Shown: piece by piece, positions 1-64,000 of the stretch
Layout: every line of letters starts with the position of its first letter
Numbering within the stretch: the first letter of the stretch is position 1
From: Gemmatimonadota bacterium
GTDB lineage: Bacteria; Gemmatimonadota; Gemmatimonadetes; Longimicrobiales; Gaopeijiaceae
DNA: 64,000 nt
Direction of reading: 5' to 3'
Assembly: GCA_022823365.1 (NCBI GenBank)
Contig: JAJDXG010000054.1
Coordinates: 1-64,000, forward strand
Notes under the pieces: generated by a model
The model's input: only the letters and a program-made list of their open reading frames with translations
What the model was told of the DNA's origin: nothing
The model's database searches: none
Translations under genes and position numbers: made by a program

Positions 1-1638
1 GAGGAGATCCTCGGACTCTACTACCCCGTGCTCGACCACGGCTTCGTATCGCTGGTCGACTACATGGGAAGCGACGAAAGCATCGAGCACGCCGCGCGGG
101 TCAGCTACGGCTACGGCACCCGCAAACGCAGCGCCACCCGCGGCCTCATCCGCTACCTGCGGCGCCACCTGCACACCACCCCCAGCGAGATGGTCGAGCT
201 CAAGTTCCACTGCGCCATGCCGATGTTCGTGGCCCGCCAGTGGGTGCGGCACCGGACGGCGTGCCTGGCGGAGGGCACCGAGGTCTTCTTCGACCTGCCC
301 GGCGCGGAGGCGAGGGGGCGCCGCCAACTCTACAAGCTACCCATCGAAGAGATCTGGCGACGCTTTCAACCCACCCGGAATCGAACTCGCCCCGACAAGC
401 AGCGGAACCCGTTTCATCGCCGTGATCGCCTGCGCCGGATGAAACTCAGGCAGGTGAACGAGGACACGCTGGCGTGCCAGCACACCCGCATTGTGGATGT
501 GTACCGGAACGGCCCGAAGCCGGTGTTCAGGATGGTTCTGGAGGACGGCAAGTCCATCGAAGCCACATCCGATCACCGATTCCTGTTCGGGACCGGTTGG
601 GACACGCTTGGGCGGGCGACCGGGTTGCGGGAAACTGGTGGACGCGCGGTATGGCGGCACGGCGACTACTTCGTGTACGTCAACGGTGCAGCCGAGGAAC
701 GTCCCGAACACCGGCGTTCGCTGGCCGGCTCCATCGCCGGCCGGGAGCTGGAGTTCGTGGAACGACTTGGCGGACCGCCGGTCAAGTCCGAGTGGGTGCC
801 ACGCCCCAGGATCCCCTGGAACCGCCTCGACAAGGCCAAGCTCGTGCGGATCAAGCGCATCGAGTTCGTGGGCGAGCGCGAGACATACGACCTCGAAGTC
901 GAGGGCCCGTACCACAACTTTGTGGCGAACGGCATCGTCACCCACAACTCCATCAATGAATATTCGGGTCGGTATAGCCTGATGCCGCTCCTTTTCTACA
1001 GCCCCGATCCCGGCAACTTCTCGCTGCAGAGCAGCGTCAACAACCAGGGAAGGGAGGCGGACGCGGCCCCGGAGCGCCTGTACGGGGATGCCATTCGGCG
1101 ATGGGAGGAGGTGCGGTCCTCGGCTTCGCGCGCGTACGCGTGGATGGTACAGGAGGATGTCGCGCGCGAGCTGGCCCGCATCGACCTGCCGCTCTCGACG
1201 TACACGCAGTGGTATTGGAAGATCGATCTGCACAACCTCCTGCACTTTCTTACGCTGCGGGTGGACGATCACGCACAGTGGGAGATCCAGGAGTTCGGGC
1301 GGGTGATGGCCGGGATGCTCAAACGCGTGGCCCCGCTGAGCTTCGAGGCGTGGATCGACTACCAGGTGTGCGGCGACAAGCTGAGCCGGATGGAGATCGA
1401 GGCGCTGGCGAAGCTGCTGGAGCCCGATGCGGATGGCGGGCTGGCGGTACGGGAGGATGGATCGCTCAGCTTCGAGGAACTGCGCGGCATGGGGATGGCG
1501 CCGCGCGAGGTTCGCGAGCTCGCGGGCAAGATCCGGCGCCGGAGCGTCCCCGACTTCGATCTGGACCTCTCGCGTTTCCGGAGCGCCGAGGACGTCGCCG
1601 CGGAGATGCACGAAGCGGTGCCCGGGAACTTCGAATAG
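1..1638 (+). CDS. thyX: Flavin-dependent thymidylate synthase ThyX, 5' truncated, intein-containing
   Basis: ThyX methylates dUMP to dTMP using FAD, NADPH and methylenetetrahydrofolate in the cytoplasm. The reading frame is open from base 1, and the GTG at 28 lies inside conserved sequence (YYPVLDHGFVSLVDYMG), so the true start lies before the window. The family signature RHRxxSxxxxSxRY is present but split: RHRTA is followed by a 229-residue insert and then SINEYSGRYS. Without the insert the visible part is about 316 residues. The C-terminal half (LSTYTQWYWKIDLHNLLHFL) matches ThyX. The insert starts with Cys and ends in His-Asn, the hallmark of an intein, so splicing is needed to restore the active-site motif. 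Whether thyA is also present in the genome cannot be seen. Confidence 0.95.
   Translation, partial: EEILGLYYPVLDHGFVSLVDYMGSDESIEHAARVSYGYGTRKRSATRGLIRYLRRHLHTTPSEMVELKFHCAMPMFVARQWVRHRTACLAEGTEVFFDLPGAEARGRRQLYKLPIEEIWRRFQPTRNRTRPDKQRNPFHRRDRLRRMKLRQVNEDTLACQHTRIVDVYRNGPKPVFRMVLEDGKSIEATSDHRFLFGTGWDTLGRATGLRETGGRAVWRHGDYFVYVNGAAEERPEHRRSLAGSIAGRELEFVERLGGPPVKSEWVPRPRIPWNRLDKAKLVRIKRIEFVGERETYDLEVEGPYHNFVANGIVTHNSINEYSGRYSLMPLLFYSPDPGNFSLQSSVNNQGREADAAPERLYGDAIRRWEEVRSSASRAYAWMVQEDVARELARIDLPLSTYTQWYWKIDLHNLLHFLTLRVDDHAQWEIQEFGRVMAGMLKRVAPLSFEAWIDYQVCGDKLSRMEIEALAKLLEPDADGGLAVREDGSLSFEELRGMGMAPREVRELAGKIRRRSVPDFDLDLSRFRSAEDVAAEMHEAVPGNFE
262..948 (+). other. Mini-intein within ThyX
   Basis: This is an in-frame insertion of 229 residues. 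It begins with Cys (block A, CLAEGTEVFFDLP), has a block B with the usual TxxH pattern (GKSIEATSDHRFLF), and ends with block F/G (ETYDLEVEGPYHNFVANGIVTHN split over nt 880-948, ending His-Asn). The +1 extein residue is Ser. No LAGLIDADG or HNH homing-endonuclease motif is visible. The middle is a short Arg/Lys-rich linker, so this is a mini-intein that has probably lost mobility. It sits inside the RHRTA/SINEYS catalytic motif, a typical conserved insertion point. All residues expected for protein splicing (Cys1, the block B Thr/His, the penultimate His, the terminal Asn and Ser+1) are visible. Confidence 0.93.
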
Positions 1639-1733
1639 GGCAACCGCGCGATCGCGAGCCGGGTTTCACCGTGCCGCCACTATGGGAAGGAAGAGAAGCG
1701 CTGCTGAACGAGAATGAGGCTTGGAGGAGGAGA

Positions 1734-3857
1734 ATGAACACGCACGACACCCGCTGTATCCGCATGGCGCCGCCCCTCGCCCGTGGCTGGTTCGCCGCTG
1801 GCACGATGTTCCTCCTTCTTGCCCTCACGGGCCCGATCGAGGGCTTGTGGGCGCAAGACACGGACGCCGCGCCCCGCCCGATGACCATCGTCGACCTCAT
1901 CGAGGTGCCCTCGCTCGGGGACGCGCGCATCTCCCCGGACGGAACCCGGCTGCTCTTCGTGCGCCGTGACGCGGACTGGGAGGAGAACGGGACGGTCGCC
2001 CACATCTGGAGGGTGGACGCGGACGGCGAGAACCTGATCCAGGTCACCAACGGCGAGAACGGGGAGACGAGCCCGCGCTGGTCGCCCGACGGGAGCCGCA
2101 TCGCCTTCCTGGCCCGGCGCGGCGAGGACGAGCACACCCAGGTCTATCTGCTGAACGCGATGGGCGGCGAGGCGAACGCCCTCACCGGGCACCCGACCGC
2201 GGTCTCGAGCATTACCTGGGCCCCGGACGGAAGCGGCATCTACTTCGTTGCGGCGGACGAGTTGTCGGAGGACGAGCAGGCCCGGCGCGAAGCCGGGGAC
2301 GACGTCTTCGCCTTCGACGAGAACTATCAGCAGAGCCATATCTGGCGCGTGAGCGTGGAAGACGGCGAGACGAGCCCGGTCACGGAGGGGGACTTTTCGA
2401 TCACCGGATACTCGCTTTCGCGCGACGGCACCCACATCGCCTTCCACCGGGGAGAGTCGCCGCTGTTCGAGGGTGTCGACCGGCGCGAGGTCTGGGTGAT
2501 GCGGGCGGACGGGAGCGAAGCCCGCCAACTCACCCGCAACTCGGTGCCGGAGTACAACGCGCGCCTTTCTCCCGACAATCAGTGGGTGGCCTTCCACGCG
2601 GACTCGAACGAGGACTTCGACTTCTACTACAACGACAACCTCTTCCTCGTCCCGGCATCCGGAGGCGGGGAGGCGCGCGTGCTGTTGCCGGACATGCCGC
2701 ATGGCGTCGACGCGATCGCCTGGTCGGGGGACGGCGAGGCGATCTTCTTCCGGGCCAACACGGGTGTGCGCGAGGAGCTGATGCGCGTCGACATTGCCGA
2801 TGAGAGCCTGACGCAGCTGACGGAGGGCGAGCACCAGGTCATCAACTGGCACTATGCCCCGGCGCTGGACGCGCACGTTTTCGGGCTGAACCGGGCCGAC
2901 AACCGGGGCGACCTGTGGATGATGACCGGCGACGGCTCGCCCGAGCGCGTGACCCGCGTCTTCGACTACCTCACCGAGGACTTCGTGCAGCCGCGCCAGG
3001 AAGCCATCCAGTGGCAGGGTGAGGACGGCGTCGAAGTTGAGGGGCTGCTCTTCTATCCGCTCGAGTATGAGGAGGGCACGGAGTATCCGCTGGTGGTTCA
3101 GACCCACGGCGGCCCCGCCGCGTCCGACAAGTTCCAGTTCTCCACCGCGGGCAATTTCGTGCAGGTGCTGAACGGGATGGGCTACTTCGTGTTCAAGCCC
3201 AACTACCGGGGCAGCACCGGGTACGGCGACGACTTCCTGCGCAACATGGTGGGCAACTATTTCGACCAGGCCCACCTGGACGTGATGACCGGGGTGGACC
3301 ACCTGATCGACCTCGGCCTGGTGGACGGCGCCCGCATGGCCAAGATGGGGTGGAGCGCCGGCGGGCACATGACCAACAAGATCATCACCCACACCGGCCG
3401 CTTCCAGGCCGCCGCCTCGGGGGCGGGCGCCGCCAACTGGGTGTCGATGTACGCACAGAGCGACATCCGCGTGTACCGCACGCCGTGGTTCGGCGGCACG
3501 CCCTGGGAGGAGGACGCGCCGGTCGACCAGTACTGGCAGGACTCGCCGCTGCGCGAGGTCTGGCGGGTGAGCACGCCGACGATCTTCCTCGTGGGCGAGG
3601 AGGATGCCCGCGTGCCCATGCCCCAGTCGGTGGAGATGTACCGCGGGCTGAAGCACAACGGCGTGCCCACGCATCTGTACGTGGCGCCGCGCGCCGGACA
3701 TGGCTGGACCGAACTCAGGCACCAGCTCTTCAAGGCCAACGTGCACCTCGAGTGGTTCGAGCGCTGGGTGCACGACCGCGAGTACGAGTGGGAGGAGGCG
3801 CCGGGGGACGAGGAGGCTCAGGTGACGACGGCCGCGGAGGCCCTCCCGGGTACCTGA
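1734..3857 (+). CDS. Secreted S9 family prolyl oligopeptidase-type peptidase
   Basis: This is an exported serine peptidase of the S9C type (acylaminoacyl-peptidase or dipeptidyl-peptidase-like), about 707 residues. The start at 1734 has a strong GGAGGAGGA ribosome site just upstream and an N-terminal signal peptide (hydrophobic stretch MFLLLALTGPIEG, cleavage near LWAQ). The N-terminal two thirds carry WD40-like/TolB-like beta-propeller repeats (ISPDGTRLLF, WSPDGSRIAFLA). The C-terminal alpha/beta-hydrolase domain has Ser541 in GWSAGG, Asp624 in GEEDARVPM and His656 in RAGHGW, a complete catalytic triad. The protein likely degrades peptides in the periplasm. It appears to be transcribed alone, starting 95 bp after thyX. 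The frame stays open upstream of 1734, but that extension overlaps thyX and is not coding. Confidence 0.93.
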   Translation: MNTHDTRCIRMAPPLARGWFAAGTMFLLLALTGPIEGLWAQDTDAAPRPMTIVDLIEVPSLGDARISPDGTRLLFVRRDADWEENGTVAHIWRVDADGENLIQVTNGENGETSPRWSPDGSRIAFLARRGEDEHTQVYLLNAMGGEANALTGHPTAVSSITWAPDGSGIYFVAADELSEDEQARREAGDDVFAFDENYQQSHIWRVSVEDGETSPVTEGDFSITGYSLSRDGTHIAFHRGESPLFEGVDRREVWVMRADGSEARQLTRNSVPEYNARLSPDNQWVAFHADSNEDFDFYYNDNLFLVPASGGGEARVLLPDMPHGVDAIAWSGDGEAIFFRANTGVREELMRVDIADESLTQLTEGEHQVINWHYAPALDAHVFGLNRADNRGDLWMMTGDGSPERVTRVFDYLTEDFVQPRQEAIQWQGEDGVEVEGLLFYPLEYEEGTEYPLVVQTHGGPAASDKFQFSTAGNFVQVLNGMGYFVFKPNYRGSTGYGDDFLRNMVGNYFDQAHLDVMTGVDHLIDLGLVDGARMAKMGWSAGGHMTNKIITHTGRFQAAASGAGAANWVSMYAQSDIRVYRTPWFGGTPWEEDAPVDQYWQDSPLREVWRVSTPTIFLVGEEDARVPMPQSVEMYRGLKHNGVPTHLYVAPRAGHGWTELRHQLFKANVHLEWFERWVHDREYEWEEAPGDEEAQVTTAAEALPGT

Positions 3858-4130
3858 TCGCGGGGCACCTAAGACCCCGGAACCCCATAGAGCACCGCGC
3901 GCGGTCGGGAGCTGGCGCGTCCGCCATCCAGCATCGGTCCGCCTTCGAACGCGGTGGCTAACCCGCGGTTCCCGCAGCCTTGCCGTACGAAGGGTGGCGG
4001 CCTACACTGCGTCGCCGATCCTCCTCTGTCCCTGCGCTATATTATGATCCTGTATCAGCTTAGCAGCTCTCGGGTGCAACGCGTGCACAGGGTGTCCGCG
4101 AGCGTCGGGGTTCCCTTCAGGAAGCATGTC

Positions 4131-7100
4131 ATGATGAGCCGCGGTCGGATTCCCGTCCTTGCGTTCGCGGCGCTCTCGGTCCTGGCCTGGGCCGCCGGTT
4201 GCGGCGACGGTGCCACAGCGCCGCCGTCCCAGCCACCGCCACCTGATCCCCCTCGACCAACGACCGTGACGGTAAGTCCTGCCACGTCCACGTTGACCTC
4301 GTTGGGCGCGACGGTACAACTGGCAGCCAGGGTGCTCGATCAGAACGGCCAGGCGATGACGGGCACCACGGTGACATGGGCGTCGAGCGCCGCGGCAGTG
4401 GCGACGGTGGACGGTGCGGGCCTGGTGACGGCCGTGGGCAACGGTTCGGCGACGATCACGGCGAGCGCGGGTGGGACCTCGGGAACAGCGGCCTTGACGG
4501 TGATGCAGGCAGCCGGCTCGGTGGTCGTCTCGCCGGCGGAGGCGACTCTGGCCGCCCTTGGAGACACACTCAGGCTGGTGGCCGAAGCGCTCGATGCGAA
4601 CGGCAACGCGGTGGCTGACGCGCAATTCTCATGGGAGTCGGGCGACGCGGCGGTGGCGACGGTGGACAGCGCGGGCCTGGTGACGGCCGTGGGCAACGGC
4701 ACGGCAACGATCACGGCGTCGGCGGGGAGCGTATCGGGGGCAGCCGAAATCACCGTGGCGGTATCGCAGGCTTCGCCGGACCGGCCTGCTCTCGAAATAC
4801 TCTACGAGACAACTGCGGGACGCCAGTGGACGAACAACGCCAACTGGCTCACCAGCGCGCCGGTCGGCGAGTGGCACGGCGTGGAGGTCGATGCGGCAGG
4901 CCGTGTGATCGGCCTGGCGCTCTCCGACAACAATCTCGCGGGCTGGATCGCGCCCGAGATCGGGGACCTTGACCGGCTGCAGTATCTGCACCTCGACCAC
5001 AATGAACTGAACGGCCCGCTGCCGGCCGAAATCGCGGGCGCCACCGGCCTCACTTCGCTGCGGATCAGCGACAACACGCTTTCCGGCCCGCTGCCGCGGT
5101 CGCTTCTCGCCCTGTCGTTCACGGAGTTTCGCTACGCCGATACCGGGTTGTGCGTCCCGCCCTATGAGACGTTCCGAGACTGGCTCGGTGGCATTGCGTC
5201 CCACGCGGGCACCGGCGTGGAATGCACCCCGCTCACCGATCGCGAGATTCTGGTACGACTGTACGAAGCGACAGACGGGCCGAACTGGAAAAACAACACC
5301 AACTGGCTCACCGAAGCGCCCCTCCGCGAATGGTACGGTGTATCGGCCGATGCCGGTGGACGCGTACGGCGTCTGGACTTGAGTTTTAACGGACTGCACG
5401 GTGTCGTACCGCCGGAAATCGGTGGTTTGTCGAACCTCCAGTCCCTTAGTCTGGTGACTGCGGCCAGAGGACTGACCGGACCCATTCCGCCCGAGTTGGG
5501 CCAGCTGCGTCAGCTACAGCAGCTGATCCTCTCCGGCAACGGGTTTGTCGGACCCATTCCGCCGGAGATCGGAAATGCGTCGAGCCTGCGGTGGCTGGAT
5601 CTCGCCAACAATCATCTGACGGGCGCGATCCCGCGGGAACTCGGGCAACTCACGCGGTTGGAAGTGCTCTCCCTGGAGCTTAATTCCCTGAGCGGCGAGC
5701 TTCCGTCCGCACTGGCCGACCTGGCCCGTCTGGAGTCGCTCCAACTCCACCGCAACCTTCTGCTTGGCCCGATTCCCGCAAGTTATCTACGGCTCGAGTT
5801 GGCGTATTTCAACATTGACGAGAACCCGGGTCTCTGTACGCCGGGGACGGCTCGTTTCGTGGCGTGGCGTGGGCGCATGGCCGAGGTACAGGGACCGCAC
5901 TGCAACGCGGCCGATGCCGCCGTGCTTGGGCTGGTCTACGAAGCCGCGGCCGGTGCCGATTGGGCGAAATCCGACGGCTGGCTGGGCGGCCAGCCGCTCA
6001 GCGACTGGTACGGCATCGTCACCGACTCCATCGGTCGGGTACAGGAACTCGATCTGAACGGAAACGGATTGGCTGGCGCGCTCCCTTCAGAGCTCGGCGA
6101 GCTCGCCGCTCTGACCGCGCTTCGGGTCGGCGAGAACGGCCTTTCCGGTCCTCTGCCACGCTCGCTCACCCAACTTCGTCTCCGGGAATTCCACTATTCT
6201 GGCACTGAACTGTGCGTGCCTCCCGGCGGACCGCTCAAGGAGTGGCTGAGCACCGTTTCGTCTCACGAAGGCACGGGTCTGGAATGTCCGCCGTCCGATG
6301 ACCGCGCGGTTCTGGAAACGCTGTACCGATCCCTCGGCGGACCGAACTGGAAGCGCGCGGGCGGCTGGTTGACCGATTCGCCACTCGGCAGCTGGCGTGG
6401 CGTCCAGGTCGACGGCGAGGGGAGGGTCGTTGGTCTCTCGCTGAACAGCAACGATCTGTCCGGGCGCATCCCCTCGGAATTGGGCGATCTGTCCCGGCTG
6501 AGAAGGCTGCACCTGGAGGGCAACTCCATCGTCGGTCCGATTCCGGCTGCCATCGGCGATCTGTCCCAGCTTGAAGAACTCGACCTCGACTTCAATCCCC
6601 TCGCTGGCGAGATCCCGCCCGAAATCGGGAAGCTCTCCAACCTTAGAAGATTCAGCCTCGCGAGTACTCACACACTGGGGGGATCGATTCCGGCCGAACT
6701 GGGCAACCTCGCCAAGCTGGAGGAGCTGCAACTCAACAACAACCTTCTGACAGGGCGTATCCCGCGCGAGCTGGGCAACCTCTCGAACCTGAGGCGGCTG
6801 ATGCTGTACCAGAACGGGTTGACCGGCGAAATACCTTCCTCGCTTGGCGAGCTTTCGCAGGTGGAGAACCTGAACCTCCACGTCAACCGTCTCAGCGGCA
6901 CGATCCCGGCGACGCTCGGCAGCCTGGGCAACGTCACGAACCTGGATCTGCGGTGGAACACGCTGAGCGGCAGGATCCCGCGCGAACTCGGCCGTCTGGC
7001 CAACGTCGAGTTCCTGTCGTTTCGAGACAACCTGCTCACGGGCAAGATCCCCCGTGAGCTGGGCAACCTGTCTCGCGTCGAGACACTGGGTCTCGCCGAG

Positions 7101-8864
7101 AACGACCTCACCGGCGTCATTCCCGCGGAAATCGGCAATCTTTCTCGCCTGCGGATCCTCCTGCTTGCGCAGAACCAGCTGGCGGGATCGATACCGCCCG
7201 AACTGGGACGTCTAGCGGGCTTGCAGGAACTTGACCTGACGCTCAACCGCGACATGCGGGGAACCCTGCCGGCTGCTCTGACGGCGTTGCGTCAACTGAA
7301 AACGCTCCTGCTCTCGAACACCGGATTGTGCGCGCCTCGCGAGCCGGAATTCCTGGACTGGCTCGCCGGTCTGCCCAACCAGCAGGTGGCCCGGTGCGGC
7401 GCCGTGGAGGGATCGGTCGCATATGTGACGCAGGCCGTCCAATCGGTGGACTTGCCCGTACCGCTGGTGGCGGGCAACGACGGCTTGCTCCGGGTGTTCG
7501 TGAGATCCGACCAGAGCACGACCCAGAGTCTGCCGGACGTCCGTGCCCGCTTCTTTCTGGACGGTGCAGAGGTGCATGTCGTCGACATCCCCGCCCAGTC
7601 CGCCACGATCCCCACCGAGTTCGAGGAAGGGGATCTCGCCCGCTCGGCGAATGCGGTGATTCCGGGTGCGGTACTGCAGCCCGGATTGGAGATGGTGGTC
7701 GAGATCGACCCTGCAGGAACGCTGGATCCCGCTCTGGGGGTCACCGGACGCATTCCCGAAACCGGACGGACCGAGGTGGACGTGCGCGCGATGCCGCCAT
7801 TCGATCTCACGGTGATTCCTTTTCTGGCCGAATCGGATCCGGATTCCTCGGTCCTGGGGTTCACTCGAGACCTGAATGCCGAGTCGGATCTCTTCCGGGA
7901 TGTGCGGACGTTGCTGCCCATCCGTGGGTTTGCCGTGACGGCACACGAACCCGTGCTGACGGCGGCAGTCGATGTGTACAGCGTGCTCCGGGAGACGGAG
8001 GCCATCCGAATCATGGAGGGCCGCAGCGGCTACCACCTCGGGCTTGCACGCCGGACGGCGGCCAATCGCGGCGTGGCCAACCTGGGCGGGTATTCAAGCG
8101 CGAGCATACCCGTGCCCGATGTCATTGCACACGAACTGGGGCACAACCTGAGGCTCGTGCACGCGCCATGCGGAGGGGCGGCAGGCCCGGATGAGTCGTT
8201 CCCCCAGCGCGACGGCTCGATCGGCGCATGGGGATTCGACTTCCTGAACAACGTCCTTGTGCCACCCAGTGACCCGGACCTGATGACCTACTGCGAGCCA
8301 CGCTGGATCAGCGGCTACAACTTGACCAAGATGGTCAACTTCCGCCTCAACCGGGCGGGTGGCGCGGCCGCGTCCTCGGGGTCCCCTGCAAGGTCGCTGC
8401 TCCTTTGGGGTGGCGTTGACGGGGAGAACAATCTCTTCCTGGACCCGGCAATGGTTGTCGATGCGCCCGCGGTCCTGCCGAGTGCAGGTGGGGCCTACCG
8501 GCTGGTCGGCCTGGCGGCGGACGGGCGCGAGTTGTTCGCGTTGAACTTCGACATGCCGACCGTCGCCGACGGGGACGGACGGTCCTCGTTCGTGTACACG
8601 CTTCCCGTACAATCGGGGTGGTCCGACGCGCTGGCGAGAATCGCGCTGTCCGGACCGGAGGGATCCACGACGCTGGGACGCGACAGCGATCGCCAGGTCA
8701 CGATTCTGCTTGATTCCGGGACGGGACGCGTGCGCGGCATCCTGCGGGGCTCCGGCGGCGCTGTAATGTCGGAAGCGGCGGCGCCCGGGTCGGCGTGGGC
8801 GGCAGAGGGACTGAGGGTACTTCGCAGTCGCGGGATTCCGGAAGCCGCGGCCTGGAGGCGCTAG
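4131..8864 (+). CDS. Giant lipoprotein: two BIG2 domains, plant-type LRR cassettes, metzincin-like protease domain
   Basis: The product has 1577 residues. The start is ATG 4131 or 4134, preceded by AGGAAG; a lipobox follows (LSVLAWAAGC). Two BIG2 Ig-like domains (about residues 45-210) are near-duplicates of each other. Four leucine-rich cassettes follow (about 215-1090), each opened by an N-cap of the form LYxxxxGxxWxxxxxWL...W.GV, as in plant LRR proteins, and most closed by a Cys-containing cap (TGLCVPP...C). The repeats are of the LxxLxLxxNxLxGxIP type. The C-terminal part has HELGHNLRLVH (His1334-His1344), a zinc metalloprotease HExxHxxxxxH motif, with a possible Met-turn in DLMTYC. It is paralogous to the gene at 36658-40215. 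It probably sits on the cell surface and binds and/or cleaves a protein ligand; the target is unknown. Confidence 0.88.
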   Translation: MMSRGRIPVLAFAALSVLAWAAGCGDGATAPPSQPPPPDPPRPTTVTVSPATSTLTSLGATVQLAARVLDQNGQAMTGTTVTWASSAAAVATVDGAGLVTAVGNGSATITASAGGTSGTAALTVMQAAGSVVVSPAEATLAALGDTLRLVAEALDANGNAVADAQFSWESGDAAVATVDSAGLVTAVGNGTATITASAGSVSGAAEITVAVSQASPDRPALEILYETTAGRQWTNNANWLTSAPVGEWHGVEVDAAGRVIGLALSDNNLAGWIAPEIGDLDRLQYLHLDHNELNGPLPAEIAGATGLTSLRISDNTLSGPLPRSLLALSFTEFRYADTGLCVPPYETFRDWLGGIASHAGTGVECTPLTDREILVRLYEATDGPNWKNNTNWLTEAPLREWYGVSADAGGRVRRLDLSFNGLHGVVPPEIGGLSNLQSLSLVTAARGLTGPIPPELGQLRQLQQLILSGNGFVGPIPPEIGNASSLRWLDLANNHLTGAIPRELGQLTRLEVLSLELNSLSGELPSALADLARLESLQLHRNLLLGPIPASYLRLELAYFNIDENPGLCTPGTARFVAWRGRMAEVQGPHCNAADAAVLGLVYEAAAGADWAKSDGWLGGQPLSDWYGIVTDSIGRVQELDLNGNGLAGALPSELGELAALTALRVGENGLSGPLPRSLTQLRLREFHYSGTELCVPPGGPLKEWLSTVSSHEGTGLECPPSDDRAVLETLYRSLGGPNWKRAGGWLTDSPLGSWRGVQVDGEGRVVGLSLNSNDLSGRIPSELGDLSRLRRLHLEGNSIVGPIPAAIGDLSQLEELDLDFNPLAGEIPPEIGKLSNLRRFSLASTHTLGGSIPAELGNLAKLEELQLNNNLLTGRIPRELGNLSNLRRLMLYQNGLTGEIPSSLGELSQVENLNLHVNRLSGTIPATLGSLGNVTNLDLRWNTLSGRIPRELGRLANVEFLSFRDNLLTGKIPRELGNLSRVETLGLAENDLTGVIPAEIGNLSRLRILLLAQNQLAGSIPPELGRLAGLQELDLTLNRDMRGTLPAALTALRQLKTLLLSNTGLCAPREPEFLDWLAGLPNQQVARCGAVEGSVAYVTQAVQSVDLPVPLVAGNDGLLRVFVRSDQSTTQSLPDVRARFFLDGAEVHVVDIPAQSATIPTEFEEGDLARSANAVIPGAVLQPGLEMVVEIDPAGTLDPALGVTGRIPETGRTEVDVRAMPPFDLTVIPFLAESDPDSSVLGFTRDLNAESDLFRDVRTLLPIRGFAVTAHEPVLTAAVDVYSVLRETEAIRIMEGRSGYHLGLARRTAANRGVANLGGYSSASIPVPDVIAHELGHNLRLVHAPCGGAAGPDESFPQRDGSIGAWGFDFLNNVLVPPSDPDLMTYCEPRWISGYNLTKMVNFRLNRAGGAAASSGSPARSLLLWGGVDGENNLFLDPAMVVDAPAVLPSAGGAYRLVGLAADGRELFALNFDMPTVADGDGRSSFVYTLPVQSGWSDALARIALSGPEGSTTLGRDSDRQVTILLDSGTGRVRGILRGSGGAVMSEAAAPGSAWAAEGLRVLRSRGIPEAAAWRR

Positions 8865-8955
8865 TTTCGGTGCACGTCGCCCGGGACTTGCCTCAGTCGC
8901 GCGGTGCCCGCGCCGACCAACCTCGGTGACCCGCCGCCGCACTCGCCCGACCGGG

Positions 8956-10569
8956 ATGTCGGGCCGCTACGTGTACGATATCGACCCGGTCGACGGCGAC
9001 GAGGCGTGGGCGTTCTTCGAGGCTTGCCGGGACGGTGACCTGGATCGCGTTCGGGAACTGATCGGCCACGACCCCACCCTCGTCCACGCCCAGTACTGGT
9101 ACACCCAGCCGATTCACTTCGCGGTCTGCGCGAACCGGCCTGAGGTGGTGCGCGTGCTGCTGGACGCGGGTGCGGAACCGGGCCGCGTGCGCTTCATGGA
9201 CTCCGGGTGGAAGAAGCTGGTGCGGCGCGCCGGCGCCATGGGGTTCGACGAGGTGCGCAGCGTTCTGGAGGCCGAGGCACGCGCCCGCTTCGGGTACGAT
9301 CCCCGCTTCACCGAACTGCGGGACGCCGTGGTGGCGCGGGACGAGCGCCGGGTGGAGGAGATGCTGCTGGCGCGGCCGCGCCTGGCCGCCGCCGCCGACA
9401 TCCATGGCAGCAACGCCGTGCACTGGGCCGTCATGACCCGCCAGCCCGGGCTGCTGCCGCTTCTGGTCGACCGGGGCGCCGACCCGGATGCCTGCCGGAG
9501 CGACGGACAGACTCCCGCGCACATCCTGTACAACGGTGACTACCAATTCCGCGTGTGGCGGGAACTGAAGGGAATCTCGCATGCGGAGCCGGCGTTCGTG
9601 CTGGCGGCACTCTTGGCGGTCGGCGCGACCCTCGACCTCTCGGCGGCCGGCGCATCGGGCGACCGGGCCCGGGTCGAGGAGCTGCTGGAGGAGGACCCCG
9701 GTCGCGCCCGCCGCCTCGATTCGGGCCGCCGCAACCCGCTCACTTACGCGGCGCGCGCGGGCCACCTCGACATCGTGCGCCTGCTGCTCCGGCACGGCGC
9801 CGATCCGAGCCGCCCGGAGGAACTCGCGCCCGAGGGACACGCGCTCTGGATGGGGTGCGCGCGCGGCGATGTCGCCATGGTGGAAGCGCTCCTCGAGCAC
9901 GGTGCAGACCCCAATTCCGCGCCCGACTCGTCCGACAGCTGCCTGGGCATCGCGGTCGCCTGGGCGGGTGACGCGGCGCACACGATCGAGCGTCTGCTCC
10001 GCGACCACGGCGCGACCACCCCGGTCTGGTCCATGACCGCCGCCGAACTGGGCGAGGCCATCACCACCGGCGCACCCGTTACGCAGGCGCCTGACTTCGC
10101 CGAAGAGGTCATCGCCCGCAACGACCTCCCGCTGACCGACCTGCTGCTCGAGGCCGACCCGGCGGTCACGCGCCGTCTCGACGGCGGATCCCTCCGCAGG
10201 GGCGATCCGACCGTGAGCGTCACCTCGCGTCGCGTGCTGGAACGCCTCATCGAGGCCGGCTTCGATCCGAACCGCCCCGACTGGCAGGGCAGGAACGCGC
10301 TCCACCACTACGCCGGACGCGGCGACATCCCCAATGCACGCCTGATGCTCGAGCACGGAGCGGACATCGACGCTCTCGACGACCAGTACCACGGCACCCC
10401 CCTCGCCTGGGCAGCCCGCAAGGGCCATGAGGACATGGTGCGGTTTCTGTTATCCGAAGGAGCCGATCCCGCGCTGCCCCGCGATCTTCCCCCGGCTGTC
10501 CCGCGCGCCCGAGCCCGGGCTGCAGGTCATCAGCGAATCGTCGAGATTCTGGAGGGAGCATCTCGTTAG
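8956..10569 (+). CDS. Ankyrin-repeat protein
   Basis: The product is about 537 residues with ankyrin repeats through most of its length, for example NPLTYAARAGHLDIVRLLL, HALWMGCARGDVAMVEALL and TPLAWAARKGHEDMVRFLL, each followed by HGADP or EGADP. There is no signal peptide or membrane segment, so a cytoplasmic location is likely unless the protein is secreted by a dedicated system. Neither possible start has a clear ribosome site: ATG 8956 is chosen here, and GTG 8926 would add ten Arg-rich residues. The family mediates protein-protein contacts, and no catalytic domain is visible. It stands alone between the LRR lipoprotein and the convergent HNH gene, whose 3' end is only 28 bp away. Confidence 0.85.
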   Translation: MSGRYVYDIDPVDGDEAWAFFEACRDGDLDRVRELIGHDPTLVHAQYWYTQPIHFAVCANRPEVVRVLLDAGAEPGRVRFMDSGWKKLVRRAGAMGFDEVRSVLEAEARARFGYDPRFTELRDAVVARDERRVEEMLLARPRLAAAADIHGSNAVHWAVMTRQPGLLPLLVDRGADPDACRSDGQTPAHILYNGDYQFRVWRELKGISHAEPAFVLAALLAVGATLDLSAAGASGDRARVEELLEEDPGRARRLDSGRRNPLTYAARAGHLDIVRLLLRHGADPSRPEELAPEGHALWMGCARGDVAMVEALLEHGADPNSAPDSSDSCLGIAVAWAGDAAHTIERLLRDHGATTPVWSMTAAELGEAITTGAPVTQAPDFAEEVIARNDLPLTDLLLEADPAVTRRLDGGSLRRGDPTVSVTSRRVLERLIEAGFDPNRPDWQGRNALHHYAGRGDIPNARLMLEHGADIDALDDQYHGTPLAWAARKGHEDMVRFLLSEGADPALPRDLPPAVPRARARAAGHQRIVEILEGASR

Positions 10570-10597
10570 ACGCATCCGCAGGGCCCCTGCCCGCGCT

Positions 10598-12274
10598 TTA
10601 TCCGAGGGACTCATCCGCGGCCTCCCGCGCAGCGGCCTCGATCTCCCATGGTATCTCCGAGTCGCGGTAGAGCGCGGCCCCGTTTGAGAGCACGAAACCA
10701 TCGCCTTTCGCCGGGGCGCCGGGATGCGCCGATGGGACCGGGGGGAGGTTTGCGGTCCGCGCTACCGGCGGCTTCGGCGCGTCGACCAGCATTCTCCCCT
10801 TCGGCGTGAAGAAGAGCACCGTCCCGTCGCTGTTCACGGAGACCTTGACCCGTCCCTCGTGAACGGCGCGGTGATGCCGCCGGCAGAGCAGCAGCGTGTT
10901 CCTCAGGCTCGTCTCGCCCCCGTCGGCCCAGTGCTTCACGTGATGCGCCTCGGTGAACCGGCAGCCGCACCCCGGAAAGCGGCATCCCCGGTCGCGCTCC
11001 TCCAGCGCCCGCCGGATGTGCGGCGGAATCGTGCGCGTTCGCCGGCCCACGCTCAGCACCGACCCGTCCCTGGCGTGAGCCATCGCGACCACCGCCGCGT
11101 CGCACGCCATGCGCCGCGACGTTTCCGAGGAGACGCGGATCCCGTCCAGATCCGAGCGTCCCGGCTCGCCCTCGGCCGCGAGCGTCGCGGCATCGCAGTG
11201 GACCATGACCTGGTAGCGCTCGGCGCGGGTGCCGGACTCGACGCGGGGTGACGCGGGCGTTTCGGTGTGGGCTTGGGCCTCCGGTTCCCCGCGGAATCGA
11301 GTCTGCGGTTCGTCCCGGGATGGAGGCACGACGTGGGACTCGCCACCTCCGAATCCCGCCGCCAGCGCCCGCTCCGCGAGCAGTCCCACCGCGTCCGCCC
11401 GGCGCTGCTTCGGCCTGGGACGCGCGTTGCCGTCATCGCCCTCGCGGCTGCCGGCACCCGCCCCTCCCTCGTCACTACCGGCGCCCGCCCTGTCTCCGCG
11501 GCTGCCGGCACCCCCGTCGCCCTCCCGCCGGAACAGCGCATCCGACGCCGCCTCCACCGCCCGCATCAGCACCGCCCCGACCTCGGGCTCGAGCCGCCCC
11601 TTCACCACGTACATCCCGTCGCCGTCCACGAACACCGAGAACGTCCGGCTGCGGTGGCGCGCCTGCTCTGCCGTCAATTCCTCATCGCGGGACAGTTTCT
11701 TCCACATGCGCAGCGTCCGCTCCAGCTTCGCCGCCGAACTGGCGCGCGCGAACTCGAGCAGCTCCGCCTCGCGCTCGGGCGTGGCCACCCGGGTCAGCGC
11801 CCGCACCTTGGTGTAGGAGATGGTGCCGTCCGCCAGGGCATCCGCCGTCTGCGGCAGGCTTTCCAGCGCCCGCGCCGCCCGGACCCGCTCGCGGGCCGGG
11901 CCGATCTTCATGCCGATCCGCCACGCCAGCCACTCGGCGCAGGAAGAGTAGCCGCCGTCCTTCCACCCGCCCCGGCGGTCAAAGTCGGCGATGAGGGTCA
12001 TCATCCGAGCCTCGGCGGCATTGATGCTGGCCGCGAGCTCCGCGATGCGCTCGCCGAGTCGATAGAGTTCGTCGTCGTCTTCGGCGGGCGCGGGACCGGC
12101 GGGCGCGGGACCGGCGGGCACGGGATCGGAAGGCTCGAAGCCGGAAGCCTCGGGATCGGAAGGCGCGGAACCGGCATCGGCGTCGGATCGGGAGCCGACC
12201 GGTTCCCGCAGCATCGCGGGCCACGGAGAATGCCTCCGGCGAGTGTCGTAGAGAACAGCTGGAGATGCGATCAT
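10598..12274 (-). CDS. DUF222 / HNH endonuclease (13E12-type)
   Basis: This 558-residue protein has the two-part structure of the 13E12 family. An N-terminal DUF222 region (about residues 70-260: ELYRLGERIAELAASINAAEARM and following) is joined through a low-complexity Gly/Asp/Arg-rich stretch to a C-terminal HNH nuclease domain (CRFPGCGCRFTEAHHVKHW...N...LCRRHHRAVHEG). The HNH histidines and the zinc-binding cysteines are present. The start ATG 12274 has GGGAG upstream. A Pro/Ala-rich linker near residues 45-65 is made of short repeated codons. DUF222-HNH proteins occur in many copies in some high-GC bacteria. Their role is not established, and mobility or DNA repair has been suggested. Confidence 0.88.
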   Translation of the reverse strand: MIASPAVLYDTRRRHSPWPAMLREPVGSRSDADAGSAPSDPEASGFEPSDPVPAGPAPAGPAPAEDDDELYRLGERIAELAASINAAEARMMTLIADFDRRGGWKDGGYSSCAEWLAWRIGMKIGPARERVRAARALESLPQTADALADGTISYTKVRALTRVATPEREAELLEFARASSAAKLERTLRMWKKLSRDEELTAEQARHRSRTFSVFVDGDGMYVVKGRLEPEVGAVLMRAVEAASDALFRREGDGGAGSRGDRAGAGSDEGGAGAGSREGDDGNARPRPKQRRADAVGLLAERALAAGFGGGESHVVPPSRDEPQTRFRGEPEAQAHTETPASPRVESGTRAERYQVMVHCDAATLAAEGEPGRSDLDGIRVSSETSRRMACDAAVVAMAHARDGSVLSVGRRTRTIPPHIRRALEERDRGCRFPGCGCRFTEAHHVKHWADGGETSLRNTLLLCRRHHRAVHEGRVKVSVNSDGTVLFFTPKGRMLVDAPKPPVARTANLPPVPSAHPGAPAKGDGFVLSNGAALYRDSEIPWEIEAAAREAADESLG

Positions 12275-12492
12275 CGGTTGCTCCCGAATATTGAGTTATT
12301 GTTGCTGACTTACGTGCAAATATAACGGCACTGAAATCGGCCTCTCAGGATGCCCTGTAGTGGGCGACAGGGGGTCGGGAGACCATCGCAGGAGGCAGCG
12401 GCCCCCGAAGGCTCCCAGAAGGCCGGCCAGCGCCCTTGGCGGACTATGGAATGCGGGATATTGGATCCTGCCGAAGGGCGGGTTCGAAACCT

Positions 12493-12742
12493 GTCAATGG
12501 CAAAAGGGGACACGCCCATGTGAATTCGGACACCCTGGCTTCCCTCCGCTGGGAGCCGTGCCTTGGGATGCCGTCAATGGCAGCAGGGGACGCGCCCATG
12601 TGAATTCGGGCACCTTGGCTTCTGCCCGCTTGGGCCGTGCGCTGGGGAAGCCGTCAATGGCAAGACGGGACGCCCGCGTGTGGATTCGGGTGAATTCGGG
12701 CGCCCCGGCTCCTGCCCGCCGGGGGGCGTGCGCCGGGGATAC
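12493..12742. repeat. Tandem repeat, three units of about 80 bp
   Basis: Units begin with GTCAATGGCA at 12493, 12573 and 12653, so the first two are exactly 80 bp. Each contains GGGAC(A/G)CGCCC, a GAATTCGG core and a GCCGTGC(C/G) to GGGGA end. The third unit is about 90 bp because a short piece around GATTCGGGTGAATTCGGG is duplicated. The copies have diverged to roughly 75-85% by eye. The period is not a multiple of three, which argues against coding. Confidence 0.85.
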
Positions 12743-12806
12743 CCGGACTTGCCACAAGACCCCCCCGGCCCCGCGTGGACAACCGGTGCTCCGCGCGCGC
12801 CCCATC

Positions 12807-12900
12807 CGCCGGCACCGAAGGATCGTCGCCGAGCCCCGTCCGCTGGCCACCGAAGGATCGTCACGCGCCCGGCCCGCCGGCCACAAAAATCGTCACGGTC
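12807..12900. repeat. Tandem repeat, 34-bp units
   Basis: Two full 34-bp units (12807-12840 and 12841-12874) share CGC(C/T)GGC and ACCGAAGGATCGTC. A third, shortened copy starts at 12875 (CGCCGGCCACAAAAATCGTCAC). The block lies 65 bp downstream of the 80-bp repeat block. Confidence 0.7.
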
Positions 12901-13004
12901 CTGGACGGACGACCTCAGCAGGTTCTGGAACGCCGGCCCCACCTGGCCGGGCAGGAGGACTGGCGGGGGACGGCCTGAATTCGCCGCGTAACAGGACCCC
13001 GGCG

Positions 13005-15236
13005 TCAGCCCCGCCCGCTACTCTCCGAATGCAGCTGCAGCACCGGAGCGTGCTCCCGCTCGAGCGCGCTGCCCCGTCCCGACAGGCTGGGGTTGTTCAT
13101 GAAATAGTCGTGGGCGCTGAATGCCCGTTTCCCGTCCGGGACCCGGCGGTAGGAGCCGTCGGGCGCCAGGCGCCAGCTGCTCTCCGTGTCCTTCAGGTTC
13201 GCCACCATGATCTCGTCGAGGATCTGGCGGTGCACCGTGGGGTTGGTGACCGGAACCAGCAGCTCCACGCGCCGGTCCAGGTTGCGCGGCATCCAGTCCG
13301 CCGATGAGATGAATACCTTCGCCCGGTCCGAGGGCAGCTCCGCCCCGCCCCCCACGCACACGATGCGCGAGTGCTCCAGGAACCGGCCCACGATGCTGGT
13401 CACCGTGATGTTCTCCGAGAGTCCGGGGACCCCGGGGCGCAGGCAGCAGATGCCGCGCACCACGAGATTAATCTTCACGCCCGCGCGCGAGGCCCCGTAA
13501 AGGGCGTCGATGACCTCGCTGTCGAGCAGGGAGTTCATCTTGGCCCAGATTCCCGCGGGCTCTCCCCGGCGCGCGCGCGCGGCCTCGCCGGCGATGAGTT
13601 CGAGAAGCGTGCTGCGCATGGTGAAAGGCGCGATCGCGAGTTGGTCGAGGCCCTCGGGACGGGCATAGCCGGTCATGAAGTTGAAGGCCCTCGCGGCGTC
13701 GCGGGCCAGCGCCGGGTCGCACGTGAAGTAGGACAGGTCGGTGTAGATCTTGGCGGTCACGGGGTGGTAGTTCCCGGTCCCGAAGTGGACGTAGGAGCGC
13801 AGCGAGCCGTCTTCCCGCCGCACCACCAGCGAGATCTTGGCGTGTGTCTTCAGTTCCGCCACCCCGAAGACGACATGCACCCCGGCGCGCTCCATCCCCC
13901 GCGCGAACGCGATGTTGGCCGCCTCGTCGAAGCGGGCCTTCAGCTCGACCAGCGCGGTCACGTTCTTTCCCGCCTCTGCCGCCTCGATCAGCGCCGTCAC
14001 GATGGGCGAATCCTGGCTCGTCCGGTAGAGCGTCTGCTTGATGGCCACCACGGCTGGATCCTCGGCGGCCTGGCGCAGCAGTTGCACCACCACGTCGAAG
14101 CTCTCGTAGGGGTGGTGGACGAGGATGTCCTTCATGCGGATCGCGGCGAAGCAGTCTCCGCCGAAGTCGCGAATCCGCTCCGGGAAGCGCGCGTTGTAGG
14201 GCGAAAACACCAGGTCCGGCCGATCATCCCCGATGAGCTGCGCGGTATCGCCCAGCCCCAGCAGATCGCCCTCGCGGAAGATGTCCCCGGGGCCGACGTC
14301 CAGTTCGCGCATCAGGAAGCGCTGCAGGGTCTCCGACATGCCGCGCGAAACCCTCAGGTGGATGACCCGCCCCCTTCGCCGGCGCTTGAGCGCGGATTCG
14401 AATTCCAGCAGCAGATCCTCGGCTTCGTCCTCGATCTCCACGTCGCTGTCGCGGATCACGCGGAAATACCCGGTTTCCCTGACCGCAAAGCCCGGGAAGA
14501 GGCTGTCCAGGTGCATCCCGAGCAGCTCCTCCAGGCGAATGAAGCGCTGGTTCTCTCCTGGAATGGCGATGAAGCGGTCGATCTGGGAGGGCAGTGGAAG
14601 CAGGGCGTGCATCTCGGTGCCGTCCCGCGGGCGCGCCAGCGACAGCACCATCGCGTAGCCGGTGTTGGGGATGAAGGGGAAGGGATGCGCGGGGTCGACG
14701 GCCAGCGGGGTGAGGACCTGGAAGATCTGTTCGTCGAAGTAGGCATCCAGGGCCGACCGGGCGGCCCCGCTCAGCTCGCTCGGATGCGCGATGACGATGC
14801 CCACGCCGCGCAGTTCGTCACGCATTTCGCGCCATCTCTTCTGCTGGCGCACCATCAGCGCCCGGGCGCGTCGGTCGATGGCCCGGAGCTGTTGCGCGGG
14901 CGTCATGCCCTCGGGGGTCGTGGTCGTGATGCCGGCGTCCACCTGGGCCCTCAGCCCGGCCACGCGCACCATGTAGAACTCGTCGAGGTTCGTGGCGGAG
15001 ATGGAGAGGAAGCGCAGCCGCTCCAGCAGCGGATGGCGGGAGCTCGAGGACTCGGCCAGTACGCGCTCGTTGAACGCCAGCCACGAGAGCTCCCGGTTGA
15101 TGAAGCGCTCGGGGGCTTCGGACGTCGGGGTTTGGGCTGCTGCCGCCTGGGTCACGCGGATGGGCTCCGGCACCGGGGACACGAAACGCCGCCCGCCGGT
15201 CCCGGCCGGTGCGGCGCATGTCGAAGTCTGTACCAT
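13005..15236 (-). CDS. ppk: Polyphosphate kinase 1
   Basis: This enzyme makes inorganic polyphosphate from ATP. The 743-residue product matches the usual Ppk1 length. The N-terminal motif [17 protein letters not shown], the middle domain and the C-terminal PLD-like halves are all present. His465 in THAKISLV matches the autophosphorylated histidine, and [20 protein letters not shown] is conserved near the C-terminus. The first 38 residues are low-complexity; ATG 15236 has only a weak ribosome site, and a downstream GTG could be the true start. A TTGACG hexamer (minus strand, 15262-15257) lies close upstream. It follows the GH12 lipoprotein gene by 112 bp on the same strand. It is near the phoB-phoR locus but not adjacent to it. 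Confidence 0.95.
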
Positions 15237-15332
15237 TCTTACACTTCGCCGGGGGCGTCAAGGTTCCACGGCGGCCTGGTGGGGGCGCCGCAGCTTTGCG
15301 CGCGTCGACGGGCTGGCGGTGGAGTACTGGCA

Positions 15333-15348
15333 GGGGAGGGCCCTCCCC
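15333..15348 (-). terminator. Candidate hairpin after the GH12 lipoprotein gene
   Basis: A perfect 16-base palindrome (GGGGAGGGCCCTCCCC) lies directly after the stop codon of the minus-strand gene that ends at 15349. It has no loop beyond the central bases and no clear T-tract, so its action as a terminator is uncertain. Confidence 0.35.
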
Positions 15349-16590
15349 TCAACGAAGGTGGACCCGGAAGTCCTTGAGCCAGAGTTCGCCCGCGCCGCTG
15401 ACCGCCTCGTTGCCGAACTCGATCGCGGTCAGGTAATGGTCGGCCGGCAGGTAGCCCAGGTCGATCAGGAAGCGGAAGAGGGCCAGCAAGTCGAGGGAGC
15501 CGACGAGCAGATCCCTGTGCCGTACCAGCGCCATGTAGTCGGCGACGAGTTCGCGGTCCCCGTCTGCATTCGGCCAGACCCGGTCCGGCCAGTGGTACAG
15601 ATCCCACAGGACGCCCTCGATCCGGACCGGGCCGACATAGAACTCCTGTCCGGCCGGCCGGAAGTCATGATCCAGCCAGATCATCACTTCGTGTGAGATG
15701 CCGGACACGCTGGGCGGATCGTCGCGCGTGATCCAGAAGTCGAACGCGAGGTTGTACGTGCCGTCGACGGTGAGATAGGCCTCGTAGTCGACCTCGAGGG
15801 TTTCGATGGCGTCGATGCGTCGAGGAAGCTCCGGCGTGGTCGAACGCGGATGCCAGGGCTTGTGCCCGTAGATGAGCTCCGGGTAGGCCTTGACCTGCCC
15901 CCTTCTCGCCGGCCATCGCCATCGCCAGCCGTATTCCACCGTCTCGACCAGCCCGGGCAGTGTCCGTCGCATGATGCACTGCTCGTAGTCTCTCGTGTCC
16001 TGCCGGTTCCAGACGTTGTTGAAGTAGGAGAAGTCACCCACGAACCACTCTTCCCAGCCCCGGCAGGCCATGATCTCCGGCGCCACGGGCGTGGGATCCG
16101 CGGGCGGAGGCGTGGCGTCGAAGGGGGCGGGTCCGGGGATGGTCACCAGGGCGGTCCCCGAGATGGAACCCGTCGCCGCCGTGATCGCCGCGTATCCCTT
16201 TCCGGCCGCCTGCACGACACCCTCCGAATCGACCGCCGCCACCGACAGGTCGCTCGATTCCCACGTGAAGGAGATGCCCGCAACCGTGTCGCCGTCCGCG
16301 TCGGTCGCCGCTGCCGCCAGCCGGACCGTGTCCCCGATCGCCGGCAGCGTCACCGCGGAGGAGGAGAGGACGATGCTCGCGGGGCCGGTCCGCGGCGGCG
16401 CCACCGGCGCGTCGTCCGCACCGCAGCCGGCGAGGTACGGGACGACGACCGCCGCGAGCAGGATAGTCGACGCGGTGCCGACCGGGCGGGTCGCGGAACG
16501 GCTCTCCGCCCGCGTGAACGGGCGCGGCCGGGGACGCTGGACCGGCAGGCCGTCCGCACGGAATGCGCCGCTCATCAGGTGTGCCGGCAT
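15349..16590 (-). CDS. BIG2-GH12 lipoprotein (endoglucanase/xyloglucanase-like)
   Basis: The predicted product is 413 residues, with a lipobox (VVVPYLAGC), one BIG2 Ig-like domain (about residues 70-145) and a C-terminal domain that reads as glycoside hydrolase family 12. Evidence for GH12 is YPELIYGHKPW, YNLAFDFWITRD, the nucleophile motif HEVMIWLDHD (Glu301), DLLALFRFLIDLGYL, and the acid/base motif EFGNEAVSGAGELWLKDF (Glu395). The family hydrolyses beta-1,4-glucans or xyloglucan by a retaining mechanism. Start ATG 16590 is chosen for the GAGAGAG upstream; ATG 16671 would give a long Arg-rich leader and sits directly after a stop codon. The protein is probably anchored at the outer membrane to degrade polysaccharides. 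Substrate is not determined by the sequence. Confidence 0.8.
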   Translation of the reverse strand: MPAHLMSGAFRADGLPVQRPRPRPFTRAESRSATRPVGTASTILLAAVVVPYLAGCGADDAPVAPPRTGPASIVLSSSAVTLPAIGDTVRLAAAATDADGDTVAGISFTWESSDLSVAAVDSEGVVQAAGKGYAAITAATGSISGTALVTIPGPAPFDATPPPADPTPVAPEIMACRGWEEWFVGDFSYFNNVWNRQDTRDYEQCIMRRTLPGLVETVEYGWRWRWPARRGQVKAYPELIYGHKPWHPRSTTPELPRRIDAIETLEVDYEAYLTVDGTYNLAFDFWITRDDPPSVSGISHEVMIWLDHDFRPAGQEFYVGPVRIEGVLWDLYHWPDRVWPNADGDRELVADYMALVRHRDLLVGSLDLLALFRFLIDLGYLPADHYLTAIEFGNEAVSGAGELWLKDFRVHLR

Positions 16591-16789
16591 TCGCGGTGCT
16601 CTCTCGTAACTCGTGCCGTTGAAGTGCCTCGTTCCGCGCGACCCGGGTATGAGTTGCGGGCCGGTCATCATCTAAGAACACCCGCAGGCCCGTTTATTGC
16701 CATGGAAGTCCCTGGCCGGGGCGTGTCCCCGCCGCATGCGCTAGGTTCATGGCACGGACAGGGCGGTCCGAGGAGCCGCGGATCATCTG

Positions 16790-17761
16790 ATGAAAGACCT
16801 CAACATCCTTCCCAGCGCGTCAACCACCGCCAACGGCCTTGGCAGAGGCCGGATTGCGGCTCTGCCGCGCGTGGCCGAGTCACCTCCGCAGGTCCCGCTG
16901 CGGGCACTGGACCAGCTCTGGTTCCAGGTGAGCGGCACGGTGTGCAACCTGCGCTGCCGCCACTGCTTCATCTCGTGCAGCCCGGACAACCATTCGTTCT
17001 GGTTCATGACCCGCGGCCAGGTCGCCTCCGCCCTCGCCGAGTCCGTCCCGCTGGGGGTGAAGGAGTATTACTTCACCGGCGGCGAGCCCTTCATGAATCA
17101 CGAGATGTGCGGCATCCTCGAGGATACGCTGGAGCTGGGGCCGGCCACGGTGCTGACCAACGCGACCCTCCTGCCCGAGCGGACGGTGCGCGAATTGGCC
17201 CGGCTGGCGGCCGGATCGCGGTATTCCCTGGAGCTGCGGGTGAGCCTGGACGGGGTCACCCCGGAGATGAACGACGCCATCCGCGGAGAGGGGACCTTCG
17301 CGCGCTGCATCGAGGGCGTGGAACGGCTGGTCGACGCCGGGTTCCTGCCCATCATCACCGCCATGCAGAGCTGGCCCGAAGCCGAGACCGGGCGCATCCT
17401 GGGAGGCTTTCGCGAGCTTCTGGCGGAGATCGGCTACGGCCGCGCCCGGCTGAAGATCATACCGCCGCTGCTCATCGGCGAGGAAGCCCGGCGCACGCAG
17501 GGGTATGCTCCGTCGATGCGGGTCACCCACGAGATGCTGCACGGCTTCGATCTCGATCAGCTTCTGTGCACGCGCGCGCGGCTGGTTACGGCCGCCGGGG
17601 TCCACGTCTGCCCCATCCTGCTCGACTATCCGGACGCGCGCCTGGGCGACACCCTCGGCGAAGCGGTGGCGCGGCCCGCCTCGCTGTCCGAGCAGGCCTG
17701 CTACACCTGCTACCTGCACGGGTCCATCTGCGCCAACACCTCGGCGAGCAGCGAGTTCTAG
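16790..17761 (+). CDS. Radical SAM protein with C-terminal cysteine cluster
   Basis: This 323-residue protein has the radical SAM 4Fe-4S motif CNLRCRHC (Cys52, Cys56, Cys59), the SAM-binding GGE motif in YYFTGGEPFMN, and a later Cys cluster (HVCPILL, then ACYTCYLHGSIC) that may hold an auxiliary iron-sulfur cluster in a SPASM-like way. The RVSLDGVTPEMNDAIRG stretch is typical of the anaerobic sulfatase-maturase/SPASM branch. No substrate is evident. The metallophosphoesterase-like gene starts 3 bp after the stop, so the two are probably translationally coupled and work together. I do not recognise a named pathway. No short precursor-peptide gene is apparent beside it, so a role in peptide modification is only one option. 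Confidence 0.85.
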   Translation: MKDLNILPSASTTANGLGRGRIAALPRVAESPPQVPLRALDQLWFQVSGTVCNLRCRHCFISCSPDNHSFWFMTRGQVASALAESVPLGVKEYYFTGGEPFMNHEMCGILEDTLELGPATVLTNATLLPERTVRELARLAAGSRYSLELRVSLDGVTPEMNDAIRGEGTFARCIEGVERLVDAGFLPIITAMQSWPEAETGRILGGFRELLAEIGYGRARLKIIPPLLIGEEARRTQGYAPSMRVTHEMLHGFDLDQLLCTRARLVTAAGVHVCPILLDYPDARLGDTLGEAVARPASLSEQACYTCYLHGSICANTSASSEF

Positions 17762-17764
17762 CGG

Positions 17765-18622
17765 GTGGATGAATCGGCGCGGGCACCGGAAACGGAGGGT
17801 GCCGGGCCGGTCCCGCGGCACGGGGCGGAGCCGGACCGATTCCATCGCGTGGCGGTCTTCGGCGGCGTCTACTCCAATCACCTGGCGCTGGCGGCCGCGG
17901 TCGAGGATGCGCGCGCCCGCGGCGCCGAGGCGCTCTTCTGTCTGGGCGATCTGGGGGGCTTCGGGCCAAGTCCGGACAAGGTCTTTCCGGTCCTCCGGCG
18001 CGAGGGGGTGCGGGTGGTGCAGGGCAACTACGACGACTCCATCGGCCGCGGGCTGGACGACTGCCGCTGCGGCTACACCGACCCGCGCGACAATCACTAT
18101 GCCCGGCTGGCGTACGACTACGCGCTCTCCAACACCTCCCCCGAACATCGCCGGTGGCTGTCCGCGCTCCCCCCCGCCATCCGCTTTCGGCTGGGCACGC
18201 TGCAGGTGCTCGCCTGTCACGGCAGCCCGCGTCAGGTCAACGAGTTCCTGTGGGAAACCACCACGCCTTCGCATTTCCTGGCGAAGCTCGCCGCGGACGC
18301 CGGCTGCGATGTGATTCTCGGGGGACACACGGGCATCCACTGGGCCCGGCGGTTCGCGCCCCGGGGGTGGTACGTCAACGCGGGGGCGCTGGGACGTCCG
18401 GCGAACGACGGGCGAACCTGCGTCTGGTATGCTATGGTATCGGCCGGGGGGGACCGGTTGCGCGTCGACTTCGTTCCGGTCCGTTACGATCACGAGGCGC
18501 TGGCCCGCGAGATGGCGGGAGAGGGCATCTGTGAGGAGTTCATCACGACCATTCGCACCGGGTGGTGGACCACCTGCCTGGAGATCCTGCCGGGCAAGGA
18601 GCGCGCGCGCGGGCGCTACTGA
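17765..18622 (+). CDS. Metallophosphoesterase-like protein with altered metal site
   Basis: The 285-residue product shows the calcineurin-like fold pattern: GDLGGFGP (motif II), GNYDD (motif III), CHGSPRQ (motif IV) and GGHTGIH (motif V). Motif I, normally D-x-H in a context such as SDIHSN, reads FGGVYSN, so the metal-binding Asp and His are replaced by Gly and Tyr. Motif V has Gly where the second His of GHTH is expected. Activity as an ordinary phosphatase is therefore doubtful. It starts with GTG, three bases after the radical SAM stop, and is followed 48 bp later by the DAK2-DegV gene. The conserved look of the rest (NEFLWETTTPSHF, TGWWTTCLE) suggests a real subfamily rather than decay. 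Confidence 0.75.
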   Translation: MDESARAPETEGAGPVPRHGAEPDRFHRVAVFGGVYSNHLALAAAVEDARARGAEALFCLGDLGGFGPSPDKVFPVLRREGVRVVQGNYDDSIGRGLDDCRCGYTDPRDNHYARLAYDYALSNTSPEHRRWLSALPPAIRFRLGTLQVLACHGSPRQVNEFLWETTTPSHFLAKLAADAGCDVILGGHTGIHWARRFAPRGWYVNAGALGRPANDGRTCVWYAMVSAGGDRLRVDFVPVRYDHEALAREMAGEGICEEFITTIRTGWWTTCLEILPGKERARGRY

Positions 18623-18670
18623 CGTCAGGCCGGCGGTGCTTCCTTCCGGTACCCGAGCCGAGAGACGCCG

Positions 18671-20494
18671 TTGAGCACGCACATCGCCTACCTGGACGGT
18701 CCGCGCCTGCGCCGTTCGCTGGTAGCGGCCTGCGAGTACACCCGGCAGCAGCGCCAGGAGCTCAACCGCATCAACGTCTTCCCGGTGCCCGACGGCGATA
18801 CCGGCACCAACCTTGCGCTCACGGTCGAAGCCATCGCGGACCGCCTGCGCCGCAACCGGGACCGCGACGTCTCGACCGTCGCCGACCAGGCGGCCGAAGC
18901 GGCGCTGCTCGGCGCGCGCGGCAACAGCGGGATGATGCTGTCGCACTTCCTGCTGGGCTTCGCGGCGCAACTGAAGGGGCGCCGGCGCGTGGGTCCGCGC
19001 GGGTTTGCGGGCGCGCTCGGCGGGGGCATCGAAAACCTGTACGATGCGCTCGACGATCCGGTCGAGGGCACCATTCTGACCGTCATCCGCGATACCGCGA
19101 ACGCCGCGCGCGAGGCCGTCGCCACCGACTTCGTTCCCTACGTCGAGGGACTGGTGTACGCGGCGCGGGAGTCGCTCGAGCGCACGCCTTCGCTGCTCCC
19201 GGTGCTGAAGGAAGCCGGGGTGGTGGATGCGGGCGGGCGCGGCTTCGTGCACATGCTGGAGGGCGTGCTCCTGCTCATCAACGGCGACCCCATCGTGGCC
19301 GGGGACGAGACGGACTACTCGAACGCCCCCGCGGCGGTCGCGGAAATCGAGTACCCGGACGACGACGAGCAGTACCGCTACTGCACCGAGGCGCTGGTGT
19401 GGGGCGAGCGGCTGCCGGCGTCGGCGGTGGTGCGCGAGGAACTGCGCCGCCACGGGGACTCGATCATCGTGGTCTGCTCGGACACCCTGCTGAAGGTGCA
19501 CATCCACACCGACGGCCCCGAAGGCGTCTTCTCCTATCTCCGCACCCTGGGGCGGCTGGCCACGAAGAAGGCCGAGGACATGCGCGCGCAGCACGCGGCG
19601 GCCCGTCACGGCGGCGGGGGCCACCGGAGCCTGGTGCGGCGGCCGTTCGCGGTCGTGACCGACAGCGGCAACGACCTTCCCGAGGAAATCATCCGGGCGC
19701 ACGGCATCCACGTGGTCCCGGCCATCCTGGTGGACGGGGGCCGGCCCCTGCGCGACGGCGTCGACATCACCGCCGACGACTTCCACGAGAAGATGCGCGA
19801 CGCCAGCGGCGAACTCCCCACCACCTCCCAGCCACCGCCGCAGGCCTTCGTGGACGGGTTCACCCGGGCCGCCGAGGACGGGGACCGCATCCTGGGCGTG
19901 CTGCTGGGCAGCGGCGTGTCCGGCACCTTCGGATCGGCGGAGGCAGCGGCGCGCACCTTCGACGGGGTGCCGGTGCACCTCTTCGATTCGCGCGGTGTGT
20001 CCGTGCTCGAGGGGCTGATGGTGCTCAAGGCGGCCGAGCTGTCCGAGAGCGGGATGTCCGCCGGGGAGATTCTGGCCGAGCTCGCCCGGGTGCGTGACCA
20101 GTCGGGCATCTTCGCCACCGTGGACACCTTCGACCGCCTGCTGCATTCCGGCCGCGTGGGGAAGGGGCAGGCGTGGGTCGGAGGCATGCTGGGCGTGAAG
20201 CCCATCCTGTCGCTGACCGATGAAGGGAAGGTCGGTCCGGTCGGCAAGGTGATCGGCCGGAGAAAGGTCCTGCCCGCGGTGCTGGGGCTCCTGGAAGACC
20301 GCATCCCGGCCGGCGCGAAGAAGCTCCGCTTCGGCGTGGTGCACGTCGGGTATCCGGAGATCATCGAGAAGGTGTCGGCCGCCCTGCGGACGCGCTACGG
20401 CGACGTCGACATCCTCACCGGGCCCGCGGCACCGATCTTCGCCACCCACGTGGGGCTGGGCGCCTGGTGCCTGGCCTACATGGTGGAGGACTAG
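18671..20494 (+). CDS. DAK2-DegV fusion (FakA-FakB-like fatty acid kinase)
   Basis: This 607-residue protein joins two parts usually made as separate proteins. Residues 1-200 form a DAK2 nucleotide-binding domain with the metal motif VPDGDTGTN and GARGNSGMMLS. A FakA-like middle region follows (DAGGRGFVHMLEG, KVHIHTDGPEGVF). From about residue 315 there is a DegV/FakB lipid-binding domain (AVVTDSGNDLP, LPTTSQPPP, GSGVSGTFGSA, HSGRVGKGQAWVGGMLGVKPIL). In fatty acid kinase, FakB presents a bound fatty acid that FakA phosphorylates, feeding exogenous acyl chains to phospholipid synthesis. Start is TTG 18671. The gene is third in a tight cluster with the radical SAM and phosphoesterase-like genes. 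Confidence 0.88.
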   Translation: MSTHIAYLDGPRLRRSLVAACEYTRQQRQELNRINVFPVPDGDTGTNLALTVEAIADRLRRNRDRDVSTVADQAAEAALLGARGNSGMMLSHFLLGFAAQLKGRRRVGPRGFAGALGGGIENLYDALDDPVEGTILTVIRDTANAAREAVATDFVPYVEGLVYAARESLERTPSLLPVLKEAGVVDAGGRGFVHMLEGVLLLINGDPIVAGDETDYSNAPAAVAEIEYPDDDEQYRYCTEALVWGERLPASAVVREELRRHGDSIIVVCSDTLLKVHIHTDGPEGVFSYLRTLGRLATKKAEDMRAQHAAARHGGGGHRSLVRRPFAVVTDSGNDLPEEIIRAHGIHVVPAILVDGGRPLRDGVDITADDFHEKMRDASGELPTTSQPPPQAFVDGFTRAAEDGDRILGVLLGSGVSGTFGSAEAAARTFDGVPVHLFDSRGVSVLEGLMVLKAAELSESGMSAGEILAELARVRDQSGIFATVDTFDRLLHSGRVGKGQAWVGGMLGVKPILSLTDEGKVGPVGKVIGRRKVLPAVLGLLEDRIPAGAKKLRFGVVHVGYPEIIEKVSAALRTRYGDVDILTGPAAPIFATHVGLGAWCLAYMVED

Positions 20495-20571
20495 AACCGG
20501 CAACTCCGGATCGGCCGCGGCGGCGGCCATCCCCGGCCGGATTCCCCCACCCGGCGCTTCGGCGGGGATGC

Positions 20572-20670
20572 CCGTTACCCGCGCGTTACCTCCCCCATCC
20601 TGACGCGTTACCTCCCCTATTCTGACGCGTTACACGCCCTATCCTGCCGCGTTACACGCCCTCCTTAGGT
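20572..20670 (+). promoter_or_regulatory. Phased direct-repeat array, candidate PhoB-type operator
   Basis: The hexamer CGTTAC occurs at 20573, 20584, 20606, 20628 and 20650, all at multiples of 11 bp. From 20583 to 20670 the sequence is a 22-bp tandem repeat in four units (GCGTTAC followed by C/ACnCCC and CTATCCTGAC-like bases). Direct repeats at 11-bp spacing are the pattern bound by PhoB-family regulators. The array lies 120 bp upstream of the TonB receptor start, and a phoB-phoR pair is encoded downstream in the same locus. Binding is inferred, not shown. Confidence 0.6.
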
Positions 20671-20789
20671 TCCGTTCAGCACCGATGGACCGGGTCTCCG
20701 CGCCCGGCGCTCATCCGCACCTGCAGGCCTGCCCTGCACAACCTTTCGCCCCGCGAGGCCGCCTCGCGGGACCCTCTCTCGGAGATGCG

Positions 20790-23600
20790 ATGTTTCGAAG
20801 GGTAATCACCATCCTCGCGTGCCTCTCGGCACCGTCCGGGCTGGCCGCCCAGGGGCCCGCCAACGGGGAATACGGCCGCATCACAGGTCACGTCTTCAGC
20901 ACCCGGACCGGCGACGCGCTGCCCAGCGTACAGGTCTTCATCGTCGGAACCGGAATCGGCACGCTTACTTCGCCGGACGGCCGTTTCGTCCTCAGAAACG
21001 TGCCCACCGGGACGCACAGCCTCCAGACCGAGATGATCGGATACGGGTCCAAGATCATTTCGGATGTGCTGGTGGATAACGGCGAGCCCATCGTGGTCGA
21101 CATCACCCTCGACCCGGAGGCGATCGAGCTCGATGGCCTCACGGTCTCGGTGGAGGCCGAGCGCGGGAACACCGCGGCCCTGCTGGTCGAGCGCCGCCGC
21201 GCCGCGGTCGTCGTCGACGCCATCGGCCAGGACCAGATCTCGCGCTCCCCGGACGGGGACGCGGGGGCCGTGCTGAAACGCGTGCCCGGCGTCTCCCTGG
21301 TGGACGGCAAGTACGCCTTCGTGCGCGGTCTGGGCGAGCGCTACAGCGCCACCACACTGAACGGCACCCGGCTCGCGTCGCCGGTTCCCGACAAGAAGGT
21401 CATCCCGCTCGACGTCATTCCTTCGGGGATGCTCGAGAGCATCGTCACGGCCAAGACCTATTCCCCCGACCAGCCCGGCGACTACTCGGGCGGTCTGGTG
21501 CAAATGCGCACCAAGGACTTTCCGACGTCGCGCATCTTCTCGATCAGCGCGAGCAGCGGCTGGAACTCGGTGACCACCTTCAAGGACGGCCTGGGCTACA
21601 CCGGCGGATCACTGGACTTCCTGGGTCTCGACGACGGAACCCGTGACCTGCCCTCCGCCATCCCCACGGATGCCGCCGTCCGCTATTCCCGAAACGGCCT
21701 GAGCCGCAACGACCTCGCGACCATCGGCCAGAGCTTCGGCGGCGACTGGGGGCCGACGCCCATCACACTGTCGCCCGACCAGAGCTTCAGCGCTTCCCTG
21801 GGCGACGAACTCGATCTGTTCGGCCGCTCGTTCGGCTTCCTCGCTTCGGTGTCCCAGTCGCGCAACTACTCGCAGCAGGCGGACCTGGTTGAACGCGTCT
21901 TCGCGACCGGCGGAGGGGCCGACGAACCCGAGGTGGACTACGCCGGCGACTTCACCACCGCATCCGCCTCCATCGGCGGGCTGATGAACCTGTCCTACGA
22001 GCTGGCGCCGGCTCACACGATCCGCGCCAACCTCGTATACAACCGTCTCGCGGACGACGAGTCGAGGTCGCTGGAAGGCTACAACCTCGACTCCGGCACG
22101 GACCAGCTCAACACCCGCATCCGCTACGTCTCGCAGACGCTCACCAACGCCCAGCTGGAGGGCACGCACGTACTTCAGGGACTTGGCGGGTCGTCGTTCA
22201 AGTGGCGCAGCACCTACACGCGCGCGGAGCGCTACGAGCCCAACACCCGCGAGGTACTCTATCGCGCCTCGGGCGGCACCTTCATCTACGACGACTTCAT
22301 CCAGAGCGGCAGCGTCTTCCACCAGGACATGCTGGACGACGGGCTGAGTGGAGGGGCGGACATGGAGGTGCCCTTCCAGATGCGTGCCCTGCCCGCCTCC
22401 ATCCGCTTCGGTGTGAGCAGCGACCGCCGCCAGCGCGACAACTTCTCCCGCCGCTTCCGCTTCCGTCCGCGGCGCGGCGGTGACATCAACAGCAGCGTGC
22501 TGGCGCTTCCGCCGAACGAGTTGCTTGCCCCGCAGTACATCTCCCCGACCGGGTTCGAGATCCAGGAGGCCACCTTCCGCGCGGACAATTACGACGCGGA
22601 GGAGATCGTCGACGCCGGCTATCTGATGATGGACGCGGAGATTCTCCCCCGGCTCAGGCTCGTGGGCGGGGCGCGCGTCGAGCGGACGCGGCAGGTCGTG
22701 ACGCCCCAGGATCTCTTTCCGGTCCCCGGACTGGAGCCGCTGGTGGGCGCGGACGTCAACGAGACCCAGTGGCTGCCCGCGATCAACCTCACCTACGAGG
22801 TGAGCGACGCAACCAACTTCCGGGCCAGCGTTTCCCAGACCCTGGCGCGGCCCCAACTGCGCGAGCTGGCGCCGTTTTCCTTCGCCGACTACGCCGGCGG
22901 CTATCTGGTGGTGGGCAACCCGGAGCTCACCGTCTCGCGCATCCGCAACTTCGATCTGCGCTGGGAGTGGTTCTTCGAGCCCGGCGCGCTGATCGCGGTC
23001 AGCGGGTTCTACAAGCAGTTCCACAATCCCATCGAGGCGCTCACCTTCCCTTCCACCGAACTCATTCGCAGCTGGGTGAACGCGCCCGACGCAAACAACT
23101 ACGGCACGGAGATCGAACTGCGCACCGGTCTGGCCTTCCTGTCCGAATCGCTGGAGAGCTTCTCGCTCAACAGCAACCTGACGCTGGTGAACTCGACGGT
23201 CGCGACGGGCGGAACGGCGCGGATCTACCTCCAGGGCTCCGGGCCGACCGATCTCGCGGTCGTCGACCGCAAACGCGGCCTTCAGGGACAATCGCCCTAC
23301 ATGGTCAACTTCAGTCTCGCCTATGCGTCGAGGTCGGAAGACATCCGCGCCTCGGTCTTCTACAACCGGTTCGGCCGGCGCATCGACGCCATCGGCGGGC
23401 AGGCCACGCCCGACATCTACGAGGAAGCGCGCGGGACCATGGACGCCGTCCTCGAACAGAGGCTGTCCGGCGATTTCTCGATGAAGCTGTCTCTGACGCG
23501 CCTGTTGGGGAACGTGGTCCAGTTCACTCAGGGCGACGGCACGGTTCGTCAATACGACACCGGCCGCAGAGTTTCGCTTTCCGTGCGCTGGGGGAGCTGA
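20790..23600 (+). CDS. TonB-dependent outer-membrane receptor with carboxypeptidase-like N-terminal domain
   Basis: The product is 936 residues. Start ATG 20790 follows GGAG; a signal peptide (ILACLSAPSGLAAQ) leads to a CarboxypepD_reg-like domain (ITGHVFSTRTGDALPSVQVFIVG), a plug domain (GAVLKRVPGVSLVDGKYAFVRGLGERYSATTLNG split over nt 21270-21365) and a long beta-barrel ending in Ser with no stop-proximal anomaly. It imports a ligand through the outer membrane with TonB/ExbBD energy. It differs from the SusC-type receptors in this window. It is followed 110 bp later by a surface lipoprotein, and the locus ends with phoB-phoR. Together with the 11-bp phased array upstream, this suggests phosphate-controlled uptake of a phosphorus source (inference). 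Confidence 0.88.
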   Translation: MFRRVITILACLSAPSGLAAQGPANGEYGRITGHVFSTRTGDALPSVQVFIVGTGIGTLTSPDGRFVLRNVPTGTHSLQTEMIGYGSKIISDVLVDNGEPIVVDITLDPEAIELDGLTVSVEAERGNTAALLVERRRAAVVVDAIGQDQISRSPDGDAGAVLKRVPGVSLVDGKYAFVRGLGERYSATTLNGTRLASPVPDKKVIPLDVIPSGMLESIVTAKTYSPDQPGDYSGGLVQMRTKDFPTSRIFSISASSGWNSVTTFKDGLGYTGGSLDFLGLDDGTRDLPSAIPTDAAVRYSRNGLSRNDLATIGQSFGGDWGPTPITLSPDQSFSASLGDELDLFGRSFGFLASVSQSRNYSQQADLVERVFATGGGADEPEVDYAGDFTTASASIGGLMNLSYELAPAHTIRANLVYNRLADDESRSLEGYNLDSGTDQLNTRIRYVSQTLTNAQLEGTHVLQGLGGSSFKWRSTYTRAERYEPNTREVLYRASGGTFIYDDFIQSGSVFHQDMLDDGLSGGADMEVPFQMRALPASIRFGVSSDRRQRDNFSRRFRFRPRRGGDINSSVLALPPNELLAPQYISPTGFEIQEATFRADNYDAEEIVDAGYLMMDAEILPRLRLVGGARVERTRQVVTPQDLFPVPGLEPLVGADVNETQWLPAINLTYEVSDATNFRASVSQTLARPQLRELAPFSFADYAGGYLVVGNPELTVSRIRNFDLRWEWFFEPGALIAVSGFYKQFHNPIEALTFPSTELIRSWVNAPDANNYGTEIELRTGLAFLSESLESFSLNSNLTLVNSTVATGGTARIYLQGSGPTDLAVVDRKRGLQGQSPYMVNFSLAYASRSEDIRASVFYNRFGRRIDAIGGQATPDIYEEARGTMDAVLEQRLSGDFSMKLSLTRLLGNVVQFTQGDGTVRQYDTGRRVSLSVRWGS

Positions 23601-23710
23601 CGCAGCTCACTCCAAAATGAACGCTTCAATCACAAAGCCCTCTGGCGAGGGCCACAGGGGAGGACTGTGCCTCCGCCCCACCCACTTCCCTCCACAGGAG
23701 AAACCCGAGG

Positions 23711-25405
23711 ATGTCGCAATCGAAGAGACTGTTCCTGCTGATGGCACTTCTTGCCGGACCGGTTCTGCTCGTCGGATGTGGCGACGACGAGCCGACCCCC
23801 GTCGCACCGCCGCCGCCCGAGCCTCCGCCGGCGCCGGCCGCGCCTTCCACGCCGACCAACGTGCAGGCCGCGCTCGACATGGCGACGCATCACGTCACCG
23901 TGACCTGGACCGCCGCCGCGAACGCGACCACCTATACCTTGGAGCGAAACCTGGTCGGAAGCGGCGAGGGGTTCGGGCAGCTGCAGACCGGCATCAGCGG
24001 CACCTCGTACGTGGACGAGAATGCGCCCTTCGGCACCCTGCAGTACCGGGTCATCGCGGTCGGCGCGGGGGGCTCCTCCGGGGCGAGTGACCCGGCCGAG
24101 GTGGTCAACGAGCAGATGATGGCGCCCATGGGGACGCTCTCGACCCGGGTCGGCCCCGGGGAGATCCGCACCCTGTCCGCGGACACGGTCTATACGCTCC
24201 AGGGGGTGGTTACGGTCGAGGATGGTGGCGAGCTGCACATCCCGGCCGGCACCCACATCTACGGGTCCGCCGAAGTACAGCCCAGCGCGCTGATCGTCCG
24301 GGCGGGCGGCAAGCTCTTCTCGGAAGGCACCGAGGAAGATCCGGTCGTCTTCACCAGCTCGAATCCGCCGGAGGAGAGGAGCAAGGGTGACTGGGGCGGC
24401 ATCGTCCTGAACGGCCGTTCGCTCTGCAACTTCCCCGCGGGCGACTGCGTGGGTGAAGGCAGCTCGGGGCAGTACGGCGGCACCGACCGCAACGACAACT
24501 CCGGCACCATCGTGTACACGCGCATCGAGTATGCGGGGTTCGAGGTCAGCTTCGGCAACGAGCTCAACGCGCTCACCATGAACGGCGTGGGCGACGGCAC
24601 CACCATCCACCACGTGCAGACGCACGCGGGATCGGACGACGGCTTCGAGTGGTTCGGAGGGACCGTCAACACCCACCACCTCCTGGCGACCGACATTTCG
24701 GACGACTCGTTCGACTACTCCACCGGCTTCCAGGGCATGGGACAGTTCTGGCTCGCCCAGCAGGATCCGGATGACGGCGACAACGGCTTCGAGGTGGATG
24801 GAAACGAGGACGACTACAACGCCGAGCCCTTCACCGTCCCGCTGCTTGTCAACGTGACCCTGATCGGCAAGGGTCCGAACGGCGAGGGCGGCACCGAAGG
24901 CGAGTCCGTCGACGGCTTCAGGCTCCGTCGCGGCACCGGTGGCCACATCGTCAACGCGCTCGTCATCGGCTTCGGTGGCGACGGGCTCGACATCGACAAC
25001 CCACCGACCGCCCAAAGGATTGCGGACGGGCTTTTCAGCATCAGGAACTCGATCATCGCACTGAACGCGGATGCCTTCGAGGACCCTGAGGAGGGCATTG
25101 ACGAAGAGGCGATCTTCAACACCGAGGGCTGGGGGAACCGGGTCGGCGTGGATCCGATGCTCGGCGATCCCTTCGACCGGGAGCATCCCGACTTCCAGCC
25201 GCAGGCGGGCTCTCCCGCGCTGGAAGGCGCCGCCAGCCTGGTGGAACTCGCGCCTCTCCTCACGACGCTGCCCCCCGAACTGCAGCAACAGTTCGCTACC
25301 GCGGCGACCTTCTTCGATCTCACTGCAGTCTATGTCGGCGCGGTCGGTCCGGACCACGACTGGACCCAGGAGCACTGGACCCGCTTCGGCGCACATGACC
25401 ACTGA
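23711..25405 (+). CDS. Surface lipoprotein with FN3-like and beta-helix-like regions
   Basis: The 564-residue product starts at ATG 23711 and has a lipobox (GPVLLVGC) followed by a Pro-rich linker. Residues about 42-130 look like a fibronectin type III domain (PTNVQAALDM, VTVTWTAAANATTYTLERN). The remainder is Gly- and Asn-rich with beta-helix character (GELHIPAGTHIYG, GDWGGIVLNGRS, TIVYTRIEYAGFE). It lies directly after the TonB receptor, as in known receptor plus surface-lipoprotein pairs, and may capture ligand for it. It ends 16 bp before a strong hairpin. No catalytic motif is recognised. Confidence 0.75.
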   Translation: MSQSKRLFLLMALLAGPVLLVGCGDDEPTPVAPPPPEPPPAPAAPSTPTNVQAALDMATHHVTVTWTAAANATTYTLERNLVGSGEGFGQLQTGISGTSYVDENAPFGTLQYRVIAVGAGGSSGASDPAEVVNEQMMAPMGTLSTRVGPGEIRTLSADTVYTLQGVVTVEDGGELHIPAGTHIYGSAEVQPSALIVRAGGKLFSEGTEEDPVVFTSSNPPEERSKGDWGGIVLNGRSLCNFPAGDCVGEGSSGQYGGTDRNDNSGTIVYTRIEYAGFEVSFGNELNALTMNGVGDGTTIHHVQTHAGSDDGFEWFGGTVNTHHLLATDISDDSFDYSTGFQGMGQFWLAQQDPDDGDNGFEVDGNEDDYNAEPFTVPLLVNVTLIGKGPNGEGGTEGESVDGFRLRRGTGGHIVNALVIGFGGDGLDIDNPPTAQRIADGLFSIRNSIIALNADAFEDPEEGIDEEAIFNTEGWGNRVGVDPMLGDPFDREHPDFQPQAGSPALEGAASLVELAPLLTTLPPELQQQFATAATFFDLTAVYVGAVGPDHDWTQEHWTRFGAHDH

Positions 25406-25420
25406 GTACGTGCGCGGCGC

Positions 25421-25461
25421 GGCGACCTCCGGAGGGGATGGTCTCCCTTCCGGAGGTCGCC
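25421..25461 (+). terminator. Strong hairpin after the surface lipoprotein gene
   Basis: A perfect 13-bp inverted repeat (GGCGACCTCCGGA at 25421-25433 and its complement at 25449-25461) encloses a 15-base loop. No T-tract follows. It likely ends or attenuates transcription from the receptor-lipoprotein pair before the next lipoprotein and phoB. Confidence 0.6.
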
Positions 25462-25505
25462 ATTGTCCGCATATCCGATACTGCCATAGAGAATAACGTC
25501 TGCGA

Positions 25506-26045
25506 ATGCCTCCCAAACCCAACCTGATCCCCGCGTGCCTGCTCGCCTGTCTGCTCGGAACCGGCTGCGACAGGACCCAGCCCCTCGGTGAACTTGCGTT
25601 TCCGGGCTCCGCGTCGTCCGTGGAGGTGCTTGCCCGCGATGCGCTGCGCGGCCTCTCCGCCTCGGACGCCATCCTGCTCGAGCAACTCCGCCTGACAGAA
25701 GCCGAACACAACGAGGTCGTATGGCCCGAGCTTCCCGCGTCGGCACCGGAGATCGGCTTTCCCGTCGATTACGCCTGGCGAAACATCCAGTTGCGCAACG
25801 AGTCGGCGCTCGAACGGGTGGCCGGCTGGTATCGATCGAACCGGGTGCGCTACCACGTCACCGAATGCAGGGGCGAAACGCAGGCGTTCGCGACCTTCCG
25901 GGTCCACACCGATTGCTGGGTCCTCTTCCTCACGACCCGGGGAGAGCTTCTCGAAGCTCAGCTCTTCAAGGACGTGCTGGAGCGCGACGGCGGCTTCAAG
26001 GTCTTCCGCTACTACGACGAGCTTCCGAGGCGCGCGCGTCTGTAG
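25506..26045 (+). CDS. Small lipoprotein of unknown function
   Basis: The product has 179 residues with a lipobox (LLACLLGTGC). I do not recognise the family. The mature part is mixed alpha/beta with two cysteines (TECRGE and HTDCWVLF) that may form a disulfide, and a C-terminal stretch FKVFRYYDELPRRARL. It sits between the TonB receptor-lipoprotein pair and phoB, with its stop only 11 bp before the phoB start. It could therefore be a periplasmic partner of PhoR or of the uptake system, but nothing in the sequence proves either. Confidence 0.7.
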   Translation: MPPKPNLIPACLLACLLGTGCDRTQPLGELAFPGSASSVEVLARDALRGLSASDAILLEQLRLTEAEHNEVVWPELPASAPEIGFPVDYAWRNIQLRNESALERVAGWYRSNRVRYHVTECRGETQAFATFRVHTDCWVLFLTTRGELLEAQLFKDVLERDGGFKVFRYYDELPRRARL

Positions 26046-26056
26046 TACGATGAAGT

Positions 26057-26830
26057 GTGGAACGATTTGACGCGGTGAGCGACCTGGAGGGACGGAAGTC
26101 CGCGGGCGCTTCCGAGCCCCCGCCGCGGGTCCTCGTGGTCGAGGATGAAGCCGACATCGCGGCGCTGGTCGCGTACCAGCTGACCCGCGACGGGCTGCGG
26201 GTGGAGACGGTGTCGAGGGGAACCTCGGCGCTCTCTTCCATCGACCGCGAGATGCCGGACATCGTCGTCCTCGACCGCCTGCTCCCGGGGGAGTCGGGCG
26301 ATGAAGTCCTGCGCACCATTCGCCGCAGGGCCGCGACCCGCCACCTGCCCGTGCTCATGCTCACGGCCAAGCGGGAGCAGGAAGACCGCATCGAAGGGCT
26401 GGAGATGGGCGCGGACGACTACCTCACCAAGCCCTTCAGCCCACGGGAATTGATTCTGCGGGTACGCTCCATCCTGCGGCGCGCCCGGTCCACCCACACG
26501 GCCGGCGCGGGACAGATTCTGCGCGCGGGACCGCTCGCCATCGACCTGACCGGCCACCAGGTGACCCTCAAGGGCCGCGAGTTGAACCTCACGCCCACGG
26601 AATTCCGGCTGCTTCGGGTGCTGGTTGAGCGCCGCGGGCGGACCCAGAGCCGGCGGCAGCTGCTCGAGTCCGCCTGGGAGGTGGGGCCCGAAGTGTCCGG
26701 CTACATCCACACGCGCACGGTGGACATGCACATCCGCCGGCTGCGCACCAAGCTCGAGGAGGTGGGCGACTGGGTCGAGACCGTGCGCGGCTTCGGCTAT
26801 CAGTTCCGGCTTCCCGACGCGGAGGGATAG
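26057..26830 (+). CDS. phoB: PhoB-like response regulator (OmpR/PhoB family)
   Basis: The 257-residue product has a GTG start at 26057. Its receiver domain has the acidic residues in VVEDEAD, phospho-acceptor Asp73 in VVLDRLLPG, and the conserved Lys in DYLTKPFSPREL. A winged-helix DNA-binding domain follows (LNLTPTEFRLLRVLVER, IHTRTVDMHIRRLRTKLE). It is 12 bp upstream of a PhoR-like kinase gene, with which it forms a two-component pair. PhoB-type regulators bind direct repeats at 11-bp spacing, matching the array at 20572-20670 in the same locus. The phosphate assignment rests on family resemblance and context; other OmpR-family signals are possible. Confidence 0.85.
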   Translation: MERFDAVSDLEGRKSAGASEPPPRVLVVEDEADIAALVAYQLTRDGLRVETVSRGTSALSSIDREMPDIVVLDRLLPGESGDEVLRTIRRRAATRHLPVLMLTAKREQEDRIEGLEMGADDYLTKPFSPRELILRVRSILRRARSTHTAGAGQILRAGPLAIDLTGHQVTLKGRELNLTPTEFRLLRVLVERRGRTQSRRQLLESAWEVGPEVSGYIHTRTVDMHIRRLRTKLEEVGDWVETVRGFGYQFRLPDAEG

Positions 26831-26842
26831 CCCGGGCCCGCC

Positions 26843-28675
26843 ATGAGGCTGCGCGCGCACCACGGCCTGTTCCTCGGTTTCGTGGCCGTAGTGGGCCTGC
26901 TCGTCGTCTCTCTGGTCGTTATCATCGGGACCGGTCTGCGGCGGCAGCTGGTGGAATCCTATCAGAGCGACCTGGCCGGGGACCTGGCGCTGGCCCAGCT
27001 GCTGCTGGAGGGAAGCGACGGCGGCTTTACGAATCTGCAAGAGCTGGCGGTGCGCATGCGGGAGCGCGTCGACTACCGGGTGACGGTGATTGCGCCCGAC
27101 GGAACCGTTCTGGCCGACTCCGATTCGGACTACCGGGCGATGGAGAACCACGGCGACCGCCCGGAGGTGCAGGGGGCCCTCGCGGGTGCGACCACGTTTG
27201 CCGAGCGCCGGAGTGCGACGGTGGGAGTCGCCCTTCTGTACGCGGCGACCGGGTTGACCGTCGAAGGCGAGCCGGTCGTCCTGCGACTGGCGGCGTCGCT
27301 TGAGGCCATCGACGCCACGGTGATTCAGACCCAGGGAGCCATCGCCGGCGCGGGCGCGGTGGCGATCGTCCTGGCGCTCGGTCTCTCGTACGTGCTGGCG
27401 CGCGCCCTGTCCCATCCCCTCGAACGGGTGGCGGCGCGCGCGCGCCTGATCGCAGCGGGTGCGGCGGGCATGCAGCCGCTGGCTTCGTCGCGCATGACGG
27501 AACTCGCCGAGCTGGTCGAGGCCTTCAACCGCCTCACCTCGGACCTGAACGCGCGCATCCGCGAGCTTGCGGGCGAGCGCGACGAGGTGCGCGACGTGCT
27601 CAACGCCATCAACGAGGGCGTCGTCGCCCTGAACGCCGACGCCCGCTTGGTGCGCATCAACGAGGCCGCGATGCGCATCCTCGAGGTGGAGCCGGTTCCC
27701 GCACTGACCCGTGTGAGCCAGTTCGTGCACTCCGCGGAGCTCCGGCTGCTCATGGAGGCGGCTCCGTCCCACGCCGTGGGCGCGCGCGAAGTCCACCTGG
27801 GCGAGAAGAGGTACCTGGTGTCGGGCCGGCCGCTCGGGGCGGGCGGGGCCGTGATCACGTTCGTCGACGTGAGCGAGATCCGGCGTCTCGAAGAGGTGCG
27901 GAGCGACTTTGTCGCCAACGCGTCCCACGAACTCAAGACGCCTCTCACCGCGGTGCGCGGGTTCTCGGAGACGCTTCTTGAGGACGATCCGCCAGAGGAC
28001 CTCCGCCAGAGCTTCCTCGATCTCATCTGGCGCAATACCGTGCGCCTGCAGCAGCTGGTCGAGGATCTGCTGGACCTGTCACGCCTGGAGTCCGGAGGAT
28101 GGGTGCCCCAATCCGAACCGGTCCGGGTGGAAGAGGTCGCCGTCAAGGCCTGGGTCCAGGCCGGGCCGCGCGTCTCCGAGTCGAGCGTGCGGCTGCACAT
28201 CGACGGGGCCGGCATCGCGACCGCCGACGCCCGCGGGCTCTCGCAGATCTTCCAGAACCTCTTCGACAACGCGCTCCGGCACACCCCCTCGGGAGGGTCG
28301 ATCCAGGTGCAGGTCGAGTCCGAGGAGGACGAGGACCTCCTCCTCGTGTCGGTGAGGGACACGGGCAGCGGCATACTGCCGGTCCACCTGCCGCGCATCT
28401 TCGAACGGTTCTACCGGGTGGATCCGGCCCGCTCGAGAGCGGAAGGGGGGACGGGCCTGGGACTTGCGATCGTACGCCATCTGGTGATCGCCATGGGAGG
28501 CGAGGTCTGGGCCGAGAGCGTGATCGAGGAGGGAACCACGATTCGCTTCACGCTTCCGCGCGGCTCCGCGACTTCGCTGTCTCTCATGGAGTTGGATGAG
28601 GAAGACGACGACGATGAAGACGACGAACTCGACTACGGAGACTTCGTCGCCGCGTCGTCGCTGATCGGGGAGTAG
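26843..28675 (+). CDS. phoR: PhoR-like sensor histidine kinase
   Basis: The product has 610 residues. A first membrane helix (about residues 9-30) and a second (about 165-190) enclose a periplasmic domain ([19 protein letters not shown]), followed by HAMP, PAS, and HisKA with the phosphorylated His362 in [16 protein letters not shown]. The catalytic domain has the N box ([10 protein letters not shown]), G1 (DTGSGI), F box (FERFYR) and G2 (GTGLGLAIV). The order HAMP-PAS-HisKA-HATPase and the sequence [17 protein letters not shown] are typical of PhoR. The last 25 residues form a very acidic tail ([20 protein letters not shown]) not usual in the family. It pairs with the upstream phoB. Confidence 0.88.
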
Positions 28676-28680
28676 ATATC

Positions 28681-29118
28681 ATGGGCAGGGAAGGGAAGGC
28701 CGGAGGTCGCGTGAGCGACCGTGAATGGAAGCATCGCCTGACCCGCGAGCAGTTTCGCGTTACCCGCCGCAAGGGGACGGAGCGGGCGTTTACCGGAGCC
28801 TACTGGAACCTGAAGGACGACGGCCTCTATCGCTGCGTGTGCTGCGAGGCCCCGCTGTTCGACTCGGGCGACAAGTACGATTCGGGGACGGGATGGCCGA
28901 GCTTCAGCGACACCGCCGAGGGCGCCGACGTCCGCCTGGAGGACGACCGCAGCTTCTTCATGCGCCGCACCGAGGTGCTGTGCGCGGCGTGCGATGCCCA
29001 TCTCGGCCATGTGTTCGGGGACGGTCCCGCCCCCACCGGCCAGCGCTACTGCATCAACTCCGCGGCGCTCACGTTCGACCCGTCCCGCGGCCGGGCAGGT
29101 ACGCAATCCCGAGAGTGA
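28681..29118 (+). CDS. msrB: Peptide methionine-(R)-S-oxide reductase MsrB
   Basis: MsrB reduces methionine-R-sulfoxide in oxidised proteins. The 145-residue product has the two zinc-binding CxxC pairs (CVCC and CAAC), the signature [17 protein letters not shown], and the catalytic Cys124 in RYCINSAAL. There is no signal peptide, so it acts in the cytoplasm. ATG 28681 lies 5 bp after the kinase stop with GGGGAG overlapping that stop, so it may be translated from the phoBR message. Its last 50 bp overlap the end of the convergent propeller gene. Confidence 0.93.
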
Positions 29119-30124
29119 GGACGCCGACCTCGCGTCTCCACAGCAACTCGCCCGTGCCGATGCGCAGCGCGGCCACCCCTCCGGACTCGCCGACCCCGCC
29201 CTCCCAGGTCACGTAGGCGACCTCGCCGGCCGGGTCGAGCGCCACCCCGTGCGGGAACGCCGCGCCGGCCAGTTCGATCCGGCGCACCTCCGTGAGGGTG
29301 GCCGGGTCGAGCACCGACACCGAGCCGCCGCGCCGGTTGGCCACCACCAGCACCCGCCCGTCCGCGGACCCCGCGATCTGAGCGGGCATGCGCCCCACCG
29401 CGACGGCGCCCTCGGGCTGGCCCGCGCGGGAGAAGGCCCGCACCTCCCCGCTCCCCGACATGGTCGCGAAGAAGCGGGCGCCGTCGGGGCTCCAGGCGAC
29501 GTTCATGGGGGTGTAGCGCGGCGTTCCGGCGGGGGCGGGACCGGGTCCGGCCGGGACGCGGGCGAGGGTGGCCGCCGCGGCCGCGTCCATCAGCACGATC
29601 TCGTCGGAGAGCGAGCAGGTGACGGCGACCCGCGTCCCGGCGGGGTCGACGGCGGCGTGGTGGGGGGCGGGGCACACCACCGGCAGCGCCGCCACGGTCA
29701 GGTCGTGGACGTCCACCACCGCCACGCGGCTCTCCTCTCCCAGGCCGCCCCGCCAGTAGTCGGGTACAAAGGCGCGGCGGCCGTCGGGAGTGAGCTCCAC
29801 CCGCGCCGCGCCCGGCATGTCCAGCTGAAGGCGCCCGACCAGCCTGTCGCCGTCCGTCTCGAACTTCCACAGGGTGGGGTGCCCGTGCGCGAGGGTGGCG
29901 TACCAGTGGCGGCCGTCAGCGGAAACGGTCACGCCGTGGGGCTCGTCGGTTTCGGTGCGGCGGCGGTCCAGCGAGACGACGCGCAGGGTGCTCCCGTCGC
30001 GCGCGTCCAGCACATGGATCCGGTCCGTGAACCCGGAAGTGACGTACAGGCGGGGCGGCTCCTCGGGGCCATCCGCGGCCCCGCCGCAGGCCACCAGGAG
30101 CAGCGCCGCGCCGACCCGCCTCAG
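29069..30124 (-). CDS. Beta-propeller (YncE/LpqB-like) lipoprotein
   Basis: The product is about 351 residues and made of WD40/YVTN-like repeats: [39 protein letters not shown] and [21 protein letters not shown]. The best start is a CTG at 30124, whose CTGA overlaps the TGA of the upstream gene. It gives [13 protein letters not shown], a clean lipoprotein signal with Cys at the right place. The first conventional start, GTG 30094, would leave only two residues before that Cys. The two propeller-type genes are thus probably translationally coupled. The 3' end overlaps convergent msrB by 50 bp. Function is unknown; such propellers bind partners or act as scaffold or quinoprotein-like sensors. 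Confidence 0.8.
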
Positions 30125-31983
30125 GGACCGGGCTCCAGCACGACGAGCCCGTGGTTCATGTCGGCGGCGTAGAGCTTGCCGTTGTCGTGCAGTTGGGGAG
30201 CCCAGGTGCAGGTGTCTTCGGAGCCCAGGAAGCAGTAGTTGGTCTCGTTGCCGTAGTCGATGAAGCCGGTTTCGCGCCCCTGCAGCTCCAATTGGCCCAT
30301 GAGCTCACCGCTGACGTCCAGAATGCGCACACCCCGTTCGTACCAGGCGAGGTAGAGGGTCGCGGCATCCTCGTCCATCCAGTAGTTGTGCGACGTGGCC
30401 CCCTGGACTTCATAGCTCGCGACCTCGCGCGGCCGGGTGATATCGCCCAGGTCCACCACGTGCATGATCCCGGAGGGACTCGTGGAATAGCCGAACTGCT
30501 CCTCGCCCACGAACGCATAGCCGGCGTCGGGCCAGTACCAGACGTTGTGGGTCTGCCCGCCCAGATCCTGCAGGCGGCTCACCTCCACCGGGTTGGTGGG
30601 CGATCCCCCGGCCATCCCGTTGCCCACGTCGAGGATGACGAGCCCGGCGTCCCAGTGCGACAGGAAGGCCAGCCCGTCCCGGACGTAGACGTCGTGGAGC
30701 AGGCTCGAGCCGCCGTAGTAGCTGGCGGCGAGCCGCGGTGAAGACGGGTCGGAGACGTCGAGGATGCGCAGGCCGCTGTTGTAGGGGTCCAGGGCCAGGT
30801 ATGCGTAGTTGCCCTCCAGCCACGCGTTGTGGACGCCGGCGGCAAGGCCTTCCGTGAAGCGGCTGATGATCTGCGGGTGCGCGGGATCGGAAAGGTCGAA
30901 GAACGTGACCCCGTTGACGCCTTCGGGGTCGCCCTCGTGGGTCAGCACGCCCAGTCGGCCATCCGCCCGGATCTTGACGTCGTTGACGGTGCGCGCGTCG
31001 ACCACGATCGAATCCGACAGGGTCGGCATCCCCGCGGCGTCCAGCGACCACGCGTACAGCACGTTGCCCGGAAGCTCGGCGCGCATGCCCCAGGTGCCGG
31101 TGTAGGCGTAGTCGCCGTGCACCCACAGGTCCGAAGTGTAGCGTTCGTCCACGGCGCCCTTTCCCACCAGGCGAAGCGCCTGCGAGAGCCCGCGTGCCTG
31201 GACCGTGACGGGCGTGGTGGCGGAATCCGGCCGAATCGTGCCGTTGACGCTGACCTGTGTATGCGCGACGACCGTGATGTTCCCGGGGGCGTAGGCCACG
31301 AACCGGCCATCGGCGTCGAACAGCCCGGCATCCGGCGGGGTGGTGCGCCAGGTCACCTGCGCCCCCTGCACCGCGGCGCCGCTGCTGTCCCGGACCTCGG
31401 CCGAGAAACGCACCACGTCGCCCTGGCGGATGCGCCGGTTCCCTGCCGCGATGCGGATGTGCGTGCCGTCAACCGGCCCCACCCGCTGCTCCACCTGGAA
31501 GCGCAGTCCGAGCGATGCGCGGGCGTCGCTGCCGGCCTGCGCCTCGAGCGTGGCCTCGTAGCTGCCCGCCTGGGCGGCGTCCGGTACCATCACCACTATG
31601 GAAACGGTCTCGCTCGCTCCGGGGTTGAGCGTCGGTATCTCGGAAGGCGTGGTCGTCGGAACCATGCCGGGCACGGCGACCCCGCCCGTGCGCGCGGCTC
31701 GGGCCGACAGGCTCACCGGCCCGACCGCCACGTTGCCGGTGTTGGCCAGATCGACGGCGCCCCGGTAGGAGAGCGCGCTTCCGTCCCGGGAAGCCACCAG
31801 TTCGAGGGTGGCGGTGGAGAACTCGATCGCCGCGACGCGCTCGACTGGAGGTTCTACAGGATCGCGGCAGGTGGTGAGCAGTAGCGTGAGCGCCAGACTG
31901 AACAGGAGCCCTCCGGCGTGCCTTGCCCGCGATGCGACTCGCGCGACCGGATTTCCTGGCTCGGAGGTTTCTACGGGGCGCAT
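30121..31983 (-). CDS. LVIVD-repeat lipoprotein with Ig-like N-terminal region
   Basis: The product has 620 residues. ATG 31983 is preferred because it gives a lipoprotein signal (LLFSLALTLLLTTC); ATG 32109 would add 42 unlikely residues. The N-terminal half contains CARDB/BIG1-like Ig domains (GAVDLANTGNVAVGPVSLSA, GDVVRFSAEVRDSSGAAVQGA split over nt 31360-31440). The C-terminal half has LVIVD-type repeats (LRILDVSDPSSPRL, GLVILDVGNG, VRILDVSGEL), a propeller-forming family seen in surface proteins. It precedes and overlaps the next propeller lipoprotein gene. Its function is unknown; surface adhesion or ligand binding is plausible. Confidence 0.8.
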   Translation of the reverse strand: MRPVETSEPGNPVARVASRARHAGGLLFSLALTLLLTTCRDPVEPPVERVAAIEFSTATLELVASRDGSALSYRGAVDLANTGNVAVGPVSLSARAARTGGVAVPGMVPTTTPSEIPTLNPGASETVSIVVMVPDAAQAGSYEATLEAQAGSDARASLGLRFQVEQRVGPVDGTHIRIAAGNRRIRQGDVVRFSAEVRDSSGAAVQGAQVTWRTTPPDAGLFDADGRFVAYAPGNITVVAHTQVSVNGTIRPDSATTPVTVQARGLSQALRLVGKGAVDERYTSDLWVHGDYAYTGTWGMRAELPGNVLYAWSLDAAGMPTLSDSIVVDARTVNDVKIRADGRLGVLTHEGDPEGVNGVTFFDLSDPAHPQIISRFTEGLAAGVHNAWLEGNYAYLALDPYNSGLRILDVSDPSSPRLAASYYGGSSLLHDVYVRDGLAFLSHWDAGLVILDVGNGMAGGSPTNPVEVSRLQDLGGQTHNVWYWPDAGYAFVGEEQFGYSTSPSGIMHVVDLGDITRPREVASYEVQGATSHNYWMDEDAATLYLAWYERGVRILDVSGELMGQLELQGRETGFIDYGNETNYCFLGSEDTCTWAPQLHDNGKLYAADMNHGLVVLEPGP

Positions 31984-32076
31984 GTGCCTGGCTGTTGGAT
32001 GCGAAGGCGTGCCGGACGACACTGCCTGAAATGGCAACCACCTCTTAAGATATAACGACCGGGTCGCCGGAGCGCA

Positions 32077-32105
32077 TTGAGTTGAGCCCGAGCGGACACT
32101 AGTAT
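32077..32105 (+). promoter_or_regulatory. Candidate sigma-70 promoter for the binding-protein operon
   Basis: TTGAGT (32077-32082) and TAGTAT (32100-32105) are separated by exactly 17 bp. They lie 95 bp upstream of the start at 32200, in the gap between divergent genes. Confidence 0.45.
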
Positions 32106-32199
32106 CCATGGTTGCCCCCGGAAGACGGCGGACCCGGGGGCGGGCAGCCAGATCGACGTTTTCAACACCGTGCGCAACATACGGAAGGGAGTATCCCGC

Positions 32200-33552
32200 A
32201 TGACCGGGTGCCGGGTCGGCAAGGACGAGGGTGCGGTTGGTTCACGCCTTGTGACACGCCGCTCCCTGATCCGCTCCGGGCTGGCGGCGCTGGCGGCGGC
32301 TCCCTGGGCCAGGCCGCTGGCGGCGGCCACGGGTCCCGCGCGGAATCGAGGCCCGAACTCCGGTCCCGCCCAGGAGGGCGAAATCGTGTTGGGCGTGTCG
32401 GCCGCCTTCTCGGGTCCCTCCCGCGGTCTGGGCACCGAGCTCTACCGCGGCTCCATGGCCTGGTTCCACCACGTCAACGACAACGGCGGGGTCAACGGCC
32501 GCAGAATCGTCCTCAGGCTCACCGACGACGGCTACCAGCCCGATCCCTGCGTCGCCAACACCATCCAGCTCATGCAGGACGAGAGCGTATTCCTGCTCTT
32601 CGGCTACGTGGGCACGCCGACCGTCACCCGCGTGTTGCCGCTGCTCAAGAGGTTCCGCGAGCGGCAGGTCTACCTCTTCTTTCCCTTCACCGGGGCGGAG
32701 CCGCAGCGCGAACCCCCGTACGGCGAGTTCGCCTTCAACCTGCGCGCCTCCTACCGCCAGGAGACGGCGGGGCTGGTCGACAACTTCGTGCGCATCGGGC
32801 GCCGGCGGGTGGCGGTCTTCTACCAGAACGACGCCTACGGCAGAAGCGGCTGGGCGGGGGTGCGCGAGGCGCTTGCGGCACACGGGGAGACGATGGCCGG
32901 CGAGGCCACCTACATGCGCGGGACCCAGTTCGACGCCAGCATGCGGGCGCAGGTCGAGATCCTGCAGGCGCAATCCCCGGACGCCGTTATCTGCATCGGC
33001 GCGTACCAGGCGTGCGCGGCCTTCGCGCGCGATGCCGCCGACCTGGGGCTCCACGTTCCCGTCGCCAACGTCTCCTTCGTGGGAAGCGAGAACCTGCTCG
33101 CCCTCATGCGCGAAGGACGCGCCGACCCGGAGTCGCACACCCGCTTCCTCGTGAACTCGCAGGTCGTGCCGAGCTACGAGGACACTTCGCTGGCGGCGGT
33201 GCGCGAATATCATGAGCTGATGGAGCGCTACGATCCGCTGCCTCCCGAGAACGTCGAGCGCATCACACGGGGAGAGGTCTACGAACGCTTCCCGCAAAGC
33301 TTCGTCAGCCTTGAGGGATTCCTGAACGCGAAGCTGATCACGGAGATACTCGCACGCATGGGGGACGAGCCGGACCGATCGCGGCTAGAAGAGGCGGTCT
33401 TCGCGGTGCGCGACTACGATCTCGGGGTCGGCGAGCGGGTGTCGTTCGGTCCCGACCGCCGGCAGGGGCTCGACCAGGTGTACTACACGGTTCCGGAGGG
33501 GGACCGCTTCGTGCCGCTCGACGACTGGGAGTCCAGGTTCGCGATGTCATGA
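32200..33552 (+). CDS. Periplasmic binding protein, LivJ-like (Peripla_BP_6), without ABC partner
   Basis: The 450-residue product starts at ATG 32200 with AAGGGAG upstream and has a Tat-like leader (TRRSLIRSGLAALAAAPWA). The mature part matches branched-chain amino acid or amide binding proteins: EIVLGVSAAFSGPSRGLG, HHVNDNGGVNGRRIVLRLTDDGY split over nt 32465-32535, RVAVFYQNDAYGRSG, and SPDAVICIGAYQ. No ABC permease or ATPase gene is near. The stop overlaps the start of the HAMP membrane protein by 4 bp (ATGA), so the two are coupled. This arrangement suggests that the protein senses a small ligand for the membrane partner rather than feeding a transporter. The ligand is unknown. Confidence 0.88.
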   Translation: MTGCRVGKDEGAVGSRLVTRRSLIRSGLAALAAAPWARPLAAATGPARNRGPNSGPAQEGEIVLGVSAAFSGPSRGLGTELYRGSMAWFHHVNDNGGVNGRRIVLRLTDDGYQPDPCVANTIQLMQDESVFLLFGYVGTPTVTRVLPLLKRFRERQVYLFFPFTGAEPQREPPYGEFAFNLRASYRQETAGLVDNFVRIGRRRVAVFYQNDAYGRSGWAGVREALAAHGETMAGEATYMRGTQFDASMRAQVEILQAQSPDAVICIGAYQACAAFARDAADLGLHVPVANVSFVGSENLLALMREGRADPESHTRFLVNSQVVPSYEDTSLAAVREYHELMERYDPLPPENVERITRGEVYERFPQSFVSLEGFLNAKLITEILARMGDEPDRSRLEEAVFAVRDYDLGVGERVSFGPDRRQGLDQVYYTVPEGDRFVPLDDWESRFAMS

Positions 33553-34286
33553 GGGTTCACAAGCTCTTTCGCAGGCTGCGCTTCGGCGTCTTCGCGCTCT
33601 TCGCGCTCGTCGTCCTCTCGATCTTCCTGCTCTCCATCCGCACGGTTTCCAGCGAACTCGAGACCGAGTACGTCAGCAACAGCGCGAACATCGCCAGGAA
33701 CATCGCCGACGCCAGCGTCGACATCCTGCTGAACAGGAACCTGGCCACCCTGCAGTCGCTCATCGATCAGTTCGTGGAGATCGAGAGCATCCGCTACATC
33801 TACATCGTCAGCGATACCGGCGAGTTCCTGGCGCATACGTTCGTTCCGGGAATACCTGAGGAGATTCTGGCAAGCGACCCCTCGCTCACCGATCCCGTCG
33901 AGCGCAGCCTCCCCGGGCTGGGCGAGTTCGTCGAAGTGGGAAGCCCGATCCTTTCAGGGGTGGCCGGCACGGTGCACGTGGGCATGGACACGGAGGCGCT
34001 CGCGCTCAAGATCCAGCGGGCGGTCGGGCAGCAGATCTACCTGCTGTGCATCATCCTGGTCGTAGGCGTGCTGGCGCTGATCTGGATCGTCAAGGCGACA
34101 GCGAAACCGCTGGAAGAGCTGCTCACCTACGTGGTCGAGCTGGCCCGCAACGGCGGCGAGGTGTCCGACGACGGCGTGCTGGCGCGGAAAGATGAAATCG
34201 GGGACATGGCGCGGCTCATGCGTCACGCCGCCGGCCAGGGTTCCCCGCCCGCGCAGTGGCGGGCCCGGGTCAAGCGCCCGAGGTAG
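33549..34286 (+). CDS. HAMP-domain membrane sensor lacking an output domain
   Basis: The 245-residue product has one membrane helix at residues 11-31 (FGVFALFALVVLSIFLLS), a periplasmic sensor segment (about 32-155, with YIYIVSDTGEFLAHTF typical of a Cache-like fold), a second helix at about 163-183 (IYLLCIILVVGVLALIWIV) and a HAMP linker (KPLEELLTYVVELARNGG, KDEIGDMARLMRHAA). It ends soon after HAMP in a basic tail (PPAQWRARVKRPR). No kinase, cyclase or methyl-accepting domain follows, and the next gene starts 12 bp later. It may be a truncated kinase, or a signalling partner that acts on another protein. It is coupled to the binding-protein gene. Confidence 0.8.
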   Translation: MRVHKLFRRLRFGVFALFALVVLSIFLLSIRTVSSELETEYVSNSANIARNIADASVDILLNRNLATLQSLIDQFVEIESIRYIYIVSDTGEFLAHTFVPGIPEEILASDPSLTDPVERSLPGLGEFVEVGSPILSGVAGTVHVGMDTEALALKIQRAVGQQIYLLCIILVVGVLALIWIVKATAKPLEELLTYVVELARNGGEVSDDGVLARKDEIGDMARLMRHAAGQGSPPAQWRARVKRPR

Positions 34287-34298
34287 GCGGAACACAAC

Positions 34299-35603
34299 GT
34301 GCGCGTCCCCAGAAGCGTCGTCGTCCTCTTCTGCACGGTGCTCCAGTTGTGCCTGGGCACCGTATATGCGTGGAGCTTTTTCCAGACCATGCTGGTCCGC
34401 GACTCCGGCTGGACGTTCAGCGAGACGGCGGCCGCGTTCAGCATCACGATCTTCTGCCTGGGGGTGTCGGCGGCGATTGCGGGGCAGGCGCTGCCGAAGG
34501 TAGGGCCCAGGGCCCTCGCCCTGGCCGGAAGCGTCCTGTTCTCGAGCGGCTATCTGATCGCCAGCCTCGCGCTGTCGCTGGATTCCCTGTTGCTCTTCTA
34601 TCTGGGATACGGGGTGATCGGGGGTGCGGGCATCGGGATGGGTTACGTGACGCCGGTTGCGACCGCCGCGAAGTGGTACCCGGATCGCAAGGGACTGGTG
34701 ACGGGCATCGTGGTGATGGGCTTCGGTGTCGGGGCGCTCCTGCTCAGCAAGGGTCTGGCGCCTCTTCTCGTCGTCGGAACGGAAGGCGATCTGGCACAGG
34801 TATTCCTGTGGCTGGGGATCGTGTTTGCCTGCATCCTGGTCCCGTCCAGCCTGTTTCTCAGCGATCCGCCGGAGGCCCCGGCGCCCGCGTCCGGGGACGG
34901 CTCGAGGTCACCGCCGCCCGAGAGGGTGGAGCCGGCCGCGCCCTACCTGCGCACTTCACAGTTCACGATCATGTGGATCGTGTTCTTCTCCAACATCGCG
35001 GCCGGCATCTCCGTGATCAGCTTCCAGTCCGAACTCCTGCAGGAGGTCTGGGGGCTGGCCGACCCGTCCCTCGGTCCCGCGATACTGGCCGAATACGGCG
35101 CCACGCTCATCGCGGTGAGTTCCGTCTGCAACGGCGTCGGACGACTCCTGTGGGGCTCGCTCTGCGACCGCCTGGGACAGGTCACCGTGTTCCGCCTTCT
35201 CCTCGCCAGCCAGATGGTGGTGTTCGGCATCCTCATGACCGAGTCCAATCCGTGGATCTTCTCCGCGCTCGTCTGTTATGTGCTGCTGTGCTTCGGCGGA
35301 GGATTCGCCACCATGCCGTCGTTCGTCGTGGACGTCTTCGGGTCGAAGAACATGTCCAAGATCTACGGCACGATCCTCACCGCGTGGGCGGCCGCCGGGA
35401 TTATCGGCCCGATGTACGTCGGCTACCTGAAGGACACCTATCCCGACCGGGCGGTCATGTACTGCTTCCTGATCGGCATCCTGCTGCTCGGCACGGGATA
35501 TGTCTTCTCGTACCTGCTGGACGGTGACCGGATCAAACTGGGCCGCCCGACTGTGAAGGGCACGCTGCGCCGGTACGGAGTCCCGGTGGCGGAGGAGGGG
35601 TAG
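34299..35603 (+). CDS. MFS transporter, oxalate/formate antiporter (OFA) family
   Basis: The 434-residue product begins with GTG 34299 and has about twelve membrane helices. The first helix contains LGTVYAWSFF, typical of the OFA family, and GVIGGAGIGMGYVTPVATAAKWYPDRKGLV is the expected loop 4-5 sequence (nt 34615-34710). The second half has LLWGSLCDRLGQV and GGGFATMPSFVVDVFG. The OFA family exchanges small carboxylates such as oxalate and formate, but members also carry other monocarboxylates. Its position between a ligand-sensing pair and isocitrate dehydrogenase fits carboxylate uptake, but the actual substrate is open. Confidence 0.85.
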   Translation: MRVPRSVVVLFCTVLQLCLGTVYAWSFFQTMLVRDSGWTFSETAAAFSITIFCLGVSAAIAGQALPKVGPRALALAGSVLFSSGYLIASLALSLDSLLLFYLGYGVIGGAGIGMGYVTPVATAAKWYPDRKGLVTGIVVMGFGVGALLLSKGLAPLLVVGTEGDLAQVFLWLGIVFACILVPSSLFLSDPPEAPAPASGDGSRSPPPERVEPAAPYLRTSQFTIMWIVFFSNIAAGISVISFQSELLQEVWGLADPSLGPAILAEYGATLIAVSSVCNGVGRLLWGSLCDRLGQVTVFRLLLASQMVVFGILMTESNPWIFSALVCYVLLCFGGGFATMPSFVVDVFGSKNMSKIYGTILTAWAAAGIIGPMYVGYLKDTYPDRAVMYCFLIGILLLGTGYVFSYLLDGDRIKLGRPTVKGTLRRYGVPVAEEG

Positions 35604-35613
35604 GGTCCATCCC

Positions 35614-36627
35614 ATGCCCCGGACCATAACCGTCATCCACGGAGACGGCATCGGCCCGGAGGTCATGGGCGCCACCCTGTCGGTGCTGGACGCGGCCGGC
35701 GCGGGGCTCGACTACGACGAACGGCTGGCGGGGATGACGGCGCTCGAGCAGGTGAACGATCCACTGCCCCCGACCACACTGGACTCCATCCGGGCGAACG
35801 GGGTTGCGCTCAAGGGACCGCTCACGACGCCGGTGGGCGGCGGGTTCCGGTCCATCAACGTCGCCATCCGCAAGGAATTCGACCTCTACGCCAACGTGCG
35901 GCCGGTGCGCACCTTCGTTCCCGGCGGACGCTATGAGGACATCGACCTGGTCCTCATCCGCGAGAACACCGAGGGGCTGTACGTCGGAGTGGAGCACTAC
36001 ATCGGCATGGAGGGCGATCCCCGGGCCGCGGCCGAGTCGGTCATGATCGTGACCCGCTTCGGCGCGGAGCGCATCTGCCGCTACGCATTCGAGTACGCCC
36101 GCCGGCACGGCCGCCGCAAGGTGACGCTGGCGCACAAGGCCAACATCCTCAAGTACACGCAGGGACTGTTCCTGGACGTGGGCAGGGAGCTGGCCGGCGA
36201 GTATCCGGACATCGAGTTCGAAGACCGCATCATCGACGCCACCGCGATGAACCTGGTGCTGAACCCGTACACCTTCGACGTGCTCGTGATGGAGAACATG
36301 TTCGGCGACATCGTGAGCGACCTGATGGCGGGGCTGGTGGGCGGCCTGGGCATGGCCCCCGCCGGCAACGTCGGCCGGGGCGTTGCGATGTTCGAGGCGG
36401 TCCACGGCTCGGCGCCGGACATCGCGGGGCGAGGCATCGCCAACCCGACTGCGCTCATGCTGGCCGCGTGCGCCATGCTCGACCACATCGGGCAACCGGA
36501 GACGGCCGCCCGCATCCGGGGGGCCATGCAGAAGGTGCTGAGTCGGCGCGCGACGGTGACCGGCGACCTCGGCGGCAGCGCCTCCACGCAGGAGTATGCG
36601 CAAGCCGTGATCGGGGCGCTGGACTAG
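35614..36627 (+). CDS. Isocitrate dehydrogenase, NAD-dependent type
   Basis: The 337-residue product belongs to the isocitrate/isopropylmalate dehydrogenase family. IHGDGIGPEVM is the N-terminal signature. FRSINVAIRKEFDLYANVRPVRT at nt 35845-35915 has the Ser-x-Asn-x-x-x-Arg pattern of isocitrate binding, and the later HGSAPDIAGRGIANPTA motif fits NAD rather than NADP use. The length matches the short NAD-type (eukaryotic IDH3-like, bacterial homolog) enzymes. Isopropylmalate or tartrate dehydrogenase is less likely. It is 10 bp downstream of the OFA carrier, last in the operon, and would channel imported carbon into the TCA cycle. Confidence 0.82.
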   Translation: MPRTITVIHGDGIGPEVMGATLSVLDAAGAGLDYDERLAGMTALEQVNDPLPPTTLDSIRANGVALKGPLTTPVGGGFRSINVAIRKEFDLYANVRPVRTFVPGGRYEDIDLVLIRENTEGLYVGVEHYIGMEGDPRAAAESVMIVTRFGAERICRYAFEYARRHGRRKVTLAHKANILKYTQGLFLDVGRELAGEYPDIEFEDRIIDATAMNLVLNPYTFDVLVMENMFGDIVSDLMAGLVGGLGMAPAGNVGRGVAMFEAVHGSAPDIAGRGIANPTALMLAACAMLDHIGQPETAARIRGAMQKVLSRRATVTGDLGGSASTQEYAQAVIGALD

Positions 36628-36657
36628 AATCGCGGGCCCCCGGGGCTGGTCTCCGCG

Positions 36658-39600
36658 CTACCTCTGCCGCTCGCGCACCTCGCGCACCAGCACGCTGCGG
36701 CTCACCGAGACCTCCGCGGCGGTGCCGAGCGCTTCCGGACGGACCCGGGACAAGTCCCGCACGATGCTCAGGATGCGCCCGGTTGAGCGGCTGGTCACGA
36801 TCGCGCCTTGTCCGCCGCTGTCGCGGTCCAGGGTGGTGAAGCCCTCGGGTCCGGCCAGCGTCACGCGCTCAAGCTCGTCCGCCCATCCCTCCTTGACCGG
36901 AACGGCGAAGAGGAATCCCGCGCCGCCATGGTCAACCTTCTCCGGGGTGAAGCTCATCGAGAACATGCGTCCTCCCGCCGCGTCGATCCCCTCCAGTCGG
37001 TATGGACCGGGCGACGTCGGAAGCTTCACCGGGGTATCCCACTCGAAGACGGGCTCCAGGCGCAGTTCCCCGTCCTGGATTCTGCCCCACAGCAGCAGCG
37101 TTCTTTCGACCGCCCTTCCACCCTGGGCGGCGGCCGGCGCCGGTGGAAGCCCCATCCTGTACTCGAGGGCCTTGGCGAAGCTGAAATCGCTGGTCCACGG
37201 CGGGTCGCAATAGGACATGAAGTCCCGGTAGCGGGCCGGACTGATCAGCCTGCCGAAGTCGCCACCCGTGCTGAAGTCGACGCCCCAGACGCCCGTATAG
37301 GCGTCGGGGTACGGGTAATCCGGATCGGGGCCCCCCGCGCCGCAGCCCGGAGCGTGCCGGAGGGTGAGGTTGTGGCCCAGTTCGTGGGCCAGCGTGCTGC
37401 CGAAGGGCCCGTCGCCGCGATAGACTCCTTCGACGTGTGACAGGGTCAGGGCGGCCCACCCGCCAATGTAGGCGATGCCCGCAAAGCCCCACGAGAAGGG
37501 ATAGCGCGAGGCTGGCCAGGCCAGGATGCCGTGATAGTATTCGTTGGTGCCCCCCGCTTCGATGAAACGTAGCAGGTGGATTTCGTCCCGAAGCCCGACC
37601 CCGCCCTCTTCCGTTGTATCGGCCTGGGTGACGTAGGGCTCGCGCTGCTTGACGTTCAAATCGGAGAGCGGCAACAGAGCCCGGGTCTCCTGCAGCGCCG
37701 CGTGGGAGTCGCTGGCGGCCATGTCCTTCACCAGGGCCGCGACCAATGCGTTGTCGCCTCTGCTCACCTCGGAAGAAAACGCGACCGGGACGAGCGTCAC
37801 GTCGAGCGGAGGCAGCGTGCGCACGTCCAGCGACTGCCGACCGGTCGCCGGAATGCGCATCTGGCTGCCCGTGAGCGTCGACAGAGTGCTGTCCGGGTCG
37901 ATCTCGACCACCATCTCCAGGCCGGGCTGCATGACGGAATCGGGGATCATGGCGTTGAAGGAGGCGCTCAGGCTGCTCTCGTCCACCCTTCTGGGAAGCC
38001 CGGAAGGCGGGGTCAGGTCGGCAACGTGGATCTCCTCATCGTCGAGATAGAAGGTGGCCCGCGCGGAAGGACGGTACGAGTTCAGGAAATCGGCGGTCGC
38101 GAAGACCCGCAGCAGCGCCTCGCGGTCCGCGACCAGGGGCACCTTGCCGGCGTAGGACTGCGTGGCCTGGACGAGATAGGCGGCCTGCGCTTCGACCTTC
38201 AGATCCGGGGGGTTGACCAGCACCAGCGGGTCGCCCGAGACGGGTGTCATGCCCTCGAAGCAGAGGAAGGAGCCGCACTCGTCGGGGGGCGCTTCCGGCA
38301 GGGAGTCGAACTGGATGTACTGCGAGACGCTGCCTTCCCGGCGGGTCACCGTAACCAGTCGGCTGAGGGTATCTCCCGCGGCGATCGAAACGACCGTCGA
38401 GCGCGGCTCGCCCCCGCGGGCGCCGAACACCAGGCGCATGTCGAACGGGGCGCCCTCTCTCACCGCGATACCGATCTCCGCGGGTCCTTCGGCCAGTGGG
38501 TCCTCGCTATCCGTTCTTACGGCCTCCAGCGTAAGCGGGAACGGATCGGTCAGATTGTCCTCCAGCCAGACCACCTCCAGTCCCGTCATGCCTGCGAACA
38601 GTCCGCGGGGCAGCTCGGTCAGCGAGTTCCCGTACGCCGAGAGGAACTCCAGGTCGGGCGTGCCGTCGAAAACCCCCTCGGGCAACGCGGTCAGCCCGTT
38701 TCCCTGCATCCAGAGCGTGTCCAGGCTGGCGAGGTCGTCGAACACGCCGTTAGGCACCTCGGCGACGCGGTTGCGGGAGAAGCTGAGGTAATCGAGCTCG
38801 GAGAGGCCCTCGAACACGCCCTCCGGGAGTCCCGTGAGCCGATTCAGGGTCATGCTCAACTTCTCGATGGCGGCGAGGTTGGCGAACGGGCTGTCGGGCA
38901 GCGCGGTCAGTCGGTTCCCCCCGATGAACAGCTGCCTGAGTTCGGTGAGGTTGTCGAAAACGTCATCGGGCAGGGTTCCCAGCCGGTTGCTGGTGAAAAA
39001 CAGCTCCGTAACGCTGGTGATGTTGTCGAAGACGCCTGCGTTCAACTCGGTCAGGCGGTTGCCGGAGAACGTCAGGAACTCCAGGCTGGTCAGATCGTCG
39101 AAAGCGCCTTCAGGCAACGAAGACAGCAGGTTCCCCGACAGGTCGAGCGCCTTCAGCTCGGAGAGGTTGTCGAAAACGCCGTCGGGCAGGGTCCCCAGCG
39201 CGTTGTCCTCGAGCCATAGGCTGTCCAGAGCCGTCAGGTCGGCGAAGATCCCCTCGGGCACGGTGGTCAGCCAGTTGTCGTCGAGATAGAGCTTCTTCAG
39301 GGCCGTGAATCCGGCGAAGCTGCTGTCGGGCAGTGCGGTCAGCGCGTTGCCCGAAAGATCGAGGTATTCCAGCCCGGTGAGTGCTGCGAAGACGCCTTCC
39401 GGGAGCGATGCCAGCAGGTTCTCCTCGAGATTCAGGGTGTCGAGGTTTGCGACATCGGCGAAGACGCTGTCGGGCAGCCCTCTCAGGAAGTTGTGGCTGA
39501 GATCCAGGAACACGAGGCCGCGCAGCCCCTCGAAATCACCGTCCTTGAGGGAGATGATGCGCTCGTCCTCGCCGTCGGCTCCCGCCATGTCCATGAACAC

Positions 39601-40215
39601 CGTGCCGGTCCCGCCGGGACCGGATGGCCGGGACTCGCATGAGGTCGGCGCGCCGCCGCGTTCGAATTCACCCGCCATCGCTTCCGCGCAATCGGGGGCC
39701 GACGCGGAGGTGGTGTCCTCGTGCGGACCGCTGACGTCAAGGCGCCTGAGACGCGCAAGCAGTCCGGCGCTCACCTGTGCGCAGTCTTCACGGTTGGTCG
39801 CGGCCATGAGCGCGTCCCGAACCTGTGGAGTCCGACCGCAGACACCGTCGGTCGACGAACTGTTCACCGACGCCTGCACCACGGCGCTCAGGTCTCCGGC
39901 CACGACGGTGATCGCAGCCGTCCCCGTCGAGACCGCCGTCGCGACGCCATCCTGACTCACCGAAACGACCGAGGCATCATCGCTTGTCCACGTGAACGGC
40001 GCGCGCACGGCATTGCCGTGCTGGTCCAGCACGGTAACGGTGAGTTCCGCCGTCTCACCGGGGACACCGAGCTCGACCTCGGCCGGGGAGATCGCGAGCG
40101 AAGCCGCGCGCGGCGGTTCCGGTTCAGTGACGTCCTGGACATCGCCGCACGCGATCAGCGCCGCCAGCGCCACGCCCGTGGCCAGTCGCTTCGGATGATG
40201 TGAAGAAAGGCTCAT
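36658..40215 (-). CDS. Lipoprotein: BIG2 domain, LxxLP-type LRRs, metzincin-like protease domain
   Basis: The product has 1185 residues from ATG 40215. The lipoprotein signal is VALAALIACG, followed by one BIG2 domain (about residues 35-115). About fifteen 24-residue leucine-rich repeats follow, of the LxxLPxGxFxxLxxLxxLxLxxN kind, unlike the IP-type repeats of the 4131-8864 gene. The C-terminal half (from AYLVQATQSYAGKVPLV) is clearly paralogous to that protein: both contain QPGLEMVVEIDP and end in a matching beta-rich domain. The zinc motif is HELGHNLTLRH (His944 to His954), with a possible Met-turn in FMSYCDPP. The protein probably sits on the cell surface. The ORF stays open to 40617, but that extension has no export signal. 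Confidence 0.88.
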   Translation of the reverse strand: MSLSSHHPKRLATGVALAALIACGDVQDVTEPEPPRAASLAISPAEVELGVPGETAELTVTVLDQHGNAVRAPFTWTSDDASVVSVSQDGVATAVSTGTAAITVVAGDLSAVVQASVNSSSTDGVCGRTPQVRDALMAATNREDCAQVSAGLLARLRRLDVSGPHEDTTSASAPDCAEAMAGEFERGGAPTSCESRPSGPGGTGTVFMDMAGADGEDERIISLKDGDFEGLRGLVFLDLSHNFLRGLPDSVFADVANLDTLNLEENLLASLPEGVFAALTGLEYLDLSGNALTALPDSSFAGFTALKKLYLDDNWLTTVPEGIFADLTALDSLWLEDNALGTLPDGVFDNLSELKALDLSGNLLSSLPEGAFDDLTSLEFLTFSGNRLTELNAGVFDNITSVTELFFTSNRLGTLPDDVFDNLTELRQLFIGGNRLTALPDSPFANLAAIEKLSMTLNRLTGLPEGVFEGLSELDYLSFSRNRVAEVPNGVFDDLASLDTLWMQGNGLTALPEGVFDGTPDLEFLSAYGNSLTELPRGLFAGMTGLEVVWLEDNLTDPFPLTLEAVRTDSEDPLAEGPAEIGIAVREGAPFDMRLVFGARGGEPRSTVVSIAAGDTLSRLVTVTRREGSVSQYIQFDSLPEAPPDECGSFLCFEGMTPVSGDPLVLVNPPDLKVEAQAAYLVQATQSYAGKVPLVADREALLRVFATADFLNSYRPSARATFYLDDEEIHVADLTPPSGLPRRVDESSLSASFNAMIPDSVMQPGLEMVVEIDPDSTLSTLTGSQMRIPATGRQSLDVRTLPPLDVTLVPVAFSSEVSRGDNALVAALVKDMAASDSHAALQETRALLPLSDLNVKQREPYVTQADTTEEGGVGLRDEIHLLRFIEAGGTNEYYHGILAWPASRYPFSWGFAGIAYIGGWAALTLSHVEGVYRGDGPFGSTLAHELGHNLTLRHAPGCGAGGPDPDYPYPDAYTGVWGVDFSTGGDFGRLISPARYRDFMSYCDPPWTSDFSFAKALEYRMGLPPAPAAAQGGRAVERTLLLWGRIQDGELRLEPVFEWDTPVKLPTSPGPYRLEGIDAAGGRMFSMSFTPEKVDHGGAGFLFAVPVKEGWADELERVTLAGPEGFTTLDRDSGGQGAIVTSRSTGRILSIVRDLSRVRPEALGTAAEVSVSRSVLVREVRERQR

Positions 40216-40474
40216 GGCTATATTCGCCCAGACCTTTGGTGGCGCATTCCAACTCCATGCGGCACCTGTGCGGGGTGGACCGATTGTCCCCCGGCCGGGT
40301 GCATCCTCATTCAAATCGGGGGGATCGACGTTACCCGCAGGCTCGGCACCGACGCAAGGGGCGACACCTTGCCGTGACAAGGCCTGTGAACACATCCTTT
40401 CGCGGCGGCACTGCCGGTAACATGAGCCCGACCCAATGGCCGGCGAGATGCTCTGACAGGACGGACAGGGACCC

Positions 40475-40807
40475 ATGGGTTTTCGTGACCTGATCGCAGA
40501 CGAAATCCAGTGCTCGCGGTGCGGCGAACTCCGCGACCGCAGCGACGTCGACCGGCTGCTCTGGTGTGTCGGCTGCCGCGGCCGCGCACGATTGATCGCC
40601 GCCCGCAAGGCACGCATCGCGGCGACGGTTCTGGCGGCCGTCGTAGCGGGCTACATCTGGGGCATCATCCGCCCGACCGACGTGGTGATCGGCGGCTGGA
40701 TCGCCACCGTCATCGCGGCCTACTGGATCGGAGGCAAGCTGGCCCGCGAGATCTTCTACGGCATCGAGCGCTCCAACAGGAAGCGCTATCCCGGCAGCAC
40801 CGGCTGA
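40475..40807 (+). CDS. Small zinc-ribbon membrane protein
   Basis: The 110-residue product has a CxxC...CxxC zinc-ribbon pattern at the N-terminus (CSRCGEL at 13-19 and CVGC at about 31-34), then two predicted membrane helices (AATVLAAVVAGYIWGII and VVIGGWIATVIAAYWIGG). ATG 40475 follows AGGGA. I do not recognise a family. It stands alone between the divergent LRR lipoprotein and the acyl-CoA dehydrogenase. Confidence 0.7.
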   Translation: MGFRDLIADEIQCSRCGELRDRSDVDRLLWCVGCRGRARLIAARKARIAATVLAAVVAGYIWGIIRPTDVVIGGWIATVIAAYWIGGKLAREIFYGIERSNRKRYPGSTG

Positions 40808-40927
40808 GCCCGCGAGGCGCCTCTTCGCTCTGACGGACGCCGGGGGAGGGGACGATCTCCGTGTCCGCCTTGTTTTCCGTTAGCTTCCCTGCGCATCTCC
40901 AGGACCGTCGGCGACAGGGGCACCCTC

Positions 40928-42112
40928 ATGGCGGAAAAATTTCAGGGTTTCGACTTCTACGATCTGGACTCCGCGCTCAGCGAGGAGGAGCGGATGATCC
41001 GGGACGCCATCCGCGAGTGGGTGGAGGAAGAGGTCATCCCGATCATCGGCGAGGCCTACTACGAACGCAGGTTTCCGCGCTCGCTCATCCCCGGGCTGGG
41101 CGAGCTCGGGGTCCTGGGGGCCAACCTGCCGGAGGAGTACGGCTGCGCCGGCCTCAACAACGTCGCCTACGGGCTCATCATGCAGGAACTCGAGCGTGGG
41201 GACTCGGGGCTGCGCTCGTTCGTGTCGGTGCAGGGTGCGCTGGTCATGTACCCCATCCATGCCTTCGGCTCCGAGGAGCACCGCCGCGAGTGGCTCCCTC
41301 GCCTGGCCTCGGCGGACGCCATCGGGTGCTTCGGCCTCACCGAGCCCGACTACGGCTCCAACCCGGCGGGAATGATCACCACCGCGAAGAAGACCGCCGA
41401 CGGATGGGTGCTGAACGGCACCAAGATGTGGATCACCAACGGCTCCATGGCCGATGTCGCGGTCATCTGGGCTCAGACCGACGCGCCCGACAACCCCAAA
41501 GGCATCCGCGGGTTCGTCGTGCCCACCGACACCCCCGGCTTCAGCGCGCGCGACCAGACCGGGAAGCTCTCGCTGCTCGCCTCGGACACCAGCGAGCTCG
41601 CGCTGCAGGACGTGCACGTCCCCGACGACGCGCTCATGCCCGGCAGCACGGGCCTCAGGAGCCCGCTCATGTGCCTCACCCAGGCGCGCTACGGTATCGC
41701 GTGGGGCGTGGTGGGCGCCGCCATGGCCTGCTTCCACGAGGCGCTCGGCTACAGCAGGCAGCGGGTCATGTTCGACACGGTGATCGGCGCCAAGCAGATC
41801 CAGCAGGTGCGCATCGCGGACATGCTCACCGGCATCACTCAAGGCCAGCTGCTGGCACTGCAGGTCGGCCGCCTGAAGGACGAGGGCAAAGTGACGCCGC
41901 AACAGGTGTCGCTGGCCAAGCGGGCCAACTGCCACATGGCGTGCGAGGTGGCGCGGGAGGCCCGGCGGCTGCTGGGCGCCAACGGCATCCTGGTGGAGTA
42001 TTCGGCCATGCGCCACATGGCCAACCTGGAGTCGGTGTACACGTACGAGGGTACGCACGACATCCACTCCCTCATCCTGGGACAGGCGATGACCGGGCTG
42101 TCCGCCTTCTGA
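40928..42112 (+). CDS. gcdH: Glutaryl-CoA dehydrogenase
   Basis: This FAD enzyme oxidises and decarboxylates glutaryl-CoA to crotonyl-CoA in lysine and tryptophan breakdown, passing electrons to ETF. The 394-residue protein has the GCDH pattern rather than that of general acyl-CoA dehydrogenases: RGDSGLRSFVSVQGALVM, GCFGLTEPDYGSNPAGM, ARYGIAWGVVGA, QVGRLKDEGKVTPQQVSL, and the catalytic base Glu374 in TYEGTHDIHSLILG. It acts in the cytoplasm. No other lysine-degradation gene is beside it; tRNA-Lys follows 54 bp later, apparently by chance. Confidence 0.88.
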   Translation: MAEKFQGFDFYDLDSALSEEERMIRDAIREWVEEEVIPIIGEAYYERRFPRSLIPGLGELGVLGANLPEEYGCAGLNNVAYGLIMQELERGDSGLRSFVSVQGALVMYPIHAFGSEEHRREWLPRLASADAIGCFGLTEPDYGSNPAGMITTAKKTADGWVLNGTKMWITNGSMADVAVIWAQTDAPDNPKGIRGFVVPTDTPGFSARDQTGKLSLLASDTSELALQDVHVPDDALMPGSTGLRSPLMCLTQARYGIAWGVVGAAMACFHEALGYSRQRVMFDTVIGAKQIQQVRIADMLTGITQGQLLALQVGRLKDEGKVTPQQVSLAKRANCHMACEVAREARRLLGANGILVEYSAMRHMANLESVYTYEGTHDIHSLILGQAMTGLSAF

Positions 42113-42166
42113 CCTTGACCCCCGACCCGGCGCGGCGCAGGTTACCTGCCCGGCGCGACATTGCCC

Positions 42167-42239
42167 GCCTCGCTAGCTCAACTGGTAGAGCAACTGACTC
42201 TTAATCAGTAGGTTCGGGGTTCGAGTCCCTGGCGGGGCA
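42167..42239 (+). tRNA. tRNA-Lys (anticodon CTT)
   Basis: The 73-nt cloverleaf has a seven-pair acceptor stem (GCCTCGC with GCGGGGC, one G-U pair), D arm AGCTCAACTGGTAGAGC, anticodon stem ACTGA/TCAGT with loop CTCTTAA (anticodon CTT at 42200-42202), and T arm with GGTTCGAGTCC. The discriminator is A. The CCA end is not encoded. Confidence 0.97.
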
Positions 42240-42261
42240 TTGCCGGTAACCGGAGACCCAC

Positions 42262-43050
42262 ATGTACGCTCCTCTGCCGGACCCCCGACGGTGGGCGTCC
42301 GGTCGCCTTCTCGGCGTCAGCCTGTTGATCGTCGCCGCGTCCGCATGCGGAACCCGGGACGACGCGCCAGGTGGGGTCGGCGCGGTCGATTCCCCGGCGG
42401 CGCAGCTGGTCGAGCGCTCCATCGCCTTCCACGACCCCGAGGGAGTGTGGGGTTCGCGCGCAATTGAAATGGTCTGGTTCGGGACCGGTTCGGACGGCGG
42501 CGAGCGCGTCTCGGTGGATCTCAGCTTCGGTTCGGACGAGAGCGACTTTGCTTTTTCCGGCCGCTATGCGGGATCGAGTATCGAATACGAGGTTTCGGGC
42601 GAGGTCTGGGCCGCCACGGTTGACGGCGACGGTTCGCCGGACGAGGAGACCCTCGCTCGAATGCGGCTCGACCGCGAGGACGGCGTCTTCTGGCGCAGCT
42701 ACTACGGCTTCCTGGCCGGCCTGCCCATGAAGATCGCGGACCCGGGCGCCCGTCTGGTACCGGAGGTGGCGGAGACGACGTTCGAAGGGCGGGACGTCCA
42801 CTCGGTGCGGGTGACGTACGATCCGGAGGTGGGCGGCGACACCTGGTACTTCTACTTCGATGCGGACACCGCGGAGCTCGTGGGCTGCCGCTTCTACCAC
42901 GACGAGAGCGCCAACGACGGAGAGTACATCACGTTCGAGGGGCTGGCCGAAGGGGGCGGCTTGCGCCTGCCGCGCTACCGCGAGTGGTACACCAACGCCG
43001 GCGACCGCTTTCTGGGCTCGGACGAGATCCGCTCCGTCACCGTGAGGTGA
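42262..43050 (+). CDS. DUF6503-like lipoprotein
   Basis: The 262-residue product starts 22 bp after the tRNA, with GGAGA upstream of ATG 42262. The lipobox is LLIVAASAC. The mature part is beta-rich: AFHDPEGVWGSRAIEMVW, VRVTYDPEVGGDTWYFYFDADT split over nt 42805-42870, and LRLPRYREWYTN. It resembles the DUF6503 family of periplasmic proteins, and the fold may be of the LolA/LolB lipid-binding kind. No catalytic residue is evident and the role is unknown. Confidence 0.7.
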   Translation: MYAPLPDPRRWASGRLLGVSLLIVAASACGTRDDAPGGVGAVDSPAAQLVERSIAFHDPEGVWGSRAIEMVWFGTGSDGGERVSVDLSFGSDESDFAFSGRYAGSSIEYEVSGEVWAATVDGDGSPDEETLARMRLDREDGVFWRSYYGFLAGLPMKIADPGARLVPEVAETTFEGRDVHSVRVTYDPEVGGDTWYFYFDADTAELVGCRFYHDESANDGEYITFEGLAEGGGLRLPRYREWYTNAGDRFLGSDEIRSVTVR

Positions 43051-43083
43051 TGCGCTCTTCGCTGGAAGTCCCCGCGCGCCTCC

Positions 43084-44790
43084 CTACATCGAGAATACCG
43101 ACCTGCCTCGCGAGAACGTCTCCAGGATCGGGATGAACTCCAGGTTCGCCGGGTCCGCGGTCAGCGGGCTCTCGTCCAGGATCACCAGATCCGCCTGCTT
43201 GCCGACCGTGATCGAGCCCTTGGTGTCCTCCTCGAAATACTGGTAGGCGCCGCCGAGCGTCACAGCGTGAAGCGCCTGCATCACGGTCAGCCGCTGATGC
43301 GGCCCCAGGATGTGCCCGCTGCGGGTCTTGCGGTTCACCGCGATCGACACCAGGCGCATCATGTGCGGCGGGACCACCGAGGCGTCGTTGTGGATGGTGA
43401 AGTTCACTCCCCGTTCCAGCGCCCAGCCCATCGGGCTGGTGTTGTTGCCCCGATACTCGCCGAAGCTGATCCTGTGCCAGTCGCCCCAGAAGAACGCGTG
43501 CGCCGCGAAGAACGACGGCACGATGTTCAGCACGGCGGAGCGATCCAGCTGGTCGTCGCGCATGAGCTGGGCGTGGATGATGACGGAGCGGTGATCGGGC
43601 ATCGGATCCATGCCCGCAACCGCCTCGTCCACCCCGTCGATCATCAGGTCCATGGCCGCGTCGCCGTTGGCGTGGACGATGATCGGAATGCCTCCCCGGA
43701 TGAGTTCGGCCGCGGCGGACTTGTATTCGTCGGGGATCATGACGCCGTAGGCCACGTAGTCCGGCGGGGCTCCGGGGGGGCCTTCTTCGTAGGGGATCGT
43801 GACCCATGCCGTGCGGCCCTGCGGGGAGCCGTCGAGCATCAGCTTCACCCCGCCGATCCGGAAGCCGCCCTGGTAGTCGCGCCTGTAGCCTATGCTCGCC
43901 AGGTCCGTGGGCGTCTCGTTGAAGCGCGCGAAGGCCGCGACGTCCGCCTTGAAGGGCTCGCGGTTCGCGGCCGCCTGGAACGCCTCGGCCTGCGCCGGGC
44001 CGGTGCCGCCGTCCTGGATGGTGGTCGTGCCGTGGCTCAGGTAGATGTCGATCGACCGGCGAATCAGGTCGTCGAGCTCCTCGCCCGACGGGGTGGCGCG
44101 ACGATCGAATGCGAGCAGTCCGCGGGCGGTCTCCTCCAGCACCCCGTTGGGCTCCATCGAGCCGTCCATGCGCCGCACGTGGCCGCCGGGCGGATCGGGG
44201 GTGTCGGCGGTGATGTTGCTGGCCGCGAGCGTGGCGGAGTTGGTCGTGGTCAGGTGCCCCGACACGTGGGTAAGGATGATGGGATGTTCGGTCGACGCGC
44301 GGTCGAGATCCTCGCGCGTGGGATGCCGGCCCTCCTCGAGCAGCGAGTCGTCGTAGCCGCGCCCGGTCACCACTTCTCCGGGAGGGATGTCGTGCTCGTC
44401 GATCCACGCACGGACCTTGCGCACGACGTCGTCGATGTTGTTGACGTCGCCCACCGGCGGCGGGTGCAGCCCCAGCGACGTCTGGTCGCGCCCCGCGCCC
44501 AGGAAGTGGCCGTGCGAGTCGATGAAGCCGGGGAGAAGCGCATTGTCCCCCAGGTCGACCACCCGGGTGGCAGGCCCCTGGAGCGCCATCACCTCATCCA
44601 TCGATCCGGCGGCCACGATGGTCTCGCCGCGCACCGCGACCGCCTCCACCGTGGGTTGCTGCGGATCCATGGTGACGATGTTGTCGCCATGGAAGATCGT
44701 GTCCGCGGGGTCGGCTTGCGGAGCACAACCCGCGAGTACGACGGAAAGGGTAACCGCGAAAACGGTGAGGGCGTGACGTGACCTGCGCAT
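43084..44790 (-). CDS. Amidohydrolase family 3 (YtcJ-like) lipoprotein, copy 1
   Basis: The 568-residue product starts at ATG 44790 with GGAGGG upstream and has a lipobox (LSVVLAGC). It is a metal-dependent amidohydrolase: the first metal motif is in LLPGFIDSHGHF, and later His residues lie in VSGHLTTTNSA, PIIVHANGDAAMD and VIIHAQLM; the barrel closes with GSITVGKQADLVILDESPL. YtcJ-type enzymes hydrolyse amide bonds of N-substituted amides. It diverges from xsc and is clearly paralogous to the gene at 48189-49916 on the other side of xsc-tpa. This suggests that it releases taurine, or another substrate, from N-acyl conjugates in the periplasm (inference). Confidence 0.85.
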   Translation of the reverse strand: MRRSRHALTVFAVTLSVVLAGCAPQADPADTIFHGDNIVTMDPQQPTVEAVAVRGETIVAAGSMDEVMALQGPATRVVDLGDNALLPGFIDSHGHFLGAGRDQTSLGLHPPPVGDVNNIDDVVRKVRAWIDEHDIPPGEVVTGRGYDDSLLEEGRHPTREDLDRASTEHPIILTHVSGHLTTTNSATLAASNITADTPDPPGGHVRRMDGSMEPNGVLEETARGLLAFDRRATPSGEELDDLIRRSIDIYLSHGTTTIQDGGTGPAQAEAFQAAANREPFKADVAAFARFNETPTDLASIGYRRDYQGGFRIGGVKLMLDGSPQGRTAWVTIPYEEGPPGAPPDYVAYGVMIPDEYKSAAAELIRGGIPIIVHANGDAAMDLMIDGVDEAVAGMDPMPDHRSVIIHAQLMRDDQLDRSAVLNIVPSFFAAHAFFWGDWHRISFGEYRGNNTSPMGWALERGVNFTIHNDASVVPPHMMRLVSIAVNRKTRSGHILGPHQRLTVMQALHAVTLGGAYQYFEEDTKGSITVGKQADLVILDESPLTADPANLEFIPILETFSRGRSVFSM

Positions 44791-44825
44791 GATTCCCTCC
44801 GGGCCTGCTTGAGACTGACTCCGCC

Positions 44826-44855
44826 ACCGTACGCCGGTGCCTCACGCCGCGTCAA
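44826..44855 (-). promoter_or_regulatory. Candidate promoter for the amidohydrolase gene
   Basis: On the minus strand TTGACG (44855-44850) and TACGGT (44831-44826) are separated by 18 bp, about 35 bp upstream of the ATG at 44790. A TTGACA hexamer also lies on the plus strand at 44918-44923 upstream of xsc, but no clear -10 pairs with it. Confidence 0.45.
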
Positions 44856-44960
44856 GCCGGAGCCCCGGCGGGGTCCCCGCAGCGCCTTGCCAGCGGCGGC
44901 GGCACGCGCCTACTTACTTGACACGGATTCCCGGGAACGCCCAACACGGCGAGGCTGCAC

Positions 44961-46691
44961 ATGGCAAAGAGAACGATGACTCCCTCCGAGGCGCTGGTGG
45001 AGACGCTGGTCGCCGAGGGTGTCACTGACGTCTTCGGGTTGGTGGGATCGGCGTTCATGGACGCCCTGGACCTCTTCCCGGACGCGGGCATCCGCTTCAT
45101 TCCGGTGGCCCACGAGCAGGCCGCCGCGCACGCCGCCGACGGCCTGGCCCGGGTCACGGGGAGACCCCAGGCCTGCATCGCCCAGAACGGGCCCGGCGCC
45201 GCCAACTTCGTCTCGGCGATCGCGGCGGCGTTCTGGGCGCACTCCCCGGTCGTGGCCATCACGCCCGAAACCGGGTCGCTGGGCATCGGCACCGGCGGCT
45301 TCCAGGAGCTTGACCAGATGCCCATGTTCGAGGCGCAGACCGTCTTCCAGGTGCGCGTCAACCGTCCCGAGCGCATGGGCGAACTCGCGCGCCGCTGCTT
45401 CTACCGGGCCAAGCTGGAGCTGGGCCCGACCCATCTGAACATCCCCCGCGACTACTTCTACGGGGACATCGAGGACGAGATCTTCGCGACCCCCACCCTC
45501 GGAGCCGGGCGTCCGCCCCGCGCCGACATCGAGAAGGCGGTCGGCATCCTGAAGGACGCCCGCTATCCGGTCATCGTCTCGGGAGGCGGCGTGAGCCAGG
45601 GCGACGCCGTGAACGAGGTCAGGGCGCTGGCCGAGCACCTGAGCGCGCCGGTGGTCAACACCTACCTGCACAACGACACCTTCCCCTACAGCCACGAGCT
45701 GGGGTGCGGCCCCATCGGCTACTGCGGGTCCAAGGCGGCGATGCGCACCATCGCCAAGGCGGACGTGGTGCTGGCGCTGGGGACGCGGCTCGGCATCTTC
45801 GGTCTCCTTCCCCAGTACGACATGACCTACTGGCCCGAGGACGCCACCCTCATCCAGGTGGACCGGGACGCCAGGCAGTGGGGCATGAGCAAGATCCCCG
45901 CGCTTTTCTCGGTTGCGGATGTCGGGGAGTACGCCGCGGAGCTGCTGGAGGAGCTGAGGGCGGCGCTGCCGAACGCGGAGAGGAACGAGGAGCGCATCGC
46001 CGATGTCGCGCGTGAAAAGCGGGCCTGGGACGACGAACTCGAGACGTGGTCCTCCTCCACGGACAGCTTCATGCATCCGCGGCGCTTCCTGTGGGAGTTC
46101 ACGCGCGCGCTCCCAGGGGACGCGCTGGTCACCACGGACATCGGCAACACCTGCTCGATCAGCAACGGGTACCTCAGGTTCGACGGCCCCCGGCAGCATC
46201 TCGCCGCGCTGACCTGGGGGAACTGCGGCTTCGCCTACGGGGCCGCCCTCGGCGCAAAGGTCGGCAACCGCGGCGCGCCGGTCTTCGCCATTCAGGGAGA
46301 CGGCGCCTGGGGCATCAGCGGGCTGAGCGAGGTCATGACCGCGGTGCGCGAAGACATCCCCGTTATCGCCGTCGTCATCAACAACCACGAATGGGGCGCA
46401 GAGAAGAAGAACCAGATCGACTTCTACGACAACCGTTTCGTCGGCACCAACCTGCGCGCCAATCCGGACTTCGCCGAGGTGGCCGAGGCAATGGGGGCGA
46501 AGGGCTACCGGGTCGAAGACTACCGGCACGTGAAGGACGTGGTGCGCGACGCCATCGCGAGCGGCCGGCCCTGCGTCATCAACGCGGTCGTCGAAGGCGG
46601 CGCGAGGGTGCTCGCCGAGCCCTTCCGCCGGGACGCGCTGGCGATGCCGACCCGTCATCTGCAGAAGTACGCACACCTGAGCCTGGACTAG
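44961..46691 (+). CDS. xsc: Sulfoacetaldehyde acetyltransferase Xsc
   Basis: This TPP enzyme converts sulfoacetaldehyde and phosphate to acetyl phosphate and sulfite. The 576-residue protein is of the acetolactate synthase superfamily: catalytic Glu52 in VAHEQAAAHAADG, the TPP/Mg motif GDGAWGISGLSEVMTAVRED, and the Xsc-like regions IGYCGSKAAM and NNHEWGAEKKNQIDFYDNRF (nt 46380-46440). Tpa follows 23 bp later, and pta lies at 54772; the three make the route from taurine to acetyl-CoA. No sulfite exporter or sulfite dehydrogenase is visible in the window, so the fate of sulfite is open. Acetolactate synthase is less likely because of the neighbouring gene and the motifs listed. Confidence 0.92.
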   Translation: MAKRTMTPSEALVETLVAEGVTDVFGLVGSAFMDALDLFPDAGIRFIPVAHEQAAAHAADGLARVTGRPQACIAQNGPGAANFVSAIAAAFWAHSPVVAITPETGSLGIGTGGFQELDQMPMFEAQTVFQVRVNRPERMGELARRCFYRAKLELGPTHLNIPRDYFYGDIEDEIFATPTLGAGRPPRADIEKAVGILKDARYPVIVSGGGVSQGDAVNEVRALAEHLSAPVVNTYLHNDTFPYSHELGCGPIGYCGSKAAMRTIAKADVVLALGTRLGIFGLLPQYDMTYWPEDATLIQVDRDARQWGMSKIPALFSVADVGEYAAELLEELRAALPNAERNEERIADVAREKRAWDDELETWSSSTDSFMHPRRFLWEFTRALPGDALVTTDIGNTCSISNGYLRFDGPRQHLAALTWGNCGFAYGAALGAKVGNRGAPVFAIQGDGAWGISGLSEVMTAVREDIPVIAVVINNHEWGAEKKNQIDFYDNRFVGTNLRANPDFAEVAEAMGAKGYRVEDYRHVKDVVRDAIASGRPCVINAVVEGGARVLAEPFRRDALAMPTRHLQKYAHLSLD

Positions 46692-46714
46692 GCGCCCATA
46701 CCGGAGGAAACCAG

Positions 46715-48109
46715 ATGTCCGACACCCAGGCGCTGCTCGCCGACTACGACGTCCAGGATGTCATCGAGAAGGACAGGAAGCACCTCTGGCACCATCTGTT
46801 TCAGCACAGCGTCTTCGAGACCCAGGACCCGCAGGTCTTCGTGGAGGGAGAGGGAGCGCGGGTCCGGGACATCCACGGGAACGAGTATCTCGACGGCGCC
46901 TCGGGCGGCGTCTGGTGCGTCAACGTCGGTCACGGGCGCGAGAGTATCGCGAGGGTGGTCTACGAGCAGCTGATGCGCCTGCCCTACTATGCCGGCGTGG
47001 TCGGCACCGTCCCTGCGGCCCAGTACGCGAGCGCGCTGGCGGAATGGCTGCCGGAACTGGACCACGTCTACTTCGCCAACAGCGGCTCGGAGGCCAACGA
47101 GAAGGCGATCAAGATGGTTCGCCAGATCGCGCACCTGAACGGCACCGGGAAGCACAGGATCCTCTACCGGGACCGGGACTATCACGGGACCACCATCGGC
47201 TGCCTCGCGGCGAGCGGACAGGAGGAGCGCAAGGAGGCCTACGGGCCGTTCCCCGACGGGTTCGCGGGGATACCCCACGCCATGTGTTACCGCTGTCCCT
47301 TCGGCAAGACCTATCCGGACTGCAACATCGAGTGCGCGCGCGCCCTGGGGGACGCCATCGAGGCGGAGGGGCCCGACACGGTGGGCGGGGTCATTCTCGA
47401 ACCCATCACGGCGGGCGGGGGCGTCATTCCGCCGGTGGACGAATACTACACGATCGTCCGCGAGATATGCGACGAATACGGTGTGATTCTGATCATCGAC
47501 GAAGTCGTATGCGGATTCGGGCGCACCGGGACCATGTTCGGGTACGAGCACTACGACTTCGTGCCCGACATCGTCACCATGGCCAAGGGCATGGCCAGCT
47601 CCTACGCGCCGATTTCGGCGGCGGCCGTGCGCGGAGAAGTGTTCGACACCTTCCTCGAGGACCCGAGCGAGAAGTACCACTACTTCAGGGACATCAGCAC
47701 CTACGGCGGATGCACCGCGGGCTTCGCCGCCGCCCTGGAGAACCTGCGCATCATCGAGGAAGAGGATCTGATCGAGAACAGCCGCGTGATGGGGGCGTAC
47801 CTGCTGGACCGCCTGCGCGAGCTGTCCGACCACCCGCACGTGGGCGACGTGCGCGGCAGGGGCCTGTTCGCAGGCGTGGAACTGGTGGAGGACAAGGCTT
47901 CCAAGGCGCCCGTGGGCGAGGACGTGATGATGGCGGTGGTGAAAAAGGCCGCCGAGGAGGGCGTCCTGGTGGGCAAGACCACGCGCAGCGTCCCCGGCCT
48001 GAACAACACCGTCAACATGGCCCCGCCGCTCATCGTCACCAAGGCGGACGTCGACGAGCTGGTGGATGCCGTGCAGGCCGGGATCGAGCACGGGTGCCGG
48101 GACCTCTGA
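46715..48109 (+). CDS. tpa: Taurine:pyruvate aminotransferase Tpa
   Basis: Tpa moves the amino group of taurine to pyruvate, giving sulfoacetaldehyde and alanine. The 464-residue product is a class III, PLP-dependent aminotransferase. The start ATG 46715 has GGAGGAAA upstream. Visible motifs are FANSGSEANEKAIKM, DRDYHGTTIG, IIDEVVCGFGRTG, and the PLP Lys291 in TMAKGMASSYAPISA; FRDISTYGGCTAGFAAALEN (nt 47685-47744) is typical of Tpa. It follows xsc in one operon and gives it substrate. Alanine produced here would need alanine dehydrogenase or export; a Na+/alanine symporter is encoded downstream at 55804. Confidence 0.92.
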   Translation: MSDTQALLADYDVQDVIEKDRKHLWHHLFQHSVFETQDPQVFVEGEGARVRDIHGNEYLDGASGGVWCVNVGHGRESIARVVYEQLMRLPYYAGVVGTVPAAQYASALAEWLPELDHVYFANSGSEANEKAIKMVRQIAHLNGTGKHRILYRDRDYHGTTIGCLAASGQEERKEAYGPFPDGFAGIPHAMCYRCPFGKTYPDCNIECARALGDAIEAEGPDTVGGVILEPITAGGGVIPPVDEYYTIVREICDEYGVILIIDEVVCGFGRTGTMFGYEHYDFVPDIVTMAKGMASSYAPISAAAVRGEVFDTFLEDPSEKYHYFRDISTYGGCTAGFAAALENLRIIEEEDLIENSRVMGAYLLDRLRELSDHPHVGDVRGRGLFAGVELVEDKASKAPVGEDVMMAVVKKAAEEGVLVGKTTRSVPGLNNTVNMAPPLIVTKADVDELVDAVQAGIEHGCRDL

Positions 48110-48188
48110 GAGAAATCCCGGGCCGAGGCAGCATCGGGCCTGTGATCGCCGGTGCAACAGACGGACCAACGGACGGGAGAAGCCGACG

Positions 48189-49916
48189 ATGAACCGTACA
48201 CGCCAGCCTCAGGGCCTGCTTCAAGCCGCGATCGTCCTGATGGCCGCCGGGGTGGCCGCGTGCGCCATGCCGGCGCCGGTGCTCGAAGTCGACACGATCT
48301 ACCTGAACGGGCAGATCGTCACGATGGATGCGGAGGCGCGCACCGTGGAGGCCGTGGCGGTGCGAGGCGACGAAATCGTGGCGGTCGGGAGCGACGCCGA
48401 GGTGGGATTGATGGCCGGTCCCGGCACCCGCGTCGTCGACCTGGAAGGCAGGGCGATGACACCCGGCTTCTACGCCCCCCACGACCATTTCCCGTGGGCG
48501 GGGGCCATCGCGGTCACCACGGTGAACTTGAACAGCCCGCCCATGGGGCCTGTGCAGAACATCGACGGCCTCGTGGCCGCGCTCAGGGAGAAGGCCGCCG
48601 AGACCCCGGCGGGCGACTGGATCCAGGGGTGGGGCTACGACGACACCCTGATCGAGGACCAGCGCCACCCCGACCGCCACGACCTCGACCGGGTGTCGAC
48701 CGAGCACCCCATCTACATCAGCCACACCTCCGGCCACCTGGGCGTGGCCAACACCATGGCGCTCGGCATGGCGGGCATCAACGCCGACACGCAGCCGCCC
48801 CCGGGCGGTGTCATCCGCCACGAAGCCGACACCGGCGAGCCGGACGGGGTGCTCGAGGAGACGGCCGCCTGGATGGTGATGGGCATCGTGCCGCCCGCGA
48901 CCGTCGAACAGAAGCTGGAAGGTTTCAGGCGCGCTGTGCAGATCTACGTCGAGCAGGGCGTGACCACCACCGTCATCACCGGGGGGACGGCCGACAACGT
49001 CATCGACCTGCAGATGGCCCGGCGGGAGGGACTCCTCGCCCTCCGGGTCGTGACCATGGTGAGCAAGGCCGCCCCCGGATTCCAGTCACCGGCGGAGGCG
49101 GGCGGCTTCGTCTCCGGCTTCGGCGACGATCGTCTGAAGCTGGGGGGCATCAAGATCGTCCAGGACGGCTCCAACCAGGGCTTCACCGGCTACTTCACCG
49201 AACCGTACCATACGCCCTTCAACGGCGATCCCGAGTGGCGCGGCTACCCCGCCCGCAGCCGGGAGGACCTCACGGCCATGGTGAAGGGGCTGCACCGGGC
49301 CGGCTACCAGATCGCCATCCACGGCAACGGCGATGCCGCCATCGACGACATCATCCATGCCTTCCGCGAAGCCCAGCGCGACTTTCCGCGCGAGGACGCG
49401 CGCCATCGCATCGAGCACTGCCAGATGGTGCGCAAGGACCAGCTCGACGAGATCGCCGAACTGGGCATCACGCCCTCGTTCTTCGTCGGGCACGTGTTCT
49501 ACTGGGGCGACCGGCACCGCGACATCTTCATGGGTCCGGAGCGCGCCGCGGGTATCAGTCCCCTCAAGTCGTCCATCGACCGGGGCATTCGCTTCACGGT
49601 GCACGACGACACCCCGGTGACGCCGGTGGATCCGCTGCAGCTCATCTGGGTGTCGGTAAACCGCCTGACCCGCAGCGACCAGGTGCTCGGACCCGAGGAG
49701 CGGGTCTCGCCGCTGGAGGCGATGCGGGCGATGACCATCGACGCCGCCTGGCAGAACTTCGAGGAGGACATCAAGGGGTCGATCGAGGCGGGCAAACTGG
49801 CGGACCTCGTCATCCTGTCCGACAACCCGCTGACCGTGGATCCCCTCACCATCCGCGAGATCCAGGTGCTCGAAACCATCGTCGGAGGAGAGACCGTCTA
49901 CCTGCGTGGGGACTGA
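48189..49916 (+). CDS. Amidohydrolase family 3 (YtcJ-like) lipoprotein, copy 2
   Basis: The 575-residue product has a lipobox (LMAAGVAAC) and is paralogous to the gene at 43084-44790 throughout: compare GYDDTLIEDQRHP with GYDDSLLEEGRHP, and TPPxGG regions in both. Metal-binding His residues lie in GFYAPHDHF, SHTSGHLGVAN, IAIHGNGDAAID and HRIEHCQMV; the C-terminus has GSIEAGKLADLVILSDNPL. The start ATG 48189 is 79 bp after tpa on the same strand, so it probably belongs to the xsc-tpa operon. The first motif reads HDH where copy 1 has HGH, and the residue before it differs (Pro for Ser), which may mean a different substrate. Conjugated taurine is a candidate. Confidence 0.85.
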   Translation: MNRTRQPQGLLQAAIVLMAAGVAACAMPAPVLEVDTIYLNGQIVTMDAEARTVEAVAVRGDEIVAVGSDAEVGLMAGPGTRVVDLEGRAMTPGFYAPHDHFPWAGAIAVTTVNLNSPPMGPVQNIDGLVAALREKAAETPAGDWIQGWGYDDTLIEDQRHPDRHDLDRVSTEHPIYISHTSGHLGVANTMALGMAGINADTQPPPGGVIRHEADTGEPDGVLEETAAWMVMGIVPPATVEQKLEGFRRAVQIYVEQGVTTTVITGGTADNVIDLQMARREGLLALRVVTMVSKAAPGFQSPAEAGGFVSGFGDDRLKLGGIKIVQDGSNQGFTGYFTEPYHTPFNGDPEWRGYPARSREDLTAMVKGLHRAGYQIAIHGNGDAAIDDIIHAFREAQRDFPREDARHRIEHCQMVRKDQLDEIAELGITPSFFVGHVFYWGDRHRDIFMGPERAAGISPLKSSIDRGIRFTVHDDTPVTPVDPLQLIWVSVNRLTRSDQVLGPEERVSPLEAMRAMTIDAAWQNFEEDIKGSIEAGKLADLVILSDNPLTVDPLTIREIQVLETIVGGETVYLRGD

Positions 49917-50295
49917 CCGCGCGGCTGGAAGACCTGTCTCGCGACCATTCGCGACACGCGTGCACGTTGCACGGTCGTTTGTCCCGCGGCGCGTAACCGA
50001 GTCCGGGGCACAGGTTTGCGAAGGGGGAGCCCAATCCCCACAATCAGAGGACGCTCGCCTCCCCCAACCCCCGCACGTCGAAGTGCATCCGTAAGCCCGC
50101 GCATGGGAGGAAGAACGCGTCGGGGTGGCGAGACCGGCTTTCCGCCGCGCCTCGCGGGCCGCGAATCCGAATCGAGCACGGGTTCCAGCCAGGCAGCCGG
50201 GACAGTGGCCAGGTCCGGCCGCTCTTCCGCGTTGCGACCCGCGTGGCAGGCCCAAGGAACCGCAGTTGGAGTCCGCAGACTCCAGGGAGGTTGCT
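49917..50295. other. 379-bp gap before susC
   Basis: I see no gene in this stretch. An open frame continues upstream of susC from 50125, but it is Arg/Ala-rich without an export signal and is judged non-coding. Small dyads occur: two TCGCGA palindromes at 49939 and 49949, and CGTGCA/TGCACG at 49959-49973. They could serve as operator or promoter elements, but no good sigma-70 pair was found. Confidence 0.5.
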
Positions 50296-53200
50296 GTGAA
50301 ACCGTTCATCGTTCTTCTTCTCCTGTTCGCCTGCTTCGCTCAGGCGACCGCAGCCCAGTCGGTATCGTTCGACCCGCAGCCGACGCTGGTCCTGGAGGTT
50401 GCTCCCGCCGAGGTGGACGCGCGTCCGGTCCCCGTGCAGGGCACCGTCACCGGCACGGTCACCGACGCGGGAACCGGGCAGCCCATCGCGGCGGTGCAGA
50501 TGTCCGTCGTGGGCACCGGTCTGGGCGGGCTTACCAACGCGGATGGCCGCTATCTGATCGCGAACGTGCCCGACGGGCCGCAGACCCTGCGCGCGGAACG
50601 GGTGGGGTATGCGACCGTCGACGTGGCGGTCACGATCGCGGCCGACCAGACGCTCGTGCAGGACTTTCTCCTCTCCGAGCAGGCCTTCGCGCTGGACGAA
50701 ATCGTCGTCACCGGCGTACCCGGCGGGACCCGCAGGCGCGCCATCGGCAACTCGGTGAGCACCGTCGAGGCCGCGGCCATTACCGAACTGGCGCCGGTCG
50801 AGGACGTGCAGACCCTTCTGCGCGGCCGAACCCCCAGCGTGAACATGATGGGCGGCGGCATGGTGGGGCAGGGTCCCCGCATGCGCATCCGGGGAGCGTC
50901 CACCTTCTCGCTCAACGGCCAGCCCCTCATCTACATCGACGGCGTGCGGGCCAACAACGACGAGACCACCGGCTACACCTTCGGCAACAACGCCGGCGTG
51001 CGCTCGATCCTCACCAGCCTCGACCCCGAGCAGATCGAGCGGATCGAGGTGCTCAAGGGCCCGGCGGCGGCGACGCTCTACGGCACGGAGGCCTCGCGCG
51101 GCGTGATCAACGTCATCACCAAGCGGGGCCAGGAAGGCGGCGCCCGGGTCGACCTCATGGTCCGGCAGGGCGTGAACTGGATGGCCGACAAGCAGGGCAA
51201 GGTGGGGTACGACAACTACTGGACCGACCCGGCCAGTGGGCAGATCCACACCCTGAACATGCTGGACTACCACGACGGCCTCGGCAACGACATCTACACG
51301 CCGGGCTCCGTCCAGGCGTACAGCGCCAGCCTGAGCGGCGGCTCGGCGGACACGCGCTACTTCCTTTCGAGCACCTATGCCGACGAGACCGGCATCCTGA
51401 ACTACAACTGGCAGAAGAAGTTCAACCTGCGCACCAACATCGAGACCGAGCTTTCCGACAACCTGGGCCTCGCCGTGAACATGGGGTACACCAACTCACG
51501 GGACCGCCTGGTGCGCGACGGCTTCGGAAGCATCACCGAGGGCGTGGAGTTCGGGAGTCCCCGGCTTCTGCCCGAGCACTGGTGCCGCACCAGCAACAAC
51601 AGCTTCGGCTGCGGACTCCTGCACGGCTACAATCGCTACGACATGCCGGTGCGGGACCAGACCAACTTCAACCACCAGTACCTCAACCGGTTCACCGGCG
51701 GCCTGACCTTCAACCACGAGGCGCTCGGTTTCCTCACCACCCGGCTCACCACGGGTATCGACTTCACCGGCGAGCAGAATGTGGCTTTCCGGGAATACCA
51801 GACCAGCGACACCGCGGTCGTGTCGCTCGGCGCGAACAACCGGAGGGGCTTCCGCAACGAGGGGCACTTCACCCACTTCCGCACGACCACCGACTTCTCC
51901 ACCACCGCCAACCTGAACGTCTCTTCGGCGCTGACGACGTCCACGTCGGTGGGCGTTCAGTACTACACGCGCACCACGACCTTCCTCTCGGCCACGGGAC
52001 AGCAATTCGCCGGTCCCGGCCTGAGCACCATCACCTCCACCTCGATCCCCGGGGTGCCGGCCAACAACCGCATCTCCGACAACACCCTCGGCACCTACGT
52101 CCAGGAGACGCTGGGGTGGAATGACCGCCTCTTCCTGACCGGCGCCGTGCGCGTGGACAACAACAGCGCCTTCGGCAACGACATCAGGTTCGTGACCTAC
52201 CCGAAGGCGTCGCTCTCATGGGTGATGAACGAGGAGGGATGGTTCCAGGACAGCGCGCCCGCATGGCTGAACACCCTGCGGCTGCGCCTGGCGTGGGGGG
52301 AATCGGGCGAGCAGCCCGCGTCGTTCTCGGCGCTGCGCACCTGGGCGGCCGTGACCGGTCCCCGGAGCACAGCCGGCGTGACGCCCAACACGGTCGGGAA
52401 CCCGGACCTGACCGCCGAGGTCGGGCAGGAAACCGAGGTCGGATTCGACGCCGATCTCCTCGACAGTCGCCTGGGACTTCAGTTCACCTATTACAACAAG
52501 CTGACCAGGGGCGCGATTCTCGAACGGGACCTGCCCCCCTCCAGCGGTTTCACCGGAGCCCAGTTCGTGAACGCGGGCGAGATCACCAACTCCGGCCTGG
52601 AAGTCTCGCTCGACGCCCAGCTCGTCGAGACGTCGGGCCTGAGCTGGGATGTCGGCCTGAACTTCTCCAGCAACAGCTCGGAGATCCTGCAGCTCTCCGG
52701 GGAAGCGGGCGACACCACCATCGTCTTCAACAGCTGGAGCTCGATGGAGCACCGGGTGGGCCATCCGCCCTACAGCTGGTTCGGCGTGGACGTGGTCAGT
52801 TCGGACCTGGACGCCAACGGCAACACCGTCAACGCCCAGTGCAGCGACGGGCAGGGTGGCACCACGCCCTGCTTCGACGCCGGCGGGACCACCATCGCTC
52901 CCCGGGTCTTCCTGGGCCGGGCCATCGCGCCCTACGAGATCTCGCTCACGTCCGACATCGCCGTCGGCAACAGCCTGCGCTTTCACGTCCTGATCACCTC
53001 CGAGCAGGGCCACAAGCGCTTCGACAACACGCTCCGCCAGCGCTGCCGCCTGTACCGGGTCTGCCGGTCGAACCATCATCCCCAGGAGTGGGATCCGATC
53101 ATGAAGGCGACGGTCGAGAGCAGCGATCAGATCATCGACTCGTGGGTCAACGACGTGAGCTTCATCCGGCTCAAGGCGGTCTCCATGACCTACGACCTGC

Positions 53201-53388
53201 CCGAGCAGTACCGCTTCGGCTCGAGCCGCGCCGTCCTCCAGATCGCGGCCCAGCATCTCTTCACGTTGACGGATTGGACCGCTTCGGACCCCGAGGTGAT
53301 GTTCTCGAGCGGCGGCAGAGCCTTCATGGCGCAGAACAACCTGCCGTTGCCACAGCAGATCACCGCTTCGGTCCGCTTCAGCTTCTGA
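50296..53388 (+). CDS. SusC/RagA-type TonB-linked outer-membrane protein
   Basis: The 1030-residue product starts at GTG 50296 with AGGGAGG five bases upstream, and has a signal peptide (FIVLLLLFACFAQATAAQ). A CarboxypepD_reg domain (GTVTGTVTDAGTGQPIAAVQM split over nt 50440-50500) precedes the plug (LDEIVVTGVPGG, PLIYIDGVRANN, GPAAATLYGTEASRGVINVITKRG over nt 51058-51129) and barrel. It works with the SusD-like lipoprotein that follows 19 bp later to take up an oligomeric or bulky nutrient through the outer membrane. Its place between the taurine genes and pta suggests that the cargo could be a taurine conjugate or another substrate of that pathway, but no sequence feature reveals it. Confidence 0.9.
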   Translation: MKPFIVLLLLFACFAQATAAQSVSFDPQPTLVLEVAPAEVDARPVPVQGTVTGTVTDAGTGQPIAAVQMSVVGTGLGGLTNADGRYLIANVPDGPQTLRAERVGYATVDVAVTIAADQTLVQDFLLSEQAFALDEIVVTGVPGGTRRRAIGNSVSTVEAAAITELAPVEDVQTLLRGRTPSVNMMGGGMVGQGPRMRIRGASTFSLNGQPLIYIDGVRANNDETTGYTFGNNAGVRSILTSLDPEQIERIEVLKGPAAATLYGTEASRGVINVITKRGQEGGARVDLMVRQGVNWMADKQGKVGYDNYWTDPASGQIHTLNMLDYHDGLGNDIYTPGSVQAYSASLSGGSADTRYFLSSTYADETGILNYNWQKKFNLRTNIETELSDNLGLAVNMGYTNSRDRLVRDGFGSITEGVEFGSPRLLPEHWCRTSNNSFGCGLLHGYNRYDMPVRDQTNFNHQYLNRFTGGLTFNHEALGFLTTRLTTGIDFTGEQNVAFREYQTSDTAVVSLGANNRRGFRNEGHFTHFRTTTDFSTTANLNVSSALTTSTSVGVQYYTRTTTFLSATGQQFAGPGLSTITSTSIPGVPANNRISDNTLGTYVQETLGWNDRLFLTGAVRVDNNSAFGNDIRFVTYPKASLSWVMNEEGWFQDSAPAWLNTLRLRLAWGESGEQPASFSALRTWAAVTGPRSTAGVTPNTVGNPDLTAEVGQETEVGFDADLLDSRLGLQFTYYNKLTRGAILERDLPPSSGFTGAQFVNAGEITNSGLEVSLDAQLVETSGLSWDVGLNFSSNSSEILQLSGEAGDTTIVFNSWSSMEHRVGHPPYSWFGVDVVSSDLDANGNTVNAQCSDGQGGTTPCFDAGGTTIAPRVFLGRAIAPYEISLTSDIAVGNSLRFHVLITSEQGHKRFDNTLRQRCRLYRVCRSNHHPQEWDPIMKATVESSDQIIDSWVNDVSFIRLKAVSMTYDLPEQYRFGSSRAVLQIAAQHLFTLTDWTASDPEVMFSSGGRAFMAQNNLPLPQQITASVRFSF

Positions 53389-53413
53389 GCCCGACAAAGA
53401 GGAGAATGTGATC

Positions 53414-54691
53414 ATGCATATCAAGACGATTCCATTGACGACCCGGGCTCTCGCATGCGCCGCGCTGGTGGCCTTCTCCGCCGCGTGCGACGTGGACAGC
53501 CTTCTCGAAGTCACCGACCCCAGCCGCCTGCTCTCGGAGAACGTGGAGATTCCCGCCCAGGCCGGAGCGCTCATGAACGGCCTCGAGGCCGACTTCCTGT
53601 GCGCCCACGGTGCGTTCCTGGTCGTGACCGCGGACCTGAGCGACGAATACGAAGACACCAACGCCGGCGGCGACAACTGGTCGCTGGACCGCCGCCGCCC
53701 CCAGGGCCAGAACGCCTGGGCCGACAACGACTGCACCGGGTTCCTGCCTTCGGGCTACGTTCCCGCGTCGCGAGCGCGATGGGTGGCCGACAACCTCGTG
53801 AACCTGCTCGAGAGCTGGAGCGACGCAGAGGTCGCCATGCGCACCCAGCGGCTCGCCAGGGCCTCTCTGCTGGCCGGGTTCAGCCTCTCCATGCTGGGAG
53901 CGGCGCACTGCACGATCGCCCTGGACAGCGGCCCGGAGATCACCTCCGTCGAGGCCTTCGCCCAGGCGGAGCAGCGGTTCTCGAACGCGCTGCAGCACGC
54001 GCAGAGTTCCGGGGCGGGCGACATCGCCAACGCGGCGCTGGTGGGCCGCGCCCGGGCGAAGCTCTACCAGGGAGATGGCCAGGGTGCTGTCGCGGACGCC
54101 AGGCAGGTGCCCGAGGGCTTCCGCATGGACATCTATCCTTCGGACGCGCCCAATCGGCTGAACAACCGCATCTGGGCCACAAACCTGTTCAACTTCAGCT
54201 TCGGCGTGGCCCCGTGGACGCGCGAGCTGATGACCGGCGGCGTGCTGGATCCGCGCACCATCACGTACGACACCGGCCAGAACACCGGCTGGGCGCCGGG
54301 CAACGTGTGGGGCCAGAGCAAGTACACGTCGGCAAGTTCGCCGATGCCGATCGCCCGCTGGGAGGAGGCGCAGTTGATCATCGCCGAGGTCGTGGGCGGT
54401 GACGAAGCCGTTGGCATCATCGACGGACTGCGCGACGCGCACGGGCTGCCCCACTTCATGGGCATGGGCGAGGCCGAGATTCGCCAGGCGGTCATCGACG
54501 AGCGGCAGCGCGAGCTGTGGTTCGAAGGGTTCCGGGCGTACGACATTCACCGCCTGAACCTGCCCCTGGTTCCCGCTCCGGGCGAGCCGTATCAACTGGG
54601 CGTCAAGGGTGGGTCGTACGGGGACCAGACCTGCATCCCGATCCCGATCATCGAGACCTTCAACAACCCGGTCATCCGGGGAGGAGCGTAG
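53414..54691 (+). CDS. SusD/RagB-like outer-membrane lipoprotein
   Basis: The product is about 425 residues with a lipobox (AALVAFSAAC). The start is ATG 53414 (GTG 53408 is in frame), with AGGAGA upstream. The SusD pattern is present: a helical TPR-like region, then ARWEEAQLIIAEVVGG and the C-terminal IRQAVIDERQRELWFEGFRAYDIHRL (nt 54480-54555), and a final domain ending PIPIIETFNNPVI. SusD lids the SusC barrel and helps bind ligand. It is 19 bp downstream of susC in the same operon. At 425 residues it is shorter than most SusD proteins of Bacteroidota. Confidence 0.88.
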   Translation: MHIKTIPLTTRALACAALVAFSAACDVDSLLEVTDPSRLLSENVEIPAQAGALMNGLEADFLCAHGAFLVVTADLSDEYEDTNAGGDNWSLDRRRPQGQNAWADNDCTGFLPSGYVPASRARWVADNLVNLLESWSDAEVAMRTQRLARASLLAGFSLSMLGAAHCTIALDSGPEITSVEAFAQAEQRFSNALQHAQSSGAGDIANAALVGRARAKLYQGDGQGAVADARQVPEGFRMDIYPSDAPNRLNNRIWATNLFNFSFGVAPWTRELMTGGVLDPRTITYDTGQNTGWAPGNVWGQSKYTSASSPMPIARWEEAQLIIAEVVGGDEAVGIIDGLRDAHGLPHFMGMGEAEIRQAVIDERQRELWFEGFRAYDIHRLNLPLVPAPGEPYQLGVKGGSYGDQTCIPIPIIETFNNPVIRGGA

Positions 54692-54771
54692 GGTAGGGAA
54701 CAGCGGCGCCGCGCTTCGTACGAGTCCGGACGCGCACTGATCGTCCCTGGTCGCTGACGACACGGGTCGAT

Positions 54772-55761
54772 GTGACGTTCCTCGACGAGTTGCGGCATCG
54801 GGCGGGGAAGCGGCCGCGGCGGGTCGTGTTCCCCGAAGGCGGGGATCCGCGAATCCGCGAGGCGGCGCTGGCCGCGGCCGCCCACGGACTCGCGGATCCC
54901 CTGCTGCTGGGCCCCGTCGGCGAGCTGCAACGCCAGCTCGCCGGCGATCCGCGCGCGGGCGCCGTCCGGGTGGTCGACCCGGCCGACCCGGCGCGGGTGG
55001 AGCGCCACGCGGCGGTCCTGCGCGAGCTGAAGCGCTTCCGCGATCTCCCGGGCGACGAGTTGCGCCGCCGCGCGGCCGATCCGCTCTACCACGGCGCGCT
55101 CATGGTCGGCACCGGCGAAGCCGACGGAGGAGTCGCGGGGGCGGTCTACACCACCGCGGCGGTGATCCGGGCCGGCATCCACTGCGTCGGCCGCGCCGAG
55201 GGGGCCACCACCGTCTCCTCCTCGTTCTTCATGGTGGCTCGGCCCTTCCGCGGCCCGGAAGCCGAGGTGCTCACCTTCGCCGACTCGGCCATCGTGCCCG
55301 ATCCCACGGCCGAGCAGCTCGCCGAGATCGCGCTGGCGTCGTGCCGCGCGCGCCAGCGCATCGTGGGCGACGAGCCCCGGGTGGCGTTCCTGTCCTACTC
55401 CACCCGCGGGAGCGCGGAAGGACCCTCGGTGGACCGGGTGCGCGCCGCGGTGGCCCACTTCCGCAAGATGAGCCCGCACACCGCCGCGGACGGCGAGCTT
55501 CAGGCCGATGCCGCCCTCATCGAAGCGGTCGGCCGTCGCAAGACCCCGGACTCCCCGGTGGCGGGAAGGGCGAACGTGCTCATCTTCCCGGATCTGGACG
55601 CCGGCAACATCGCCTACAAACTTGTCCAGCGGCTCGCCGGCGCGGAGGCGCTGGGTCCGATCGTGCAAGGGCTCGCGGGCCCCTGGTGCGACCTGTCCCG
55701 GGGCGCGTCCGTGGAGGACGCGGTACACGTGGCGTGCATCACATCCCTTCTGGCGGACTGA
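54772..55761 (+). CDS. pta: Phosphate acetyltransferase
   Basis: Pta converts acetyl phosphate and CoA to acetyl-CoA. The 329-residue protein is the short, single-domain form: RVVFPEGGDPRIREAA, GALMVGTGEADGGVAGA, FADSAIVPDPTAEQLAEIA, VAFLSYSTRGSAEG, and ANVLIFPDLDAGNIAYKLVQRLAG (nt 55569-55640). It begins with GTG 54772 and no strong ribosome site is visible. It completes the route from taurine to acetyl-CoA by using the acetyl phosphate made by Xsc. No acetate kinase is beside it, which supports this anabolic or dissimilatory use over acetate overflow. Confidence 0.93.
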   Translation: MTFLDELRHRAGKRPRRVVFPEGGDPRIREAALAAAAHGLADPLLLGPVGELQRQLAGDPRAGAVRVVDPADPARVERHAAVLRELKRFRDLPGDELRRRAADPLYHGALMVGTGEADGGVAGAVYTTAAVIRAGIHCVGRAEGATTVSSSFFMVARPFRGPEAEVLTFADSAIVPDPTAEQLAEIALASCRARQRIVGDEPRVAFLSYSTRGSAEGPSVDRVRAAVAHFRKMSPHTAADGELQADAALIEAVGRRKTPDSPVAGRANVLIFPDLDAGNIAYKLVQRLAGAEALGPIVQGLAGPWCDLSRGASVEDAVHVACITSLLAD

Positions 55762-55803
55762 CCCGGTCGGCCCGCCCCCTCACCCCAGCCGAGGACGCCC
55801 TCC

Positions 55804-57237
55804 ATGGGTCTTGACGAACGAATCAACGAGTTCATGCAACCCGTTACGGACGCGGTCGCCGGCTTCATCTTCTACGCCGTGCCCATCGCCGGCGCCGACG
55901 TACCCCTCATCGTGGCGTGGCTCATCGCGGGCGGCGTGTTCTTCACCCTGTACCTGCGCTTCATCAACGTGCGCGGCTTCAAGCACGCGCTCGACCTGGT
56001 CCGGGGGCGCTACACCGACCCCTCCCAGCCGGGCGAGGTCACCCCCTTCCAGGCGCTCGCGACCGCCGTGTCGGGCACGGTCGGGATCGGGAATATCGCG
56101 GGGGTGGCGGTGGCGATTTCCCTGGGCGGGCCCGGCGCCACCCTCTGGCTCATCATCGCCGGCCTGCTGGGGATGAGCACCAAGTTCGCCGAGTGCACGC
56201 TGGCGGTGAAATACCGCCACACCAACCCGGACGACTCCGTCAGCGGCGGCCCCATGTACTACCTGCAGCGCGGCCTCGAGCTGCGGAACCTGCCCGGGGT
56301 CGGCAAGGGCCTGGGGATGTTCTACGCGGCAGCCATGGTTTTCGGCTGCCTCGGCATCGGCAACATGTTCCAGTCCAATCAGGCCGCCGCCATCCTCATC
56401 GAGGTCACGGGGGCGGAAGGCAGCTTCTTCAGCGACAAGGCCTGGCTGCTGGGCGTCTTCATGGCGGTCGCCGTGGCGATGGTCATCGTCGGCGGGATCA
56501 AGAGCATCGCGCGGGTCACCTCGAAGCTGGTGCCCTTCATGGCGGTGCTCTACGTGCTCTCGGCGCTGGCGATCATCGGCATCAACGCCGAACGCCTCCC
56601 GGCCGCCATCGTCCAGATCTGGCAGGGCGCCTTCTCGCCCGAGAGCATCGGCGGCGGGATGATCGGGGTCATGATCATCGGATTCCGACGCGCCGTCTTC
56701 TCCAACGAGGCGGGCCTCGGCTCGGCCGCCATCGCCCACTCCGCGGTGCAGACCGACGAACCGTGCACGGAGGGCTTCGTCAGCCTGCTCGAACCGTTCA
56801 TCGACACGGTGGTCATCTGCACCATGACCGCGCTGGTCATCATCACCACGGTCTACGATCCCGCGCTGGCCGATGCCGGCATCAACGGCATCGAGATGAC
56901 CAAGACGGCCTTCGAGAGCACGCTCTCCTGGTCGCCCGTGCCCCTTTCCGTCGCGGCCGTGCTGTTCGCCTTCTCGACGATGATCTCGTGGAGCTACTAC
57001 GGCCTGAAGGCGGCCACCTACCTGACCGGCGAGAACCGGTCGGTGGAGACGGGATTCAAGCTGTTCTTCTGCGGCTTCGTAGTCCTGGGCTCGAGCATCA
57101 ATCTCGCTGCGCTGATCGATCTTTCGGATGCGATGATCTACGTGGTCGCGATTCCCAACCTCCTGGGGCTGTACCTGCTGGCTCCTGTCCTGCGAAAAGA
57201 GGTGCTCTCGTACCGGGAACGACTTGGCCGCTACTAA
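55804..57237 (+). CDS. Sodium:alanine symporter (AGCS family)
   Basis: The 477-residue membrane protein has about eleven helices and AGCS signatures: GEVTPFQALATAVSGTVGIGNIAGVA (nt 56034-56111), GGPGATLWLIIAGLLGMSTKFAE, and FSNEAGLGSAAIAHSAVQT. The family carries alanine or glycine with Na+. It lies 42 bp downstream of pta. Tpa makes alanine as it consumes pyruvate, so an alanine carrier in the same region fits with amino-group handling, although transport of taurine or glycine is also possible. Confidence 0.9.
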   Translation: MGLDERINEFMQPVTDAVAGFIFYAVPIAGADVPLIVAWLIAGGVFFTLYLRFINVRGFKHALDLVRGRYTDPSQPGEVTPFQALATAVSGTVGIGNIAGVAVAISLGGPGATLWLIIAGLLGMSTKFAECTLAVKYRHTNPDDSVSGGPMYYLQRGLELRNLPGVGKGLGMFYAAAMVFGCLGIGNMFQSNQAAAILIEVTGAEGSFFSDKAWLLGVFMAVAVAMVIVGGIKSIARVTSKLVPFMAVLYVLSALAIIGINAERLPAAIVQIWQGAFSPESIGGGMIGVMIIGFRRAVFSNEAGLGSAAIAHSAVQTDEPCTEGFVSLLEPFIDTVVICTMTALVIITTVYDPALADAGINGIEMTKTAFESTLSWSPVPLSVAAVLFAFSTMISWSYYGLKAATYLTGENRSVETGFKLFFCGFVVLGSSINLAALIDLSDAMIYVVAIPNLLGLYLLAPVLRKEVLSYRERLGRY

Positions 57238-57260
57238 ACTCCACTATTTTCAGGAGGAAC

Positions 57261-57692
57261 ATGATGCTCAGGAACGTCCTCGCCGCCATCGCCGGCTACA
57301 TCGCCATGGCCGCCGTGCTCTTCGTGCTCTTCTCGCTTCTCTGGCTGACGCTGGGGCCCTCGCGCGCCTTCCAGCCGGGTTCGTGGGATGTTTCCGGCGG
57401 CTGGGCTCTCGGCTCGGTCGTGCTCGGGCTGGTGGCCGCGTACATCGGCGGACGAGTCTGTGCCGGAGTGGCGCAGGACGCCAGAGGCGCCACGATTCTG
57501 ATCGGTCTGGTCATCGTGCTCGGGGTGGTGACGGCCCTCATGCCGGTTGAAGTGGCCACGGGACCGCGCCCCGATGACGTGTCGATGATGGAGGCGACGG
57601 CGGGCGCCCGCCAGCCGACGTGGTTCAGCTGGCTCAACCCGGTAATCGGGGTCGTGGGCGTCTGGTTCGGTTCGAAGCAGTTGCGTGCGTAG
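57261..57692 (+). CDS. Small membrane protein of unknown function
   Basis: The 143-residue product starts at ATG 57261, with CAGGAGGAAC directly upstream. It has four predicted membrane helices (VLAAIAGYIAMAAVLFVLF, WALGSVVLGLVAAYIGG, ILIGLVIVLGVVTAL and LNPVIGVVGVWFG). The family is not recognised. It follows the symporter by 23 bp, and the next gene is convergent, so it ends the block. Confidence 0.75.
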   Translation: MMLRNVLAAIAGYIAMAAVLFVLFSLLWLTLGPSRAFQPGSWDVSGGWALGSVVLGLVAAYIGGRVCAGVAQDARGATILIGLVIVLGVVTALMPVEVATGPRPDDVSMMEATAGARQPTWFSWLNPVIGVVGVWFGSKQLRA

Positions 57693-57699
57693 CGCCCAG

Positions 57700-57716
57700 T
57701 CCCGGCCTGCCCGGGA
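57700..57716. terminator. Candidate terminator between convergent genes
   Basis: TCCCGG (57700-57705) and CCGGGA (57711-57716) form a six-pair stem with a five-base loop in the 34-bp gap between the convergent membrane-protein and hydratase genes. There is no T-tract. Confidence 0.4.
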
Positions 57717-57726
57717 TGCCGTTCGC

Positions 57727-58518
57727 CTATTCCTCAAGCACGAGTTCCAGGCCGGGGAGATCAACCCCGTGCGTCTCGACCCGCCAGTGCTCGCCGGCAG
57801 CGAGCGGCGCTAGCGCGGTCATGGTCCCGGTGCTGACGACGCGCTCGCGCGATGAGTGCGGCTCGGCTTCGAAGTTCGACCGCAACCGCGGGACGAACTC
57901 GAGCGCCTTGCGCGGATGGCCGAGCACGGCGCTCCCGCGTCCCTCGGCCACCGGCTCGTCGTTGCGGAAGAGCCGGACCTCGAGCCGGTCGAGTCGTTCG
58001 ACGCCTTCCGCGAATCCACGCACGGCGCGATGCACGCGGGGGCCGACGACAAGTGCGCCATGGAGCGCGAAGTCCGCCACCGAGTCCGCGGGCGTGAGGT
58101 CCCAGCCGTAGTGGCAATCAACAACCTCGAACCCGATGGCCATCCAGGCGGGGCGACTCCAGTCCGGCGCGACCCCTTTCGCCTCGATCCCGAACACGAC
58201 CTCGACCTCGATGCGCGGCGCGCAGAATCCCGCCAGAGACAGCTCGGCGACCGGCTCAGCCGTCGTCAAGGTCTGCTCGTACACCGGCCCCAGAATGGGC
58301 TCGGAGATGCCGAACTGCGGCCAGACGGTCCTGTTGGTGAACCCCACCTTCCACCCCGCGCGGCGGTATCCACGCGCCCGAAGATGCCGTGCGAGCGCCG
58401 CGCCCACGCGGTACGCGCCGTCGAGACCGAGCCCCGTTATCTGGCTGGTCGGAGGGGGAGTGGTGATTCGCCGGTCGCGTGCTTCGAGGAGCACGCCTGC
58501 GAGTTCGGCTTCGGTCAT
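57727..58518 (-). CDS. 2-keto-4-pentenoate hydratase-like protein (MhpD/HpaH family)
   Basis: This is a fumarylacetoacetate hydrolase-fold hydratase, 263 residues from ATG 58518 (GGGAG upstream). Typical motifs are GWKVGFTN, GPVYEQTL, FCAPRIEVEVVFGI, ALGFEVVDCHYGWDL-like (here AIGFEVVDCHYGWDL) and DFALHGALVVG. The family hydrates 2-oxopent-4-enoate in aromatic meta-cleavage routes, but no other such gene is near, so the substrate is unknown. The frame stays open to ATG 58671, giving a tail of 51 residues built from a nine-residue repeat (MQQGVDKSI, MQQCVAKPK); this arises from the 27-bp DNA repeat upstream and is judged non-coding. Confidence 0.82.
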   Translation of the reverse strand: MTEAELAGVLLEARDRRITTPPPTSQITGLGLDGAYRVGAALARHLRARGYRRAGWKVGFTNRTVWPQFGISEPILGPVYEQTLTTAEPVAELSLAGFCAPRIEVEVVFGIEAKGVAPDWSRPAWMAIGFEVVDCHYGWDLTPADSVADFALHGALVVGPRVHRAVRGFAEGVERLDRLEVRLFRNDEPVAEGRGSAVLGHPRKALEFVPRLRSNFEAEPHSSRERVVSTGTMTALAPLAAGEHWRVETHGVDLPGLELVLEE

Positions 58519-58609
58519 GGCGCAACTCCCGGCCCCGGGCACCTTTCGCGCGGGCGCCAGGGGTGAGGAGAGCGTGGTCTCTTCATCGCTGTCCACCCCC
58601 TCTGCACCG

Positions 58610-58690
58610 TGTTGCTTTTTGGGTTTGGCAACACATTGTTGCATTATCGATTTGTCAACGCCTTGTTGCATCTGACGATGTGCAACACCC
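58610..58690. repeat. Three 27-bp tandem repeats with internal dyads (candidate operator)
   Basis: TGTTGC recurs at 58610, 58637 and 58664, exactly 27 bp apart, each with an inverted partner: GCAACA at 58628 and 58682, and a degenerate TCAACG at 58655. Two of the units thus hold a clean dyad TGTTGC-N12-GCAACA. The array lies 92 bp upstream of the hydratase start, in a 237-bp gap, and overlaps a candidate promoter. Confidence 0.75.
58630..58658 (-). promoter_or_regulatory. Candidate promoter for the hydratase gene, inside the dyad array
   Basis: On the minus strand TTGACA (58658-58653) is followed after 17 bp by TGTGTT (58635-58630), a weak -10. The -10 overlaps the GCAACA arm of the first repeat unit, and the -35 overlaps the degenerate arm of the second, as expected for repressor control. 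Confidence 0.4.
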
Positions 58691-58755
58691 TGCAGAGGGC
58701 CGTCGGCCCAGACAACCAGTCCTGGCCGGCAACCACTGCCGGCCGTCAGCCGGCC

Positions 58756-59973
58756 CTAACCGCCAACCAGCCGGTTGTACCTCCTCAGGATGTCGCGCAG
58801 GCGGTCGTGCGGCAGCGCGTGAATCGTCCAGTCGTTCGCGCCGGTCATGGTCTCGCCCGCCACCAGCGCGTTGATCACGGCCTCCTCGGTGCCCTCCACA
58901 GTCGCACGGAAGATGCCGTCCAGGCGGCCGTTGGGCAGCATGACCAGCGGGACCTCTCCTTCTCCGCCCACGGTCGCCTCCCGGTTCGCGGTCGAGAAGG
59001 CCATGAAGATGTCGCCCGAGCCGCCGGTGGACACGCTGCCGTTGCGCGCCAGCCCCAGGGAAATACGCCGCGCCACCCGCTTGAGCTGGTTGGGCAGCAG
59101 GGGCGCGTCGGTGGCCACCACCACGATGATCGAGCCGTCGCGGTTGGCGGGCGGCGGCTCCGGGGGCCCATCGGTCGCGTCGTCCGGCGCCGGCCTTTCC
59201 GGCAACAGGTCGGGAATCTCCTGGCCCACGGGCACCCCGGCGACCCGCAGGAGGTCGCGCGAGCCGTAGTTGCACTGCACCAGCACGCCCACGGTATACG
59301 TGGCCTCGCCGACCTCCACGACTCGCGACGCCGTCCCGATCCCGGCCTTGAACCGGTGGCAGCGCATTCCGGTGCCGCCCCCCACATTCCCCTCGACCAC
59401 GGGGCCTCCGGTCGCCGACTCCATGGCCGCGATCGCATCCGCCTCCGTTACGTGCTGGCCGCGGATGTCGTTCAGCGTCCCGTCCCAGGTCTCGGCCACC
59501 ACCGGAAGCGCGTTGAGCCACGCCCCGCTCCCCGTCTCAACGCTCTTTGCCGCCCCGTAGCGGATGACGGCGTGGTGCACGATCCCGACGCTCAGCGTGT
59601 TGGTGATCATCAGGGGGGTGTCCATCATGCCCCGGTCCTCCACCCAGGTGGTGCCGGTCATCTCGCCGTCCCCGTTGAGCGAGAACCACGCCGCGAACAC
59701 GGGCGCCGGGTCGTCGTTGCCGCGCGGCCAGATCGCGGTCACGCCGGTGCGCACCGGTCCTTCGCCAACGACCAGCGGGCCGCTCCCGCGGATGATGGTG
59801 GTGTGCCCCACCGTGATTCCCGGCACATCCGTGATGGCGTTCAGCGCACCGGGGGTGCCGTCGAACGGAACGCCGAGGTCGCGCGCCCGCGGCCTGTCCG
59901 CATCCTGGGCCGCCGCCTGCCCGGCCATCGCGACCAGCGTGAAGGTCGCGACAATCAAAGTCATGTGCCTCAT
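58756..59973 (-). CDS. P1 family (S58) peptidase, DmpA-like aminopeptidase
   Basis: The 405-residue product has a signal peptide (IVATFTLVAMAGQAAAQ), so it acts in the periplasm. It matches the DmpA/BapA family of N-terminal nucleophile peptidases: DVPGITVGHTTI, GVTAIWPRG, GNVGGGTGMRCHRFKAGIGTAS (nt 59330-59395) and the autocleavage site before Ser281 in NRDGSIIVVVATDAP. Family members remove N-terminal residues, including D-amino acids or beta-amino acids, from peptides. The start ATG 59973 has GGAGATG upstream. It is 45 bp after the cupin gene on the same strand. Confidence 0.9.
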   Translation of the reverse strand: MRHMTLIVATFTLVAMAGQAAAQDADRPRARDLGVPFDGTPGALNAITDVPGITVGHTTIIRGSGPLVVGEGPVRTGVTAIWPRGNDDPAPVFAAWFSLNGDGEMTGTTWVEDRGMMDTPLMITNTLSVGIVHHAVIRYGAAKSVETGSGAWLNALPVVAETWDGTLNDIRGQHVTEADAIAAMESATGGPVVEGNVGGGTGMRCHRFKAGIGTASRVVEVGEATYTVGVLVQCNYGSRDLLRVAGVPVGQEIPDLLPERPAPDDATDGPPEPPPANRDGSIIVVVATDAPLLPNQLKRVARRISLGLARNGSVSTGGSGDIFMAFSTANREATVGGEGEVPLVMLPNGRLDGIFRATVEGTEEAVINALVAGETMTGANDWTIHALPHDRLRDILRRYNRLVGG

Positions 59974-60018
59974 GGGTTCATCTCCGGTCTGTTCCTGCCC
60001 TGCTCCCCAGGATTGATC

Positions 60019-60345
60019 CTATGGCGCGTTGGGGTTGGGGGCCATCGACACCAGCAGTACCAGGCGCCCGTCGCTTCCGTTGCGCACCCCATGGGGCTCA
60101 TCCGGCGCGGACCAGGCCAGTCCTCCCGCCGCCAGCCGACGTGTTTCGGCACCGATCGTGACCAGCGCCTCGCCCTCGATCACGTAATAGAACTTGGTGG
60201 CGCCCGCATGGGCGTGAACCTTCTGTTCCTGGCCCGGTTCCAGGCAATAAACGTCGCAGAACATCTGCGGTGTCTCGAAGAGATTGACCTTCTGCATCTT
60301 CTCTTGAGAGAAACGCGGAGCCTCGCCGGTGTGGACAAATGACAT
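60019..60345 (-). CDS. Small cupin-domain protein
   Basis: The 108-residue product is a single cupin: motif 1 in KVHAHAGATKFYYVIEG and motif 2 in DEPHGVRNGSDGRLVLLV. The His residues for metal binding are present (HAH, and PHG). There is no signal peptide. ATG 60345 has AAAGG upstream. It is probably co-transcribed with the P1 peptidase. Small cupins can be isomerases, dioxygenases or sugar binders, so no function is assigned. Confidence 0.82.
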   Translation of the reverse strand: MSFVHTGEAPRFSQEKMQKVNLFETPQMFCDVYCLEPGQEQKVHAHAGATKFYYVIEGEALVTIGAETRRLAAGGLAWSAPDEPHGVRNGSDGRLVLLVSMAPNPNAP

Positions 60346-60642
60346 GTTTTTGGGCCTTTAGTGGATATCTATGTGGACAACTGGGCTTTGGTGCGCACCA
60401 GAGCGCCTTCCACCGTAGCCGGCGGGGAAGCGCACCGGCAAGGGGAATGTCGCGTGCGCTGCCCTGCCCGGGTCCCGCGCCGCCCGCCGCGCTCGTGGCA
60501 CTCGCACGAGTTCCGCCTCCGGGCTATCTTCGGCCCCCGGCGGGAGGATCCGTCCCGCGTCCATCCATCGATGGAAGCCTCGAATCCGGGGATGGATCGG
60601 CCTCCCGGGCAGCACACGACGACCACCGCATGGGGAAGGAAC

Positions 60643-61338
60643 ATGACCTACGTTACGACCTTGACCGCGCGCATCAGGCTGGGGGCTCCGATGCTGGGGC
60701 TGGTGCTCCTTTGGGGCTGCGCCGGCGACGCAACCGATGAGACGGAGGGACCCGACGTGAGCAGTCCGCTGATGAGACCGGCCGAGCTGGCCGAAACCGC
60801 GCCCGACGTCTACCGTGCGCGCTTCCAGACCAATGAAGGCGTGTTCGTGGTGGAGGTGAACCGCGCGTGGGCCCCCAACGGCGCCGACCGCCTCTACGTG
60901 CTGGTCAAGAACGGGTACTTCGACGACGCCCGCTTCTTCCGGGTGATCGCGGGCTTCATGGCCCAGTTCGGCATGCACGCGGATCCGTACGTCACCGCCG
61001 CCTGGCGCAACCATCCCATTCCCGACGACCCGGTAACGCAGAGCAACCTGCGGGGCTACCTCAGCTTTGCGGCCACCTCGCTGCCCAACTCGCGCACCAC
61101 CCAGGTGTTCATCAACCTGGTGGACAACACCAACCTGGACGGGATGGGATTCTCACCCGTCGGACGGGTGGTCGAGGGAATGGAGGTCGTGGACAACCTG
61201 TACTCCGGTTACGGCGAAGCCGCTCCGGCCGGCAATGGCCCCCTCCAGCAGAACATCTCGGCCAGCGGCAACGCCTACCTGACCGAGAACTTCCCCGAAC
61301 TCGACTACGTGGAGCAGGCCACCATCGTCGGGGGATAG
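60643..61338 (+). CDS. Cyclophilin-type peptidyl-prolyl isomerase lipoprotein
   Basis: The 231-residue product starts at ATG 60643 with AAGGA upstream and has a lipobox (LGLVLLWGC). The cyclophilin domain (about residues 55-220) has RFQTNEGVFVVEVNRAWAP, GYFDDARFFRVIAGFMAQFG with the active-site Arg-Phe region, and TTQVFINLVDNTNLDGMGFSPVGRVVEGMEVVDNLY split over nt 61095-61205. It assists folding of exported proteins by isomerising X-Pro bonds. The 297-bp stretch upstream (60346-60642) has an open frame but no export signal or known domain, and is judged non-coding. Confidence 0.9.
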   Translation: MTYVTTLTARIRLGAPMLGLVLLWGCAGDATDETEGPDVSSPLMRPAELAETAPDVYRARFQTNEGVFVVEVNRAWAPNGADRLYVLVKNGYFDDARFFRVIAGFMAQFGMHADPYVTAAWRNHPIPDDPVTQSNLRGYLSFAATSLPNSRTTQVFINLVDNTNLDGMGFSPVGRVVEGMEVVDNLYSGYGEAAPAGNGPLQQNISASGNAYLTENFPELDYVEQATIVGG

Positions 61339-61359
61339 CGCCGGCTCGGACGCACCCTT

Positions 61360-61388
61360 TTGACACCCGGAAACCCGGACCGTACTCT
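61360..61388 (+). promoter_or_regulatory. Candidate sigma-70 promoter for the second SusC-like gene
   Basis: A perfect TTGACA (61360-61365) and TACTCT (61383-61388) are separated by 17 bp. They lie about 196 bp upstream of the start at 61585, leaving a long leader. Confidence 0.55.
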
Positions 61389-61584
61389 GTCCGTTGGGCA
61401 GGAGTCCCGGTGCGCCTGGACCTCGGCCCGTTTTCCATTCAGGATGCAGCGGTGCCCCGGCGCGCTGCCGCCAGCGGGCTCCCCCCGGGTGTGCAGAGTT
61501 CATCCGGGTGAGCAGCATCATCGTGCGGCGGAGGATGACGATATGGAGTATCTGCCACGGAACCCCCACAGGAGGACACGCACC

Positions 61585-64000
61585 ATGCAATCACCCTGGC
61601 GAACCACGCTGCTGGCCGCGGGTGTGCTGGCTCTCTTCCTCACGCCTTCGCTGGAGGCGCAGGAAAACGGCCGCATCACCGGAGTCGTGACCGAATCGGG
61701 TTCGGGCGGGCCGGTGTCGGAGGCGCAGGTCTATCTCCCGGACCAGGCACTCGGCGGACTCTCCCGCGCCAACGGACGCTACCTCATCATCAACGTGCCG
61801 CCGGGCACCTACACGGTACGTGCCGAGCGCATCGGCCTCGGCTCCGCCGAGCAGGAGGTGACGGTCGGCGCGGGCGAGACCGTGACCGCCGACTTCGTGC
61901 TGGAAGAACTCGCCCTCGGTCTCGACGAGATCGTGGTCACCGGTACCGCCGGTGCAGCCCGCCGGCGCGAGATTGGCAACTCGATCGCGCAAATCAACGT
62001 CACGGAGCTGCCCGACAGGCCGGTCCAGATGGTGGACCTGCTCCAGGGCGCGGCTCCGGGTCTCGACCTGAGCGCCACCGGGGGGGAGCTGGGCGTCGCG
62101 CCCGCCATCCGCCTGCGGGGCAACTCCAGTGTCTCGATGAGCAACAACCCCATCATCTACATCGACGGGGTGCGCATGCGCAGCGAGCCGCTGGCGCACG
62201 TGGCGGCTCCGGACCACCGCGGCATCCGCGGGTCCAACACCTCGAAGACGCCGCTCAACTCGATCAACCCCAACGACATCGAGCGCATCGAGATCATCAA
62301 GGGATCGGCGGCAACCACGCTTTACGGCACAGAGGCGTCCGCCGGCGTCATCCAGATCTTCACCAAGCGGGGATCCGTGGGGGCGCCCCAGTGGACGATG
62401 GAGAGCCAGCAGGGCGCGGTGTGGAGCCGCAAGTTCGGGAACTACCCGGACTCCCCCTTCCCCTACCTGCGCATGGAGCCCTTCCTCAAGACGGGCCACA
62501 ACCAGCACTACATGACCTCGGTGCGCGGCGGGCTGGAGAACCTGCAGTACTTCGTCTCGGGCTCCTTCTCCGACCAGGAGGGCTATCTGCCCAACGAGTA
62601 CAGCACCGAATACATCACCCGCGGCAACTTCACCTTCACGCCGCTCCCCAACTTCCAGATCCAGTGGAACACCTCGTATTCGAGCGAGTCCGCGCAGCAG
62701 CTCTCCCAGAGCAACGCGCAGGGCCTGGGCCACAACGTGTACCGGGGCAAGGCCAACTACTTCACCGACGACTCTCCTGACGTGATCGCGGCCAGCGTAC
62801 TCGCTTTCGACATCCGCCATACCATCGACCGCTTCACCACGGGCGGCACCTTCACCTACACGCCTCTGGCCGACCTGACCAACCGCTTCACCATCGGCTA
62901 CGACTGGCTGCAGCAGGACTCGCGCAACCTGCGTCCCTTCGGCTTCCGCTTCCGTCCGCGGGGCGCGCTGCTCAACCACCACTGGCAGAACCGCCTCATC
63001 ACCTTCGACTACGTCGGCACCTACAGCTTCAACCTGATGGACGGGATCCGCTCCAACTTCTCCTGGGGCGGCCAGGCGGTGGGCGACGATGAACACACTG
63101 TCGAGGCCTGGGGCGAAGGCTTCCCGGGCGCCGAGGAGCCCACGGTCAACTCGGCCGCGGCGACTCAGGGGTTCGAGACGCGGCAGAAGGTCTGGAACGC
63201 GGGCTTCTTCTTCCAGAACGTCTTCGACATCAACAACAAGTACTTCATCACCGGCGGCGTCCGCGTCGACGGAAACAGCGCCTTCGGCGAGGGCTTCGGG
63301 CTTCAGGTCTATCCCAAGATCAGCGGTTCATGGGTGCTCTCCGACGAGGACTTCTGGGATCCCGGGATGGGCTCGCTGAAGCTGCGCGCGGCCTGGGGGA
63401 GGTCGGGACGCGCGCCGGGCGCGTTCGACGCGGTGCGCACCTGGGAGGCCGCCGGCCTGAACGACCTGCCCGCCTTCCTTCCGCAGAACCTGGGGAACGC
63501 GGATCTCGGACCCGAAGTCACGACGGAAACCGAGTTGGGCTTCGATGCTTCCTTCATCGACGACCGAGTGGCGGTCGACTTCACCTTCTACCACCAGCTC
63601 ACCACCGACGCGCTCTTCGCGGTGCTGCAGATTCCGTCCAACGGCTTCCAGACCAGCCAGTTGGAGAACATCGGCGAGCTGAAGAACGAGGGCTTCGAGG
63701 TGTCGATCAACACAACGCCCTACCGGAGCGCCAACTACGAGTGGAACCTCGGGCTCAACGTCTCCACCAACAAGTCCGAAGTGCTCGACCTGGGCGGCGC
63801 ACAGCCCTTCCAGGCCAGCCAGGGGACCTGGATCGTCGAAGGCGAGCCGGTTCCGGTGGTGCGTGACGACTACGTCTCCAATCCCGACGAGATCGGCGAT
63901 CCGATCCGCGAGCGGAACCACATCTACGGCCCCAACTTCCCGACTCACAACATCGGTCCAAGCACGAGCCTGCGTCTCCCGGGCGGGATCTATATCTCGG
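61585..64000 (+). CDS. SusC/RagA-type TonB-linked receptor, 3' truncated by window end
   Basis: The frame opens at ATG 61585 with AGGAGG ten bases upstream and runs to the window end without a stop, so at least 805 residues are visible. A signal peptide (LAAGVLALFLTPSLEAQ) leads to a CarboxypepD_reg domain (GVVTESGSGGPVSEAQVYLP), plug (GLDEIVVTGTAG, NPIIYIDGVRMR, GSAATTLYGTEASAGVIQIFTKRG over nt 62305-62374) and barrel strands. It is homologous to the SusC-like gene at 50296. No SusD partner can be seen because the window ends. The cargo is unknown. Confidence 0.9.
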   Translation, partial: MQSPWRTTLLAAGVLALFLTPSLEAQENGRITGVVTESGSGGPVSEAQVYLPDQALGGLSRANGRYLIINVPPGTYTVRAERIGLGSAEQEVTVGAGETVTADFVLEELALGLDEIVVTGTAGAARRREIGNSIAQINVTELPDRPVQMVDLLQGAAPGLDLSATGGELGVAPAIRLRGNSSVSMSNNPIIYIDGVRMRSEPLAHVAAPDHRGIRGSNTSKTPLNSINPNDIERIEIIKGSAATTLYGTEASAGVIQIFTKRGSVGAPQWTMESQQGAVWSRKFGNYPDSPFPYLRMEPFLKTGHNQHYMTSVRGGLENLQYFVSGSFSDQEGYLPNEYSTEYITRGNFTFTPLPNFQIQWNTSYSSESAQQLSQSNAQGLGHNVYRGKANYFTDDSPDVIAASVLAFDIRHTIDRFTTGGTFTYTPLADLTNRFTIGYDWLQQDSRNLRPFGFRFRPRGALLNHHWQNRLITFDYVGTYSFNLMDGIRSNFSWGGQAVGDDEHTVEAWGEGFPGAEEPTVNSAAATQGFETRQKVWNAGFFFQNVFDINNKYFITGGVRVDGNSAFGEGFGLQVYPKISGSWVLSDEDFWDPGMGSLKLRAAWGRSGRAPGAFDAVRTWEAAGLNDLPAFLPQNLGNADLGPEVTTETELGFDASFIDDRVAVDFTFYHQLTTDALFAVLQIPSNGFQTSQLENIGELKNEGFEVSINTTPYRSANYEWNLGLNVSTNKSEVLDLGGAQPFQASQGTWIVEGEPVPVVRDDYVSNPDEIGDPIRERNHIYGPNFPTHNIGPSTSLRLPGGIYIS

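What the first reader, a model, noticed from the sequence alone, without database searches (positions are those of the whole stretch)
4131..8864. BIG2 + LRR + metzincin lipoprotein, one of a paralogous pair with swapped LRR class
The protein joins a lipid anchor, Ig-like domains, a leucine-rich recognition region and an HExxHxxxxxH protease-like domain. Its paralog at 36658-40215 keeps the same order and C-terminal half but has a different LRR class (LxxLP type instead of plant-like GxIP type). This looks like a modular surface system in which the recognition part is exchanged while the protease-like part is kept. I know of no described system of this form, but I cannot search.
Basis: partly seen in the sequence, partly recalled or inferred. 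Interest (0 to 1): 0.82.

Follow-up and report, generated by a model that had tools for sequence, protein, structure and literature searches.

The report
Sponge-symbiont surface proteases with swappable recognition repeats
These two genes belong to a large family of membrane-anchored zinc proteases in sponge-dwelling bacteria that keep the cutting part nearly constant while exchanging blocks of the leucine-rich region that probably chooses the target, somewhat as immune receptors do.

Summary
A (4131-8864, +) is lipobox, two Big_2, about 20 plant-like LRRs in four capped blocks, and a protease half. B (36658-40215, -) is lipobox, Big_2, 14 LxxLP-type LRRs, an extra linker/Ig-like stretch, and a homologous protease half. 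The protease half is confidently predicted (pLDDT 90) as beta-sandwich + metzincin + beta-sandwich. It is related to peptidase family M66 (StcE) but keeps a Met-turn.

It is not a pair: this genome holds about 14 loci, siblings 9-29 matches. LRR-bearing copies are multiplied in a few genera with sponge-derived named members. About half the sampled class has it, elsewhere in 1-4 copies, mostly with non-LRR N-termini.

But exchange of the recognition part is real at finer scale. In B orthologs a central LRR cassette is replaced (dS 0.7-1.1 against 0.15-0.5 in flanks; AU tests reject a shared tree). A second ortholog group shows 46% against 93-100% identity. Tandem copies pair near-identical proteases with different N-halves. 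A itself crossed genera recently (93.5% nt; rpoB 72%).

Best reading: surface endopeptidases aimed by a diversifying LRR face at sponge or neighbour proteins. Substrate untested.

The parts
4131..4202 (+). A: signal peptide and lipobox, lipid-anchor Cys24
   Evidence: sequence LAWAAG-C; Cys followed by Gly, not Asp
4260..4763 (+). A: two Big_2 (bacterial Ig-like) domains
   Evidence: Pfam PF02368 E 1.2e-19, two stretches
4764..7397 (+). A: four N- and C-capped blocks of GxIP (plant-like) LRRs, the presumed recognition region
   Evidence: Pfam LRR_1/LRR_14; block limits at LCxP...C caps
7416..8861 (+). A: protease half (beta-sandwich, metzincin, C-terminal beta-sandwich)
   Evidence: AlphaFold2 model pLDDT 90.1, pTM 0.90; VIA-align Z 14.3 to ADAM8, Z 12.4 to StcE 3ujz over model 1-438
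8130..8162 (+). A: zinc-binding motif HELGHNLRLVH
   Evidence: invariant H239 E240 G242 H243 H249 in alignment A1
8277..8294 (+). A: Met-turn DLMTYC
   Evidence: M290 at 90% or more, C293 invariant in alignment A1
8926..10569 (+). Ankyrin-repeat protein travelling with A: the A + ANK pair is absent between S9 and DUF222 in G008 and G009
   Evidence: Pfam Ank_2 1.1e-41; synteny and empty site
36661..38184 (-). B: protease half
   Evidence: 38-41% identical to A's C-half; 87-96% in B orthologs of the nine other same-genus genomes searched
37354..37386 (-). B: zinc-binding motif HELGHNLTLRH
38188..38550 (-). B: extra linker/Ig-like stretch between LRR and protease, absent from A
   Evidence: sequence; low-confidence part of the B model
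38551..39603 (-). B: 14 LxxLP-type LRRs
   Evidence: Pfam LRR_8 8.8e-70; 24-residue strand period in the model, Z 24-29 to Toll, Lgr4 and Leptospira LRR proteins
38551..39021 (-). B: exchanged cassette, LRR 8 to 14 (aa 399-555)
   Evidence: nt identity 60-72% against mostly 80-98% in flanks; dS 0.70-1.14 against 0.15-0.51; AU tests
39883..40101 (-). B: Big_2 domain
   Evidence: Pfam E 1.2e-8
40147..40215 (-). B: signal peptide and lipobox (Cys23)
   Evidence: sequence LIAC

Best explanation
A and B are lipid-anchored zinc endopeptidases of a metzincin family related to M66 (StcE-like mucinases). The Ig-like domains act as a stalk, the LRR solenoid binds a particular protein or glycoprotein with its concave face, and the C-terminal protease cuts that ligand or something near it at the bacterial surface. 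The likely targets are sponge matrix, mucus or defence glycoproteins, or proteins of competing symbionts. The family grew by duplication and horizontal transfer among sponge symbionts, and its specificity is renewed by recombination that replaces LRR cassettes while the anchor and protease half are conserved. Shown here: architecture, family-wide conservation of catalytic residues, predicted fold, copy-number expansion, cassette exchange, faster change on the concave face, transfer of A between genera. Inferred: catalytic activity, outward exposure, ligand binding, nature of the target, role in symbiosis.
For: Fold. M66 matched by 51 of 51 C-halves, best E 2e-9. Catalytic residues in 167/173. 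Copy number. Named members come from sponge MAG sets (PMC8163846 and PMC9531527). Cassette exchange: B, L057/L058/L066, tandem L059 copies; a control ortholog group without it. Concave-face dN 2.6-2.7 times the convex-face dN in A and in the B cassette, 95% intervals above 1.6. A: 93.5% nt between G001 and G086 against rpoB 71.7%. LRR proteins are known to be enriched and laterally transferred in sponge symbionts (PMC8163846).
Against: No biochemical, expression or localisation data. Lipoproteins may face the periplasm. Concave dN/dS is below 1 (0.57 in A, 0.24 in unswapped B pairs, 0.94 in the swapped B cassette), and the control group's concave/convex ratio (1.4) is not different from 1. A few LRR members have lost the zinc motif. 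A full-length scores below Pfam's M66 cut-off (18.5 against 20.6).
Confidence: 0.6

Rival explanations
1. Nutritional surface proteases: the LRR and Ig-like parts only tether the enzyme to particulate or mucous protein, and the family scavenges amino acids. LRR variation follows food variety, with no recognition arms race.
For: M66-like mucinase relatives; S9 peptidase, amidohydrolase and TonB receptor genes nearby; non-LRR copies outside the expanded genera.
Against: Copies are concentrated in a few genera with sponge-derived named members; whole LRR cassettes are replaced in otherwise conserved genes, more than a general tether needs.
Confidence: 0.2
2. Antagonism or self-protection between bacteria or against phage: the LRR recognises bacterial or phage surface proteins and the protease destroys them; the ankyrin neighbour belongs to the same system.
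For: Presence/absence and gene transfer typical of accessory genes; ankyrin gene linked to A in G000 and G001.
Against: No phage carriage (3 short weak hits among 2.9 million viral contigs); no immunity or toxin partner conserved beside the copies was noticed.
Confidence: 0.12
3. The cassette exchange is an artefact: chimeric assembly of repeats from co-occurring strains, or simply faster drift of the LRR.
For: All genomes concerned are MAGs or may be, and LRR repeats are prone to misassembly.
Against: dS as well as dN is raised in the cassette, so drift or selection on protein alone does not explain it. The same class-2 cassette is found in separate assemblies (G009, G004, RHO2_bin_50). No indels in B. 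A similar LRR gene in the same genomes shows nothing of the kind.
Confidence: 0.08

Closest known systems
Peptidase family M66 (StcE and relatives)
   Same: Metzincin-type zinc domain between beta-sandwich domains; best Pfam family for all 51 C-halves; VIA-align places StcE along model residues 1-438.
   Different: M66 is reported to lack the metzincin Met (PMC7518263), whereas here a Met-turn is nearly invariant; position 8 of HExxHxxGxxH is mostly Ser or another residue; LRR and Big N-terminal parts; many copies; activity unknown.
LRR 'eukaryotic-like proteins' of sponge symbionts
   Same: [quoted passage not shown] PMC9531527).
   Different: Reported as repeat counts; in the passages read no fusion to a metzincin lipoprotein family and no cassette exchange is described.
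Leptospira surface LRR proteins (LIC11098, LIC12759) and Toll/Lgr4 ectodomains
   Same: Same LxxLP-type solenoid as B (Z 26-29).
   Different: No protease half; different organisms and functions.
Plant NLR and lamprey VLR receptors (from general knowledge; NLR papers)
   Same: Works like: LRR recognition surface renewed by recombination and diversifying change while the effector part is conserved.
   Different: Bacterial secreted protease, no immune signalling shown, no genomic store of donor cassettes found. Not a member.

Membership tests
Metzincin clan MA(M) | HExxHxxGxxH/D zinc motif | tested here: met
   HExxHxxxxxH in 167/173; the Gly is present in only 45 of them
Metzincin clan MA(M) | Met-turn after the zinc helix | tested here: met
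   Met-turn pattern in 161 of 167; M290 nearly invariant
Metzincin clan MA(M) | Metzincin fold of the catalytic domain | tested here: met
   Model residues 124-320: ADAM8 4dd8 Z 14.3, rmsd 3.2, 169 aligned; predicted, not solved
Peptidase M66 | Pfam PF10462 above curated cut-off | tested here: inconclusive
   A full-length 18.5 and C-half 20.6 against 20.6; all 51 relatives match at E <= 0.1, best 2e-9; some exceed the cut-off
Peptidase M66 | Beta-sandwich domains around the protease, as in StcE | tested here: inconclusive
   3ujz aligned over model 1-438, but rmsd 7.7 over 333 residues
Peptidase M66 | No conserved Met-turn methionine (as stated in PMC7518263) | tested here: not met
   Met is conserved here
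Peptidase M66 | Cleavage of O-glycosylated mucin-type proteins | not testable with these tools
   needs enzyme assay
M12B, M43, M10, M6 metzincins | Family profile match | tested here: inconclusive
   Reprolysin_3 in 44 of 51 members (best 8.5e-6), M43 and M10 in 2 each, all weaker than M66; M6 not in the list
Bacterial lipoprotein | Signal peptide plus lipobox Cys | tested here: met
   A Cys24, B Cys23 and most complete own copies, by sequence inspection; surface exposure not testable
Diversity system with stored donor cassettes (VLR-like) | Donor cassettes elsewhere in the same genome | tested here: not met
   In G000 and G003 no second copy close to B's LRR region was found: next best matches under 40% identity; the MAGs are 93-98% complete

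The most novel reading that the evidence does not exclude
Sponge symbionts carry a receptor-like repertoire of surface proteases: ten to about thirty LRR-guided metzincin lipoproteins per genome whose ligand-binding cassettes are traded between species by recombination, so that symbiont communities keep re-aiming proteolysis at host or neighbour proteins, in parallel to LRR immune receptors in animals and plants.
Probability: 0.35. Interest if true: 0.87.

Novelty: new variant of a known kind. Interest (0 to 1): 0.72.

Why it matters
How sponge symbionts recognise and shape their host is largely open, and LRR 'eukaryotic-like proteins' are usually only counted. This family gives a concrete, testable mechanism (recognition joined to proteolysis on one lipoprotein) and natural module swaps (same protease, different LRR cassette) that allow ligand specificity to be mapped directly. 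It would also be an undescribed metzincin family with exchangeable targeting parts.

Tried and rejected
A conserved in-frame TAG in B orthologs: it is only the terminal stop in the sequences inspected. 'Gammaproteobacteria' carriers: G263 and G267 carry the same genes at the same coordinates as same-genus genomes G009 and G002, so the record names are misleading. Repeated swapping of the LRR class: not supported, one LxxLP clade. Exchange within A: its blocks and protease half have the same nearest relatives. Phage carriage: 3 short weak hits only. PPK1 as cross-genus baseline: unsuitable, replaced by rpoB. S9 as baseline: no comparable match outside the genus. Foldseek without VIA gave no PDB match at E <= 0.001; in VIA-align for full-length B the LRR filled the list, so B's protease half was not compared structurally by itself. 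A direct superposition of the A and B models was not possible with the tools. Terriglobia, Vicinamibacteria and Aminicenantes carriers rest on 3-4.5 kb contigs and were not counted as transfers.

Full report
OBSERVATION. A (window 4131-8864, +) is a 1577-aa predicted lipoprotein with two Big_2 domains, four capped blocks of plant-like (GxIP) LRRs and a C-terminal half with HELGHNLRLVH and a Met-turn DLMTYC. B (36658-40215, minus strand) is a 1185-aa predicted lipoprotein with one Big_2, 14 LxxLP-type LRRs, an extra stretch of about 120 residues, and a homologous C-half with HELGHNLTLRH and DFMSYC. C-half identity of A and B is 38-41%.

PROTEASE HALF. An alignment of 51 C-halves has H239, E240, G242, H243, H249 and C293 invariant and the Met-turn Met in 90% or more. 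AlphaFold2 of A's C-half: pLDDT 90.1, pTM 0.90, with three parts: beta-sandwich about 1-127, metzincin about 128-315, beta-sandwich about 325-445. VIA-align: ADAM8, snake-venom and ADAMTS metzincins Z 13-14 over residues 124-320; StcE (3ujz, M66) Z 12.4 with 333 residues aligned over 1-438, rmsd 7.7. Pfam M66 is matched by all 51 members (best 2e-9), A itself being at or just below the cut-off. M66 is reported to lack the Met (PMC7518263), and here it is nearly invariant, so I call the half M66-related and do not file it as M66. Catalytic residues are kept in 167 of 173 members and the Met-turn in 161; the canonical Gly of HExxHxxG is mostly Ser, with Gly in 45. A few LRR-bearing copies have lost the motif (own copy G000:C40, and copies in G034 and G235).

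A FAMILY, NOT A PAIR. The window's genome has 15 matches at about 14 loci: about 10 with intact catalytic motif, one without the zinc motif, one frameshifted, one C-terminal sandwich alone, and one fragment at a contig edge. Same-genus genomes have 9-29 matches (4 in a 67%-complete one), and three other genera of the family 8-18. In the class, 117 of 246 genomes have it; six or more (at most six candidates were scored per genome) occur only in genera g1, g25, g9, g22, g48 and g53, all others having 0-4. Named close relatives come from sponge MAG sets: the RHO, COS, IRC and APA prefixes fit the sponge species of PMC8163846 and the jk18x MAGs are from Ircinia (PMC9531527). They include Candidatus Palauibacter. 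Outside the expanded genera the same protease half carries mostly Big, FN3, carboxypeptidase-regulatory-like or other Ig-like N-termini instead of LRRs, and a 600-aa Big-like-only form exists in the family.

TREE. In a tree of 155 C-halves all N-terminal classes need only 4 changes, and LxxLP is one clade (support 99), including a frameshifted copy in another genus. A's LRR blocks and protease half have the same nearest relatives.

EXCHANGE OF THE RECOGNITION PART. (1) B has an ortholog in each of the nine other same-genus genomes searched. Outside one region G000 and G003 are 94% identical in the protease half with dS 0.18, equal to rpoB (0.19). Inside LRR 8-14 (window 38551-39021) nt identity falls to 60-72% and dS rises to 0.82; between G008/G009 and G002/G004 the cassette dS is 0.70-0.80 against 0.15-0.30 in flanks. 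The cassette tree joins G003 with G009 and G004 (100/100) and rejects G000+G003 (p 1e-4), while the flanks reject G003+G009+G004 (p 7e-42). The groups tested were chosen after seeing the identity pattern. Raised dS means replacement, not only selection on protein. (2) In another ortholog group (L057/L058/L066, GxIP type) about 200 codons of LRR fall to 46-63% while both sides are 93-100% identical, and repeat number changes. (3) Tandem copies in RHO1_bin_56 (L059) have 92% identical C-halves but N-halves of two types shared with other genomes; N and C trees reject each other (p 5e-57 and 0.005-0.008). Negative control: ortholog group C42, same LRR type and same genomes, shows no cassette. No donor copy of B's LRR region was found in the same genomes, so the donors are probably other strains or species.

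SURFACE UNDER CHANGE. Concave-face positions change 2.6 times (A; 95% 1.7-4.5) and 2.7 times (B cassette; 1.9-4.3) faster in dN than convex positions, but dS is also higher there, dN/dS stays below 1, and the control group shows 1.4 (0.8-2.1). This supports the concave face as a variable binding face without proving positive selection.

MOBILITY. A is 93.5% identical at nt level (dS 0.12, 1122 codons) between G001 (genus g1) and G086 (genus g25), whose rpoB is 71.7% (dS 0.98): recent transfer between genera. In the window A and an ankyrin gene lie between an S9 peptidase and a DUF222 gene; in G008 and G009 these two are about 40 bp apart. Members are also found on a Latescibacteria record titled 'chromosome 1' (one copy) and in a 5.7-Mb Acidobacteriota assembly (five copies), nested among Gemmatimonadota sequences.

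FUNCTION. From this anatomy the best explanation is LRR-targeted proteolysis at the cell surface in sponge symbiosis. Catalysis, exposure and ligand are inferred. LRR enrichment and lateral transfer in sponge symbionts are known (PMC8163846). The searches made in this open-access library showed no description of an LRR-metzincin lipoprotein family or of its cassette exchange; most subscription papers are not in it.

Noticed in passing
L036 (G001:C45) 1-1300: A tyrosine-recombinase-like gene lies directly before a truncated A (LRR part onward), while A's N-terminal part next to S9 ends on another contig (L143): either an insertion into A or an assembly break.
   Followed up: partly
A C-terminus, window 8800-8861 and family: Nearly invariant C-terminal tail (FSRGIPxxxAWRR; S, R, G, P conserved in 90% or more of 51 members), predicted as a strand and short helix; function unknown, perhaps folding or sorting.
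   Followed up: no
G000:C8:332896-333405 (L034): The C-terminal sandwich alone, in an ORF with its own signal-peptide-like start and no protease domain.
   Followed up: no
window 13005-15236 (-): Polyphosphate kinase is 93-95% identical within the genus but only 41-42% to g25 and g22 of the same family, and closer to the Latescibacteria genome (47%): possible replacement by transfer.
   Followed up: no
L061 9924-14378: Next to the Latescibacteria copy lies a 1485-aa WD40-repeat protein; the Latescibacteria copy itself has a weak dockerin-like N-terminal match.
   Followed up: no
L025 and orthologs (G000:C42): The own copy's C-half is closer to G009, G002 and G008 (dS 0.11-0.14) than to G003 (0.38), against rpoB and the B flanks: transfer inside the genus.
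   Followed up: partly
L058, L060, L062, L065, L070, L075, L119, L121: Records titled Gammaproteobacteria; those checked (G263, G267) match same-genus genomes G009 and G002 at the same coordinates, so the names look wrong.
   Followed up: partly
window 10598-12274 (-): DUF222 gene with a C-terminal HNH-like motif bordering the variable A + ankyrin site; another gene set lies after S9 in G003, G005 and G006.
   Followed up: partly
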